Origin: an uncultured Mucilaginibacter sp.
GTDB lineage: Bacteria > Bacteroidota > Bacteroidia > Sphingobacteriales > Sphingobacteriaceae
DNA length: 45,181 bases
Assembly (NCBI RefSeq): GCF_937859865.1
Contig: NZ_CALMAT010000007.1
Coordinates: 1-45,181 of the forward strand
Direction: 5' to 3'
The notes beneath the pieces are model-generated. The model made no database searches, had not been told where the DNA came from, and saw only the letters and a program-made list of their open reading frames with translations. The translations under genes were made by a program, and so were the position numbers. This document shows positions 1-45,181 of this stretch, one piece after another. Positions within the stretch are counted from its first letter, which is position 1. Each line of letters starts with the position of its first letter.

Positions 1-1
1 C

Positions 2-382
2 GCTTGGCTAATGGAAAGAAGTCCGGTTGCGATCATTGGCGATGAAGCCGTACAGCGTTTTGCCGATGTAGCAAAAGCAAAAGGCGTTTACCACGGCATC
101 AACGTAAAACTGATGAAATCGGCCGGGATGTATGAAGGGAATCGCATGATTTTAAAAGCGAAAGAATTGGGTTTAAAAGTTTTGATTGGCTGCATGAGTG
201 AAACCAGTTGCGCTACGTTGGCCGCCGCTGCTTTGGCCCCGCTTTGTGATTGGGCCGATTTGGATGGGCCGTTCCTCACCAAAAACAACCCTTACCAAAA
301 CCCTGCATTTGCCAATGGAAAATATGTGCTAAAAGAAGCATTTGGGTTGGGGCTGGTATCGGTTGATGGTTTTGGGTTGTGA
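2..382 (+). CDS. Dipeptide epimerase (enolase superfamily), 3' end only
   Basis: This is the C-terminal 126 residues of a gene that begins before the window; the reading frame is open from base 2, so the ATG at 11 is internal. The sequence matches the end of the muconate-lactonizing/dipeptide epimerase branch of the enolase superfamily. GINVKLMK carries the lysine expected as one of the two catalytic bases at the barrel end, GDEA is the preceding metal-ligand segment, and CMSETSCATLAAAALAPL plus DWADLDGP form the last barrel strands and helix. Family members interconvert L-Ala-D/L-Glu or related dipeptides during peptidoglycan peptide recycling, in the cytoplasm. The exact substrate cannot be read from the tail. 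A hairpin follows the stop, and the next gene converges on it. Confidence 0.85.
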   Translation, partial: AWLMERSPVAIIGDEAVQRFADVAKAKGVYHGINVKLMKSAGMYEGNRMILKAKELGLKVLIGCMSETSCATLAAAALAPLCDWADLDGPFLTKNNPYQNPAFANGKYVLKEAFGLGLVSVDGFGL

Positions 383-455
383 GTTGCGGGTTCTTTTCGG
401 CTTTGTTATCTGCGTTTTGTTATCGCAACATAGTTAAAACAACCATCATAAACAA

Positions 456-486
456 AAAAATCAGCACCGGTTTGATGCTGATTTTT
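456..486. terminator. Bidirectional hairpin terminator between convergent genes
   Basis: A perfect 11-bp stem (AAAAATCAGCA / TGCTGATTTTT) with a 9-nt loop lies between the epimerase stop (382) and the blaR1-like stop (504). The A-run on one side and the T-run on the other make it read as an intrinsic terminator in both directions, which suits two converging transcripts. Function is inferred from shape and position. Confidence 0.75.
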
Positions 487-490
487 ATGC

Positions 491-504
491 GGTAAAAGAA
501 GCAT
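491..504 (-). repeat. Solo copy of the dispersed 14-bp repeat
   Basis: GGTAAAAGAAGCAT, an exact copy of the core of the family described in the findings. It overlaps the first base of the blaR1-like stop codon (complement of 504-506) and directly follows the hairpin at 456-486. Confidence 0.8.
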
Positions 505-2399
505 TAAGGTTTAGTTGCGCCTGTCGCTTTTTTGCCTTTTTTAGTAGTGATTTCAATTACGCCATCTTTGCCTTTATCACCATATTTTACTGCTGCAGAA
601 CCGTCTTTTAAAACAGTAATACTTTCTATATCATTTGGGTTGATGTTGTTAAGCGGGTTAATCCCTTTTGCCTCAACACCATCTATAATCACTATAGCTT
701 TATTATATAATGTATTACCATCAATTCTTACTGCATTTATTCTTTTAGTAGTATCTGCATTTGGCGGTGGAGTGAGTACAATATCAATAATGCTATCTTT
801 TTTTGAAGATGAACTTGTACTTGCTGCTTTTGTTCCATCATTCAAACTGAAATTAACCGGCATGGTAAAACTCACCCTTACCGGGTTGCCATTTTGCAGG
901 CCAGGATTCCAGGCAGGAGATTCTGACAGAACACGGACAGCTTCTGGCCCGCAGCCGCCGCCAATATCGCGCAGCACTTTGATATTGGTTAATTTACCAT
1001 CTTTTTCTACAATAAACGAAACGATCACGCGACCAGTAAATTTATTGTTTTTAGCTTCTTTTGGGTAACGGATTGATTTTGCCAAATAATTAGCAAAAGC
1101 TTCTTCTCCTCCGGGAAATGATGGCAGTTTTTCAACTGATGCAAAACTAACGACTCCAGGGTCAGAAGAAGGTTTTACAGCAAGTGTGTTTGCTCTGGCT
1201 TTGGCCATCGTCTTGTCTTCAAACACAACGATTTTAAGTTTTCCGGCAACATTATCAAATGTTGTTACCAAAACAGTTGAATCAGGACTTTTAAAATTTA
1301 CTATAGCCCGTTCAGTATAATTGGGTATTTCAAAATCTCCGTCTTCGTCCGTTGTTGTATTAAAATTATTTTGTTCGTACTGCACTTTAACATTCGCCAT
1401 AGGTTTGCCCATAGGATTTACCACTTTCCCTTTTAAATCTGATACTGTTTTTACCGTGCCTTTTTCTGTTAAAGTATTTTTCGGAAAAGAACTTTCTCCT
1501 TTATCAATATTCATCAAAACAGAATTAACAGGTATATCACTGCCGAAATTATCAGAAATTTGTTGGATCGTTTTCTGCTTGCTTACTGTGGCTGAAGTTA
1601 AAATCAGCATGGCGGCAAAAAGCGGTGCCGAAAGCCCGTATTTTAAAAGTGCGGCACGGCGCGAAGGGTTTTTATGCAGCATCATAATGCGTTGTTTTAA
1701 AAGCGATTGGTTAAAAAAACTGTTGGTTAAAGTGTTTGGCTCGATGCCCATGCTTTGGCTAAGCAACAGCATCGCATAATCCGATTTATCAACACCAAAA
1801 CTGATGGCATCACGATCGGCAATAAATTCGTGGTTGTATTTGATGGCTTTGCGGTAAAAATAGATTACTGGATTGAACCAATTAAGGATGGTTAAGGCTT
1901 CAAACAAAAGCACATCGGCCGAATGCAATTGCGCTACGTGCACCATTTCGTGCTGTAAAATCACGTCTTTCTGCGGCAGGTTTTCATCAACCTTAACTTT
2001 TCCAAAAAAGGAAAAAGCAAGCCCGGTTTCTGCTGATTGCAGGTAGCGTTTCAGCTTTACAAAACGATAAATTAAGCGTGCTAAAAGAAGCATCGTTACC
2101 AACCAATAAACGGCGGTAAAAAACTGGGAAACGGTAAAACCGCTTTCTGCCGTTGGCGAAACCTGGTAAACAAAACCGGGGTCAATGTAGTAAATGGTTT
2201 GTTGTACCTTTTGCGTGATGAACAGGTTTTTCACCCATTCAGATTGCATCAGCGGGATGAAAAAAGACAGCATTGCCGCCGAAACCAAATAAATGCGGTT
2301 GAGCATAAAGTAGGTTTCTTTGCGCAAAAGCAATAAATAAAACCCGTAAAACAGCGCCAAATACAGGTTTGCCAGTAAAAGATAGTGCCACCAGTTCAT
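504..2399 (-). CDS. BlaR1-type M56 metallopeptidase sensor with TonB C-terminal domain
   Basis: A 631-residue membrane protein. The N-terminal third has several membrane segments (about residues 5-25, 35-52, 92-112), then the M56 peptidase core with zinc motif HEMVH (H150, E151, H154) and NHEFIADRDA about 40 residues on; another membrane segment follows near 255-270. After it come a carboxypeptidase-like regulatory domain (about 320-385), a TonB C-terminal domain (about 420-515, with GGEEAFANYL and VLRDIGGGCG), and a tail resembling the plug domain of SusC/TonB-dependent receptors (DIESITVLKDG). Classic BlaR1 cleaves its partner repressor after sensing cell-wall damage; here the periplasmic part is TonB-like instead of a penicillin-binding domain, so the ligand is unknown. 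It lies 7 nt after the BlaI-like gene and is surely co-transcribed with it. Confidence 0.88.
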   Translation of the reverse strand: MNWWHYLLLANLYLALFYGFYLLLLRKETYFMLNRIYLVSAAMLSFFIPLMQSEWVKNLFITQKVQQTIYYIDPGFVYQVSPTAESGFTVSQFFTAVYWLVTMLLLARLIYRFVKLKRYLQSAETGLAFSFFGKVKVDENLPQKDVILQHEMVHVAQLHSADVLLFEALTILNWFNPVIYFYRKAIKYNHEFIADRDAISFGVDKSDYAMLLLSQSMGIEPNTLTNSFFNQSLLKQRIMMLHKNPSRRAALLKYGLSAPLFAAMLILTSATVSKQKTIQQISDNFGSDIPVNSVLMNIDKGESSFPKNTLTEKGTVKTVSDLKGKVVNPMGKPMANVKVQYEQNNFNTTTDEDGDFEIPNYTERAIVNFKSPDSTVLVTTFDNVAGKLKIVVFEDKTMAKARANTLAVKPSSDPGVVSFASVEKLPSFPGGEEAFANYLAKSIRYPKEAKNNKFTGRVIVSFIVEKDGKLTNIKVLRDIGGGCGPEAVRVLSESPAWNPGLQNGNPVRVSFTMPVNFSLNDGTKAASTSSSSKKDSIIDIVLTPPPNADTTKRINAVRIDGNTLYNKAIVIIDGVEAKGINPLNNINPNDIESITVLKDGSAAVKYGDKGKDGVIEITTKKGKKATGATKP

Positions 2400-2406
2400 A
2401 TCGTTT

Positions 2407-2781
2407 TTATTTGTTTTTAAGTTTCTCGATCAGCTTTAAAATCTCGTCTGCTTCTTTTAAGTCTATTTTTTCCTTCTCCACAAAAAAGGAAAACATGCGT
2501 TCTACCGAGTTGTCGAAATAACCATTCAACAGTTTATCGGCCGAAAAATTCTGGTATTCTTCTTTCGAGACCAGCGGATAATACTGGTGGCTTTTGCCAA
2601 AAGAGTGGTGGGCGATAAAGCCTTTGGTTTCCAAAATGCGGATAAACGTAGAAACCGTGTTGTAGGCAGGTTTCGGTTCGGGCAGTTCTTCAATTACTTC
2701 TTTTACAAAGGCTTTTTTCAACTGCCATAATATTTGCATAATTTGTTCTTCGGCGCGGGTTAATTCTTTAATTTGTTTCAT
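2407..2781 (-). CDS. BlaI/MecI/CopY-family transcriptional repressor
   Basis: 124 residues, the usual length for the family. The N-terminal 80 residues form a winged helix (LTRAEEQIMQILWQLKKAFV, then PAYNTVSTFIRILETKGFI, which is the recognition-helix region), and the C-terminal helices would mediate dimerisation (VERMFSFFVEKEKIDLKEA). BlaI proteins bind palindromes in their own promoter and are inactivated when the M56 partner causes their cleavage. The gene is first in a two-gene operon with the M56 sensor 7 nt downstream, and an inverted repeat suited to its own operator sits about 20 bp upstream of the start. The regulon cannot be seen here beyond this operon. Confidence 0.92.
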   Translation of the reverse strand: MKQIKELTRAEEQIMQILWQLKKAFVKEVIEELPEPKPAYNTVSTFIRILETKGFIAHHSFGKSHQYYPLVSKEEYQNFSADKLLNGYFDNSVERMFSFFVEKEKIDLKEADEILKLIEKLKNK

Positions 2782-2802
2782 AGGACTAAGGTAGAACTAT
2801 TA

Positions 2803-2822
2803 TTTTAGTTTTCCAACTAAAA
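2803..2822. promoter_or_regulatory. Probable BlaI-family operator
   Basis: A perfect inverted repeat TTTTAGTT-TTCC-AACTAAAA, 21 bp upstream of the blaI-like start. BlaI-family dimers typically bind short AT-rich palindromes containing TAG/CTA half-site elements overlapping their promoters, so autoregulation is the natural reading. The assignment is inferred from symmetry and location. Confidence 0.65.
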
Positions 2823-2934
2823 AATTAGAATAAAAAGTTTTTTATTTTTAAAGGTTTTAGGACTGATAAGCTTAAAAAGAACATTTTATAATTATATCTT
2901 GTTGCAACCAACATCAGATGAATATTAAAACAGC

Positions 2935-3798
2935 ATGAGCATTACTTTTCACCGCGCTTCACACCAAGTAGACAACAGTAAAAATTTATTGCAGATAGAT
3001 GAAGGGCGGGTCATTCCGCGTATCATTCACCAAACGTTCATGTCTAAAAATTTACCGGCAGAGCTGCAGGAAAATGTGGAAAGAATAAAAAGGCTGAACC
3101 CGGGCTGGACGCATATCCTTTATGATGATAACGATATCCAAACCTTTATCCGCAAAAACTACGGGGTTAAAATGCTTAGTTATTTCGGGCGCATCAACCC
3201 AAGGTACGGCGCGGCGCGGGCAGATTTGTTCCGCTACTTAGTTATGTACAAATGTGGGGGTGTATATTTGGATATTAAAAGTACCTGCACCAAACCTTTG
3301 GACGAGGTATTGCAACCTGACGATAAGTACATTTTGGCGCAGTGGAGGAACAAGCCGGGCGAAAATTATGCCGGATATGGCCTATCTAAAGAAGTAGCCT
3401 TTATCGAAGGCGGCGAATACCAGCAATGGCATATTGTTGCGGCTCCCGGCCACCCTTTTTTGAAAGCTGTTATCGAAACCGTCATCCGTAATATTGATAA
3501 CTATCGTCCCTGGTTGCATGGCACAGGCGGAATAGGGGTTTTACGTTTGACAGGCCCGCTCGTTTACACGCTGGCCATTCATCCTTTACTGGCATCGGCA
3601 TCGTATAGACTGGTCAACAATGAAACGGACGTAGGGCTGCAATACTCCGTTTATACCAATACTCACCACAGGTCTGTTTACAAAACTAATTACTCCCTTC
3701 TCACGGAGTCTATCATCCATATGAAAAACTTCCATAAAATACTGGCTTACCTATACAGCTTTGCAAAAAAAAGTAAGCATCTGTTGTTTGGCAGATAA
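2935..3798 (+). CDS. GT32-like glycosyltransferase (sugar-binding DXD-region family)
   Basis: 287 residues. The middle contains the Gly_transf_sug signature: IPRIIHQTFMSKNLP (start of the fold, about residue 28), WTHILYDDND, then YGAARADLFRYLVMYKCGG leading into VYLDIKSTCTKPLD. In this family that last segment holds the metal/nucleotide-sugar-binding DXD motif; here it reads DIK, a variant of the motif. A C-terminal basic, hydrophobic stretch (about 270-287) could associate with the membrane. Such enzymes add hexoses to surface polysaccharides or O-antigen-like glycans in the cytoplasm or at the inner membrane. There are no other glycan genes adjacent, so donor and acceptor are unknown. It is likely transcribed alone, divergently from the blaI operon. 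Confidence 0.82.
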   Translation: MSITFHRASHQVDNSKNLLQIDEGRVIPRIIHQTFMSKNLPAELQENVERIKRLNPGWTHILYDDNDIQTFIRKNYGVKMLSYFGRINPRYGAARADLFRYLVMYKCGGVYLDIKSTCTKPLDEVLQPDDKYILAQWRNKPGENYAGYGLSKEVAFIEGGEYQQWHIVAAPGHPFLKAVIETVIRNIDNYRPWLHGTGGIGVLRLTGPLVYTLAIHPLLASASYRLVNNETDVGLQYSVYTNTHHRSVYKTNYSLLTESIIHMKNFHKILAYLYSFAKKSKHLLFGR

Positions 3799-3816
3799 TT
3801 TTTTGTGATTATAGAC

Positions 3817-3923
3817 ATGCTTCTTTTATGCCTGTAAATTAAATATTTGCAGCCTCTTCACAATTAAGAAGGCTTTTAGAAAAGTATGGAAACCTGCTGA
3901 TTTTTAGTCGATAAAAGAAGCAT
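3817..3923. repeat. Inverted pair of the dispersed repeat (107 bp)
   Basis: Left arm ATGCTTCTTTTATGCC at 3817 and right arm GATAAAAGAAGCAT at 3910-3923 face each other across an AT-rich interior. The interior side of the right arm, GATTTTTAGTC, matches the extended arm consensus (TAAAAATYRG on the opposite strand). It lies between the glycosyltransferase and the nuclease gene. No target-site duplication is visible. Confidence 0.7.
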
Positions 3924-4035
3924 CGGCAATAAATCCAATGAAAGTTTATGTATTCATAATTTTTTGATAAAAAGTTAAAAAAAGAACTTTTATCAGGAAA
4001 ACACGTTGCACCTCAACTTAAAAGATAAAAACTAC

Positions 4036-5436
4036 ATGAAGATGACTTTCCACGGTGCCGCACGAAACGTAACCGGCAGCAAACATTTATTAGAACTGGC
4101 AGACGGGACAAAGATTTTGCTGGATTGCGGCATGTTCCAGGGCATGGGCGAAGAAACCGAAGAACTGAACGAATATTTTGGCTTTAAACCGGATCAGGTA
4201 GATTACATGATCTTGTCGCACGCCCATATTGACCATTGTGGATTAATTCCGCGTTTAGTTGCCGAAGGATATGCAGGCCCAATTTTTTGTACTTCGGCCA
4301 CGATGGATTTGGCGCGGATACTGATGACAGATTCGGCACGGATCCAGGAACAGGATTCTAACTACAGCAACAAACACCGCCGACAAAAAAATATGCACGA
4401 ACTAACGCCGCTTTATGTTGAAGATAACGTGGTAGAAGCTTTACGGCTGTTTAAGATTGTAGAATACGATGAAGAATTTGAAATCACGCCGCGCGTAAAA
4501 TTGAAACTAACTGATGCCGGACATATTATTGGCAGCGCGGCCGTGCATTTGACCATTTTGGAAGATGGCAAATTTACCAACCTTACTTTTAGCGGAGATG
4601 TTGGCCGCTACGATGATTTATTGCTGAAAAACCCGCAGCCTTACGAGCAGTCGGATTATATCATTTTGGAATCCACTTATGGTGATTCTTTGCACAAAGA
4701 TTTGCCGCCGGTAGAAGACCAACTCAAAGAAATGATCGAGCAAACGTGTTTTGTAAAAGGCGGAAAGCTCATCATTCCGGCTTTTAGCGTTGGCCGCACA
4801 CAGGAACTGCTGTATGCTTTAAATGCTTTGGAACTAAAAGGCGTTTTGCCCGATGTGCCGTATTATGTAGATAGTCCGCTTTCCGAAAAAGCAACACAAG
4901 TTTTAAAAAACCATCCCGAAGTATATAATAAAGATGTGCAGAAAGTGCTTCAGGTTGATGCCGACCCTTTTGCGTTTAAAGGGTTGCGGTTTATTGAACT
5001 GGTGGAAGAATCCAAAGCTTTAAATGCCGATCCGCGGCCTTGCGTTATTATTTCTGCTTCCGGAATGGCCGAAGCCGGACGCGTAAAACATCACATCAAA
5101 AACAGCATCAGCAACCATAAAAACACCATTTTGATGGTCGGTTATTGCGAGCCAAATTCGTTGGGCGGACATTTAATCAACGGCGATAAATGGGTTTCGA
5201 TTTTTGGGGAAGAATACCAGGTAATGGCCGAAGTAAAAGTGATTAAATCCATGAGTGCGCACGGCGATTACAATGATTTGCTGCATTTTTTATCCTGCCA
5301 AGACCCGAAAGAAGTGAAGAAAATATTTTTGGTGCACGGCGAATACAAAGTGCAGCAAAACTTTGCCGAACGGATCAAAACCTACAATTTTAAGGAAGTG
5401 GAAATCCCGGAACAGCACGAAACGGTGGAGTTGTAG
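4036..5436 (+). CDS. Beta-CASP metallo-beta-lactamase-fold RNA nuclease
   Basis: 466 residues starting at the ATG at 4036; an in-frame TTG 30 nt earlier would add a stretch that does not resemble the family. The N-terminal MBL domain opens with FHGAARNVTGSKHLLE and has the zinc motif SHAHIDHCG (H62, H64, D66, H67), a further histidine in DAGHIIGSA and the aspartate of SGDVGR. The beta-CASP insert follows (LIIPAFSVGRTQELLYAL, ISASGMAEAGRVKHH), and the C-terminal RNA-specificity (RMMBL) domain has SMSAHGDYNDLL and FLVHGEY. Relatives are cytoplasmic 3'-end-processing endo/exoribonucleases of the CPSF-73/Ysh1 type; bacterial versions presumably trim or degrade RNA. It stands alone, preceded and followed by dispersed-repeat copies. 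Confidence 0.9.
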   Translation: MKMTFHGAARNVTGSKHLLELADGTKILLDCGMFQGMGEETEELNEYFGFKPDQVDYMILSHAHIDHCGLIPRLVAEGYAGPIFCTSATMDLARILMTDSARIQEQDSNYSNKHRRQKNMHELTPLYVEDNVVEALRLFKIVEYDEEFEITPRVKLKLTDAGHIIGSAAVHLTILEDGKFTNLTFSGDVGRYDDLLLKNPQPYEQSDYIILESTYGDSLHKDLPPVEDQLKEMIEQTCFVKGGKLIIPAFSVGRTQELLYALNALELKGVLPDVPYYVDSPLSEKATQVLKNHPEVYNKDVQKVLQVDADPFAFKGLRFIELVEESKALNADPRPCVIISASGMAEAGRVKHHIKNSISNHKNTILMVGYCEPNSLGGHLINGDKWVSIFGEEYQVMAEVKVIKSMSAHGDYNDLLHFLSCQDPKEVKKIFLVHGEYKVQQNFAERIKTYNFKEVEIPEQHETVEL

Positions 5437-5571
5437 CGGTGGTTTTAAGGTGAAGGGTTGAAAGGTAAAAGGTTTAGGGTGGAAGGGAGAAAGGTAGTGG
5501 CTTTGCCATTTCTATCAAAAGGAGAAATACTCTTTAAAAGAACACTGATTTTTAGGCGATAAAAGAAGTAT
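5437..5571. other. Intergenic G-rich tract and solo repeat arm
   Basis: Of the 355 bp between the nuclease and the M28 peptidase, 5440-5500 is strongly purine-biased on the plus strand, built from irregular GAAAGG/GAAGGG units with three GGG runs (5455, 5477, 5485). A repeat arm GATAAAAGAAGTAT sits at 5558-5571. The remainder up to 5733 is AT-rich with no gene I can support. Confidence 0.5.
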
Positions 5572-5733
5572 TATCTTCTTGCTTTGAAAAAGGTTCCTCT
5601 CTGCGTTTAGAATGACAAAATTTGTACTTCTTTTTAACTTAATTCAGCATAATTTTAACTACGTTTAGCAAATTTGTTACATCAAGCTAAAAAATTTAAG
5701 TTTTAATTTGAACTAACACACTAAAAAAGGTAC

Positions 5734-5759
5734 GGTAAAAGAAGCATGCTTCTTTTACC
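5734..5759. repeat. Perfect 26-bp palindrome of the dispersed repeat
   Basis: Two copies of the 14-bp core overlap head to head, giving GGTAAAAGAAGCAT fused to its reverse complement through a shared AT; every base is symmetric. It ends 4 bp before the putative -7 box of the M28 peptidase gene, so it could act as an operator-like or cruciform site there. Confidence 0.85.
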
Positions 5760-5763
5760 GGTA

Positions 5764-5771
5764 TAAATTTG
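5764..5771 (+). promoter_or_regulatory. Candidate -7 promoter element (TAAATTTG)
   Basis: TAAATTTG matches the Bacteroidota -7 consensus TAnnTTTG and lies 20 bp before the M28 peptidase ATG. It is embedded in the extended repeat arm (GGTATAAATTTGG) that follows the palindrome. No convincing -33 TTTG is visible. Confidence 0.5.
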
Positions 5772-5791
5772 GCAACAACATCAGCAGAAAC

Positions 5792-7180
5792 ATGAAAAAA
5801 ACAATACTCAGCACTTTTATATTTGCCTCATTCAACATTTTTGCTTTCGCGCAAACCACCATTAAACCTGATTTGCAGATCAGTAAAATGGTGGACGAAG
5901 TTTCGGCCAAAAATTTGGAAGCAACCGTTCGGAAATTGGTGAGCTTCAAAACACGTCACACATTAAGCGATACCACGAGTAAAACAACTGGCATCGGCGC
6001 AGCCAGAAACTGGATCAAAGCCGAAATGGAACGTTACGCCGCTGCTTCCGGCGGAAGGATGAAAGTGGAATTTGATACGTTTACCCAACCAGCAGGCGGA
6101 AGGATTGACAAACCAACCGTTCTAAAAAACGTGCTGGCTATTTTGAAAGGAACCGACCCAAATGATACGCGGATTTACATGGTTTCCGGCCATTATGATT
6201 CCCGGGTGAATGATATTATGAACGCTAGTTCCGTAGAACCTGGCGCAGTTGATGATGCTTCGGGAACGGCTTTGTCTATGGATCTGGCGCGGGTCATGTC
6301 GAGAAGGGCTTTTCCTTCCACCATCATTTTTATGGCCGTTGCCGGAGAAGAGCAGGGTTTAAACGGCTCAACCAATGTGGCCAAACGCGCCAAAGCCGAA
6401 AACTGGAACATTGACGCGATGCTGAACAACGATATTGTGGGCAATACTTACGGCATGGAAACCGGTTTGAAAGATAACCGCAGCATCCGTGTTTTTAGCG
6501 AAGGTGTTCCTTCCACCGCTATTGCTTCCAAAAATGATACTTTGGCTGCCCGCCGTGCCGGTATCGCTATTAATTCTTTGGTTGGAAACGGCGGCGAAAA
6601 TGACAGTCCGTCCCGGCAGTTGGCGCGCTATATCAAAGAAGTTGGCGAGCGTTATGTTGCCCAGTTAGATGTAAAAATGATTTATCGGCGAGACCGCTTT
6701 TTGCGTGGCGGCGACCAAACGCCTTTTTTACAGCAAGGTTTTACGGCCGTCCGTTTTACCGAAATGAACGAGGATTTTAACCGCCAGCACCAGGATGTAC
6801 GCAAAGAAAACGGCGTAGATTACGGCGATGTGCCGGATGCTGCCGATTACGATTACATTCAAAAAATTTCAAGGATGAATTTGTCTGTCCTGGCAAATTT
6901 GGCTTTGGCCCCTGCCGAACCGCAAAACGTTGGCGTCATCACCAGCGGTTTAACCAATAAAACGGCTTTAAAATGGGAAGCGCCAAAAACCGGCAAAAAA
7001 CCCGCAGGTTATTATGTGTTGATGCGCGAAACGATCAGCCCGTACTGGGAAAAGAAATTTTATGTAACGGATACACAAGCTACGATGGATTACTCGAAAG
7101 ACAATTACTTTTTTGCAGTGCAGTCTGTGGATGAGCAAGGGCATGAAAGTTTGCCGGTTGTACCGAAGCCAATTAGGTAG
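5792..7180 (+). CDS. Secreted M28-family metallopeptidase with C-terminal Fn3-like domain
   Basis: 462 residues with a signal peptide (MKKTILST, hydrophobic core, cleavage near FAFAQ, residue 21). The M28 di-zinc centre is recognisable: VSGHYDSR (H134), GAVDDASGTA (D154), AGEEQGLNGS (catalytic and ligand glutamates, 186-187), LNNDIVGN (D214), and a late histidine in FNRQHQD. After about residue 385 an Fn3-like beta domain follows (TSGLTNKTALKWEAPKTG, GYYVLMRET). The family are exported aminopeptidases or carboxypeptidases that trim peptides outside the inner membrane; substrate preference is not readable. It has its own -7 box and appears monocistronic. The convergent toxin gene begins after a repeat copy. 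Confidence 0.9.
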   Translation: MKKTILSTFIFASFNIFAFAQTTIKPDLQISKMVDEVSAKNLEATVRKLVSFKTRHTLSDTTSKTTGIGAARNWIKAEMERYAAASGGRMKVEFDTFTQPAGGRIDKPTVLKNVLAILKGTDPNDTRIYMVSGHYDSRVNDIMNASSVEPGAVDDASGTALSMDLARVMSRRAFPSTIIFMAVAGEEQGLNGSTNVAKRAKAENWNIDAMLNNDIVGNTYGMETGLKDNRSIRVFSEGVPSTAIASKNDTLAARRAGIAINSLVGNGGENDSPSRQLARYIKEVGERYVAQLDVKMIYRRDRFLRGGDQTPFLQQGFTAVRFTEMNEDFNRQHQDVRKENGVDYGDVPDAADYDYIQKISRMNLSVLANLALAPAEPQNVGVITSGLTNKTALKWEAPKTGKKPAGYYVLMRETISPYWEKKFYVTDTQATMDYSKDNYFFAVQSVDEQGHESLPVVPKPIR

Positions 7181-7187
7181 AAGTTGT

Positions 7188-7222
7188 AATACTTCTTTTA
7201 CCACCTAAAATTCCTTACCAAA
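7188..7222 (+). repeat. Direct repeat copy A flanking the toxin-antitoxin module
   Basis: 35 bp that match 7820-7854 with a single mismatch (A versus G at the fourth base). The first part is a dispersed-repeat arm (ATACTTCTTTTACC). It lies just after the M28 peptidase stop. Confidence 0.85.
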
Positions 7223-7238
7223 TCTGCATTTTTTGACT

Positions 7239-7565
7239 TTAAAGGATTGTTTTAAAAATTTGCTCCAATTCTTTGTCTGTAATTGTGCTTTTTTTAGATT
7301 TATCATAAACAGAAGCAAGGTAAACAGTTGTTGCGGTGATTTTCAAATAAGTAATAATCCGGACACCGCCAGATTTTCCTTTGTTTTTCGAAGCAATGGC
7401 TAAACGGATTTTAAAAAAGTTGTTGCCCAAGGGCTTGCCTTGGTTCGGTTCAGTTGTAAGGCTTGCAATAAGTTGGGCCAGGTCGTTTTTAAAAGAAGGA
7501 TGTTTTTTTCCTAACCGTTTTGCTTGTTTGTCAAAAATCGGAATAGTGGCTATTTCATAATTCAT
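7239..7565 (-). CDS. RelE/ParE-superfamily toxin
   Basis: 108 residues with the length and layout of RelE-like mRNA interferases: a basic N-terminal helix (FDKQAKRLGKKHPSFKNDL), the core segment NNFFKIRLAIASKNKGKSGGVRIITYL with several Arg/Lys expected in the active surface, and the closing strand VYLASVYDKSKKS. RelE relatives cleave mRNA in the ribosome and are neutralised by the antitoxin encoded just before them. Its start overlaps the upstream antitoxin gene by 11 nt, so the two are translationally coupled. Sub-family (RelE, HigB or ParE) cannot be fixed by eye; ParE-type gyrase poisoning remains possible. The pair sits between direct repeats. Confidence 0.8.
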   Translation of the reverse strand: MNYEIATIPIFDKQAKRLGKKHPSFKNDLAQLIASLTTEPNQGKPLGNNFFKIRLAIASKNKGKSGGVRIITYLKITATTVYLASVYDKSKKSTITDKELEQIFKTIL

Positions 7566-7788
7566 CCAGCAATTCTTTTGCCGGCCGGGCTTTTAGTTTT
7601 CCTTGTTCTACAAGTTTAAGTTGGGTAACGGCTTCTTTCAATTCGAGTAAAAGCTGTTCTTTGGTTGGTTCTTCAAATTCTAAAACCTCCAAATCTTTGT
7701 ATTGCTTTTTTAGGTTTTCCCATTCTTTAATCGGAATATAAACACCAGTAGCTTTGCCTTTACTATCTTGTATTACCTGTAACCTCAT
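7555..7788 (-). CDS. Antitoxin partner of the RelE-like toxin
   Basis: 77 residues. The N-terminus (MRLQVIQDSKGKATGVYIPI) resembles the beta-strand start of Phd/RelB-like antitoxins, and the acidic, helical C-terminal half (EFEEPTKEQLLLELKEAVTQL) is the sort of segment that wraps the toxin. Gene order, small size and the 11-nt overlap with the toxin support the role; sequence alone would not. A TAATTTTG box ends only 4 nt before the ATG, so the transcript may be leaderless. As with other type II pairs, autorepression by the complex is expected. Confidence 0.7.
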   Translation of the reverse strand: MRLQVIQDSKGKATGVYIPIKEWENLKKQYKDLEVLEFEEPTKEQLLLELKEAVTQLKLVEQGKLKARPAKELLDEL

Positions 7789-7792
7789 AATC

Positions 7793-7800
7793 CAAAATTA
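7793..7800 (-). promoter_or_regulatory. Candidate -7 element for the toxin-antitoxin operon
   Basis: TAATTTTG on the minus strand fits TAnnTTTG. It is 4 nt from the antitoxin ATG, implying transcription starts at or very near the start codon. Confidence 0.5.
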
Positions 7801-7819
7801 GTAAATTGTAATTAAAAGC

Positions 7820-7854
7820 AATGCTTCTTTTACCACCTAAAATTCCTTACCAAA
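7820..7854 (+). repeat. Direct repeat copy B flanking the toxin-antitoxin module
   Basis: 34 of 35 bases identical to 7188-7222, 632 bp away and in the same orientation, with the toxin-antitoxin pair exactly between them. It overlaps the last codons of the small ORF at 7847-8047. Confidence 0.85.
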
Positions 7855-8047
7855 CTTGATCTTTAACCACTTCGCAAACGGTTTGGAATAAATTCATTTT
7901 GCCGGAAAACAAAGAAATAGTTTCGGCACTGGCAATCTGGAAAGTGCGCAAATTTTCTACTTCGTAATTAATGCTCAGCAATAGAGCCAAAATTACCGGT
8001 GCCAAAAGCAGTATAAAAGGGTTGGTGTTGATGATAAAGTTTTTCAT
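7847..8047 (-). CDS. Small putative membrane protein
   Basis: 66 residues beginning MKNFIINTNPF, with one strong hydrophobic segment (FILLLAPVILALLLSI, about residues 11-26) followed by a polar tail. I recognise no family. It is plausible as a real gene because it starts with a clean ATG and has an ordered membrane-anchor layout, but it could also be chance. Its last residues and stop lie inside repeat copy B, so the repeat may have replaced or created the original 3' end. Confidence 0.45.
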   Translation of the reverse strand: MKNFIINTNPFILLLAPVILALLLSINYEVENLRTFQIASAETISLFSGKMNLFQTVCEVVKDQVW

Positions 8048-8229
8048 GACTATCGGTTTGATGAATCAAAGAAAAAGCTAATCTGCAAGCTGCTAAATGC
8101 TTATTAGGCAGAGCTGTAAGAAAAATCGGTGAACGGCATTTTTTTACCGACGAAAATTTTTACCGAAAGAAGAAAAAACCTAAAATTAAAAAAAGAGAAA
8201 GACTATTTCTATTATAAAATTAGCGTGCC

Positions 8230-8721
8230 TTATTTCCATTTTACAGCTACATCCTTAAGTTTTAAGTTTAATGTTCGTCCTGGTGCATCAGGATCGTAAT
8301 ACTCGATATTAATAAGTTTTAAAATAAGGGTAGTTGGAGTTGTTTTTAATTCGATAGTTGTTTTGACAGGAGTATTTGAAAATAGCTTTCCCCTTATTCC
8401 TGAAGAACCAATGTTAATATTACCCGCTTTTATTTCATTTCCTTCTACATCTATTGCAGATGCACCTGCAAACTGAAATTCTTTATCTGCCCCTTTGTTG
8501 GTTAACACAAACTGTAGCGTTATTTTATCACTGCTTTTATTGCCTTCTGCTTTAATCAAATTAAAATCAATGTTTTCTGCTTGAGCAGTCAAGATCGGTT
8601 TTTGAATATTTAAGGCTGAGCGCAAATATTGATTTTCTTTTGCCAAATCAACGCAATCTTTAGTTTGAGCATTAGCAGATAGTCCGCATAGGATTAGTGA
8701 AATTGTAAGTAAGTTTTTCAT
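8230..8721 (-). CDS. Secreted protein of unknown function
   Basis: 163 residues with a signal peptide (MKNLLTISLILCGLSANAQ, cleavage after the final AQ region). The mature part is mostly predicted beta strand with patterns such as KITLQFVLTNKGADKEFQF and KTTIELKTTPTTLILKLINI, suggesting an immunoglobulin-like or jelly-roll domain exported to the periplasm or surface. No catalytic motif is visible. A TATCTTTG box lies 7 nt before the start. It is separated from neighbours on both sides, so it is probably monocistronic. Confidence 0.75.
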   Translation of the reverse strand: MKNLLTISLILCGLSANAQTKDCVDLAKENQYLRSALNIQKPILTAQAENIDFNLIKAEGNKSSDKITLQFVLTNKGADKEFQFAGASAIDVEGNEIKAGNINIGSSGIRGKLFSNTPVKTTIELKTTPTTLILKLINIEYYDPDAPGRTLNLKLKDVAVKWK

Positions 8722-8728
8722 GTACAGT

Positions 8729-8736
8729 CAAAGATA
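8729..8736 (-). promoter_or_regulatory. Candidate -7 element for the secreted protein gene
   Basis: TATCTTTG on the minus strand is an exact TAnnTTTG match, 7 nt before the ATG at 8721. This again implies a very short or absent leader. Confidence 0.55.
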
Positions 8737-8787
8737 ATAGATTCTGTATTTGATATATCATCAAATTTAAAACTGCATAGGCTAAAC

Positions 8788-9528
8788 TTAGTTGCTTTGC
8801 CCCAACGCTTCCCGAATTTCCGTTTCCACACGTTTCACTAAAACTTCCATGTCTTTTTCGGTTGGTTCTATCGGTTCCAAAACTTCAAATTGCAGGTTTA
8901 AAAAGGTTCCTAACGGGAAAGTGCCGTTCCGAACCATTTTCCAGGAATTGCGGATGACGATTGGAACCAATAAGGTATTTGGGCATTTTTTTAACAGCGT
9001 TGCAATTCCGCCAATCTGAAAATTGCGCATTACACCAATTTTCGCACGTGTTCCTTCGGGGAAAATTACTGCTGACCAGGTATTGGTTTGCATCCGCGTC
9101 CCGAATTTCGACATTTCGACAATCGCTGATTTTGAATCTTTGCGGTCAATGTTGGCGCCACCGCCATATTTTAAGTTGAAAGAAATGGAAGGGATTCCTT
9201 TGGTCAGTTCGATTTTAGAAATAAACTTGGCGTGGTATTTCCGCAGAAACCAAATCAGCGGCGGGATATCGTACAAACTTTGGTGGTTGGCAATAAAAAT
9301 AATTGGCCGGTTTTCGGGCAAAGCAAAACGGTTGCTAAAACTAACGGTGTTGCCTAACAGATAATAAGAGGAAATCAAACCCAAATTCATCACATCCACC
9401 ACATTTTTATGCGCTTTGTAGCCGAAAAGCCGAAACGCAATCCATTGTATCGGATGAAAAAACAGCAGAAAAAAAGTGAATAGAATATAATGCAGCGGCG
9501 TTAAAATATAACTCAACAATTTTTGCAT
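8788..9528 (-). CDS. plsC: 1-acyl-sn-glycerol-3-phosphate acyltransferase (PlsC-type)
   Basis: 246 residues starting at the ATG at 9528; the frame stays open further upstream but that part overlaps the NUDIX gene and does not look like the family. A membrane segment near residues 8-35 precedes the acyltransferase motifs NHQSLYD (H82, D87 of the HX4D pair) and FPEGTRAK (acceptor-phosphate site), then VVIRNSWK. The enzyme transfers a fatty acyl group to lysophosphatidic acid at the inner membrane, making phosphatidic acid. It is the last gene of the metK-EamA-NUDIX-plsC series. A repeat copy directly abuts its start codon, inside the 32-nt gap to the NUDIX gene. Confidence 0.88.
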   Translation of the reverse strand: MQKLLSYILTPLHYILFTFFLLFFHPIQWIAFRLFGYKAHKNVVDVMNLGLISSYYLLGNTVSFSNRFALPENRPIIFIANHQSLYDIPPLIWFLRKYHAKFISKIELTKGIPSISFNLKYGGGANIDRKDSKSAIVEMSKFGTRMQTNTWSAVIFPEGTRAKIGVMRNFQIGGIATLLKKCPNTLLVPIVIRNSWKMVRNGTFPLGTFLNLQFEVLEPIEPTEKDMEVLVKRVETEIREALGQSN

Positions 9529-9542
9529 GGTAAAAGAAGCAT
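9529..9542 (-). repeat. Dispersed 14-bp repeat abutting the plsC start codon
   Basis: GGTAAAAGAAGCAT, an exact core copy. Its first base follows the plsC start codon (complement of 9526-9528), so it occupies the position of the ribosome-binding region on the minus-strand transcript. Confidence 0.8.
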
Positions 9543-9560
9543 TAAAGTTTAGGCCGGCAA

Positions 9561-10112
9561 TTAATTTTCCGAGAGCATGATGTGTACTTTCAAAACCGCC
9601 GCAACGGTAATAGCATCGGTAATTTCGCCACGGCAAACCATTTGGTAAACTTCTTCAAAAGGTAATTTTTTGATTGTTAACTGTTCGGTTTCTTCCGGTT
9701 CGGCTTCAAATTGTTCCAGGTTTTGAGCGAGATAAATGATGGCTTCTTCATCACAAACCGAATTGGACAAATACATGCGCTGGATTTCGGTCCATTTCCC
9801 AGCTTTTAATCCGGTTTCTTCCAACAGTTCGCGTTTGGCCGAATCCAAAGGTTCGCCGGATAATGGCCCGCCGCCTTCCGGGATTTCCCAACTGTATTGC
9901 TTTAACGGAAAGCGAAATTGCCCGACCAAATACGTGTTGAGGTTTTCATCCAAAGGCAAAACGCCAATCGCTTTATTTTTAAAATGAACCCGGCCATAAA
10001 TCCCGGGATTACCCGAAGGATTGAGCACCTGAAACTCAGTAATATTGATCCAAGGGTTATCGTAAATATTTTCTTCGGAAGTAACTTTCCAGGGATTAAC
10101 TTCAGTTTGCAT
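9561..10112 (-). CDS. NUDIX hydrolase (ADP-ribose pyrophosphatase-like)
   Basis: 183 residues from the ATG at 10112; an in-frame start at 10181 would run into the EamA gene and adds nothing family-like. The NUDIX box is present: PEGGGPLSGEPLDSAKREL followed by LEETGL, giving the metal-binding REXXEE core. The loop between the first box glutamate and the arginine is one residue shorter than the textbook pattern. The upstream strand (KNKAIGVLPLDENLNTYLVG, QFRFPLKQYSWEIPEG) matches the ADP-ribose/GDP-mannose pyrophosphatase branch, which hydrolyses nucleoside diphosphates linked to sugars. It is cytoplasmic and lies 34 nt after the EamA gene and 32 nt before plsC. Confidence 0.88.
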   Translation of the reverse strand: MQTEVNPWKVTSEENIYDNPWINITEFQVLNPSGNPGIYGRVHFKNKAIGVLPLDENLNTYLVGQFRFPLKQYSWEIPEGGGPLSGEPLDSAKRELLEETGLKAGKWTEIQRMYLSNSVCDEEAIIYLAQNLEQFEAEPEETEQLTIKKLPFEEVYQMVCRGEITDAITVAAVLKVHIMLSEN

Positions 10113-10146
10113 GGTTGTAAAAGTAGTAAAATTTAAAAGCCGGAAA

Positions 10147-11070
10147 TCAGGTTGCCGTTGCTTTTTGGTATTCAGGTACATTTACCAATACAATGCCAAC
10201 CAAAATAATGACGAGTGCGAGCAACTGTTCTTTTACCAAACTTTCGTGCGCAAACAACCAGCCTAAAAGCACGGCCACAACCGGATTAACATAAGTATGC
10301 GTACTAATCAAGGCCGGAGGACGCTTGGAAATGAGCCAAACGAAAGACATATAGGCAATTAAAGAACCAAAAACGATTAGGAACAACAGTCCCAGCCATG
10401 ATTGTGTAGGAACATTTGCAAAGGAAAAACCGGAAAATTCTCCGGTAAAAGAAGCAATAACGCCGCTTAACGCTGCTGCTGCCAGCAATTGGATGCTGCT
10501 GTTCATCACAATGGAGCTGCTGCCTTTGGTATTGCTAATCAGGAGCGAACCTAAAACCCACCAAATTGCGCTCAGCAAAACAACCAAAGTTGCAATAAGG
10601 CCAATGGCAGATTGGTTGATTTGCACATCAGTTGATTTTAGAAACAGAAAAATCCCGCCAAAGCCAATAATTAATCCGGCAATAATGTATTTGTTGGAGA
10701 AGTAAGTTTTCCAGTTTTTTTTATCCAACAGCAAAAACCACAACGGTTCGGTTGCAATTAGGATGGCGGCCTGTCCGGAGGTAATGTATTGTTCGGCCCA
10801 GGCAATCATCCCGGTGCCGCCAACCAGCATTAATATACCGCTTAAAGCATGCCTTGAAATTATTTTTAGCGAAGGCCGTTTTTCGCCTTTTAGTTTGGCA
10901 TAAGCCAGCAAAATTAAACCGGCCACGAGGTAACGTAATCCAACTAAAACAAAAGGCGGAAAACCTTTTAGCCCGAAAGCCACAGCCAAATAGGTAGAAC
11001 CCCAAATAATGTAGATGTTAAAAAAAGCGAAAATCAGCAGGAGTCGCTGGAAGAGCAGGTTATTTTTCAT
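10147..11070 (-). CDS. EamA/DMT-family transporter
   Basis: 307 residues, nearly all hydrophobic, arranged as ten membrane segments in two tandem five-helix EamA repeats (about 10-135 and 155-295). Typical segments are IYIIWGSTYLAVAFGLKGFP at the start and AYMSFVWLISKRPPALISTH followed by VNPVVAVLLGWLFAHE in the second repeat. Such carriers export amino acids, nucleosides or other metabolites across the inner membrane; the substrate is unknown. The gene follows metK by 72 nt, a gap filled by a hairpin and a repeat pair. A 13-base stretch of the dispersed repeat occurs inside its coding region at 10444-10456. Confidence 0.9.
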   Translation of the reverse strand: MKNNLLFQRLLLIFAFFNIYIIWGSTYLAVAFGLKGFPPFVLVGLRYLVAGLILLAYAKLKGEKRPSLKIISRHALSGILMLVGGTGMIAWAEQYITSGQAAILIATEPLWFLLLDKKNWKTYFSNKYIIAGLIIGFGGIFLFLKSTDVQINQSAIGLIATLVVLLSAIWWVLGSLLISNTKGSSSIVMNSSIQLLAAAALSGVIASFTGEFSGFSFANVPTQSWLGLLFLIVFGSLIAYMSFVWLISKRPPALISTHTYVNPVVAVLLGWLFAHESLVKEQLLALVIILVGIVLVNVPEYQKATAT

Positions 11071-11083
11071 ACCGAGACCTTAA

Positions 11084-11118
11084 TTTTTGGTATTGCCTCA
11101 AAACGGCAATACCAAAAA
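11084..11118. other. Strong hairpin between metK and the EamA gene
   Basis: A perfect 14-bp stem TTTTTGGTATTGCC / GGCAATACCAAAAA with a 7-nt loop. In the direction of the genes (minus) the U-run is on the 5' side and the A-run on the 3' side, so it is not a textbook intrinsic terminator. It may act in RNA stability or as a partial barrier that tunes downstream expression. Confidence 0.65.
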
Positions 11119-11124
11119 ATATAG

Positions 11125-11167
11125 GGTAAAAGAAGCATCGGCTTATAAACCAAATGCTTCTTTTACC
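11125..11167. repeat. Inverted repeat pair overlapping the metK 3' end
   Basis: Arms 11125-11138 and 11154-11167 are exact 14-bp reverse complements (GGTAAAAGAAGCAT / ATGCTTCTTTTACC) with a 15-nt loop. The metK stop (complement of 11143-11145) lies in the loop, and the right arm encodes metK residues including Lys-Glu-Ala. Confidence 0.85.
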
Positions 11168-12393
11168 TGGTCTAAATAGTCGAGTTTTTCCCAGGTAAAC
11201 AATTCTACTTCTACCTTGGTTTCTTCGCCGTTTGGCGTGAAGAAAGATTTGATTACCGTTTGCGGTTCCTTACCAAAATGCCCATAAGCCGCAGTTTCAG
11301 AATAAATTGGGTTGCGCAATTTAAAACGGGTTTCGATGGCGTAAGGCGTCATATCAAAAATGGCAGCCACTTTTTCGGCGATTTCTCCGTCGTGCAAATT
11401 CACTTTTCCAGTGCCGTACGTGTTTACATAAATGCCCATCGGTTGTGCCACGCCAATGGCATAAGAAACCTGGACCAGAATTTCGGTACAAACACCGGCA
11501 GCAACTAAATTTTTGGCGATATGGCGTGTGGCATAAGCTGCAGAACGGTCAACTTTTGAAGGATCTTTTCCGGAAAAAGCACCGCCGCCGTGCGCACCTT
11601 TGCCGCCGTAAGTATCTACAATAATTTTTCGCCCGGTCAAACCGGTATCGCCGTGCGGGCCGCCAATAACAAATTTTCCGGTTGGGTTGATGTGGTATTT
11701 AATTTCGTCGTTAAAAAAGTGGCTGTATTTTGGATACTTTGCTTTTACACGCGGGATCAGGATTTTAATGATGTCTTCCCTGATCTTTTCTAACATTGCT
11801 TTTTCCTCGTCAAAATCATCGTGCTGCGTAGAAATTACGATCGCATCAATCCGGATGGGCTGGTTGTCATCGTTATATTCCAGCGTTACCTGCGATTTTG
11901 CATCCGGCCTTAAATACGGTATGTCTGAGTTTTCTCGGCGAATGGCAGCCAGTTCGATCAGCAAAGCATTGGCAATATCCAACGTAAGCGGCATAAAATT
12001 ATCCGTTTCGATAGTGGCATAACCGAACATCATGCCCTGGTCTCCGGCGCCTTGCAGTTGTTTATCGGCGCGGTCAACACCTTGGTTGATGTCCGGTGAT
12101 TGTTCATGAATGGCCGATAGCACACCGCAGGAATTGCCATCAAACATGTAAGCGCCTTTGGTATAACCAATTTTGTTGATCACATCGCGGGCAATTTTTT
12201 GCACGTCTAAATAAGCTTTGGATTTCACTTCTCCCGCCAAAAAAACCTGCCCGGTGGTAACCAACGTTTCGCAGGCAACTTTAGAATCAGGGTCGAAGGC
12301 CAAAAAATTATCAATTAAAGCATCAGAAATTTGATCGGCAACTTTATCGGGATGCCCTTCAGAAACAGATTCCGAAGTAAATAAATATGACAT
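11143..12393 (-). CDS. metK: S-adenosylmethionine synthetase
   Basis: 416 residues, close to the Bacteroidota length for MetK. It makes SAM from methionine and ATP in the cytoplasm. The signature segments are all present: [16 protein letters not shown] (ATP/phosphate binding, near residue 10), [12 protein letters not shown] (MAT signature 1), [20 protein letters not shown] and [19 protein letters not shown] (MAT signature 2 with the tripolyphosphate-loop residues). The gene has its own -7 box and a probable SAM-II riboswitch in the leader, so feedback repression by the product is likely. It heads a minus-strand series with the EamA transporter, NUDIX hydrolase and plsC. The last codons coincide with a dispersed-repeat arm. 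Confidence 0.97.
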
Positions 12394-12466
12394 AGCTATT
12401 TTAATAAGTTAACATGAATAAAAAAGCAAAATAGCCGGATGAGGATTGCAAGCGCAAAATGGAAGA

Positions 12467-12522
12467 CCAGTTTTTTAGCACTTTTTTTTACGTGGTTGCA
12501 ATCAATTCAAATCAGTCCACTT
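12467..12522 (-). promoter_or_regulatory. Probable SAM-II riboswitch in the metK leader
   Basis: On the minus strand the leader reads GUGG-ACUGAUUUGAAUUG-AUUGCAA-CCAC-GU, an A-run, then GUGCUAAAAAACUGG. GUGG (12517-12520) and CCAC (12492-12495) can form the closing P1 stem. The blocks CUGAUUU, AUUGCAA and GCUAAAAA occur in the order and spacing I know for the SAM-II (metA-type) aptamer of alphaproteobacteria and Bacteroidota. Position fits: a -7 box ends 10 nt upstream, and metK starts 74 nt downstream. I did not run a covariance model; the pseudoknot pairing was not verified base by base. Confidence 0.72.
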
Positions 12523-12531
12523 TACAGCCAG

Positions 12532-12539
12532 CAAAATTA
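12532..12539 (-). promoter_or_regulatory. Candidate -7 promoter element of metK
   Basis: TAATTTTG on the minus strand fits TAnnTTTG. Transcription starting a few bases downstream would begin right at the 5' edge of the riboswitch aptamer, which supports both calls. Confidence 0.6.
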
Positions 12540-12593
12540 GAACATTTTTATAATTGCCGAAATTTGAAACCAGATTTGTTTTTTGCAGTTGCA

Positions 12594-12709
12594 ATGCTTC
12601 TTTTAGTGCCATAAATTTGGGGTGGATGAAGAACAAGAATAAAATTATATGTGGTAAATTTCGTTCAACAAAAGTTTTCGCACTAAATTTATACCGGTAA
12701 AAACAGCAT
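12594..12709. repeat. Degenerate inverted pair of the dispersed repeat (116 bp)
   Basis: Left arm ATGCTTCTTTTAGTGCC followed by ATAAATTTGG at 12594; right arm at 12686-12709 reads AAATTTATACC then GGTAAAAACAGCAT, the same extended arm reversed with two changes in the core. With the metK leader this fills the 354 bp between metK and the SUI1 gene; nothing else is evident in that gap. Confidence 0.6.
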
Positions 12710-12747
12710 CACGAAAAGGCGTTCAACTCTTTAATAGATAAATTAAT

Positions 12748-13089
12748 TTGAGCAAGAGAAATAAAAATGCCACAGGCGTAGTTTATTCTACTGATCCTGG
12801 TTTTGAATACCAGCAGGAAAATGACTGGGTTGGCGAAACGCTTCCTGCGCAACAGCAGCAGCTCAAGATTTTTTTAGACCGGAAAGCGGGCGGAAAATTG
12901 GTAACTAGGATTACAGAATTTAAAGGCAACGAAGAAGATTTGGAAAAATTAGGTAAAAAACTGAAAGCAAAATGCGGTGTAGGCGGAGCGGTAAAAGACG
13001 GCGAAATATTGATCCAGGGAAATTTCAGGGACAAGGTTTTACAGATTTTGCAAACCGATAACTACAAAGCAAAAATAGCCGGAGGATAG
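12748..13089 (+). CDS. SUI1/YciH-family translation initiation factor (eIF1-like)
   Basis: 113 residues with a TTG start at 12748; the only other in-frame choice before a stop is an ATT two codons earlier. The C-terminal two thirds is the SUI1 domain: [20 protein letters not shown], then [20 protein letters not shown] and [17 protein letters not shown], matching the eIF1 fold and its Lys/Gly-rich loops. The N-terminal 45 residues are polar and probably disordered, as in other bacterial YciH proteins. Bacterial members bind the 30S subunit and are thought to affect initiation fidelity; the precise role is uncertain. It appears monocistronic. Confidence 0.9.
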
Positions 13090-13291
13090 GCAACAATTTT
13101 TACAATTACGGCAATGGTGTGTTTTTTACACTTAATACTTGCATTAATTAATATTTTTCACTTTTATTGTAAAAACAAATTTGTAGAAAGTGTTATTTTT
13201 AAATCAAAGCAGTTCGATAAGCATTTTTAAGGAGGTAAATTAAATTAACATTATCTTTTATATTTATTCTTTTTTTAAAATAGTAAAACTT

Positions 13292-13299
13292 TAAATTTG
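13292..13299 (+). promoter_or_regulatory. Candidate -7 element of the exbB-tonB operon
   Basis: TAAATTTG fits TAnnTTTG and lies 78 bp before the exbB start, in a very AT-rich 288-bp intergenic region that shows no other gene. It would give a leader of roughly 70 nt. Confidence 0.5.
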
Positions 13300-13377
13300 T
13301 TATTCCATTTATAAAAACACCAATATTAAACCCTACATTTATAAAACTAAAAACTAACTAAACTAAAAAACCAAACA

Positions 13378-14226
13378 ATGGCAACTACTCCACCAAAACC
13401 AACAACAACAGCAACAGTAAAAAAAGAAGGCTCAGGTTCATCGAGCATTTTTGCATCTTTAGTAATTCCAATCGCATTTGTCGTAGCTTTATTGATATAC
13501 ATATTTGTATTGGGTGATCCAAGTCATTACAAAGGCGGTGACCCAGCTAACGAGCCAGCAAATGGTGATTACTTTGGTGTTGTGCACAAAGGAGGACCAA
13601 TTGTACCAGTTCTAATGACCTTTTTGCTTTGTGTTATTATTTTTTCTATTGAGCGCTTTGTTGTAATTGGTAAAGCGGCTGGTTCTGGAAATGTAGACGC
13701 TTTTATCAAAAAAGTTCAGTCTTACCTTAATGCTGGAAACATTGAAGCAGCAAGTGCCGAGTGCGATAAACAAAAAGGTTCGGTAGCAAACGTGATTAAA
13801 TCAGGTTTGAAAAAATACCGCGAGATGGAACAAGAGCCAAATTTGGACGTAGATCAGAAATGCCTGGCTATCCAAAAAGATATTGAAGAAGCAACTTCTT
13901 TAGAAATGCCAATGTTGGAGCAAAACTTAACGATCATTGCAACTTTGGTATCTATCGGTACATTAACCGGTTTGTTAGGTACAGTAACTGGTATGATTAA
14001 AGCGTTCGCTGCATTGGCAACATCAGGAGCTCCCAATCAAGCTGCACTGGCGACAGGTATATCTGAAGCTTTGATCAATACAGCTTTAGGTATTTTCACC
14101 TCAACCTTAGCCGTTATTGCGTACAACTACTTTACTTCTAAAATTGATACCTTAACCTATGCTATTGATGAAACAGGTTTTAGTATTGTTCAAACTTATG
14201 CAGCTTCCCATAAAAATAATCATTAA
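13378..14226 (+). CDS. exbB: MotA/TolQ/ExbB proton channel family protein
   Basis: 282 residues. After a Thr/Pro/Lys-rich cytoplasmic N-terminus (about 1-22) there is a membrane helix (IFASLVIPIAFVVALLIYIF), a second one near residues 75-95 (VPVLMTFLLCVIIFSIERFV), a long cytoplasmic helical domain, and the paired C-terminal helices with the conserved GTLTGLLGTVTGMIKAF and NTALGIFTSTLAVIAYNYF. ExbB forms the inner-membrane ring that, with ExbD, couples proton flow to TonB and so powers outer-membrane receptors. It is the first gene of exbB-exbD-exbD-tonB, followed by three linked genes. The extra N-terminal segment is common in Bacteroidota members. Confidence 0.93.
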   Translation: MATTPPKPTTTATVKKEGSGSSSIFASLVIPIAFVVALLIYIFVLGDPSHYKGGDPANEPANGDYFGVVHKGGPIVPVLMTFLLCVIIFSIERFVVIGKAAGSGNVDAFIKKVQSYLNAGNIEAASAECDKQKGSVANVIKSGLKKYREMEQEPNLDVDQKCLAIQKDIEEATSLEMPMLEQNLTIIATLVSIGTLTGLLGTVTGMIKAFAALATSGAPNQAALATGISEALINTALGIFTSTLAVIAYNYFTSKIDTLTYAIDETGFSIVQTYAASHKNNH

Positions 14227-14294
14227 TTTTTATCGTTAATATGTCTGCAATTGTTTGCTCATATTTCTAACCGATTATTTAAAATAAAGTAATT

Positions 14295-14900
14295 ATGCCA
14301 AGAGCTCATATAAAAAGAAAAAGTACTGCAATCGATATGACAGCGATGTGCGATATGGCTTTCCTTTTGCTTACCTTTTTTATTCTTACTTCCAAGCCTA
14401 AAACAGAAGATCTTGTTCCGGTAGATATTCCTGGATCTTCTGTGCTGATTAAATTACCGGATGATGTAGCAACCCTTACAATTGGACAAGGAAAGGTTTT
14501 TTTTAGTATTGAAGGAGAAGCGATAAAGGCACAAACATTAGAAAATGTTGGTCAAAAGTATAATATAACTTTTACACCTGCAGAAAAAGAGTTGTTTTCT
14601 CGATTGCCATCTTTTGGTGTGCCCATAGCCAGTATGAAACAGTTTCTGGATATGGATCCGGAGAAACGTAAGGCATTAAAACAACCGGGAATACCAACTG
14701 ATTCTGTTAGTAATGAATTGTTTAACTGGGTTCGTGAAGCTCGGGTTTCAGCAAAAGCTTTGGTTAATAAAGATTTAAGGATTGGTATTAAAGGAGATAG
14801 CAAGGAAGAATATCCTACTATTAAAAAAGTGATTGCAATATTGCAAAAACAAAAAGTAAACAAATTTAGCCTGATTACTTCAATGCGGGCTGCGAAATAA
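14295..14900 (+). CDS. exbD: ExbD/TolR biopolymer transport protein (first copy)
   Basis: 201 residues. A short basic N-terminus (MPRAHIKRKSTAIDMTAMCD) leads into one membrane helix, MAFLLLTFFILTS, that follows the critical Asp of the family (in DMTAMCDMAF); the rest is periplasmic. This Asp in the helix region is the proton-carrying residue in ExbD. The periplasmic domain is larger than in E. coli ExbD and ends KVIAILQKQKVNKFSLITSM, the usual closing strand and helix. It lies 68 nt after exbB and 16 nt before a second exbD, as in many Bacteroidota. Two different ExbD subunits may form a heteromeric stator. Confidence 0.92.
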   Translation: MPRAHIKRKSTAIDMTAMCDMAFLLLTFFILTSKPKTEDLVPVDIPGSSVLIKLPDDVATLTIGQGKVFFSIEGEAIKAQTLENVGQKYNITFTPAEKELFSRLPSFGVPIASMKQFLDMDPEKRKALKQPGIPTDSVSNELFNWVREARVSAKALVNKDLRIGIKGDSKEEYPTIKKVIAILQKQKVNKFSLITSMRAAK

Positions 14901-14916
14901 TTAAACTTAAAATAAG

Positions 14917-15453
14917 ATGGCAGAATTAGATACCTCCGGGGGTGGCAAAAAAGGCGGGGGAAAAGTAAGGAGTAAAAAAGCATCCACCCGTGTTGATTTA
15001 ACAGCTATGGTAGATTTGGCTTTCCTGCTGATCACATTTTTTATGCTAACCACAACCTTGGCAAAACCACAGGCTATGGATTTAGGCATGCCAGATAAGG
15101 ATGATATTAAAAAGGATCAGTTACCAGTTCCGGCCTCTCGTACAATGTCTGTATTACTGGGCAGTAAAGATAAATTAGAATGGTTTGTTGGCGAACCAGG
15201 AAAAGTAGCCCCTAATGTTGATAATTACGGAAAAAATGGAATTCGTAAAGCTTTATTGGATAATGCTACACGTATTAAACAACAATCAGGTGGAAAGGAT
15301 ATGATCGTGTTAATTAAGCCATCAGATAAATCTGACTACAAGAATTTAGTGGATATGCTGGACGAACTTAAAATTGCTAATATTCAGATTTATGCAATTG
15401 TAGATATTACCGCTGCTGAGGTCGAATCGTTGAAACGAGATGCCCTTTACTAA
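14917..15453 (+). CDS. exbD: ExbD/TolR biopolymer transport protein (second copy)
   Basis: 178 residues, paralogous to the gene just upstream. The N-terminal cytoplasmic tail is Gly/Lys/Ser-rich, then VDLTAMVDLAFLLITFFMLT carries the family Asp and single membrane helix. The periplasmic part ends with NLVDMLDELKIANIQIYAIV, the typical ExbD terminal fold. It should work with ExbB and TonB in energising outer-membrane transport. The two copies differ clearly outside the helix, so this is an old duplication and not a recent one. The gap to tonB is 60 nt. Confidence 0.92.
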   Translation: MAELDTSGGGKKGGGKVRSKKASTRVDLTAMVDLAFLLITFFMLTTTLAKPQAMDLGMPDKDDIKKDQLPVPASRTMSVLLGSKDKLEWFVGEPGKVAPNVDNYGKNGIRKALLDNATRIKQQSGGKDMIVLIKPSDKSDYKNLVDMLDELKIANIQIYAIVDITAAEVESLKRDALY

Positions 15454-15513
15454 TATGTGTAATCAAGATAGAATCAATCAGTTAAAAAAATTAAATCATA
15501 AATTTAAACAACC

Positions 15514-16350
15514 ATGGCAAGATTAGATATATTGGATCCGGAATGGATCGAGGTTGTTTTTAGGGGCCGCAATAAGGCTTATGGAGCGTATGTGCTACGT
15601 AAGGAAAATGCAAAGACATCAGTACGGGCTTTAATCATTGCCAGTGCTTTATTTGTTTTGGCTATTGCAATGCCTACTATTATCAACAAACTTAAAGGTT
15701 TTATCCCTAAGGCAGATGAAAAAGTAAAAATCCAGGATGTTGTGTTAATACCGCCACCGCCGATAGATGCAACTAAACCGCCACCCCCGCCACCTAAAGT
15801 GGAGCCGCCAAAACCAAAAGTTGACCAGGTGCGTTTTCCGCCTCCGGTTGTTAAGCCAGATAATGAGGTGAAGGAAAAAGATCCGCCGACGGTAAAGGAA
15901 CTGGAAGTAAAAGACCCAGGGCAAAAAGATTTGAAAGGCGACCCCAGTGCTGATATCCGTATAGATGAAGCTGTAGGCAAATCGGACATAAAAGAAAAAG
16001 TAGTTGAAGAAAATACCAATGCGATTGTAAGTTTCGCGGCAGTTGAAAAATTGCCGGCATTTCCTGGTGGTGAAGGTGCATTTGGTAGTTATCTACAAAA
16101 GAACCTTCGTTACCCTCCAGTAGCAAAAGAAAACAATACGCAAGGTCGTGTTATCTTATCTTTTGTGGTAGAAAAAGACGGCAGCTTAACTGATATTAAA
16201 GTATTGCGAGATATTGGCGGAGGATGTGGCCAGGAAGCCATACGGGTATTGTCTAAATCGCCACATTGGACACCTGGTATCCAAAACGGAAAGCCAGTTC
16301 GTGTTGCTTTTACCATGCCGGTTAACTTTACGCTTTCGTCAGACCAGTAA
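15514..16350 (+). CDS. tonB: TonB family energy-transducing protein
   Basis: 278 residues. A short cytoplasmic segment is followed by one membrane helix (ALIIASALFVLAIAMPTII, about 34-52), then the proline-rich periplasmic spacer (VLIPPPPIDATKPPPPPP and KVEPPKPKVDQV), and the TonB C-terminal domain (about 180-275) with LPAFPGGEGAFGSYL, YPPVAKENNTQGRVILSF and VLRDIGGGCGQEAIRVLSK. It spans the periplasm to contact TonB-box receptors. The C-terminal domain is strikingly like the one in the M56 sensor at 504-2399. A strong hairpin lies about 30 bp after the stop, inside the next small gene. Confidence 0.93.
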   Translation: MARLDILDPEWIEVVFRGRNKAYGAYVLRKENAKTSVRALIIASALFVLAIAMPTIINKLKGFIPKADEKVKIQDVVLIPPPPIDATKPPPPPPKVEPPKPKVDQVRFPPPVVKPDNEVKEKDPPTVKELEVKDPGQKDLKGDPSADIRIDEAVGKSDIKEKVVEENTNAIVSFAAVEKLPAFPGGEGAFGSYLQKNLRYPPVAKENNTQGRVILSFVVEKDGSLTDIKVLRDIGGGCGQEAIRVLSKSPHWTPGIQNGKPVRVAFTMPVNFTLSSDQ

Positions 16351-16357
16351 TATTAAC

Positions 16358-16576
16358 ATGTTTGACCGATTAAATTTTAAGGAGAAACCGCTCAAAGAGC
16401 GGTTTCTCCTTATTTTAGGCTTAACCACATTTGTTTGTTTTGTAAGTTTAGGATTAATGGTTATGTTTTGGGACAAGCTTCCTTTAAACATGAACAATAC
16501 CCAACGTTACTTATTTGGTGCTGTAATTATTATTTATTCCGTACTTCGATTTTCCAGATATATTACAAGAAAATGA
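16358..16576 (+). CDS. Small two-helix membrane protein of the tonB operon
   Basis: 72 residues starting at the ATG at 16358, 7 bp after tonB. A basic N-terminus (MFDRLNFKEKPLKER) is followed by two membrane helices (FLLILGLTTFVCFVSLGLMV and YLFGAVIIIYSVLRF). I recognise no named family. The gene is likely real because it ends in an ATGA overlap with the next gene and fills the space exactly. Its codons 9-17 form a perfect 13-bp hairpin followed by a T-rich run, so the coding sequence doubles as a potential attenuator. Confidence 0.7.
   Translation: MFDRLNFKEKPLKERFLLILGLTTFVCFVSLGLMVMFWDKLPLNMNNTQRYLFGAVIIIYSVLRFSRYITRK
16381..16409 (+). terminator. Perfect hairpin with T-rich tail downstream of tonB
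   Basis: A 13-bp GC-rich stem (GGAGAAACCGCTC / GAGCGGTTTCTCC) with a 3-nt AAA loop, followed by TTATTTT. It has the features of an intrinsic terminator, but lies inside an open small gene of the same operon. Partial termination (attenuation) that lowers expression of the PstS-like and TPR genes relative to tonB is the simplest reading. Confidence 0.7.
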
Positions 16577-17484
16577 AATCAAGAAATTTAATAAGTTTCA
16601 GTTGTACATTACTATTAAGTATAGTTATTGCTTCCTGCAATAATGCAAATACTGCCGACCAATTCACTTCCGGTAGTTATCGTTTTGTGTTTGATGAATC
16701 GCTTTCCCCGATATTAGACCAGGAGCTGTACGTTTTTAAATCTATTTATCCAGATGCAAAACCTGATGTTATTTATCAACCTGAAAATAAAATACTGGAT
16801 TTAATGCTGAATAATAAAGCAAGATTTGCAGTTATGGGACGTACTTTGAATCCAGACGAAGTAAAAGTGTTAAACAACCGAAATTTACCTCCGCAGATTG
16901 GGAAAATTGCCGAAGATGCCATTGCTTTAATTGTTGGAAAAAATTCCCCGGATTCATTAATGCTGCTGTCAGAAGTAAAAAGTTTGTTTTTAAGCAATAC
17001 TAAAACAAGTAAAAACCTCGTTTTTGATAGTCCAAACTCAAGCATTATTAATTACTTAATGAAGTTATCAGGAACGAACCAATTAAAACAAAAAAATGTT
17101 TATGCCCTTAAAAATAGCAAGGAAGTGATAAAGTATGTTGCCACGCATCAGGATGCAGTTGGTTTTATCAGTTACAGTTGGTTATTAGAACCAGATACAG
17201 ATTATGCCAGTGCAGCTCAAAACATTAGCGTTGTTGGTGTAAAGGATGACAACACAAAAAACATAAACAATAGTTATGTTAAACCTTCGCAATCCGCTTT
17301 GGCTCTAAACCAATATCCTTTAAAAAGAACAATTTATATAGTAGATTGTACCGGTAAAGTAGGTTTAGGTACAGGTTTTGCTTCCTTTTTACAAAGTGAA
17401 CGAGGGCAAAAGATAATATTACGGTCAGGTTTATTACCTGATTCTTTGCCCAGAAGGGAAATAAATATTAAAAAGGACTTATAA
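16573..17484 (+). CDS. PstS-like substrate-binding lipoprotein
   Basis: 303 residues from the ATG at 16573, which overlaps the stop of the small membrane gene (ATGA). The signal peptide ends in a lipobox (LLLSIVIASC), so the protein is a lipoprotein. The mature part has the PBP-like layout of phosphate-binding proteins: FVFDESLSPILDQEL, NNKARFAVMGRTLNPDEV, QDAVGFISYSWL and a late VGLGTGFASFLQSERGQKII. In PstS these regions wrap the ligand. No Pst transporter is nearby, and the association with exb-tonB suggests a role tied to outer-membrane energy transduction. Ligand unknown. Confidence 0.8.
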   Translation: MKSRNLISFSCTLLLSIVIASCNNANTADQFTSGSYRFVFDESLSPILDQELYVFKSIYPDAKPDVIYQPENKILDLMLNNKARFAVMGRTLNPDEVKVLNNRNLPPQIGKIAEDAIALIVGKNSPDSLMLLSEVKSLFLSNTKTSKNLVFDSPNSSIINYLMKLSGTNQLKQKNVYALKNSKEVIKYVATHQDAVGFISYSWLLEPDTDYASAAQNISVVGVKDDNTKNINNSYVKPSQSALALNQYPLKRTIYIVDCTGKVGLGTGFASFLQSERGQKIILRSGLLPDSLPRREINIKKDL

Positions 17485-17511
17485 TATAATTTAACCATTA
17501 GAATTTTAACT

Positions 17512-19227
17512 ATGAAGATGATCAATAAAGCAGCACTGACCATTTCTGGTTTAGCCATGTTAAGTTCTTCTGTATTTGCCCAAAGTTTAGCCGATGCTAA
17601 AAAGGCAATTGATGCAGAACAATACCAAAAGGCCGAATCAATGCTGAAGAACCTTACACAAACCCAAGCCACAAAAGATGAGAACTTTTTTTATCTGGGC
17701 TGGGTATATTTAAAAACAAATGAGCCTGATTCTGCAAAAGCTACTTTTACCAAAGGAATCAGTGTAAACCCGAAATCTGCTTTAAATTATGCAGGCTTAG
17801 GCGCAGTAGACCGTTTAGATAAAAATGCCACTTCCGCAAAAGCAGATCTGGACAAAGCTGTAGCTGCGATAGACAAAAAGGATTTAGAGCCTTATGTATA
17901 TATTGGCAAAGCATATTTATTAGAGCCAAACCCGGATGCAAATGCTGCAATTGCAGTTTTGAAAAAAGGTATCGCATCTAACCCTAAAGAAAAAAACCCG
18001 GAACTATTTGCTGCTTTAGGCGATGCATATCGTTCTCAACTTAAAAATACGGATGCTTATGACAATTATCAGCAGGCATTGGCGATCAACCCAAAAATGG
18101 TAAGTGCCATTGTAGCAACTGGTGTGATTTGGAAACAAGCCAACAACTTTGAAGATTCTGAAAAAGAATACCGTAAGGCATTGGCAATAGACCCAAATTA
18201 CGGCCCTGCTTATCGGGAATTGGCTGAGACTTATTTACGTTGGGGAAACAATACCAAAAAAGCCGATGCACCGACAAAATATACACAAGCTGTAGATTTT
18301 TATAAAAAGTACCTGGATTTAACAGACCGCTCTGTGGCTTCAAGGATGCGTTATGCTGACTTCCTGGTTTATGCGCAGGATTACAAAGGATTAGAGCAAG
18401 AGGCAAATGATATTGCTAAAATCGCACCTAAAGACAATTTAAAAGTTTACCGGTATTTGGGTTACGCGGCCTACGAAAACAAAAACTACCAGGCAGGTTT
18501 AGATGCTTTGAACAAGTTTATGAGCCAGGCAGATCAAAAACGTATTATTCCTTTGGATTACCTATACCTTGGAAGGTTACAGTTAGCCATTGGCGGACAG
18601 GATTCTGCCGCTATTAACAATTTGAGAAAAGCACTTCAATTGGATACTACTCAGGTAGATGCTTACGGCGAGATTGCCAAAACTTTGTATAACCAAAAGA
18701 AGTATGTGGAGGCTGGTGATACTTACAAAACGTATATCGCGAAATCTCGTCAGGTAACATTAGGTGATTATTTGAGAGAAGGTGTAAGTTATTACAATGC
18801 GTTTAAAGAACAATATTTTAGTACTGCCAAAACAAAACCAGTTCCTGATACGACGTTGCTTGTAAAAGCTGATTCGGCATTTAGCTACATACAGCACCAT
18901 GCCGCAGCCCCACAAGCTACAGTCGCACTTTATCAGGCAAGGGCAAATGACTTAAAAGAACCAAGCCGTAATACAACTAATGGTTACGCCAAACCATATT
19001 ATGAGCAATACATTCAGTTGATTAATGCCAAAACCCCTGTTGCTGATGCAGACAAAGTATATTTAGGCGAAGCTTATGCTTATTTAGGAACTTATTACGA
19101 GTATAAAGAAAAAGATGCTGCTAAGGCCAGTGAGAACTTTACCAAGGCAAGGGAAAATGACCCAACTAATAAACAGGCAATTGCTTATTTCTCCAAAAAA
19201 GGCGGTGGTTCCGCAAAAGGTAAATGA
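17512..19227 (+). CDS. Periplasmic tetratricopeptide-repeat protein
   Basis: 571 residues. A signal peptide (MKMINKAALTISGLAMLSSS, cleavage near SVFAQ) is followed by about ten TPR-like units, for example ENFFYLGWVYLKTNEPDSAK, YGPAYRELAETYLRWGN, VYRYLGYAAYENKNYQAGLD and VYLGEAYAYLGTYYEYKE. Such helical scaffolds bind partner proteins. The gene is the last of the exbB-tonB operon, 27 nt after the PstS-like gene, and ends at a strong intrinsic terminator. A role as a periplasmic adaptor for the TonB machinery is inferred from position only. Confidence 0.88.
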   Translation: MKMINKAALTISGLAMLSSSVFAQSLADAKKAIDAEQYQKAESMLKNLTQTQATKDENFFYLGWVYLKTNEPDSAKATFTKGISVNPKSALNYAGLGAVDRLDKNATSAKADLDKAVAAIDKKDLEPYVYIGKAYLLEPNPDANAAIAVLKKGIASNPKEKNPELFAALGDAYRSQLKNTDAYDNYQQALAINPKMVSAIVATGVIWKQANNFEDSEKEYRKALAIDPNYGPAYRELAETYLRWGNNTKKADAPTKYTQAVDFYKKYLDLTDRSVASRMRYADFLVYAQDYKGLEQEANDIAKIAPKDNLKVYRYLGYAAYENKNYQAGLDALNKFMSQADQKRIIPLDYLYLGRLQLAIGGQDSAAINNLRKALQLDTTQVDAYGEIAKTLYNQKKYVEAGDTYKTYIAKSRQVTLGDYLREGVSYYNAFKEQYFSTAKTKPVPDTTLLVKADSAFSYIQHHAAAPQATVALYQARANDLKEPSRNTTNGYAKPYYEQYIQLINAKTPVADADKVYLGEAYAYLGTYYEYKEKDAAKASENFTKARENDPTNKQAIAYFSKKGGGSAKGK

Positions 19228-19243
19228 TAAAAACAGTATCCAT

Positions 19244-19275
19244 AAAAAAGGCTTCTTGAAAAAGAGGCCTTTTTT
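19244..19275 (+). terminator. Intrinsic terminator of the exb-tonB-TPR operon
   Basis: A 14-bp stem (AAAAAAGGCTTCTT / AAGAGGCCTTTTTT, one G-T wobble) with a GAAA tetraloop and a T-run at its 3' side. It starts 17 bp after the TPR stop and separates this operon from nuo. Confidence 0.88.
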
Positions 19276-19287
19276 ATGTTACATTAT

Positions 19288-19295
19288 TATCTTTG
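19288..19295 (+). promoter_or_regulatory. Candidate -7 promoter element of the nuo operon
   Basis: TATCTTTG matches TAnnTTTG exactly and ends 4 nt before the nuoA ATG at 19300, right after the preceding terminator. Transcription would start at or next to the start codon, so the nuoA message may be leaderless. Confidence 0.6.
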
Positions 19296-19299
19296 CAAC

Positions 19300-19671
19300 A
19301 TGGAAGCACAAAGTTTACCAGTCAATTATCTGCCAATCATTTTTCAAATGATTGTTGCGCTTGGTTTTGTTTTTACCACCATGCTTGCAACCCATAAATT
19401 AGGGCCTAAAAGAAGTACTAAAGACAAGTTAACGCCGTTTGAATCAGGGATTGAAGTGATAGGAAATGCACGTACGCCAGTTTCTATCAAATACTTTTTG
19501 GTGGCTATCCTGTTTGTACTGTTTGATGTAGAAGTTATATTTATGTATCCCTGGGCAGTAAATTTTCGGGATTTAGGGTCAGATGGCATGATAGAAATGT
19601 TTGTATTTATGGGGACTTTACTGTTAGGCTTTATTTATATTATCAAAAAAAAGGCATTGGACTGGGATTAA
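19300..19671 (+). CDS. nuoA: NADH:quinone oxidoreductase subunit A
   Basis: 123 residues from the ATG at 19300; an ATG 24 nt earlier abuts the terminator and precedes the -7 box, so it is unlikely. Three membrane helices (about 8-30, 65-85, 95-115) surround the conserved loop KLTPFESGIEVIGNARTPVS and FLVAILFVLFDVEVIFMYPW, the hallmark of NuoA. It is a membrane-arm subunit near the quinone channel of complex I. It heads the complete nuoA-N series, with a 265-bp gap containing a repeat pair before nuoB. Confidence 0.93.
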   Translation: MEAQSLPVNYLPIIFQMIVALGFVFTTMLATHKLGPKRSTKDKLTPFESGIEVIGNARTPVSIKYFLVAILFVLFDVEVIFMYPWAVNFRDLGSDGMIEMFVFMGTLLLGFIYIIKKKALDWD

Positions 19672-19705
19672 AAGTCAGTTTGAAATTTTTTCGATAATAA
19701 TTCAT

Positions 19706-19786
19706 ATGCTTCTTTTACCACATAAAAATCATTGAGGTCTTGTGCTTTTTATACCGAAACAAAATTTAGAGGCATAAAAGAAGCAT
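19706..19786. repeat. Inverted pair of the dispersed repeat between nuoA and nuoB (81 bp)
   Basis: Left arm ATGCTTCTTTTACC (19706-19719) continues ACATAAAAATC; right arm CATAAAAGAAGCAT (19773-19786) is preceded by AAATTTAGAGG, the reversed extended arm. The rest of the 265-bp gap carries no gene; a -7 box lies later at 19887. Confidence 0.78.
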
Positions 19787-19886
19787 GATAAATTTTGCGA
19801 TAAAAATTTAAACCAGTTTTAATAATAGAATTGTTCTAAATAAGTTTATGCTGGTTTAGAAGCTATTGCACAAGAAGTTATTATTG

Positions 19887-19894
19887 TAAATTTG
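19887..19894 (+). promoter_or_regulatory. Candidate internal -7 element before nuoB
   Basis: TAAATTTG (TAnnTTTG) 42 bp before the nuoB ATG. With the 265-bp gap and repeat pair after nuoA, it suggests nuoB onwards can be transcribed from its own promoter. Confidence 0.45.
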
Positions 19895-19936
19895 TACTCG
19901 TCTTTTTTGTGAGATGAGTTTTTTGGCATTAAATAT

Positions 19937-20479
19937 ATGAGTAATATAAAGGTTGTTGAAGCGCCACCGGGCGTAGAAGGATCAGGATTTTTTGCTACTT
20001 CACTGGACCAGGCAATTGGCCTTGCCCGTTCACATTCATTATGGCCCTTACCGTTTGCTACCTCTTGCTGCGGTATAGAGTTTATGGCTACGATGGGTTC
20101 GCATTATGATTTGGCCAGGTTTGGTGCCGAAAGATTAAGCTTTTCTCCACGCCAGGCAGATTTATTAATGGTGATGGGAACAATTGCTAAAAAAATGGCG
20201 CCAGTTTTACGCCAGGTTTATTTGCAAATGGCCGAGCCACGTTGGGTGATGGCGGTTGGTGCCTGTGCTTCAAGCGGTGGTATTTTTGATACCTATTCTG
20301 TATTGCAGGGGATTGATGAAATTATTCCGGTTGATGTTTATGTTCCGGGTTGCCCGCCAAGGCCCGAAGGGATTATTGATGGCTTTATGAACATCCAAAA
20401 ATTAGTGCAAACAGAAAGCGGCAGAAGAAGGGAAGCACCGGAATACAAAGAACTGCTTGCTAAATACGGGATTCAATAA
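19937..20479 (+). CDS. nuoB: NADH:quinone oxidoreductase subunit B
   Basis: 180 residues. NuoB carries the last [4Fe-4S] cluster (N2) that passes electrons to quinone. The ligands are visible as the adjacent pair in TSCCGIEF (C44, C45), C110 in [11 protein letters not shown] and C139 in [10 protein letters not shown]. The sequence between them ([16 protein letters not shown]) is the conserved core. Its stop overlaps the nuoC start (TAATG), so the two are translationally coupled. Confidence 0.97.
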
Positions 20480-20982
20480 TGGGTAAAATTTCAAACGAAG
20501 AAGTAATTAATCAACTCAATTCAAAGTTTGGCGAACAAATTGTTTTGCTTTCAGAACCTTCTGACTTGCCCAATTTTGAAACTTCCCGCGAAAAAATTAC
20601 TGATGTCCTTTCGTTTTTAAAAACAGATCCTACATTTCAGTTTAATTATTTGACGGACATTACCGCTGTTCATTATCCTGACAAGGAAAAGAAATTTGCA
20701 GTTGTTTACCACCTGCATAGTTTTGTCAATAATGTTCGTATCAGGGTTAAAGTTTTTCTTACAGAAGATGACGTCCATATTCCAACGGCAACCAACCTTT
20801 GGAATGGTGCCAACTGGATGGAGCGCGAAACATATGATTACTTCGGAATTGAATTTGACGGACACCCGGATTTACGCAGGATTTTAAACGTGGACGATAT
20901 GACAGTTTTTCCAATGCGAAAAGAGTTCCCATTGGAAGACCCAAACCGCGTAGATAAAAGAGATTATTTTTTTGGAAGATAA
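20479..20982 (+). CDS. nuoC: NADH:quinone oxidoreductase subunit C
   Basis: 167 residues, the separate 30-kDa-type subunit and not a NuoCD fusion. Signature segments are FNYLTDITAVHYPDKEK, the central NLWNGANWMERETYDYFGI and the C-terminal HPDLRRILNVDDMTVFPMRKEFPLED spread over about 30 residues. It sits in the peripheral arm next to NuoB and NuoD. It starts on the last base of the nuoB stop and is followed by nuoD after 16 nt. Confidence 0.95.
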   Translation: MGKISNEEVINQLNSKFGEQIVLLSEPSDLPNFETSREKITDVLSFLKTDPTFQFNYLTDITAVHYPDKEKKFAVVYHLHSFVNNVRIRVKVFLTEDDVHIPTATNLWNGANWMERETYDYFGIEFDGHPDLRRILNVDDMTVFPMRKEFPLEDPNRVDKRDYFFGR

Positions 20983-20998
20983 AAGGAGCATACAAGGA

Positions 20999-22210
20999 AT
21001 GGAAAGTTTTCCTGTTTTTACAAATACCGATGTTCAGGATTCGCCTACAACCTTAAACCTCGGCCCAACCCATCCAGCCACGCATGGCGTTTTCCAAAAT
21101 GTGTTGCAAATGGATGGTGAAAGAATCGTAAGCGGTGTTTCTACCATCGGCTACATCCATCGCGCTTTTGAAAAGATTGCTGAACACCGGCCTTTTTACC
21201 AGATCACACCGCTAACAGACCGGATGAACTACTGTTCATCCCCCATCAACAATATGGGCTGGCACATGACGGTAGAAAAACTGTTAGATATTAAAACGCC
21301 AAAACGTGTAGATTACCTTCGCGTAATTGTAATGGAACTGGCCCGGATTGCAGATCACATCATTTGTAACGGCGTTTTAGGTGTTGATACTGGTGCTTTC
21401 ACCGGCTTTTTGTACATGATGGAATATCGTGAAGCCATTTATGAGATTTATGAAGAAGTTTGCGGTTCGCGATTGACCACCAACATCGGCCGTATCGGCG
21501 GTTTTGAACGTGATTTTAACGAGATCGCTTTCCGTAAAATCCGTAAGTTTTTGGTTGATTTCCCGGTTGTGTTAAAAGAATTTGAATCTCTTTTTAACCG
21601 CAACCGTATATTTATTGACCGTACGCGTGGTGTTGCGCCTGTTGATGCAGAAACGGCGCTAAGTTACAGTTGGAGCGGACCGATTTTACGTGCAACTGGT
21701 GTTGACTACGATGTTCGTGCGATGGAGCCTTACAGTTCTTATGAAGATTTTGATTTTGAAGTCCCGGTTGGCACAAACGGCGATGTTTACAATCGTTTTA
21801 TGGTTCGTAACGAGGAGATGAAGCAAAGTATGCACATTATTTCCCAGGCTTTAGAAAAACTGGAAAAAGAACCGAAAGGTGTTTTCCATGCTGATGTTCC
21901 GGAGTATTACTTGCCTCCAAAACAAGAAGTTTACAACAATATGGAAGCTTTGATCTACCATTTTAAAATTGTGATGGGCGAGGTAAAAACACCGGTAAAA
22001 GAAGTATATCACGCAGTGGAAGGCGCAAACGGCGAATTGGGTTTTTATTTAATTAATGATGGCGGCCGTTCCCCTTTTCGTTTACATTTCCGCAGGCCGA
22101 GCTTCATCAATTACCAAATGTATGCGCCGATGAGCAAAGGCATGCTTTTATCAGATGCCATCATCAACATGAGTAGTTTAAATATTATTGCAGGAGAATT
22201 AGATGCTTAA
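20999..22210 (+). CDS. nuoD: NADH:quinone oxidoreductase subunit D
   Basis: 403 residues using the ATG at 20999, which has an AAGG just before it; a TTG 27 nt earlier would overlap nuoC. The N-terminus has [18 protein letters not shown], the loop at the quinone site (conserved His and Tyr region), then [24 protein letters not shown] and the C-terminal [20 protein letters not shown]. NuoD, a relative of NiFe-hydrogenase large subunits, forms much of the quinone-binding cavity. The last 8 nt overlap nuoE. Confidence 0.96.
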
Positions 22211-22727
22211 AATTGAAGAAACAACTGTAGTGCATGATTTTTCTCCGCACCTCTACCAGCAATTTCAGGAAATCGTAAAACGCTACCCGGTTGAAAGTGC
22301 AAAAGCGGCATTGTTACCGATTCTGCATGTTGTACAAGCCGAATTCGGATGGTTAAGCGTAGATGCAATGGATAAAGTGGCCGAATATTTAGATATTCAG
22401 CCGATTGAAGTATATGAAGTTGCTTCCTTTTATACGATGTACTTCCTTCGTCCGCAAGGAAAATACATGCTGGAGGTTTGTCGGACCGGGCCTTGTTGTT
22501 TGGTTGGCGCAGAAAAAATTATGAAATACATCGAACAAAAATTGGGTGTAAAAGAAGGTGATGTAACGCCCGATGGCTTATTTAGCTGGCGCGGCGTAGA
22601 ATGTTTGGCAGCTTGCGGTTTCGCCCCGGTTTTGCAAATTGGTCCTGAATATACTTTTTATGAAAATTTAACAGAAGCTTCTGTCGATCAGTTAATCAGT
22701 GATCTTACAATCAAGGCGAATAATTAA
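22203..22727 (+). CDS. nuoE: NADH:quinone oxidoreductase subunit E
   Basis: 174 residues. It holds a thioredoxin-like [2Fe-2S] cluster (N1a). The four ligands are in EVCRTGPCCLVGA (two cysteines) and GVECLAACGFAPVLQIG (two more about 40 residues on), the C-x4-C and C-x3-C spacing of the family. The N-terminal helical part includes KAALLPILHVVQAEFGWLS. It overlaps nuoD by 8 nt. The 185 bp before nuoF may hold a decayed small gene. Confidence 0.95.
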   Translation: MLKIEETTVVHDFSPHLYQQFQEIVKRYPVESAKAALLPILHVVQAEFGWLSVDAMDKVAEYLDIQPIEVYEVASFYTMYFLRPQGKYMLEVCRTGPCCLVGAEKIMKYIEQKLGVKEGDVTPDGLFSWRGVECLAACGFAPVLQIGPEYTFYENLTEASVDQLISDLTIKANN

Positions 22728-22912
22728 AATGAAAAAATTAAAGTTATTGCGTGTGATGTAGCGTTGATAACTTTACTGATACTGTTTTTATAGACTAAAA
22801 ATTGGGAGCGATACAATCTAATCATAGGTTTTGAAACAGTGTTAATTCTTTCATTCAGCTTAAAACATCATTTAAAATACTATAAAATAACGGGTAAAAT
22901 ATATTAGCAGTA
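22728..22912 (+). other. nuoE-nuoF gap with possible remnant of a small gene
   Basis: An ATG at 22730 opens MKKLKLLRVM and stops at once. In another frame the following bases read VALITLLILFL, a stop, then a 40-residue stretch with hydrophobic character (NLIIGFETVLILSFSL) up to a stop just before nuoF. This would suit a small membrane protein broken by one frameshift and one stop, but it is too short to be sure. No other feature is visible. Confidence 0.25.
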
Positions 22913-24277
22913 ATGGGTCGCAAATTATTATTAGAACATATAAACGTGCCCAACATCAATACATTTGATGTTTACCGTTCAAAAGGCGGCTACGCGGCTG
23001 TTGAAAAAGCATTAAAAACACTTTCTCCGGAAGATATTGTAGAAGAAGTTAAAAAATCGGGTTTGCGTGGCCGTGGCGGTGCCGGTTTTCCAACAGGAAT
23101 GAAATGGAGTTTTCTGGCTAAACCGGAAGGCAAGCCGCGTTACTTGGTTTGCAACGCGGATGAATCGGAACCGGGAACGTTTAAAGACCGCTTTTTGATG
23201 ACCAAAATCCCGCATCTTTTGATCGAAGGAATGATCATCGGCAGTTTTGCTTTGGGAGCAAAAACTTCTTACATCTACGTTCGTGGAGAAATGATGCCGC
23301 AAATTCGTATTCTGGAAAAAGCAATTGCCGAAGCCAGAAATGCCGGATTTTTAGGCAAAAATATTTTAGGAACAGGTTACGATCTGGAATTATACGTTCA
23401 ACCTGGTGGCGGTGCGTACATCTGCGGAGAAGAAACAGCGTTAATCGAATCGTTGGAAGGCAAACGCGGAAACCCACGGATTAAACCTCCTTTTCCGGCA
23501 ATTGCCGGTTTATGGGGTTGCCCAACGGTGGTTAACAATGTAGAATCTATTGCAGCAGTTGTTCCAATCATCCGTGATGGCGGTGAAGAATATGCCAAAA
23601 TTGGAGTAGGCAGAAGTACAGGAACTAAGTTAATTTCTGCATCCGGAAACTTAGTAAAACCAGGAATTTATGAAATTGAACTGGGCGTTCCGGTTGAAGA
23701 ATTTATTTATTCCGATGAATATTGCGGCGGAATTGCAAACGGCAAACGTTTAAAAGCAGTTGTTGCAGGCGGTTCTTCTGTTCCGATTCTACCAGCAAAT
23801 TTGATCAATAAAACCATTAACCAGGAAGCAAGGCTGATGACTTATGAATCCTTATCCGACGGCGGTTTTGCAACCGGCTCAATGATGGGTTCGGGTGGTT
23901 TTATTGCTTTTGATGAAGACCAGTGCATCGTTCGGAACACCTGGAATTTTGCGCGTTTTTATCACCACGAAAGCTGCGGGCAATGTTCGCCTTGCCGCGA
24001 AGGAACAGGCTGGATGGAAAAAGTGTTGCACCGTTTGGAATACGGGCACGGAAAACTAAGCGATATTGATTTGCTGGTTGACGTTTCTAGAAAAATCGAA
24101 GGAAACACCATTTGTCCTTTAGGTGATGCTGCGGCTTGGCCTGTTGCAAGTGCCATCCGTCATTTCCGTGATGAGTTTGAGTGGCATGTAACCGAGCCAA
24201 AGTTTTGTTTACAACGCAATTACGGTTTGGCACATTACGCCGATCCGTTGCCAAAACCAGAACCTGTTGCAGTATAA
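22913..24277 (+). CDS. nuoF: NADH:quinone oxidoreductase subunit F
   Basis: 454 residues. NuoF oxidises NADH through FMN. The FMN/NADH site is seen in [19 protein letters not shown] and [15 protein letters not shown] (near residues 50-90), with [20 protein letters not shown] later. The [4Fe-4S] cluster N3 uses cysteines in [17 protein letters not shown] and [13 protein letters not shown]. It is part of the NADH-input module with NuoE and NuoG. A hairpin-forming repeat pair lies just downstream, before nuoG. Confidence 0.97.
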
Positions 24278-24286
24278 AAAATAGGT

Positions 24287-24322
24287 GTTAAAAGAAGCAT
24301 CAGCATAAATGCTTCTTTTACC
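24287..24322. repeat. Repeat pair forming a hairpin between nuoF and nuoG
   Basis: Arms GTTAAAAGAAGCAT (24287-24300) and ATGCTTCTTTTACC (24309-24322) face outward with an 8-nt loop. The AAAAGAAGCAT / ATGCTTCTTTT stem with a T-run on either strand resembles a weak bidirectional terminator. It is 10 bp after the nuoF stop, within a 99-bp gap. Confidence 0.78.
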
Positions 24323-24376
24323 ACATAAAAAATAGAGGCGCAGTTTTTAAGTTTTTATTACTGATTAGAAATCGAA

Positions 24377-25381
24377 ATGTCAGAAATAGTTAAAGTTAGC
24401 ATAGACGGGATTCCGGTAGAAGTGGCTCCGGGCACTACGATCCTTAATGCCGCAAGGCAAATCGGAGGAGATGTGGTTCCGCCTGCCATGTGCTATTATT
24501 CTAAATTAGAAGGCAGCGGCGGAAAATGCCGTACCTGTTTGGTTAAAGTGAGCAAAGGGTCAGAAAAAGACCCGCGGCCGATGCCGAAATTGGTTGCTTC
24601 CTGCCGTACAACTGTAATGGATGGCATGGAAGTACAAAACATCACCTCGCCGGAAGTAATTGAAGCGCGAAAAGGCATTGTAGAAATGCTGCTGATCAAC
24701 CATCCTTTGGATTGTCCGGTTTGCGATCAGGCAGGCGAATGCTCTTTGCAGGATTTAGCTTACGAGCACGGCGCAGCAAAAACACGTTACGAGTTTGAAA
24801 GACGTAAGTTTGAACGGGTAGACATCGGCGATAAAATTCAATTGCACATGACGCGCTGTATCTTATGCTACCGTTGCGTTTTTGTGGCCGATCAAATCAC
24901 CGATCATCGCATCCACGGCATTTTAAACCGCGGCGATCATTCTGAAATCTCCACTTATATTCATCAGGCAGTTGACAATGATTTCTCCGGAAACGTAATT
25001 GATGTTTGTCCGGTTGGTGCTTTAACCGATAAAACTTTCCGCTTTAAAAACCGCGTTTGGTTTACCAAACCCGTAGAAGCGCACCGCGATTGCGATAAAT
25101 GCTGCGGAAAGGTAACGCTTTGGTATAAAGGCGAAGATGTGTTGCGCGTAACCGGCCGCAAAGATGCTTATGGCGAAGTGGAAGAGTTCATCTGCAACAC
25201 TTGCCGTTTTGAGCAAAAGAAAACAGCAGATTGGGTAATTGAAGGTCCACGCAATGTTTCCAATGATTCTGTCATCAGTTCAAATCATTATGGTTCTTTG
25301 AATCTGCCACCTGTTGTAAAGAAAAACCTGGCCTTACAGGAATCTAATAAAGAACAATTAGAACGTTTTACACGACTATAA
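24377..25381 (+). CDS. nuoG: NADH:quinone oxidoreductase subunit G (short form)
   Basis: 334 residues. The N-terminal ferredoxin domain has cysteines in MCYYSKLEGSGGKCRTCLVK and LVASCRTTV ([2Fe-2S]). The His-Cys cluster region follows (DHP-like LDCPVCDQAGECSLQDLAYE) and then a [4Fe-4S] set in RCILCYRCVFVADQI and DVCPVGALTDK. A further cysteine group (HRDCDKCCGK, FICNTCRFEQ) begins the molybdopterin-like part, but the large C-terminal oxidoreductase domain of the enterobacterial protein is absent. Short NuoG is usual in Bacteroidota, so this is not a truncation. Confidence 0.94.
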   Translation: MSEIVKVSIDGIPVEVAPGTTILNAARQIGGDVVPPAMCYYSKLEGSGGKCRTCLVKVSKGSEKDPRPMPKLVASCRTTVMDGMEVQNITSPEVIEARKGIVEMLLINHPLDCPVCDQAGECSLQDLAYEHGAAKTRYEFERRKFERVDIGDKIQLHMTRCILCYRCVFVADQITDHRIHGILNRGDHSEISTYIHQAVDNDFSGNVIDVCPVGALTDKTFRFKNRVWFTKPVEAHRDCDKCCGKVTLWYKGEDVLRVTGRKDAYGEVEEFICNTCRFEQKKTADWVIEGPRNVSNDSVISSNHYGSLNLPPVVKKNLALQESNKEQLERFTRL

Positions 25382-25397
25382 TTTGATTTTTCAAATT
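25380..25397. promoter_or_regulatory. Short palindrome before the inserted lipoprotein gene
   Basis: AATTTGA-TTTT-TCAAATT, perfect 7-bp arms with a 4-nt spacer, ends 1 bp before the ATG at 25399. It could be an operator or an RNA hairpin limiting translation; function is unproven. Confidence 0.35.
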
Positions 25398-25398
25398 C

Positions 25399-25767
25399 AT
25401 GAAAAAATACAGTATTATAGTTTTTATTCCTCTTCTAATTGCTTGTAATAAAAAAATGATCGACAAGCAAGATAAAGCTCAGGAATTAGTAAAAAGCTAT
25501 CTTAACAAGAATTTAGATGATTCAACAAGTTATCAACCTGGAACTTTTAGGAAAATTGATAGTATTACAGAATCTCAATTTAGTGGTGAAAACGTAAACT
25601 ATGTAAGACATGGAGTACTTCCACCAGACACAACAAATCATAAAGGATTTTACGGCTACACACTTGTGCATGAGTATAGAGCAAAGAATAAATTAGGTGC
25701 ATTTGTTAAAGAGGACAAGATATTCTATTTAGATACAGGATTAACAAGAGTAATAGTTGTACAATAA
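25399..25767 (+). CDS. Small lipoprotein gene inserted between nuoG and nuoH
   Basis: 122 residues with a lipoprotein signal (MKKYSIIVFIPLLIAC, cysteine at 16). The rest is polar; VNYVRHGVLPPDTTNHKGFY and GYTLVHEYRAKNKLGAFV suggest a small alpha/beta domain. I do not recognise the family. It is packed into the nuo operon (17 nt after nuoG, 7 nt before nuoH) yet is not a complex I subunit in known systems. Its codons look more AT-rich than the flanking nuo genes. A palindrome AATTTGA-TTTT-TCAAATT lies right before its start. Confidence 0.72.
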   Translation: MKKYSIIVFIPLLIACNKKMIDKQDKAQELVKSYLNKNLDDSTSYQPGTFRKIDSITESQFSGENVNYVRHGVLPPDTTNHKGFYGYTLVHEYRAKNKLGAFVKEDKIFYLDTGLTRVIVVQ

Positions 25768-25774
25768 TTAGACG

Positions 25775-26818
25775 ATGGAATTAGCATTAGTTTTAGAAAA
25801 ATTTATACTGGTTGCGATCATCTTCGGGATCAGTTTGGTAACTGCCATGTATTCTACTTACGCCGAGCGTAAAGTAGCTGCATTTTTGCAAGACCGCGTT
25901 GGCCCGAACCGCGCCGGCCCTTTTGGCATTTTTCAGCCAATGGCTGATGGTGCTAAAATGTTTATGAAGGAAGAGATCATTCCGACACAATCCAGCGGTT
26001 TGCTGTTTATTGTCGGGCCTTCACTGGCTATTTTAACGGCTTGTATCGGTTCTGCGGTTATTCCCTGGGGACAAAAACTAACCATTGGTTCGCGCGTAAT
26101 TGATTTGCAGGTAACTGATATCAACGTTGGAATCCTTTACATTTTCGGAGTGGTTTCTCTGGGCGTTTACGGTATCATGATAGGCGGCTGGGCATCCAAC
26201 AACAAATATTCTTTATTAGGTGCTATCCGTGCAGCTTCCCAAAACATCAGTTACGAAATTGCGATGGGCTTATCCATCATCGCCTTATTGATGTTAACGG
26301 GAACATTAAGTCTGCGACAAATTGCCGAGCAGCAACACGGTTTTTGGTCGAACGGATGGTTTACCTGGAACGTTTTCCGTCAGCCTTTGGGTTTTATCAT
26401 CTTTATCATTTGTGCTTTTGCAGAGACCAACCGTAGCCCTTTTGATCTGCCGGAATGCGAAACTGAGTTGGTTGGCGGTTATCACACCGAATATTCTTCC
26501 ATGAAATTGGGTTTTTACCTTTTTGCAGAATACATCAACATGTTCATTTCCTCGGCAGTAATGGCAACCCTTTATTTTGGTGGCTTTAACTTTCCGTTTA
26601 TGCACCATTTGGGTTTGTCGGAAAACTTGGTTACCATCCTGGGCGTGGTTGCTTTGTTTATCAAGATTATTTTCTTCATCTTCTTTTTTATGTGGGTACG
26701 GTGGACAATCCCGCGTTTCCGTTACGATCAATTGATGGATCTGGGTTGGAAAGTTTTAATCCCGCTTGCTATTGCCAACATCGTTTTAACCGGTGTTTTT
26801 GCCACAATTTTTAAATAG
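25775..26818 (+). CDS. nuoH: NADH:quinone oxidoreductase subunit H
   Basis: 347 residues with about eight membrane helices. The conserved NuoH segments are present: TYAERKVAAFLQDRVGPNRA (near residue 30), FAETNRSPFDLPECETELVG and HTEYSSMKLGFYLFAEYIN, whose charged residues line the quinone chamber, and FFMWVRWTIPRFRYDQLM at the end. It anchors the peripheral arm to the membrane arm. It follows the inserted lipoprotein gene by 7 nt and precedes nuoI by 14 nt. Confidence 0.97.
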   Translation: MELALVLEKFILVAIIFGISLVTAMYSTYAERKVAAFLQDRVGPNRAGPFGIFQPMADGAKMFMKEEIIPTQSSGLLFIVGPSLAILTACIGSAVIPWGQKLTIGSRVIDLQVTDINVGILYIFGVVSLGVYGIMIGGWASNNKYSLLGAIRAASQNISYEIAMGLSIIALLMLTGTLSLRQIAEQQHGFWSNGWFTWNVFRQPLGFIIFIICAFAETNRSPFDLPECETELVGGYHTEYSSMKLGFYLFAEYINMFISSAVMATLYFGGFNFPFMHHLGLSENLVTILGVVALFIKIIFFIFFFMWVRWTIPRFRYDQLMDLGWKVLIPLAIANIVLTGVFATIFK

Positions 26819-26832
26819 TTGTCTAAATTAAA

Positions 26833-27330
26833 ATGGAATCATTAACCAATAAAAAGAAAGTCCTCGAAGCAAAACCGCTCAATTTTTGGGAGCGTGCTTA
26901 CTTGCCTGCCATTGCACAAGGGCTTTCCATCACTATAAAACACTTCTTTAAAAAACCGGTAACCATCCGTTACCCGGAAGAAAAACGCGAATTTTCTGAA
27001 AATTACCGTGGCCTGCATTCTTTAAAAAGAGATGAAGAAGGCCGGGAACGTTGCACGGCTTGCGGTTTGTGCGCTTTATCCTGTCCGGCAGAAGCAATCA
27101 CAATGATTGCAGGCGAACGCCAGCCTGGAGAAGAAAAGCTGTACCGCGAAGAAAAATATGCCGCCGTTTACGAAATTAACATGTTGCGTTGTATTTTCTG
27201 CGGTTTGTGTGAAGAAGCCTGCCCAAAAGAAGCGATTTACTTAGACGGAGATATTGTTCCATCTGATTTTTTACGGAAAGATTTTATCTACGGAAAAGAC
27301 AAATTGGTAGAAGCGCCCTTGAATCAATAG
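26833..27330 (+). CDS. nuoI: NADH:quinone oxidoreductase subunit I
   Basis: 165 residues with two ferredoxin-type motifs, CTACGLCALSCPAEAI and CIFCGLCEEACPKEAI, each giving three cysteines plus a remote one that together bind clusters N6a and N6b. These pass electrons from the NADH module towards NuoB. An N-terminal amphipathic segment (LSITIKHFFKKPVTIRYPEE) docks on the membrane arm. A strong hairpin follows the stop. Confidence 0.96.
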   Translation: MESLTNKKKVLEAKPLNFWERAYLPAIAQGLSITIKHFFKKPVTIRYPEEKREFSENYRGLHSLKRDEEGRERCTACGLCALSCPAEAITMIAGERQPGEEKLYREEKYAAVYEINMLRCIFCGLCEEACPKEAIYLDGDIVPSDFLRKDFIYGKDKLVEAPLNQ

Positions 27331-27335
27331 TTTTT

Positions 27336-27372
27336 ATACCTTTGCCCCGGTTTTTGCCCGGAGCAAAGGTAT
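27336..27372 (+). terminator. Hairpin with T-rich tail between nuoI and nuoJ
   Basis: Outer arms ATACCTTTGC / GCAAAGGTAT are perfect, an inner CCGG pair extends the stem past one C-A mismatch, the loop is 7 nt, and TTTTATTT follows. It looks like an intrinsic terminator but lies inside the operon, 6 bp after the nuoI stop. The left arm also contains TACCTTTG, a TAnnTTTG match, so the same bases could be the -7 box of an internal promoter for nuoJ onward. Confidence 0.6.
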
Positions 27373-27386
27373 TTTTATTTCAACCT

Positions 27387-27875
27387 ATGAGTCTATTTTA
27401 CTTCGTCGCATTCTTGTCTGTCTTCTTTTCGCTGCTCGTGATTTTTTCTAAAAATCCGGTTCATAGCGTGCTTTACCTCATTCTCACTTTTTTTACTTTT
27501 ACCATTCATTATTTTTTGCTGAATGCACAGTTTCTAGGCATCGTTAATTTTATTGTTTACATGGGTGCCATCCTGGTGCTGTTTTTATACACCTTAATGT
27601 TGATGAACCTGAATACAGAAACAGAGCCGGTAAAATCAAACCTGTTAAAAATAATTGGCGTGATTGGCGGCGGTTGTTTACTGGTAACGCTAATTGCTTC
27701 CTTAAAAATATCCGGTAATACTGAACCGGTTATTTTGCGCGACCCAAACCTCGGTCTGGTAAAAAACCTGGGCAAAGTGCTTTTCCATCAATTTTTATTA
27801 CCGTTCGAGGTTTCCTCCATCCTGCTGTTATCGGCAATGGTTGGCGCGGTTTTATTAGCTAAAAAAGAATCCTGA
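27387..27875 (+). CDS. nuoJ: NADH:quinone oxidoreductase subunit J
   Basis: 162 residues from the ATG at 27387; a longer in-frame opening would lie within the upstream hairpin. Five membrane helices include FLSVFFSLLVIFSKNPVHSV at the start and FLGIVNFIVYMGAILVLFLY, the conserved central region whose pi-bulged helix is a key element of NuoJ. It ends with VSSILLLSAMVGAVLLAKKE. It is a membrane-arm subunit next to NuoK, encoded 6 nt downstream. Confidence 0.94.
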   Translation: MSLFYFVAFLSVFFSLLVIFSKNPVHSVLYLILTFFTFTIHYFLLNAQFLGIVNFIVYMGAILVLFLYTLMLMNLNTETEPVKSNLLKIIGVIGGGCLLVTLIASLKISGNTEPVILRDPNLGLVKNLGKVLFHQFLLPFEVSSILLLSAMVGAVLLAKKES

Positions 27876-27881
27876 TCTACG

Positions 27882-28211
27882 ATGCAACATATATCCAACG
27901 CCATCCAAACCATTCCGCTTAACCATTACATTTTATTAAGCGCCATTATTTTTTCCATTGGTGTCATGGGTGTTTTGATCCGAAGAAACGCGATCGTCAT
28001 TTTTATGTCGGTTGAGTTGATGCTGAACTCGGTAAACTTACTGCTCACCGTTTTTTCTATTTACAGAAACGACGCAGCCGGGCAAGTTTTTGTGTTTTTT
28101 GTGATGGCTTTGGCCGCAGCAGAAGTAGCTGTTGGATTAGCAATCATCGTAATGATCTATCGCAACACCAACACCATTGATATTAATGTTTTGAACAGGT
28201 TAAAATGGTAA
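27882..28211 (+). CDS. nuoK: NADH:quinone oxidoreductase subunit K
   Basis: 109 residues with three membrane helices. [17 protein letters not shown] carries the membrane-buried glutamate essential for proton transfer, and [20 protein letters not shown] carries a second one. Length and motifs match NuoK. It is 6 nt after nuoJ. Confidence 0.95.
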
Positions 28212-28239
28212 TAACTTTTAGAAATCAAAACGTATTGGC

Positions 28240-30147
28240 ATGATCAGTAATTACATTTGGTTAATCCCAATACTTCCTTTAGCTGGCTTTATTATTAATG
28301 GTTTAGGCCGAAATACATTACCCAAAAACCTGGTTGGTTTGCTGGGGAGTTTGGTCGTCCTGATTCCGTTCATCCTGAGCGTGATACTGTTTTTACAGGT
28401 AAAAAATTTAGGTCAGCCTATTAATGTTACTTATTTTGAATGGATCAAAGCCGGAAAATTATCCATTCCTTTTTCATTCCTGGTTGATCAGTTAAGCTCC
28501 TTAATGCTGTTGATTATTACCGGCGTTGGTTTTTTAATCCATGTTTATTCCATTGGTTATATGCACGATGATGCAGGTTTCGGAAAGTTTTTTGCTTACC
28601 TCAATCTGTTTATTTTCTTCATGTTGCTACTGGTTCTTGGCTCAAACTACATCATTTTATTTATTGGTTGGGAAGGCGTGGGGCTTTGTTCTTACCTGCT
28701 CATTGGTTTCTGGTTTACCAATCCGGATTATGCCGATGCCGCCAAAAAAGCGTTTGTAATGAACCGCATCGGAGATTTAGGTTTCCTGATCGCCATTTTT
28801 GTGATGATCGCTACTTTCGGCAGTGCTTCTTTTACCGATGTTTTTTCTAAAGCAGCAACTTTAAATATCGGCAATCCAACTTTAGTTTTGATCACGATTT
28901 TGCTGTTTATTGGCGCAACCGGAAAATCGGCACAAATACCTTTATTTACTTGGCTGCCCGATGCCATGGCTGGCCCAACGCCAGTTTCTGCTTTAATCCA
29001 CGCAGCAACAATGGTTACGGCCGGTATTTATATGATCGTTCGGTCTAATGTGTTATTTACGTTGGCACCTTTTACGCAGCATTTAATAGCGGTTATCGGT
29101 TTGGCAACCATTCTTTTGGCAGCCATTATTGCTGTTGCCCAAACGGATATTAAAAAAGTGCTGGCTTACTCGACGGTTTCGCAGTTGGGTTACATGTTTT
29201 TAGGATTGGGCGTTGGCGCTTACACGGGTGCTTTTTTCCATGTCATCACCCATGCTTTTTTTAAGGCACTTTTATTCTTGTGTGCCGGTTCGGTCATCCA
29301 CGCGGTAAGCGGTGAGCAGGACATGCGCAATATGGGCGGCTTGCGCAAAAAGCTTCCTGTTACTTTTATCACGATGTTGATTGGCGCAATTGCCATTTCC
29401 GGTATTCCGCCATTTTCAGGGTTTTTCTCCAAAGACGAAATCCTGGCGCATGTATTTGAATATAGCAAAACGATGTATGTTTTAGGTGTGATGGGCTCCA
29501 TGTTTACCGCTTTTTATATGTTCAGGCTGATTTATTTAACTTTCTTCGGAAAATTCCGCGGCACGCATGAGCAGGAACACCATCTGCACGAATCACCTTC
29601 TTCCATGACTATTCCGTTAATCGTGCTCGCCATTCTTTCTATAGTTGGCGGATTTATCGGCATCCCAGAAACTTTGGGCGGAAATCATTGGCTGGAACAT
29701 TTTCTTTCGCCCATTTTTGCTTCAACCGCTGCACAAACTACAGAATTTCATATGGAACACCAGTCGGAATTAATCCTGATGGCTGTTTCTGTTACCGGTG
29801 CTATTCTGGCCATCATTTATGCTTTTATAAAATATGGCAAAGGCGGCAATATTCCGGTTGAAGAAGACGGAGAACGTACCCCAATTACTGCTTTGGCTTA
29901 CCATAAGTTTTATATTGATGAACTGTACGATTTGATCATCCGCAAACCTTTGGATGTAGCATCAAAGTTTTTTTATAAAGTTGTTGATTTGAAAATAATA
30001 GACGGATTTGTAAACGGTTTGGGAAAAGTTTCGGTAGAAAGCAGCAAAGGCCTGCGTTTGCTGCAAACCGGAAATGTCGGTTTTTATATTTTCGTAATGG
30101 TAATCGGTATCATTGCCATGATGGCTTATAGTTTATTCAAAATTTAA
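28240..30147 (+). CDS. nuoL: NADH:quinone oxidoreductase subunit L
   Basis: 635 residues, one of three antiporter-like proton-pumping subunits. Conserved parts include IILFIGWEGVGLCSYLLIGF (with the essential glutamate), TGKSAQIPLFTWLPDAMAGP and PVSALIHAATMVTAGIYMIV (the lysine and histidine channel region), and GIPPFSGFFSKDEILAHVFE. The long C-terminal part (about 480-635) forms the lateral helix and final membrane segment. Histidine clusters (EHHLHE) lie in a loop near residue 447. Confidence 0.97.
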   Translation: MISNYIWLIPILPLAGFIINGLGRNTLPKNLVGLLGSLVVLIPFILSVILFLQVKNLGQPINVTYFEWIKAGKLSIPFSFLVDQLSSLMLLIITGVGFLIHVYSIGYMHDDAGFGKFFAYLNLFIFFMLLLVLGSNYIILFIGWEGVGLCSYLLIGFWFTNPDYADAAKKAFVMNRIGDLGFLIAIFVMIATFGSASFTDVFSKAATLNIGNPTLVLITILLFIGATGKSAQIPLFTWLPDAMAGPTPVSALIHAATMVTAGIYMIVRSNVLFTLAPFTQHLIAVIGLATILLAAIIAVAQTDIKKVLAYSTVSQLGYMFLGLGVGAYTGAFFHVITHAFFKALLFLCAGSVIHAVSGEQDMRNMGGLRKKLPVTFITMLIGAIAISGIPPFSGFFSKDEILAHVFEYSKTMYVLGVMGSMFTAFYMFRLIYLTFFGKFRGTHEQEHHLHESPSSMTIPLIVLAILSIVGGFIGIPETLGGNHWLEHFLSPIFASTAAQTTEFHMEHQSELILMAVSVTGAILAIIYAFIKYGKGGNIPVEEDGERTPITALAYHKFYIDELYDLIIRKPLDVASKFFYKVVDLKIIDGFVNGLGKVSVESSKGLRLLQTGNVGFYIFVMVIGIIAMMAYSLFKI

Positions 30148-30166
30148 CAGCTTGCAAGATTAAGAT

Positions 30167-31627
30167 ATGACGGTTATTCTACTCTTTTTACCTCTTTTTG
30201 CAGCGTTGCTATTGTTATTGTTTAAAGGCGATAACGCTAAAAATATTGCCCTGTTTTTTGCCCTGGCCGAACTAATTGTTGCCGCAATTATGGTTTCCGG
30301 TTTTCATGCCGATGCCACTTCTCAATACGTAATTGATTATCCCTGGATTGCAGATTGGGGAATCCATTTTAAAGCCGGCGTTGATGGCATTAGTCTGGTT
30401 ATGGTTATCCTGACTACTGTTTTAGTGCCGCTGATTATCCTTTCAACTTTCAAACATCGGTACAGTAATCCTTCCGCTTTTTACGCATTGATCCTGTTTA
30501 TGCAAACCGGTTTGCTGTTGGTTTTTACAGCGATGGATGCTTTTCTGTTTTACGTCGGTTGGGAAACGGCGCTGATTCCGATCTATTTTATTTGTGCTTT
30601 GTGGGGCGGAGGAAACCGGGTTAAAGTAACCATCAAGTTTTTCATCTATACGTTCGCCGGTTCGCTTTTTATGCTGCTCGGTATTATTTATATGTACCTG
30701 CAAACACCTGGTAAAACTTTTGATATCCAGGCTTTTTATCACCTCAACCTTGATGCCTATCACCAAAGCTGGATATTCTGGGCTTTCTTTATTGCTTTTG
30801 CCATCAAAATGCCGGTTTTCCCTTTTCATACCTGGCAACCTGATACCTACACTACGGCACCAACAGGAGGAACAATGATGCTTTCGGGTATTATGCTGAA
30901 AATGGGGATTTACGGCGTGATCCGCTGGCTCATTCCAATCGCGCCCCTTGGGTTTGTACAATGGCAAAGTACGGCCATTATTCTTGCTGTTATCGGGATT
31001 GTTTATGCTTCACTGATCGCTTTTAACCAAAAAGACGGCAAACGCTTAATTGCTTATTCTTCCATTGCACACGTCGGCCTGATTGCCGCCGGCATTTTTG
31101 CCTGGAACATGCAAGGCGTGCAAGGTGCGGTCATCCAAATGTTGAGCCACGGAATTAATGTGGTCGGTTTGTTTTTTGTAATGGATATCATCAGCAGAAG
31201 GATCAACACACGCGATATTAGCCAAATGGGTGGTATTGCCAAAAGTGCACCTTTTCTCGCTGCTTCTTTTATCATTATAATTATGGGCACGGTTGCGCTC
31301 CCTTTAACCAATGGCTTTATCGGCGAGTTTTTGCTCATGAACAGCATCTATCAATACAATATCTGGCTGGTTGCCGTTGCCGGGTTGACGATTATTTTCG
31401 GTGCCGTTTACATGTTAAGAATGTATAAACAGGTGATGCAGGGCGAAACCACTGCACTTACGGCTCCTTTTACCGATGTTTCCGGTTCAGAAAAAGTTGT
31501 TTTAATCACCATTTGTGCTTTAATCATCATCATCGGTATTTATCCGCAACCAATATTACACCTTTCGGAAGCAAGCGTGGGCAACCTGATCGAACAAGTA
31601 AATCAAAAATTAATATCAGCTAAATAA
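30167..31627 (+). CDS. nuoM: NADH:quinone oxidoreductase subunit M
   Basis: 486 residues, the second antiporter-like subunit. Key regions are FLFYVGWETALIPIYFICAL (glutamate), AFAIKMPVFPFHTWQPDTYT (lysine of the channel), GGTMMLSGIMLKMGIYGVIR, and NQKDGKRLIAYSSIAHVGLI. About 13-14 membrane helices are apparent. It lies 19 nt after nuoL and 3 nt before nuoN. Confidence 0.97.
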   Translation: MTVILLFLPLFAALLLLLFKGDNAKNIALFFALAELIVAAIMVSGFHADATSQYVIDYPWIADWGIHFKAGVDGISLVMVILTTVLVPLIILSTFKHRYSNPSAFYALILFMQTGLLLVFTAMDAFLFYVGWETALIPIYFICALWGGGNRVKVTIKFFIYTFAGSLFMLLGIIYMYLQTPGKTFDIQAFYHLNLDAYHQSWIFWAFFIAFAIKMPVFPFHTWQPDTYTTAPTGGTMMLSGIMLKMGIYGVIRWLIPIAPLGFVQWQSTAIILAVIGIVYASLIAFNQKDGKRLIAYSSIAHVGLIAAGIFAWNMQGVQGAVIQMLSHGINVVGLFFVMDIISRRINTRDISQMGGIAKSAPFLAASFIIIIMGTVALPLTNGFIGEFLLMNSIYQYNIWLVAVAGLTIIFGAVYMLRMYKQVMQGETTALTAPFTDVSGSEKVVLITICALIIIIGIYPQPILHLSEASVGNLIEQVNQKLISAK

Positions 31628-31630
31628 AAA

Positions 31631-33010
31631 ATGGGTAGTTTAATTACAGTTTCTGTTTTAGCCATTGTTGTTTTGTATTTGGGATTATATGGTGCAAACA
31701 AAGCATTGCTGCCGGTTACGGTAGTTGGTTTGTTGGTAGCCGCCGGATTGGCTGCCATGCAATGGAACACAATTGCCCAACCTCAGTACAGCGGAATGGT
31801 TTTGTTTGACCATTATGCCATTGCTTTTTCGGTGATTTGTATTCTTTCTACCGTGCTGATTATTCTCCTTTCCAAAAACTATTTTGAAAGGATCAGTGTG
31901 CATGTGGCAGAATATTATGCCATCATTTTATTTTCGTTAGCCGGAATTTTGGTGATGGTTTCGTACCACAATTTAACGATGCTGTTTATAGGCATCGAAA
32001 TTATGTCGGTAAGCCTGTATATTCTGGCGGGTATTAAAAAGCGGGATTTTGGATCAAACGAAGCCGCGATGAAATATTTTTTGATGGGCGCTTTTTCTAC
32101 CGGTTTCCTGTTGTTTGGTATTGCTTTGATTTACGGCACAACCGGTTCTTTTGATTTGGAAGTCATACGTGACTACATTTTATCCAACCCGCGCGATATT
32201 TCTTTTTTGTTCTACACAGGAATTTTACTGATTATCGTAGGCTTATGTTTTAAAGTTGGCGCCGCGCCGTTTCATTTTTGGACACCAGATGTGTACGAAG
32301 GTTCGCCAACGCTGATTACCGCTTATATGGCAACCGTGGTTAAAACAGCAGGTTTTGCTGCATTTCTGCGTTTGTTTGCCGTTTGCTTTGCGCCATTAGC
32401 CGATTTCTGGACACCTTCGCTTTTAATCATTACGATTATTACTTTGTTTATCGGCAATATTACGGCCTTGTATCAGCATAACTTTAAACGGATGCTGGCT
32501 TTTTCCAGCATTTCGCATGTGGGTTATATGTTGTTTGCCATTGTTGCTTTGGGCGTTGCTTCCAGCAATGCGGTTTTTGTTTACGCCACGGCTTATTCCA
32601 TTGCTTCCATCATCGCTTTTGGTGTGTTGATGCTGGTGCAGCAGCAAACCGGAAACAGCAGTTTTGACAACTTTAACGGCTTGGGAAAAACCAACCCTTT
32701 CCTGGCTTTAGTGCTTACCATTTCCATGCTTTCTTTGGCGGGCATTCCTTTAACGGCCGGTTTTATCGGCAAGTTTTTTATGTTTTCCAGGGCATTGTCG
32801 CAGTACCAGGTTTGGCTTACAGTGCTGGCCGTTATCAATGCCATCATTTCAATTTTCTATTATTTTAGGGTGATTATTGCCATGTACTTTCATCAGGAAG
32901 AACGTAATTCCATCAACATTCCGGCAAATGTTGGCTTTGTGTTGGGGTTCGCTGCTTTGGCCACCATTATTATCGGCATCTTTCCGGGTATCATTGCCCA
33001 TTTAATTTAA
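31631..33010 (+). CDS. nuoN: NADH:quinone oxidoreductase subunit N
   Basis: 459 residues, the third antiporter-like subunit and last gene of the operon. Recognisable parts are LTMLFIGIEIMSVSLYILAG (glutamate), GLCFKVGAAPFHFWTPDVYE (lysine and channel residues), SPTLITAYMATVVKTAGFAA and LAGIPLTAGFIGKFFMFSRA. It should close the membrane arm of complex I with NuoL and NuoM. A repeat pair follows 32 bp after its stop. Confidence 0.96.
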   Translation: MGSLITVSVLAIVVLYLGLYGANKALLPVTVVGLLVAAGLAAMQWNTIAQPQYSGMVLFDHYAIAFSVICILSTVLIILLSKNYFERISVHVAEYYAIILFSLAGILVMVSYHNLTMLFIGIEIMSVSLYILAGIKKRDFGSNEAAMKYFLMGAFSTGFLLFGIALIYGTTGSFDLEVIRDYILSNPRDISFLFYTGILLIIVGLCFKVGAAPFHFWTPDVYEGSPTLITAYMATVVKTAGFAAFLRLFAVCFAPLADFWTPSLLIITIITLFIGNITALYQHNFKRMLAFSSISHVGYMLFAIVALGVASSNAVFVYATAYSIASIIAFGVLMLVQQQTGNSSFDNFNGLGKTNPFLALVLTISMLSLAGIPLTAGFIGKFFMFSRALSQYQVWLTVLAVINAIISIFYYFRVIIAMYFHQEERNSINIPANVGFVLGFAALATIIIGIFPGIIAHLI

Positions 33011-33042
33011 GGCAGAATTGTTTATGCCAGAAAAAATTGCCC

Positions 33043-33130
33043 ATGCTTCTTTTACCCTATAAAAATTGGTGCCTGTATCAATTTAAATAAAACCAAAACT
33101 TTGCCAATTTTTAGATGATAAAAGAAGCAT
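33043..33130. repeat. Inverted pair of the dispersed repeat after nuoN (88 bp)
   Basis: The clearest full-length element. The left arm (from 33043) and right arm (to 33130, read on the other strand) both begin ATGCTTCTTTTA and share TAAAAATTGG after a short variable spacer, giving about 27-bp inverted ends around an AT-rich interior of some 34 bp. No flanking duplication is visible. Confidence 0.82.
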
Positions 33131-33195
33131 GATGGTTGTTAGGTAAACTTTAAACAGGCTATTAGCTTTGGCAGCTAAAACTGCAATTAATTTAA

Positions 33196-33217
33196 TAATT
33201 TGTAATTTTGCAAATTA
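33196..33217 (+). promoter_or_regulatory. Candidate -7 box of the dedA gene within a palindrome
   Basis: TAATTTTG (33203-33210) fits TAnnTTTG and lies 16 bp before the DedA start. It is enclosed by a perfect inverted repeat TAATTTG / CAAATTA (7-bp arms, 8-nt spacer), a layout that would let a repressor cover the promoter. Confidence 0.5.
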
Positions 33218-33226
33218 ACATTGCGA

Positions 33227-33877
33227 ATGAAAGAAATCTGGGAACATTTATCAAACTTAGTGGATGCAGAAGCAATCATCAGCAAGGGCGGAATTTACCT
33301 GGTCTTTTTTATTGTTTTTGCAGAAACCGGTTTGTTCTTTGGGTTTTTTCTGCCAGGTGATTACTTGCTGTTTTTAGCAGGCATTTTTTGTGCCACCGGT
33401 TTGCTGGAGGTTTCCATTTACCATTTACTGGCCACCTTGTTTCTGGCCGGCGTACTGGGCAATTATGTAGGTTACTGGTTTGGGCGCAGCACCGGCCGAA
33501 GGTTGTTTAACCGCGAAGACTCCTTTTTCTTTAAAAAGCGCTACGTTTACATGGCCGAAGACTTTTTTAAAAAATATGGCGGTATGGCCCTTGTTTTTGG
33601 CCGCTTTTTTCCGATAATCCGAACTTTTGCACCTATCTTTGCGGGTGTTGCAAAAGTCAGTTTTCAAAAATTCACGCTTTTTAATTTGTTGGGGAGCTTT
33701 TTTTGGGTGATGCTGCTCACATTGCTTGGCTTTTTCCTGGGCATAAAATTCCCTGGAATTGTTCATTATATGCCCTATATTATTGTCGGCTTGATTGCTT
33801 TTACGGCAACGCCTATCGTAATTGCCTATTTTAAATCAGCAAAAAACAATTTTGGCCAAAACGACTTACCAAACTGA
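33227..33877 (+). CDS. DedA family (VTT-domain) membrane protein
   Basis: 216 residues from the ATG at 33227. The DedA pattern is clear: [20 protein letters not shown] with the conserved E and G-D pair early, [20 protein letters not shown] in the middle, and [20 protein letters not shown] with the family arginines. Several re-entrant and membrane segments follow. DedA proteins act in membrane-lipid (undecaprenyl phosphate or phospholipid) translocation and proton-motive-force maintenance; which of these applies is not readable. It is followed by ppa after 25 nt. Confidence 0.9.
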
Positions 33878-33902
33878 AAATAAATATAAAACACAATTGA
33901 TT

Positions 33903-34460
33903 ATGACTCCAGAACATTCTTGGCATAGCATTCCGCCTGGCGAAGGTAATAACTCTCCTAAAATTGTTAATGCAATTATCGAAATCCCAAAAGGCTCTAA
34001 ATGTAAATACGAAATAGATAAAGATTACGGCCTGCTCCGATTAGACCGCGTGCTGTTCTCCTCGGTAATGTACCCGGCCAATTATGGTTTTATCCCGCAA
34101 ACTTATTGTGATGATAATGATCCGTTAGATATTTTGGTCATCTGTTCGCAGGAAGTGGTGCCGATGTGTTTGCTCGAAGCCAAAGTAATCGGTGTAATGC
34201 ACATGGTAGACAAAGGCGAACGCGACGATAAAATTATTGCTGTTGCCGCCAAAGATATGTCGGTAAACTATATCAATGATATTTTAGACCTTCCGCCGCA
34301 CACCGAAGCAGAAATTACGCGTTTTTTTGAAGATTATAAAAAATTGGAACACAGTAACGCCGTTACAGTCGAGCAATTTGAAGGTAAAGATGCAGCTTAC
34401 CGGATAATTGAAGAAAGTATCGAGCTGTACAAAGCAACGTTCCAGAAAGAAATTATTTAA
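33903..34460 (+). CDS. ppa: Inorganic pyrophosphatase (family I)
   Basis: 185 residues from the ATG at 33903; an in-frame extension upstream overlaps dedA and lacks family resemblance. It hydrolyses pyrophosphate to phosphate in the cytoplasm using Mg2+. The active-site residues are in [39 protein letters not shown] (signature with three acidic ligands) and [13 protein letters not shown]. Its stop overlaps the next start (TAATG), so it is coupled to the CNNM gene. Confidence 0.96.
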
Positions 34461-35800
34461 TGGGTCCCGATCTTGACATTAGCGGTTTTCATGCCTTCTT
34501 AACTGTTTTTTTAGTATTCCTAAACGGTTTTTTTGTTGCTGCCGAATTTGCAATTGTTAAGGTACGGTCTTCTCAAATTGAAGTCCAGGCAAAAACCGGC
34601 AGCCAGGTAGCCAAAATAACCAAAAGTATCATTCATCACTTGGATGAATACCTGGCCGCCACGCAATTGGGGATTACGCTTGCCTCATTAGGCTTGGGTT
34701 GGGTAGGTGAGGAGGTAATGAAAAAGCTGGTTTTTAGCTTATTTGGCTTTTTACATGTTTCTATATCAGGTGCTTTTGCGCAAAATCTCGGCTACTTTTT
34801 AGCCTTTTTAATTATTACGGTCATGCATATTGTTTTTGGCGAATTGGCGCCAAAAACTTTTGCCATACAGCAGCCTGTCCGTACCAGTTTGTTTGTTGCT
34901 TTGCCATTGCGTTTTTTCTATGTGGTTTTCCGGCCGTTTATCTGGTTGCTGAACGGTTTTGCCAATGGGATTTTAAAACTGTTTGGGATAGAAAATGTAA
35001 GCACAAACGAAGCACACCACAGTTCGGAAGAGCTGCAGTATCTATTAGACCAGGGCAAAGAAAGCGGCGCTTTGGATTCTACCGAGCATGAACTAATTAA
35101 AAACGTGTTTGATTTTAACGAGCGGGTTGTTAAAAATATCATGGTTCCGAGGACAAAAATATCCGGTGTAGAACTGCACTTAAACAAAGATGAACTGTTA
35201 AACCGGATCATCAAAGAAGGCTATTCCAGGATGCCGGTTTATGATGACACGATGGACAAGATCGTAGGCATTGTGCAAGCAAAGGATATTTTGCCGCTGC
35301 TGGTTAACCAAACCGAATTCAACTTAAGCGATATCATCCGTAAACCCTACTTCATCCCCGAAACCAAAAGGATTAATGACTTGATGGCCGAGCTTCAGCT
35401 AAGGCGCATCCAGATTGCTATTGTTTTAGATGAATTTGGTGGCACTGCCGGTATGGTTACCATGGAAGACATTGTGGAAGAGATTGTAGGGGAGATACAG
35501 GATGAATATGATGAGGAAAAACCAATTGTAGAGCAAATTACTTCGACGGAGTTTGTGGTGAACGCTTTGGCCAGTATTTATGATGTGAACGGGCAATTGC
35601 CGCACGACCTGCCTGAAGACGGCGATTTTGATACTGTTTCCGGCTGGCTGGGTGATATTTTTGGCAAAATCCCGGAAGTGGGCGAGCAAAAGGAAGCCAA
35701 CGGCTACAACATTACTGTTTTAAAAAAATCAGACCAGAACATCGAATCGGTTAAGTTGGAATTGTTGCTGAACGAGGAAGACGTAATTGATAACCATTAA
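34460..35800 (+). CDS. CNNM/CorC-type (UPF0053, hemolysin-related) transporter
   Basis: 446 residues. The DUF21/CNNM membrane domain (about 10-190) begins FLVFLNGFFVAAEFAIVKVR and includes LAATQLGITLASLGLGWVGE. Two CBS domains follow (KNIMVPRTKISGVELH and GYSRMPVYDDTMDKIVGIVQ; then PETKRINDLMAELQLRR and DEFGGTAGMVTMEDIVEEIV), and a CorC/HlyC domain ends the protein. Members move Mg2+ or related ions, with CBS domains binding nucleotides; a true hemolysin role is unlikely. It overlaps ppa by 1 nt. Confidence 0.92.
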   Translation: MGPDLDISGFHAFLTVFLVFLNGFFVAAEFAIVKVRSSQIEVQAKTGSQVAKITKSIIHHLDEYLAATQLGITLASLGLGWVGEEVMKKLVFSLFGFLHVSISGAFAQNLGYFLAFLIITVMHIVFGELAPKTFAIQQPVRTSLFVALPLRFFYVVFRPFIWLLNGFANGILKLFGIENVSTNEAHHSSEELQYLLDQGKESGALDSTEHELIKNVFDFNERVVKNIMVPRTKISGVELHLNKDELLNRIIKEGYSRMPVYDDTMDKIVGIVQAKDILPLLVNQTEFNLSDIIRKPYFIPETKRINDLMAELQLRRIQIAIVLDEFGGTAGMVTMEDIVEEIVGEIQDEYDEEKPIVEQITSTEFVVNALASIYDVNGQLPHDLPEDGDFDTVSGWLGDIFGKIPEVGEQKEANGYNITVLKKSDQNIESVKLELLLNEEDVIDNH

Positions 35801-35812
35801 TTGCTTTGTTAC

Positions 35813-36514
35813 ATGTACTTGTTTTATGCCCCTGGTTTAGATCTGCAGGATTGCTTTTTAAATGAGGAAGAAAGCAGGCATTGCTGTAAAGTTTTGCGTT
35901 TGCAAAAAGAAGGTACAATTGAAGTAATTGATGGGAAAGGCAATTTCTATCATGCTAAGATTACGGACGCTAACCCTAAAAAAACCCGTTTTACCATTTT
36001 ACAAACACAGCATGAATTTGGCAAGCGAAATCATTATCTGCACATGGTCATTGCGCCAACCAAAAATATCGAACGGCTGGAATGGTTTGTAGAAAAAGCA
36101 ACCGAAATTGGCATTGACGAGATTACGCCCATTCTTTGCCAACGTTCAGAACGTAAAACCATCAACCACGAAAGGCTGAACAAGGTAATCACTTCCGCAG
36201 TAAAACAATCGCTTAAAGCATATCACCCCAAATTAAACTCGCTGACTGATTTATCAACTTTGATAAACGTGCCAGCAAATGCCCAAAAATGGATGGCACA
36301 TTGTATGGACACCGAAAAAGTACCGATAAAAGAAGCATTGCGGCCGCAGCAAAACTATTTAATTTTGATTGGCCCGGAAGGCGATTTTTCTCCGCAGGAA
36401 ATTGATTTCGCTTTAAAAAACCAATATCAGGCCATAACTTTAGGCAACAGCCGTTTAAGAACAGAAACGGCTGCACTGGAAGCCTGTTTTGAAGTCAACT
36501 TTTTAAACCGATGA
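35813..36514 (+). CDS. rsmE: 16S rRNA m3U1498 methyltransferase
   Basis: 233 residues from the ATG at 35813, 12 bp after the CNNM gene. RsmE methylates N3 of U1498 in 16S rRNA using SAM. The N-terminal PUA-like part includes EESRHCCKVLRLQKEG; the C-terminal SPOUT domain with its knot has HLHMVIAPTKNIERLEWFVE, EKATEIGIDEITPILCQRSE, ILIGPEGDFSPQEID and LGNSRLRTETAALEA. An exact repeat core GATAAAAGAAGCAT lies inside the gene at 36325-36338. Its stop overlaps the next start (ATGA). Confidence 0.94.
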   Translation: MYLFYAPGLDLQDCFLNEEESRHCCKVLRLQKEGTIEVIDGKGNFYHAKITDANPKKTRFTILQTQHEFGKRNHYLHMVIAPTKNIERLEWFVEKATEIGIDEITPILCQRSERKTINHERLNKVITSAVKQSLKAYHPKLNSLTDLSTLINVPANAQKWMAHCMDTEKVPIKEALRPQQNYLILIGPEGDFSPQEIDFALKNQYQAITLGNSRLRTETAALEACFEVNFLNR

Positions 36515-37158
36515 TAAAATACCTGCTCATTTGTTTTTTGTCTTTGTTGAGTTTTACAGAACCAACTTACAAAATTGCTAAAATAAAATACAATGGCGGC
36601 GGCGATTGGTACGGTGACAGGACTGCTTTGACCAACCTGATTAAATTTTGCAACGACAACCTGAAAACCAATATTAAGCCCGAAGAAGATGTAGTAGAAG
36701 TGGGCAGTGAAACTTTGTTCAATTATCCGTTTGTGTTTTTGACCGGGCACGGAAACGTTGTTTTTTCTGCACAGGAAGTTAAAAACCTGCGCAAATATTT
36801 AACAGGTGGCGGTTTTTTGCACATTGACGATAATTACGGTTTGAACGAATTTATCCGTCCGCAAATGAAAAAGGTTTTCCCCGAACTGGATTTTGTAGAA
36901 CTGCCGGCCAACCATCCCATTTTTCACCAGAAATTTGCTTTCCCAAATGGCTTGCCCAAAATACACGAACATGACGGTAAAAGGCCGCAAGGGTTTGGGC
37001 TGATCTACAAAGGCCGTTTGGTTTGTTTTTATACTTACGAATGCGACCTGGGCAACGGTTGGGAAGATTTTGGAACTTATGCAGGAGATACGCAGGAAAG
37101 CCGCTTAAAAGCTTTGAAAATGGGCGCCAACCTTATTCAATATGCTTTAACACAATAA
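36511..37158 (+). CDS. DUF4159 domain protein
   Basis: 215 residues with an N-terminal hydrophobic signal (MIKYLLICFLSLLSF), so it is probably periplasmic. The rest fits DUF4159: KYNGGGDWYGDRTALTNLI at the start, LTGHGNVVFSAQEVKNLRKY, GGGFLHIDDNYGLNEF, and the C-terminal MGANLIQYAL. The glutamine-amidotransferase-like fold is expected but no catalytic role is established. It overlaps rsmE by 4 nt and ends the plus-strand run that began at dedA. Confidence 0.85.
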   Translation: MIKYLLICFLSLLSFTEPTYKIAKIKYNGGGDWYGDRTALTNLIKFCNDNLKTNIKPEEDVVEVGSETLFNYPFVFLTGHGNVVFSAQEVKNLRKYLTGGGFLHIDDNYGLNEFIRPQMKKVFPELDFVELPANHPIFHQKFAFPNGLPKIHEHDGKRPQGFGLIYKGRLVCFYTYECDLGNGWEDFGTYAGDTQESRLKALKMGANLIQYALTQ

Positions 37159-37202
37159 GTTTTTTTGTATTAGGTTAGTTTGATAGCAGATGTCAGAGAT
37201 AC

Positions 37203-37354
37203 ATGCTTCTTTTACCGGTATAAATTTAGTGCCTGTTTAAACTTCACTTATTTAGATTTCCATGCTTCTTTTACCATATAAAATTGGTGATTGCAACAAC
37301 TTGTACAAATTAAAAATCAAGGGCTTGCCAATTTTTAGGTGATAAAAGAAGCAT
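37203..37354. repeat. Solo arm plus inverted repeat pair in the 37.2-kb gap
   Basis: In the 403 bp between the convergent DUF4159 and receiver genes, a solo arm ATGCTTCTTTTACC followed by GGTATAAATTTAG lies at 37203. A full pair runs 37262-37354, with the right arm GATAAAAGAAGCAT preceded by CCAATTTTTAGGT. Interiors are AT-rich. The remaining 37355-37561 is AT-rich with no gene or RNA I can support. Confidence 0.8.
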
Positions 37355-37561
37355 GGCCAAACCTTTTGTACAAATTAAAATAAACCTTTAATGTTTTTGG
37401 TAACTTTAAAAATAAGGCTTGAGATTGTAAAATAAGGTATTGTACTAATTGTTGGTAAGATTAAAGGAGCAAAACTTATTTTTTTAATCTTGGATAATTG
37501 TTTGAATGGTTGTAAAGTTAATTGTTATCCAAGTAAAGCATCAACTATCAATTGTGCAAGT

Positions 37562-37948
37562 TTAGCTTGCCATCAGATCCAGTAAACTTTCTGTTTTGAG
37601 TGGCTTCTCTAAAAAGAACTTAACAGATTGGTAAGCACTGATCCTGTCGGTATATTGTTTGTTGATGGATGAAGTAAGTGCACAAATTAAATAATTGTCT
37701 TGGATGTTTTTTGGAAGGTTTTCAAAAGCTTCTACAAATTCAAAACCATCCATTAACGGCATGTAAATATCCAGGATGATGATGCTTTTGGTGGTGGCAA
37801 CAGTATTTAAAACATAGTCAAAAGCTTCGTGCGGGCTTAAAAAAGATTGAATAGTAAAAGAAGCTTTTAATGTTTGCAGTCTTTTTTTAATCAGGTAACA
37901 ATCTTCTTTGCTATCATCAATTATAATAAAGTTGGTAATATCCTGCAT
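37562..37948 (-). CDS. Stand-alone receiver-domain response regulator
   Basis: 128 residues, only a REC domain. It has the acidic pair (D11, D12 in IIIDDSKEDC), the phospho-acceptor aspartate in IIILDIYMPLMDGFEF (near residue 57), a Thr/Ser in ALTSS and the lysine in FFLEKPLK. Without an output domain it probably passes or blocks phosphate, or acts by protein contact. It is the last gene of a five-gene minus-strand operon, 4 nt after the REC-histidine kinase gene. Confidence 0.9.
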   Translation of the reverse strand: MQDITNFIIIDDSKEDCYLIKKRLQTLKASFTIQSFLSPHEAFDYVLNTVATTKSIIILDIYMPLMDGFEFVEAFENLPKNIQDNYLICALTSSINKQYTDRISAYQSVKFFLEKPLKTESLLDLMAS

Positions 37949-37952
37949 TTTA

Positions 37953-39044
37953 TTATTTACTTGGAACTGTAATTACAAATGTTGTGCCTTTATTAAAAAC
38001 AGAAGTTACAGAAATTTGGCCGCCTATTTTTGTAACGGCATCTTTAACATTGTACAAGCCAATGCCAGATCCAACTTCTTCTGCCGTGGCCCTAAAAAAC
38101 ATGTTAAAAATATCGCCCACAAATTTATCTTGTATGCCTATCCCGTTGTCTATTACTTGTATGGTAGCTGTCCCTATTTTTACTTTGATATCCAATTCAA
38201 CATATTTGTCCGGTTTGTCTTTTTGCTGGTATTTAAATGCATTGGACAAAAGGTTGCTTAGGATAATTTTAAGCGACATGGTGTCGCTCCTAAAATTATC
38301 TTTTTGTTCTACTTTTGTAACAAAGTTTATATTTTTCATCTTGGTAGTTACCTTAAAGTTTTCTACCTGGTCTTTTATAATATCTGCAAAATTCACTTCT
38401 TCAATTTGCAGTTCACCTTGTTTTAAACTGTAATAATCATGGATGTTGAGGATAAAAGTGTCCAGCTTTTTAACTGATTTTTCCATCAGCCGCAGCATCT
38501 CTTTTATTTCGTCAATATTATCAATGTATTGCGCCACATCTGCGGCACCCATAATGCTCAGCAACGGCCCACGGAGGTCATGCGATACGCTATAGGCAAA
38601 CTTTTCCAGTTCTTTATAGGCCTTTTCCAGCTCTGTGTTTTTTATAGAAAGCATAGAAGTAACCATGTAAAACTTGTTGGCCTGTTCGATACAAGATATG
38701 ATATCCTCCGGAAGGTAAGGCTTCCTTAAATACCGAAAAATATTGCCGCGGTTGATCGAATCAATAACCGATTCTACATCGGTAAAACCGGTCAGCAGAA
38801 TACGGACAGGCAGCGGATAAGTACGTTGGATTTCTACAAAAAAATCAACACCGCTGATGTCTGGCATGCGCTGGTCGCAAAAGAAAACACGGATGTCGGG
38901 GTTTTCTTTCAGGTGCTGGCGGGCCTCATCACTGTTAAGAGCTACCAAAATGGTATAATTTAACCTGAATGACGCTTTAAACCCAATCAGGTTTTGAGGC
39001 TCATCATCCAAATACAAAACTTTAATTTTATCCGTGCTGCTCAC
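37953..39044 (-). CDS. REC-histidine kinase (receiver fused to kinase)
   Basis: 363 residues. An N-terminal REC domain (about 1-125) has VLYLDDEPQNLIGF, the phospho-acceptor in FFCDQRMPDISGVDFF, LLTGFTDVESVI and the lysine of YLRKPYLPED. After a short coiled coil come the HisKA helix FAYSVSHDLRGPLLSIMG (phospho-acceptor His) and an HATPase domain with NLLSNAFKYQ, VIDNGIGIQ and GSGIGLYNVKDAV. Such REC-kinases take a signal through their receiver instead of a membrane sensor. It overlaps the upstream sensor kinase by 17 nt. The REC part closely resembles the response regulator at 44304-44768. Confidence 0.92.
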   Translation of the reverse strand: MSSTDKIKVLYLDDEPQNLIGFKASFRLNYTILVALNSDEARQHLKENPDIRVFFCDQRMPDISGVDFFVEIQRTYPLPVRILLTGFTDVESVIDSINRGNIFRYLRKPYLPEDIISCIEQANKFYMVTSMLSIKNTELEKAYKELEKFAYSVSHDLRGPLLSIMGAADVAQYIDNIDEIKEMLRLMEKSVKKLDTFILNIHDYYSLKQGELQIEEVNFADIIKDQVENFKVTTKMKNINFVTKVEQKDNFRSDTMSLKIILSNLLSNAFKYQQKDKPDKYVELDIKVKIGTATIQVIDNGIGIQDKFVGDIFNMFFRATAEEVGSGIGLYNVKDAVTKIGGQISVTSVFNKGTTFVITVPSK

Positions 39045-41190
39045 TTTGGTAGTCTTCTAATAGGTACTCGTCAAATATAAGGTGTAATTTTAATATAAAG
39101 GTTGTCCCTTCGCCTTCGGCCGAATTTATATAAATTTCGCCATGGTGTTTTTTAATCGTGTTGTACACGATGGACATGCCCAGGCCAGTACCTACACCCA
39201 CGTTTTTGGTGGTAAAAAAAGGTTCAAATATTTTGTTCTTTGTCGCTTCGCTCATGCCGGTGCCGTTATCGGCAATGGTAATCAGCAAATATTTTTCATC
39301 GCAAGCGGTCGTTATTTCTAACACCCCGCCAGGCTCTTTGCCAAATTTTTCATCAATGGCATAGATTGCATTAGAGATAATGTTTAAAAATACCTGGTTC
39401 AGTTTGCCGGGAAAGCATTCGATCACCGGAATTTGGCCAAAGTTTCTGATTACCCGGATGTTTTTGCCGATGATATTGTTGGCAACCAACAACGTTGAGG
39501 CCAGGCCTTCGTTGATATCGGCTTTTTTAAGGTCGTCCTCGTCCAAGCGGGCAAATATTTTCAGCCCTTTTACAATTTCGGCCGTGCGCGAAGCGCCTTC
39601 GTGTATCCCGTTCAGCAATTGGCCGATCTCTAATTTCAGGTAGTCAAAATCAATTTCTTCTTTGTACTCGTCAATCTGCTGCTGCTTTTTGCTAACCGGT
39701 ATTTCTGATAAACCTACGTTTTCCATCGTTTGGATGGCATCCACCAGCAGGTCAACATCGCGTTTCAAGGGTTCTATGTTGGCCGAAACAAAATTGATCG
39801 GGTTGTTGATCTCGTGGGCAATGCCCGCGGTAAGTTGCCCCAACGAAGCCATTTTTTCTGCTTCTACCAATTGTGTCTGGGCTTCTTTCAAATCAGTAAG
39901 GGTTTTGCTTAAATTTTTGTTTGTCTCTACCAGTTCAAATGTACGTTCTTCTACCTTGTGTTCCAAAATATTATTTTGGTTTTTTGCTGATTCGACTTTT
40001 TCTTGTGCGGTAACCAATGCCTGTGCCTGCAGTTCTTCTTTTTCTTTTTTGTAAGTGTTTATCTTATCTGCAAGGGCGAAAGATAGTAATGTTACTTCAA
40101 TTGCAGAACCTATTAATATTGAATTACTGGTAAATGTACTATAAGCAAGTATACCAACATCTTTTAATATGTAGATTATAACTCCTACTAAAAAAAAACT
40201 CCACGATATATTTAAAAATAGTGCAGGTTTATAACCTTTTTTATAAACTATTAACCCAAATACTATTATTAGAATAGATTCAATTCCGTTTACAATCTGA
40301 AAAAGCTGTTGTGCTAAAATGTAAAAATTTAATAGAGCAAAAATAATTCCAATAATATCTGCAATTATTAAAACTTTACAGAGATTATAAAACAGAGGTG
40401 AGTTATATTTTGCATTTAAAAAGCTTGATGAAAATAACAAAGACACAATTCCGGACAAACCTATGATAATAATTTGAGCATGAATAATAATCCAAGTATT
40501 CTCTGGCCAAAGATATTTTCCAGCATAACCTTTCAAGCATGCTTGTGTTAATCCTATAACTGATATATATAGCACATAGAATAAATAATTGTTATCTTGA
40601 ACTGTTAAATAAATAAACAGATTGTAAAAGAACATAACAAAAATTATCCCAATATAGATTCCAAATAAATATTGGTCAAAACTTATAGAATATAGTATAT
40701 CATATTCTGAACCAATAGACATCGGAAGTTGTATAACACTATTGCTATAGGCTTTTAAAAAAAAAGTACGGGCGTTGTTACGAGGTATATAAACTTTAAA
40801 AATTGGAGTAGAGCTTTTAAATAACCTACTTGAAAAAGGAATATACTCACCGAGTTTTGTTGATGTTAGTTTCCCATTTTCTGGTTTATATAGCTCTAAA
40901 GAACTTATTGTACTGTTTAATATTTGAAAGAGTAAATTACTATCATCACTATTATTTTCAATGGTTATTTTAAACCAATAAACCGAAGTTGATAAACCAA
41001 AGTTTGGAGTTAGGCTTGTTGTTTTATAATTAAGATTTACTGCATCTTTAATTGTTAAAAATTTAGTTTTATCTTCATAAAATGAAACGTTTTTTATTTT
41101 CACAAAACCGATGTTTGCAAAAGACGGTTTTGTTATTAAACAAGTGCAATTTATAATTATTATTACAATAAGGCTTTTATGCTTACACAT
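39028..41190 (-). CDS. 7TM-DISM sensor histidine kinase
   Basis: 720 residues. A signal or anchor segment (about 8-25) precedes a periplasmic 7TMR-DISMED2-type domain (about 30-170, with STSVYWFKITIENNSDDSNL and TRTFFLKAYSN-like strands), seven membrane helices (about 180-375), a coiled coil (about 378-455), a HisKA helix with AGIAHEINNPINFV and an HATPase with VFLNIISNAIYAID, ADNGTGMS and GLGMSIVYNTIKKHHG. It senses an extracellular or periplasmic ligand, in this family often a carbohydrate or small molecule. The sensor half is AT-rich and the kinase half is not. It starts directly after the acyltransferase gene with no gap. Confidence 0.9.
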   Translation of the reverse strand: MCKHKSLIVIIIINCTCLITKPSFANIGFVKIKNVSFYEDKTKFLTIKDAVNLNYKTTSLTPNFGLSTSVYWFKITIENNSDDSNLLFQILNSTISSLELYKPENGKLTSTKLGEYIPFSSRLFKSSTPIFKVYIPRNNARTFFLKAYSNSVIQLPMSIGSEYDILYSISFDQYLFGIYIGIIFVMFFYNLFIYLTVQDNNYLFYVLYISVIGLTQACLKGYAGKYLWPENTWIIIHAQIIIIGLSGIVSLLFSSSFLNAKYNSPLFYNLCKVLIIADIIGIIFALLNFYILAQQLFQIVNGIESILIIVFGLIVYKKGYKPALFLNISWSFFLVGVIIYILKDVGILAYSTFTSNSILIGSAIEVTLLSFALADKINTYKKEKEELQAQALVTAQEKVESAKNQNNILEHKVEERTFELVETNKNLSKTLTDLKEAQTQLVEAEKMASLGQLTAGIAHEINNPINFVSANIEPLKRDVDLLVDAIQTMENVGLSEIPVSKKQQQIDEYKEEIDFDYLKLEIGQLLNGIHEGASRTAEIVKGLKIFARLDEDDLKKADINEGLASTLLVANNIIGKNIRVIRNFGQIPVIECFPGKLNQVFLNIISNAIYAIDEKFGKEPGGVLEITTACDEKYLLITIADNGTGMSEATKNKIFEPFFTTKNVGVGTGLGMSIVYNTIKKHHGEIYINSAEGEGTTFILKLHLIFDEYLLEDYQSEQHG

Positions 41191-41886
41191 TTACATTTTT
41201 AAAATTAAATTATACTCAACTCTAATTTCACCTTTCGGGCCTTTTTCTATGTTGTGCATTATTCTTTTATAACACAAGTCATTAATAAAGTCACGACTTT
41301 CTTCTGTTGCGGTTTCAAGATTATTTATATCTTTAATAATCATTGCTGTTGCTATAAGATCTAATTTAGGGTAATTAAAAAATCCATCATTACCTAATGA
41401 TCTTTCAATTACAAATCCAGATTTTGAACACATTTTTACAGTTGCAGGGGCACATAAAGCGATCATTGTTTTTAATCGTAAGATTCTTGCTAATGCAATT
41501 CCATTTCTTATTAAGAAATTACTACCTATTCCATATCCGGCAATTTCCCTCGAATTCCATAGTCCACATAATTCTGCTATAAAGTTATATTTATATTCAT
41601 CAACAATATCATATATTCTTATATCAATCTGCTTAACAGCATCAATAATAGGTAACGGTAAATCATCATCTGCAATTTGTACTCTGGCACCACCAACTAC
41701 TTTTCCGTCTTCTACAGATTCAACAAGTATAACGTAAGTATTTTTATGGTTCATCCATAATGCTTTATTGGATGTTATCATGGTTATACCATAAATTTCT
41801 AAAACCTTTCTATGGCCTTCTATAAATCGCAAACATGCTTCGGGTTCATCAATAGCTCTAAATACTCTAAATACGAGCGAATTCAT
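41191..41886 (-). CDS. GNAT/LuxI-like acyltransferase
   Basis: 231 residues. The pattern resembles the GNAT fold as used by acyl-homoserine-lactone synthases and related N-acyl amino acid synthases: an N-terminal helix-strand with RFIEGHRKVLEIYGI, a strand YVILVESVEDGKVVGGARVQ, the middle FIAELCGLWNSREIAGYGIG (compare the ELxRLxV-type segment of LuxI proteins), LIRNGIALARILRLKTMIAL, and a last strand-helix KMCSKSGFVIERS. I do not see the full set of conserved LuxI residues, so AHL synthesis itself is not claimed. It is AT-rich, 11 nt after the E1-nitroreductase gene and directly abutting the sensor kinase. Confidence 0.6.
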   Translation of the reverse strand: MNSLVFRVFRAIDEPEACLRFIEGHRKVLEIYGITMITSNKALWMNHKNTYVILVESVEDGKVVGGARVQIADDDLPLPIIDAVKQIDIRIYDIVDEYKYNFIAELCGLWNSREIAGYGIGSNFLIRNGIALARILRLKTMIALCAPATVKMCSKSGFVIERSLGNDGFFNYPKLDLIATAMIIKDINNLETATEESRDFINDLCYKRIMHNIEKGPKGEIRVEYNLILKM

Positions 41887-41897
41887 TGATATGTTAC

Positions 41898-44210
41898 TTA
41901 TGAAAAGTAAATTTCACTCAAATTTAATCTTAATGACTTTATGTTTGGTTCGGTGGCATTAAAAAGTCGAAATAAAAACACCGGTACTTGATTAGAATTT
42001 AAGTTGAATATTGTATTAAATTCATTATATAACTCTCTAAATTGAACTTGTATATTTTCTGGCATATCAATGCCGTTACCTTGTATCAGTCTGGCAAAAT
42101 GTAATACTGCTGCCAATGCTGGTTGCATAGCAATATGATGTTTACTTGCATTGAGCCAAATGCGTTGTGTAGCATGTCCTGCTAATAAACAATTCTCCGG
42201 AGTGAAATTTGGAATAGTGACTAATCCAACTGCAGAAGCTGTTGAAACAAGTTTTTTAGTCATATTTTCTAACGCCGCACCTTTATTCCAGGCACTTACC
42301 AGTTTTATAGCTTGTGAATCTTTTGCAACACGAAAACCGATTGCATCTTTTGCCTCAAGATCGAGTGTTCGAATATCCAAGCCATCCCTTGTACTTTCTG
42401 CACTTTCTTTAGTCCACCTTATTTCTTTTTCAAACAATTCGTAGTGTCCTTGTGGAATAAACATTCGTAATTTTTCTGCTTTTCCAGTTATTTCTGCAAC
42501 TTTTTGCAATATATTATACTCAGTTATAAATGTTAAATCAACATCCTTTATATCAGCCACAGATGTTTTAAAATCATTAAGAATGTCATTGCTTAACGGC
42601 GAACTATCTCCTTTACGCCTATTTGTATAACGAACATTTAGAAAGCTTACCAAGTTATCTTTTGCAATGTTATCATCTTTAATAAATTGTAAAACAGCAA
42701 CTAAAACATTATTTTCAGTTTCTTTTAGTGGGAAATGCTTTATTATGGTTTTAATTTTTAATTCTAATGCTTTCAATTCAATATTTTCAAGTGCGCCCCC
42801 AAGCGACATATAGGTAGCCATATAATTAAAATCGCCATAGGAAATTGAACGTTCTTCATCATTAAATAGAAATAGCTGTCTTCCATCAAAGAACCATTTC
42901 CAGGGTTGATTATTACCAGGTGATGGTGCAACAAGAGCTGCCTTCACCAAAGTTTCGATAATATCATTATCAATAACAGCATTATCAATCGTTTGATAAG
43001 CGACTTTACTAGCAAAGTCTCTCATCTTTTCTATAGTTAGTTTCTCAGTTTTATAATGAAAAAGTTTATCTTCTTGTTTAGGATCGCCTACCAACTCTTC
43101 AATATCAATAAAGTATCTACCAGATTGATGGAATTGATTTAAGAGAACTCTTCTGCATATGTCTGCTGTAATTCCACCACCCATCGTAACTGCGCTTGCA
43201 AGTTGTGGCCATGTTGAAATTGTTTGGCCTACTTCCACAGCAGACGCTTTCATTCTGGTGGATAATGTTTCTACCCCTGCAAAAGCTAAAAGGTACGGCA
43301 GTTTTTGTTCGTTGGTAGTTAATGTATGAAATTTTGAAACATCTAAATGTTGAATGTAACCATGTAATAATGGCCTGTCTGGTTCTAAATCAAATCTTTC
43401 TACATCCACAGTCCCTCTATCACTTGCTTCCATTAAAACAGGAATTGTATATTTTTTAGCAGCTATCCTACATTTAAGTTTTATATCAACTCCGTCGCAT
43501 TCATCTATAAGGACATCTAATTTCCCGTTTTCTAACAAAAACTTATCTAAATTATTTTCAGTGATTCCTTCATGAAAGCAAGTAACATTTAAATACGGAT
43601 CTATTTCGGCTATTTCCCTGGCTACTATTACAGTTTTTTTGATTTCTAAGTTATGTACGCCACTTCTAAGCCTGTTTAGGTTTGTTAATTCTAATTCATC
43701 AAAATCTGCGATTCTTAATTCTCCAAAGCATCTTTCCATTGCTAATGTTAAAGATACTGATTGACCTACAGAAAGACCTATTACGCCAATAATTTTTGAT
43801 GATAAAGTTTTTCTTTCCTCATCTGTAATCTTATATTTATTTCTGCTTGTCCTTAAATCTATAAAATCTTTTTCGTCTAAAATGTGTACTAATTTTTCAT
43901 TCCATGGATAATATACCCATGTCCCAAATTCTGATAGATCAACTCCCTTTAAAGTATATTCAATTTCTTTATCAATTTCATCTTTTTTTAAAGTTATATT
44001 CGGGTTTCTATTTTTTACTAATTCCTTTAATTGAGATAAAATACTGTCATAAATTTTTATATTGGTTTTTTCAAATAGTAATTTCAGCAATTCCTCTTTT
44101 TCATACTCATTAATTAGTTTAAAAAATTTTGGTCTGTATATGTCATTTTCACACAAATTTTTGTTGGTTTTTATAGCTATTATTTTTTTTAATTCGTTTA
44201 ATGAATCCAT
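41898..44210 (-). CDS. E1-like (ThiF) and nitroreductase fusion, MoeY/Rv1355c type
   Basis: 770 residues. After a helical N-terminus (1-135) comes a ThiF/E1 adenylation domain (about 138-360): nucleotide loop IIGVIGLSVGQSVSL, the aspartate-arginine segment IADFDELELTNLNRLRSG, and LIDECDGVDIKLKCRIAAKK. No CxxC zinc pairs are seen. From about 400 a nitroreductase-like FMN domain follows, with LVKAALVAPSPGNNQPWKWF. This two-domain layout is known from mycobacterial Rv1355c (MoeY), whose reaction is not established. E1 domains adenylate carboxylates and nitroreductase folds reduce or oxidise with FMN, so modification of a small molecule or peptide end is likely. It is the first gene of the operon and strongly AT-rich. 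Confidence 0.82.
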   Translation of the reverse strand: MDSLNELKKIIAIKTNKNLCENDIYRPKFFKLINEYEKEELLKLLFEKTNIKIYDSILSQLKELVKNRNPNITLKKDEIDKEIEYTLKGVDLSEFGTWVYYPWNEKLVHILDEKDFIDLRTSRNKYKITDEERKTLSSKIIGVIGLSVGQSVSLTLAMERCFGELRIADFDELELTNLNRLRSGVHNLEIKKTVIVAREIAEIDPYLNVTCFHEGITENNLDKFLLENGKLDVLIDECDGVDIKLKCRIAAKKYTIPVLMEASDRGTVDVERFDLEPDRPLLHGYIQHLDVSKFHTLTTNEQKLPYLLAFAGVETLSTRMKASAVEVGQTISTWPQLASAVTMGGGITADICRRVLLNQFHQSGRYFIDIEELVGDPKQEDKLFHYKTEKLTIEKMRDFASKVAYQTIDNAVIDNDIIETLVKAALVAPSPGNNQPWKWFFDGRQLFLFNDEERSISYGDFNYMATYMSLGGALENIELKALELKIKTIIKHFPLKETENNVLVAVLQFIKDDNIAKDNLVSFLNVRYTNRRKGDSSPLSNDILNDFKTSVADIKDVDLTFITEYNILQKVAEITGKAEKLRMFIPQGHYELFEKEIRWTKESAESTRDGLDIRTLDLEAKDAIGFRVAKDSQAIKLVSAWNKGAALENMTKKLVSTASAVGLVTIPNFTPENCLLAGHATQRIWLNASKHHIAMQPALAAVLHFARLIQGNGIDMPENIQVQFRELYNEFNTIFNLNSNQVPVFLFRLFNATEPNIKSLRLNLSEIYFS

Positions 44211-44303
44211 AGTATGATTTCTTATTTAATTCGTTTATACGAGTAATGCAAATTATTGATTTAATTAATAGAAATATGATTTATATTAATTAAAATTTTC
44301 CTT

Positions 44304-44768
44304 ATGGCTGAAAAAAAAATTAATATTTTATACGTGGACGATGAGATAAACAACCTTATCTCTTTTCGGGCGGTTTTCCGGACGAAATACCAGGTTTATA
44401 CCACGCTGGATACAGACGAAGCAATGCAGATTTTGGAGCAAAACCCGGTCGAGATCGTGATTGCCGACCAGCGGATGCCCAAGCTGAACGGAAGCGAATT
44501 TTTGCAAAAAGTGGTGGAAAAATTCCCGGCGACAGTACGTATGTTACTAACCGGTTTTTCGGATATGGATGCTGTAATTGAGGCAGTTAACAAAGGAAAG
44601 ATTTTTCATTACCTCACTAAACCTTGGAACGAAGACGAAATGGACCGGACCCTTAAACGGGCGTACGCCATTTACGAAGAAGCCCAAAATGTTAAAGAAA
44701 TGAACGATAAACTGGCCGTGAGCAACGGACAGTTGGAGTTTTTGCTGCGGCAAAAACTGCTTTCTTAA
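44304..44768 (+). CDS. Response regulator (REC domain with coiled-coil tail)
   Basis: 154 residues, transcribed away from the E1-nitroreductase operon across a 93-bp AT-rich gap. It has ILYVDDEINNLISFRAVF (acidic pair), IVIADQRMPKLNGSEFL (phospho-acceptor Asp), MLLTGFSDMDAVIEAVN and YLTKPWNEDEMDRTLKRA, then a short coiled coil without an output domain. The REC part is very like that of the REC-kinase at 37953-39044 (same DQRMP, LLTGF and NxGxIFxYLxKP elements). Unlike its neighbours it has ordinary GC content. Its own promoter is not obvious. Confidence 0.9.
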   Translation: MAEKKINILYVDDEINNLISFRAVFRTKYQVYTTLDTDEAMQILEQNPVEIVIADQRMPKLNGSEFLQKVVEKFPATVRMLLTGFSDMDAVIEAVNKGKIFHYLTKPWNEDEMDRTLKRAYAIYEEAQNVKEMNDKLAVSNGQLEFLLRQKLLS

Positions 44769-44848
44769 ACCAAAAAAAATTTACAAATAAATTGCAATCT
44801 AATGTTAATTTGTAGTTAACAGATTATATTAAAATTAAAATAAGCGGT

Positions 44849-44863
44849 ATACTTCTTTTACTG
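44849..44863 (+). repeat. Solo repeat arm upstream of the S9 peptidase
   Basis: ATACTTCTTTTACTG, a near-match to the repeat core, followed by CCTATTTTT. It lies 42 bp before the peptidase start, in the same position relative to a secreted peptidase gene as the palindrome before the M28 gene. Confidence 0.6.
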
Positions 44864-44905
44864 CCTATTTTTCGTCCTTCTTAAAAAGCTAAACTTTCTT
44901 CCCAA

Positions 44906-45181
44906 ATGCTATTTCAAAAATTTATAAAACTACTTTTTTTTACGCTTTCGGTCCTTTTTTTTAATTTTTTTGCCGCTTTTTCGCAGGGCAGTTTTGGCAC
45001 GCAGTGGACCAAAGACGGCCAAAGTTATATGCACCAGCAAAACAGTTCTATCGTGCAAACGGACGTAAGCGACCCGACCAAAGAAATTATACTGGTAAAC
45101 GAAGCATTGCTTACACCAAAAGGTAAAACGGCTCCGCTTGCCGTCCGGAGTTTTACTTTTTCTGATGACGGCAAAAAGGTA
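44906..45181 (+). CDS. S9 (dipeptidyl peptidase IV-like) peptidase, 5' end only
   Basis: 92 codons to the window edge, from the ATG at 44906. A signal peptide (hydrophobic LLFFTLSVLFFNFFAAF, cleavage near FSQG) is followed by TQWTKDGQSYMHQ and the beta-propeller-type VRSFTFSDDGKKV, the start of the N-terminal propeller of DPP-IV relatives. These serine peptidases remove X-Pro dipeptides in the periplasm. The catalytic domain lies beyond the window. Confidence 0.78.
   Translation, partial: MLFQKFIKLLFFTLSVLFFNFFAAFSQGSFGTQWTKDGQSYMHQQNSSIVQTDVSDPTKEIILVNEALLTPKGKTAPLAVRSFTFSDDGKKV

What the first reader, a model, noticed from the sequence alone, without database searches (positions are those of the whole stretch)
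7188..7854. Toxin-antitoxin pair bracketed by 35-bp direct repeats made from the dispersed repeat
Bases 7188-7222 and 7820-7854 match at 34 of 35 positions, same orientation, 632 bp apart, and hold exactly the RelE-like toxin and its antitoxin between them. Each copy starts with the dispersed-repeat arm and carries 20 further identical bases. A simple history is insertion of the pair into a repeat with duplication, or recombination between two repeats, which would also allow precise loss of the module.
Basis: partly seen in the sequence, partly recalled or inferred. Interest (0 to 1): 0.62.

Follow-up and report, generated by a model that had tools for sequence, protein, structure and literature searches.

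The report
Toxin-antitoxin cassettes that duplicate their target
A small toxin-antitoxin gene pair has inserted next to a host gene and copied that gene's tail to its far side, and the same pattern around many other toxin-antitoxin insertions, several of them in tandem arrays, suggests how these 'addiction' genes enter chromosomes, a question a recent review still calls unsolved.

Summary
In detail: 34/35 identical direct repeats bracket a HigB-2/RelE-like toxin-antitoxin (TA) pair. But the repeat is not just the dispersed element: it is the 3' end of the neighbouring gene plus a dispersed-repeat arm, i.e. a duplicated target. Other TA modules in this genus show the same anatomy with mostly longer duplications (39-224 bp: purN, arabinofuranosidase, aminopeptidase, dehydrogenase, tadA, ksgA ends), involve about eight TA families, and at several loci stand in arrays. 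Across Bacteroidota, 16/72 related TA loci are so bracketed versus 11/525 shifted controls (p=2e-9). [quoted passage not shown] I found no report of it for TA modules in the open papers searched, and a 2020 review says how TA systems integrate is unknown. Retention by addiction despite excisable repeats is my inferred mechanism. At four of six independent target sites a dispersed-repeat foot lies within 1 bp of a duplication boundary, hinting at directed insertion (unproven).

The parts
7188..7222 (-). copy 2 of the duplicated target (distal copy, beyond the toxin): last codons/stop of the adjoining gene + dispersed-repeat arm
   Evidence: 34/35 match to 7820-7854; aligned to the single copy in both empty sites
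7820..7854 (-). copy 1 of the duplicated target (proximal copy, at the true 3' end of the adjoining gene)
   Evidence: alignment with L079 and L080
7239..7565 (-). toxin, RelE/HigB-2-like, 108 aa
   Evidence: Pfam PF06296 31 bits; HigB-2 PDB chains 5ja8/5ja9/8a0x E about 1e-10 with profile A1
7555..7788 (-). antitoxin ORF, 77 aa, overlaps toxin start; no Pfam/NCBIfam match
   Evidence: an ORF of similar sequence precedes the toxin at L119 8591-8824 and at Spirosoma terrae L147 3778-4011
7847..8047 (-). adjoining (target) gene, 66-codon small membrane-protein-like ORF, whose 3' end is duplicated
   Evidence: conserved in both congeners
5792..7180 (+). other flank: M28 family peptidase gene, convergent
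   Evidence: PF04389 91.8 bits; same neighbour at both empty sites
7189..7200 (-). dispersed-repeat arm (variant ATACTTCTTTTA on +) at the outer boundary of copy 2
   Evidence: 1 bp from the duplication boundary
7821..7832 (-). dispersed-repeat arm (ATGCTTCTTTTA on +) at the TA-side boundary of copy 1
   Evidence: 1 bp from the duplication boundary
7188..7819 (.). net inserted segment (632 bp: one target copy plus TA module; could equally be counted as 7223-7854)
   Evidence: absent from G001:C1 and G002:C1

Best explanation
The window shows one insertion of a bare TA addiction module with a long target duplication. SHOWN: the module lies between two copies of the adjoining gene's 3' end plus a repeat arm; two congeners have the empty site with one copy; sister loci repeat the anatomy with other TA families and other host gene ends, one full copy of the host gene always remaining; at purN, arabinofuranosidase and ksgA several TA modules stand in tandem. 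INFERRED: the module arrives as a small DNA carrying little beyond its two genes, is joined at a nick or a replication/repair intermediate beside a host gene end, and the stretch between the two joints is copied, giving a direct repeat of variable length (tens to hundreds of bp). The copy leaves the host gene whole and, where it holds a hairpin, gives the TA module a terminator of its own. A direct repeat should let RecA delete the insert; ordinary genes inserted this way would be lost, but loss of a TA module poisons the cell, so TA modules are what is retained and seen.
For: Empty sites with a single copy in G001 and G002. Same anatomy at purN (124-224 bp, 86-93%), arabinofuranosidase (123 bp), aminopeptidase (53 bp), with at least one congener lacking the TA in each case. 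Second cassettes of other families: TacA/GNAT, HigBA, UPF0175/DUF3368, PIN/DUF6364. A scan of 1.76 Mb not chosen for this toxin found further brackets around ParE-like (two), HEPN/MNT-like and DUF433-like TA pairs. 16/72 toxin loci in named Bacteroidota versus 11/525 shifted controls, p=2e-9; 5/11 in the genus versus 5/714 random positions, p=7e-8. purN gene-end copies within a genome (88-89% for copies 1 and 2) are more alike than between genomes (80-81%) although the TA insert is shared (83%), as expected if the repeats recombine without the TA being lost.
Against: The copying step and any enzyme are not identified. Two brackets hold no TA pair (a DHFR/RibD-like gene at G001:C12:311235-312147, a small coiled-coil gene at G001:C34:167263), so the process is not confined to TA modules. 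56 of 72 wider loci show no repeat, through age or another route. Toxicity, addiction and excision were not tested. Removal of paralog tandems and dispersed repeats from the list was by inspection.
Confidence: 0.8

Rival explanations
1. Recombination between two pre-existing dispersed repeats trapped or brought in the TA pair; the 35 bp are two ordinary members of the repeat family.
For: The arm is one of about 2,300 copies, and partial matches of about 24-34 nt occur elsewhere.
Against: Both congeners have one copy at the same place; the shared 35 bp include the stop codon of the local gene; at purN, arabinofuranosidase, dehydrogenase and ksgA the duplicated sequence is unique coding sequence. 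No other pair of these repeats in 220 kb is this alike.
Confidence: 0.08
2. Integron-like or integrase-in-trans cassettes: the repeats are attachment sites used by a tyrosine recombinase elsewhere in the genome.
For: Tandem TA cassettes each followed by a repeat, as in superintegrons; generic tyrosine recombinases exist in the genome.
Against: No integron integrase over the family cut-off (best 104.8 bits against 265); repeats differ from site to site and are copies of the local host gene, not of a common attC; length varies 35-224 bp; HigBA in one array is reversed.
Confidence: 0.07
3. A Y1 (HUH) transposase nicks at the foot of the dispersed repeat, one end of the TA module joins there and a second, loosely placed break defines the other end, so the target duplication runs from the repeat foot to a variable point.
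For: A repeat foot lies within 1 bp of a duplication boundary at the window, purN, tadA and the second arabinofuranosidase cassette; background: about 13% of non-ORF positions lie within 10 bp of one. One single-copy Y1_Tnp gene is in the genome.
Against: At the aminopeptidase and dehydrogenase sites the nearest foot is 17-18 bp away; binomial p is only 0.003-0.04; repeats are common in intergenic DNA, where insertions survive. Wider Bacteroidota cases have terminators or no repeat instead.
Confidence: 0.15
4. The locus arose by tandem duplication of a segment already holding the TA, followed by decay of one side.
For: The RES/Xre locus G001:C12:107664-109837 fits this (a toxin-end remnant lies in the far copy).
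Against: The congeners have no TA at the window site, and no toxin or antitoxin remnant lies outside the repeats there.
Confidence: 0.05

Closest known systems
Insertion with long target duplication of restriction-modification systems (Nobusato et al. 2000; Furuta et al. 2010; summarised in PMC3874152)
   Same: A bare addiction module in one strain, absent in another, flanked by long (order 100 bp), variable direct repeats that are one copy in the empty strain; no transposase or integrase in the insert.
   Different: Here the cargo is type II toxin-antitoxin modules of about eight families, the duplicated target is usually a host gene end, modules stack in arrays at one anchor gene, and in this genus a dispersed repeat often marks the boundary.
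Superintegron TA cassettes (Vibrio)
   Same: Tandem TA cassettes each followed by a repeat; TA thought to stabilise the array (PMC2654758).
   Different: No integron integrase found, no common attC; each array's repeat is a copy of its own anchor gene's end.
HigB-2/RelE-type type II TA system
   Same: Toxin matches PF06296 and HigB-2 structures; small overlapping partner gene.
   Different: Antitoxin precedes the toxin here and matches no Pfam family; activity untested.
REP/REPIN repeats with RAYT transposases
   Same: Short palindrome-forming repeat at thousands of mostly intergenic sites; one single-copy Y1 transposase gene.
   Different: A link between this transposase and the repeat was not shown; no tight flanking repeats at the transposase gene.

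Membership tests
Insertion with long target duplication | Strain-specific insert with one target copy in the empty relative and two around the insert | tested here: met
   (window); searches show congeners without the TA at three sister sites
Insertion with long target duplication | Duplication long and variable in length, made of local host sequence | tested here: met
   35, 39, 53, 84, 107, 123, 124, 165, 175, 224 bp; the window case is at the short end
Insertion with long target duplication | No mobility gene in the insert | tested here: met
   only toxin and antitoxin ORFs between the repeats
Insertion with long target duplication | Cargo is an R-M system (as originally described) | tested here: not met
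   cargo is type II TA; hence a variant, not a member in the narrow sense
Type II TA (HigB-2/RelE-like) | Toxin of the RelE superfamily | tested here: met
Type II TA (HigB-2/RelE-like) | Toxin inhibits growth and is neutralised by the antitoxin | not testable with these tools
   needs an expression assay
Integron gene cassette | Integron integrase in the genome | tested here: not met
   TIGR02249 best 104.8 bits, cut-off 265
Integron gene cassette | Shared attC after each cassette | tested here: not met
   repeats of different loci share only the repeat arm or its variant, the rest is local gene sequence
REP/RAYT-directed element | Insertion boundary at the foot of the repeat | tested here: inconclusive
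   4 of 6 independent sites within 1 bp; p 0.003-0.04

The most novel reading that the evidence does not exclude
Toxin-antitoxin modules of unrelated families move as bare two-gene cassettes by one common route that duplicates a host gene end, builds integrase-free cassette arrays, and in this genus is aimed by a dispersed palindromic repeat and its Y1 nickase.
Probability: 0.15. Interest if true: 0.9.

Novelty: new variant of a known kind. Interest (0 to 1): 0.68.

Why it matters
[quoted passage not shown] Here are insertions with their empty sites, in about eight families, with a shared footprint. The footprint makes the route testable (junctions, excision, repeat length) and suggests why addiction modules dominate such inserts: they are the ones that survive inside a direct repeat. 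It also ties TA mobility to that of restriction-modification systems.

Tried and rejected
One search failed on a region length. The first repeat test on toxin loci assumed a wrong locus orientation and was redone. Integron hypothesis tested and rejected. Rfam: no known RNA at 6900-8300. NCBIfam: no match for toxin or antitoxin. RNA folding of the 35-bp copies shows no stable hairpin (z above 0), so 'a terminator of its own' applies to purN (z -2.8) and Spirosoma (z -3.3) but not to the window. The claim 'only TA modules are bracketed' was rejected because of two non-TA brackets. The idea that the Y1 transposase gene is tightly flanked by the repeat: only loose arms some hundreds of bases or more away. 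Furuta 2010 is not held, so its proposed mechanism could not be read. Plasmid copies of the toxin are all below 60% identity, so no donor was identified.

Full report
CHECK. The two 35-bp copies are as described. The module between them is a RelE-superfamily toxin (HigB-2 structures at E about 1e-10) preceded by an overlapping antitoxin ORF. The dispersed repeat is genuine: core matches number 2,320 in the 3.98-Mb genome against 32 for the reversed pattern, the exact 12-mer ATGCTTCTTTTA occurs 538 times per Mb of sampled sequence against none for its reversal, and it appears much rarer outside the genus (first-look candidates 562-878 in the three congeners, at most 64 elsewhere; an indirect measure).

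EMPTY SITES. In both congeners the M28 peptidase gene and the 66-codon ORF stand next to each other with one copy of the repeat. The peptidase-side match is 84% identical in G001 and 78% in G002, so G002 is probably the more distant, and the simplest history is one gain in the window's lineage. The alignment shows what the repeat is: read on the minus strand, TTTGGTAA (last codons and stop of the 66-codon ORF), a spacer, and GGTAAAAGAAGYATT, the repeat arm. So the neighbouring gene's end, not only a dispersed repeat, has been duplicated.

SISTER LOCI. Looking at other copies of the toxin in the genus gave the key result. In the window's own genome a paralogous, partly broken pair (C33) lies between 53-bp copies of the downstream end of an aminopeptidase-like gene; another (C76) lies between 124-bp copies of the purN 3' end; in G001 one lies between 123-bp copies of an arabinofuranosidase gene end. 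In these and in the window the TA pair is co-directional with the gene whose end is copied and lies downstream of it. At least one congener lacks each: the arabinofuranosidase pair is absent in two, the purN and aminopeptidase pairs are shared by G000 and G001 and absent in G002.

ARRAYS. At purN and arabinofuranosidase there are three copies of the gene end, and the second interval holds a different TA family: TacA/GNAT in G000 purN, HigBA (reversed) in G001 purN, UPF0175/DUF3368-PIN in G001 arabinofuranosidase. At tadA in G001 a PIN/DUF6364 pair lies between 84-bp copies of the tadA 5' end, beside another RelE-like pair. In G002, ksgA is followed by a DUF433-like pair, a 165-bp copy of the ksgA end, and then a ParE-like pair. 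In G001 the homologous ParE-like pair stands between 175-bp (95%) copies of the 5' end of a 2-hydroxyacid dehydrogenase gene. Either gene end can thus be the target; in each case one full copy of the gene remains.

UNBIASED SCAN. I scanned 1.76 Mb taken without regard to this toxin. After setting aside tandem paralogs and dispersed repeat families by inspection, the unique-sequence brackets held: ParE-like pairs at G001:C1:25507 and G001:C34:154891, a HEPN/MNT-like pair at G001:C45:36053 at the end of another gene, the DUF433-like pair at ksgA, and, ambiguously, a RES/Xre-like pair; against these, a DHFR/RibD-like single gene and a small coiled-coil gene. TA pairs dominate but are not alone. 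Assignments of the ParE-like, HEPN/MNT-like, DUF433-like, RES/Xre-like and DHFR-like genes rest on my reading of the sequences; Pfam confirmed the PIN/DUF6364, TacA/GNAT, HigB and UPF0175/DUF3368 pairs and found nothing for the ParE-like pair of G001:C1.

WIDER. Of 72 related toxin loci with sufficient flanks from named Bacteroidota genomes, 16 are bracketed at E 1e-5 or better; pseudo-modules shifted 1.7-2.9 kb in the same loci give 11 of 525 (Fisher p=1.8e-9). Spirosoma terrae KCTC 52035 is a clean case: 101 bp, 96% identical, containing a terminator-like hairpin.

HOW IT MAY WORK. Shown: strain-specific insertion, local target duplication, several TA families, stacking. Inferred: a joining step with two displaced junctions, and retention through addiction. 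A sign that the repeats do recombine: purN gene-end copies 1 and 2 are 88-89% alike within a genome but 80-81% between genomes, although the TA insert is shared and 83% identical; the simplest reading is gene conversion between copies (short sequences, so moderate weight). A repeat foot is within 1 bp of a boundary at four of six independent target sites, which is suggestive only (p 0.003-0.04 depending on background).

KNOWN OR NEW. [quoted passage not shown]); that passage attributes this to R-M, not TA, systems. A review of type II TA systems says the mechanism of integration is unelucidated and notes REP sequences at one insertion locus (PMC7167474). My searches found no report of the phenomenon for TA modules, but cover open-licence papers only. 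I therefore file it as a new variant of a known kind.

LIMITS. The three congeners have no names in these tools and are drafts; orthologous sites are not independent; the window's duplication (35 bp) is near the short end and would be less convincing alone.

Noticed in passing
window, e.g. 33042-33131, 19705-19812, 5718-5772; genome-wide: A genus-typical 12-mer ATGCTTCTTTTA (about 540 per Mb) in direct, inverted and hairpin arrangements, with a composite of about 150 bp (L067 4528-4683); density and pairing resemble both REPIN repeats and DNA uptake sequences.
   Followed up: partly
L036 1327-1788 (G000:C34): Single-copy Y1 (IS200-like) transposase gene between a histidine kinase and a response regulator gene; possible RAYT of the dispersed repeat.
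   Followed up: partly
L002 1150-1680 (G000:C33): Paralogous TA pair whose toxin reading frame is broken although both repeat copies remain.
   Followed up: no
L246 11235-12147 (G001:C12:311235-312147): A DHFR/RibD-like single gene bracketed by 105-bp copies of the upstream gene's 3' end: the same footprint without a TA pair.
   Followed up: partly
L259 7263-7711 (G001:C34:167263-167711): 53-bp terminator-like direct repeat around a small coiled-coil protein gene of a multi-copy family.
   Followed up: no
L122 19500-20000, L123 8317-10813, G001:C12:313033: A second dispersed repeat family (CTACTGGTCGGGATTTGCAATCC...) in the genus, in tandem at L122.
   Followed up: no
L121 about 9719-16996 (G001:C45:161719-168995): A 7.3-kb insertion in G001 directly beyond the shared aminopeptidase TA module, absent in G000 and G002.
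   Followed up: no
L058 (G104): A related TA pair between 190-bp copies of a GC-rich element in another genus of the family.
   Followed up: no

Follow-up and report, generated by a model that had tools for sequence, protein, structure and literature searches.

A hairpin followed by TTTT, located in the first codons of a small gene between tonB and a PstS-like gene, is probably a partial intrinsic transcription terminator in the Sphingobacteriaceae. Comparison of relatives showed that selection acts on both the hairpin and its tail as sense-strand RNA, in a gene of the translated type at a conserved junction. We infer termination, its partial nature and its modulation by translation.

The analysed stretch of 45,181 nucleotides (the window) is one contig of a 4.0-Mb genome, with Mucilaginibacter arboris as the nearest named relative by protein search. 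The hairpin lies in a + strand cluster of closely spaced genes, with the following features:

13378..14226, + strand: exbB (MotA_ExbB, E 1.8e-30)
14295..14900, + strand: exbD, first copy
14917..15453, + strand: exbD, second copy
15514..16350, + strand: tonB, the last gene ahead of the hairpin (TonB_C, E 6.8e-20)
16358..16576, + strand: gene of a small two-helix membrane protein, containing the hairpin (no Pfam or NCBIfam family above cut-off)
16378..16412, + strand: intragenic terminator-like RNA hairpin (stem arms 16378-16393 and 16397-16412, loop 16394-16396)
16413..16416, + strand: conserved TTTT tail in the codons ATT TTA (whole in 139/145 relatives, 27.6% expected)
16573..17484, + strand: PstS-like lipoprotein gene (PBP_like_2, E 2e-20)
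17512..19227, + strand: TPR protein gene
19241..19278, + strand: ordinary intergenic terminator-like hairpin 3' of the TPR gene, at the cluster end (inverted repeat I5)

The small ORF starts 8 nt past the tonB stop (7-nt gap), and its last 4 nt are shared with the beginning of the PstS-like gene. Genes labelled by eye as nuo lie beyond the hairpin at the cluster end. The order tonB, small ORF, pstS was found in 174 of 174 family-type loci, duplicates and one genus of another order included. A putative terminator between closely packed same-strand genes, in conserved synteny and with co-transcription assumed, has the setting of an intraoperonic partial terminator. The 72-residue membrane protein ORF that the sequence-only reading had placed after tonB is real. 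By its sequence, the 72-aa product has two hydrophobic helices, and it matched no Pfam or NCBIfam family above cut-off.

The stem consists of 16 perfect base pairs, 8 of them G-C, with an AAA loop, and is followed by TTTTAGG. The sequence-only reading was right about a perfect stem with a 3-nt loop, and its peptide across the hairpin, KEKPLKERFLLILG, was correct. It had described 13 bp followed by TTATTTT, which leaves the last three A-T/T-A pairs unpaired, and it had put the hairpin in codons 9-17 of the gene, the actual span being codons 7-19. RNA folding of positions 16340-16440 (101 nt) gave -30.1 kcal/mol (z = -5.3), and 0 of 200 shuffles were equally stable. In the window sequence alone, the 11-pair core was completed in 0.05% of synonymous codon draws. 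With a G+C-containing stem and a U-rich tract directly after it, the element has the form of an intrinsic terminator, although a weak one on the strict criteria of a consensus scan. That scan, run over 12000-21000, gave 8 sites (8.3 expected by chance); the hairpin at 16378-16412 was not among them because just 4 of the 8 bases after the full 16-bp stem are T. Considering the four-U tail and the absence from the scan list, the element may be a weak terminator or may not terminate at all. An Rfam search of 13000-20000 returned no family at or above its gathering score.

For the comparison with relatives, 172 of 190 loci were anchored, and the 145 with distinct sequence were kept. These represent 17 family genera (g4 entered as Solitalea, after its named copies) and one genus (g82) of a family from another order. 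The 18 dropped loci were 16 from other lineages (L075-L090) and the family loci L119 and L190, which were missed by the anchoring pattern and both carry the hairpin. For each sequence, 2000 synonymous versions were simulated for comparison, their codons sampled according to the usage of its neighbouring genes. All 11 core pairs were present in 136/145 relatives, compared with 0.42% expected, and TTTT in 139/145, compared with 27.6%; the highest simulated sets had 5/145 with a complete core and 57/145 with TTTT. The mean number of core pairs was 10.93 of 11 (7.17 expected; 7.50 in the best of 2000 simulations). The serine in the stem was encoded by TCG in 142/142 cases and the arginine by CGA or CGG in 145/145, codons that are uncommon in the neighbouring genes. 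Synonymous constraint extended over alignment codons 1 to about 17, and freedom returned at 18.

That the palindrome is a product of protein constraint alone is next to impossible: K, S/P, R, F, L and G are conserved residues, but the same residues under synonymous sampling produce stem and tail only at the low rates given above. Synonymous sampling thus refuted protein constraint or chance as the origin of the stem. The earlier suggestion that the bases satisfy both coding and folding held across the relatives, and the comparison strongly supports a single stretch serving both together.

Covariation was assessed on a tree built from the flanking TonB and PstS-like sequences. Pair 5/27, formed by the third base of a Gln codon and the first base of a Leu codon and silent on both sides, was G-C in 90 of the 145 relatives, A-U in 54, G.U in 1 and A.C in 0. 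Its two bases changed together in 6/6 independent pairs on the tree (p = 0.031). Pair 2/30 changed together in about 7/11 and never in the opposite way (median p = 0.016), and no tree-supported covariation was seen for the outermost pairs 0/32 and 1/31. A tool-based count found 95.8% of cells paired, with 39-47% in slid controls, and 138 double-change cells compared with 54.5 in shuffles. The prediction that the stem is kept in relatives through compensating silent changes was therefore borne out in the 145-relative alignment, in which the stem is clearly conserved.

The core contained 62 G.U pairs and 5 A.C mismatches, where synonymous sampling expects 142 and 255. From this asymmetry it follows that the element is a sense-strand RNA hairpin and not a DNA palindrome; together with the paired silent changes, it is what an intrinsic terminator kept as sense-strand RNA would display. 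The T-run was also one-sided, with TTTT on the 3' side in 139/145 relatives and the mirror AAAA on the 5' side in 8/145. A palindromic DNA site for a regulator, lying inside the gene by chance, is scarcely credible. It would fit the 35-bp palindrome and the almost invariant inner AAATCGC / GCGRTTT, yet that invariance is probably what K-S-x-x-x-R-F plus pairing forces, and the outer stem bases have been rewritten between genera with pairing retained. An operator was rejected on the grounds of this rewriting and of the asymmetry between G.U and A.C.

Around the hairpin, further codon biases were observed, for which neither hairpin nor tail accounts: the Gly codon after the TTTTA tail (window 16418-16420 and equivalents) has a third-base T in 1/145 relatives, though GGT makes up 49% of Gly codons in neighbouring genes, and the Leu codon after it prefers CTN. 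On the loop side, the third base of alignment codon 5 (window 16393 and equivalents) is C in 104/145, though mostly unpaired in relatives, and this codon is CCC 87 times, with about 10 expected. A pairing of the loop CCC with the GG after the tail, noticed by eye, was rejected as a candidate, no covariation being possible with the G's fixed by the protein.

Outside the hairpin, the gene had a pN/pS of 0.17 with a pS of 0.567, and pS within the hairpin was 0.218. By these ratios, the small gene is evolving as a protein gene outside the hairpin. In 131/145 relatives, the small ORF has an ATG start, placed between -1 and +24 nt from the end of tonB. The other 14/145 (L029, L066, L094, L095, L097, L125, L126, L128, L130, L135, L136, L138, L142 and L157) were without an in-frame ATG from the tonB end to the hairpin; those inspected could start at GTG or TTG. 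In L297 (genome G007), the small ORF runs in two frames, with the shift at a G run directly after the hairpin and with hairpin and tail intact; this frameshift may be genuine or may reflect a sequencing mistake.

The small protein was present in 189 of 201 sampled family genomes, in 200 of 201 genomes of the order sample (all of which belong to the same family), and in 99 of 295 class genomes, where matches outside the family were mostly weak and without the N-terminal part. In 26 of 36 other-lineage loci, the match began no earlier than profile position 13. A small two-helix protein between tonB and the PstS-like gene is thus conserved through much of the class. The genus f54/g82 (L067, L068, L070 and L071), which belongs to another order, has a very similar protein and a hairpin of this type, and most relatives of this genus are without the gene, a distribution that suggests transfer of the cluster.

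The fetched genomes were part of the matching ones and biased to better protein matches. This bias is partly offset because 33 of 34 family genomes with weak protein matches matched the RNA model at E 2e-7 or better, the exception being G022, in which an N-terminal hairpin and T-rich tail are kept with both bases and residues different. Over the 295 class genomes, RNA model R1 gave 14 strong matches (E below 1e-7), all at the small gene; the other 14 listed matches had E 7e-4 or weaker, and some were the opposite strand of strong-match sites. Among 13 genomes without an initial protein match, the RNA model gave 0/13 strong matches. Nine of these 13 match the protein profile weakly; eight have a hairpin in the second helix, and G024 has none.

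For other lineages, the analysis was restricted to the 60 loci in which a tonB match lay close upstream. In 24 of the 60, a terminator-like hairpin with a T-rich tail was found between tonB and pstS, compared with 0.5 in 60 for shuffles; by the criteria used, the junction had none in the other 36. The hairpin was located before the ORF in 15 of these loci, inside the second helix in 8 and after the ORF in 1. In g10/g23, the second-helix codons for GIGxxFIxYSFFR form a stem of 10-15 bp with a tail of up to TTTTTTT. Pairing is kept between these genomes despite changed bases, and in L299 residues have changed on both sides. On this evidence, what persists at the junction is a terminator-like element and not a sequence.

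In all seven f22 loci (L086, L202, L246-L249 and L251), the hairpin is before the ORF, which starts within about 40 nt after the intergenic terminator. In L086, this terminator is also followed by TATTTTTG, seen by eye, which resembles a Bacteroidetes promoter box. The two halves of the cluster may be separate transcripts in f22.

A terminator-like function is well supported by these comparisons, because the U-tract is conserved and other lineages have putative terminators at this junction. A terminator is preferred over a generic hairpin because of the strict tail, the position, and a function that apparently moves between lineages. The distance from the tonB stop to the stem is 20-53 nt, with a median of 31 and in no case below 20 nt, so that a ribosome of usual footprint finishing tonB would not cover the stem. 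From the small ORF's start codon, the stem is 20-41 nt away.

In the terminator reading, a polymerase that has passed exbB-exbD-exbD-tonB would reach the terminator about 60-70 nt after the tonB stop. A fraction of polymerases would stop at TTTT, which would form the 3' end of an exbBD-tonB mRNA, and the remaining ones would read through, giving a lower level of the small protein, the PstS-like protein and the TPR protein. Partial stopping is likely because the tail is short. Since the start codon is upstream of the hairpin, full-length mRNA for the small protein would arise only by read-through.

Two roles without termination were weighed. In the first, the hairpin would act post-transcriptionally, as a 3'-end stabiliser or a landmark for an endonuclease (RNase III-like), at the boundary of an exbBD-tonB mRNA that is stable and a downstream portion that is less so. 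A sense-strand RNA hairpin 20-53 nt after the tonB stop would suit such a role, which would, however, require neither the strict TTTT right after the stem (139/145) nor the long U-tracts of other lineages, such as TTTTTT after the second-helix stem in g10/g23; we consider it unlikely. A translational role, in which the hairpin slows initiation or re-initiation of the small ORF after tonB or pauses the ribosome early, and so sets a protein ratio without ending transcription, is quite improbable. In its favour are the distance of 20-41 nt between start codon and hairpin and, for the 131/145 relatives with ATG, a start that falls between -1 and +24 nt relative to the end of tonB. It leaves the TTTT tail unexplained, however, and the hairpin is before the ORF in 15 other-lineage loci and deep inside it in 8.

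Within the terminator reading, translation could influence the outcome. Ribosomes starting the small ORF quickly would open the 5' arm and favour read-through, while a ribosome parked at the tonB stop or at the small ORF start would leave the stem free. Translation-coupled attenuation had been proposed from the single sequence, and the geometry allows it. Its other element, a conserved antiterminator or alternative structure, was not found: RNAalifold of the 145 relatives, extended by as much as 80 nt on the 5' side and 96 nt on the 3' side, gave the single hairpin only, so the mutually exclusive terminator and antiterminator of a ribosome-controlled attenuator were not seen. Because of this, regulation beyond a fixed read-through fraction is without direct support. 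Translation-coupled read-through is a possibility.

A more speculative extension, which we regard as doubtful, is that the translated terminator senses coupling. The output of small ORF, PstS-like gene and TPR gene would then track how promptly ribosomes move from tonB into the small ORF. Terminated mRNA, with a start and without a stop codon, may engage ribosome rescue; the site would be evolutionarily mobile (before the gene, N-terminus, second helix), and the peptide would be partly shaped by the hairpin.

The Bacteroidetes promoter motif is TTTG-N-TAnnTTTG. A search for it after the hairpin in the 145 loci gave 4 strict matches (2.0 expected) and 18 relaxed ones (9.0 expected), which is not convincing. 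One relaxed match was in the window, ending at 16468.

Intraoperonic partial terminators and attenuators are known from E. coli at rplL-rpoB, rpsU-dnaG and frd-ampC, between coding regions or in the leader. As in these cases, we propose from sequence a leaky intrinsic terminator between neighbours that lowers the downstream genes. Unlike in the rplL-rpoB type, hairpin and tail here form part of the coding sequence of a conserved protein and have been preserved through paired silent changes.

ORF-internal RNA 3' ends, some with intrinsic-terminator scores (aceK int, 5.9), have been proposed to reflect premature termination in E. coli, according to the available part of that report (PMC7815308). 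The candidate termination inside an ORF is a likeness, as far as that part goes; the E. coli ends come from 3'-end mapping in one species, whereas the present site is known from sequence. The same part describes no family-wide stem with silent compensation at a fixed operon junction, unlike here. In the available sections on the Sinorhizobium meliloti DUF1127 element (PMC12218461), termination in an upstream ORF is proposed to be Rho-dependent, and synonymous changes matter. As in such ribosome-controlled attenuators, early codons of a small ORF would take part in the termination decision proposed here; unlike in the element as those sections present it, the hairpin is of the intrinsic type, the ORF encodes a conserved membrane protein, and there is no conserved alternative structure. 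For Methanococcus maripaludis, the accessible text of PMC10450193 reports internal-operon termination sites that raise upstream above downstream expression. An internal site with upstream genes above downstream ones is also what we propose, but that system is archaeal, and the accessible text describes no translated hairpin.

No description of a translated tonB/pstS hairpin was found in the open-licence literature. Genes are expected to avoid terminators in their own coding sequence; here one has apparently persisted in the codons of a conserved protein, with paired silent changes, in 17 genera or more, and in a second lineage there is a terminator-like hairpin inside another part of the same small gene. 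If the element terminates, it shows a way of setting operon stoichiometry through a terminator that has to be translated by ribosomes, and the locus would offer a ready natural test of transcription-translation coupling in Bacteroidota. The comparison further ties an uncharacterised small membrane protein to the TonB energising cluster throughout the class.

Elsewhere in the window, a repeated inverted element with the arms GGTAAAAGAAGCAT / ATGCTTCTTTTACC occurs at 5733-5760, 11125-11167, 24282-24327 and 33042-33131, and a further arm of it was seen by eye near 19705-19790.
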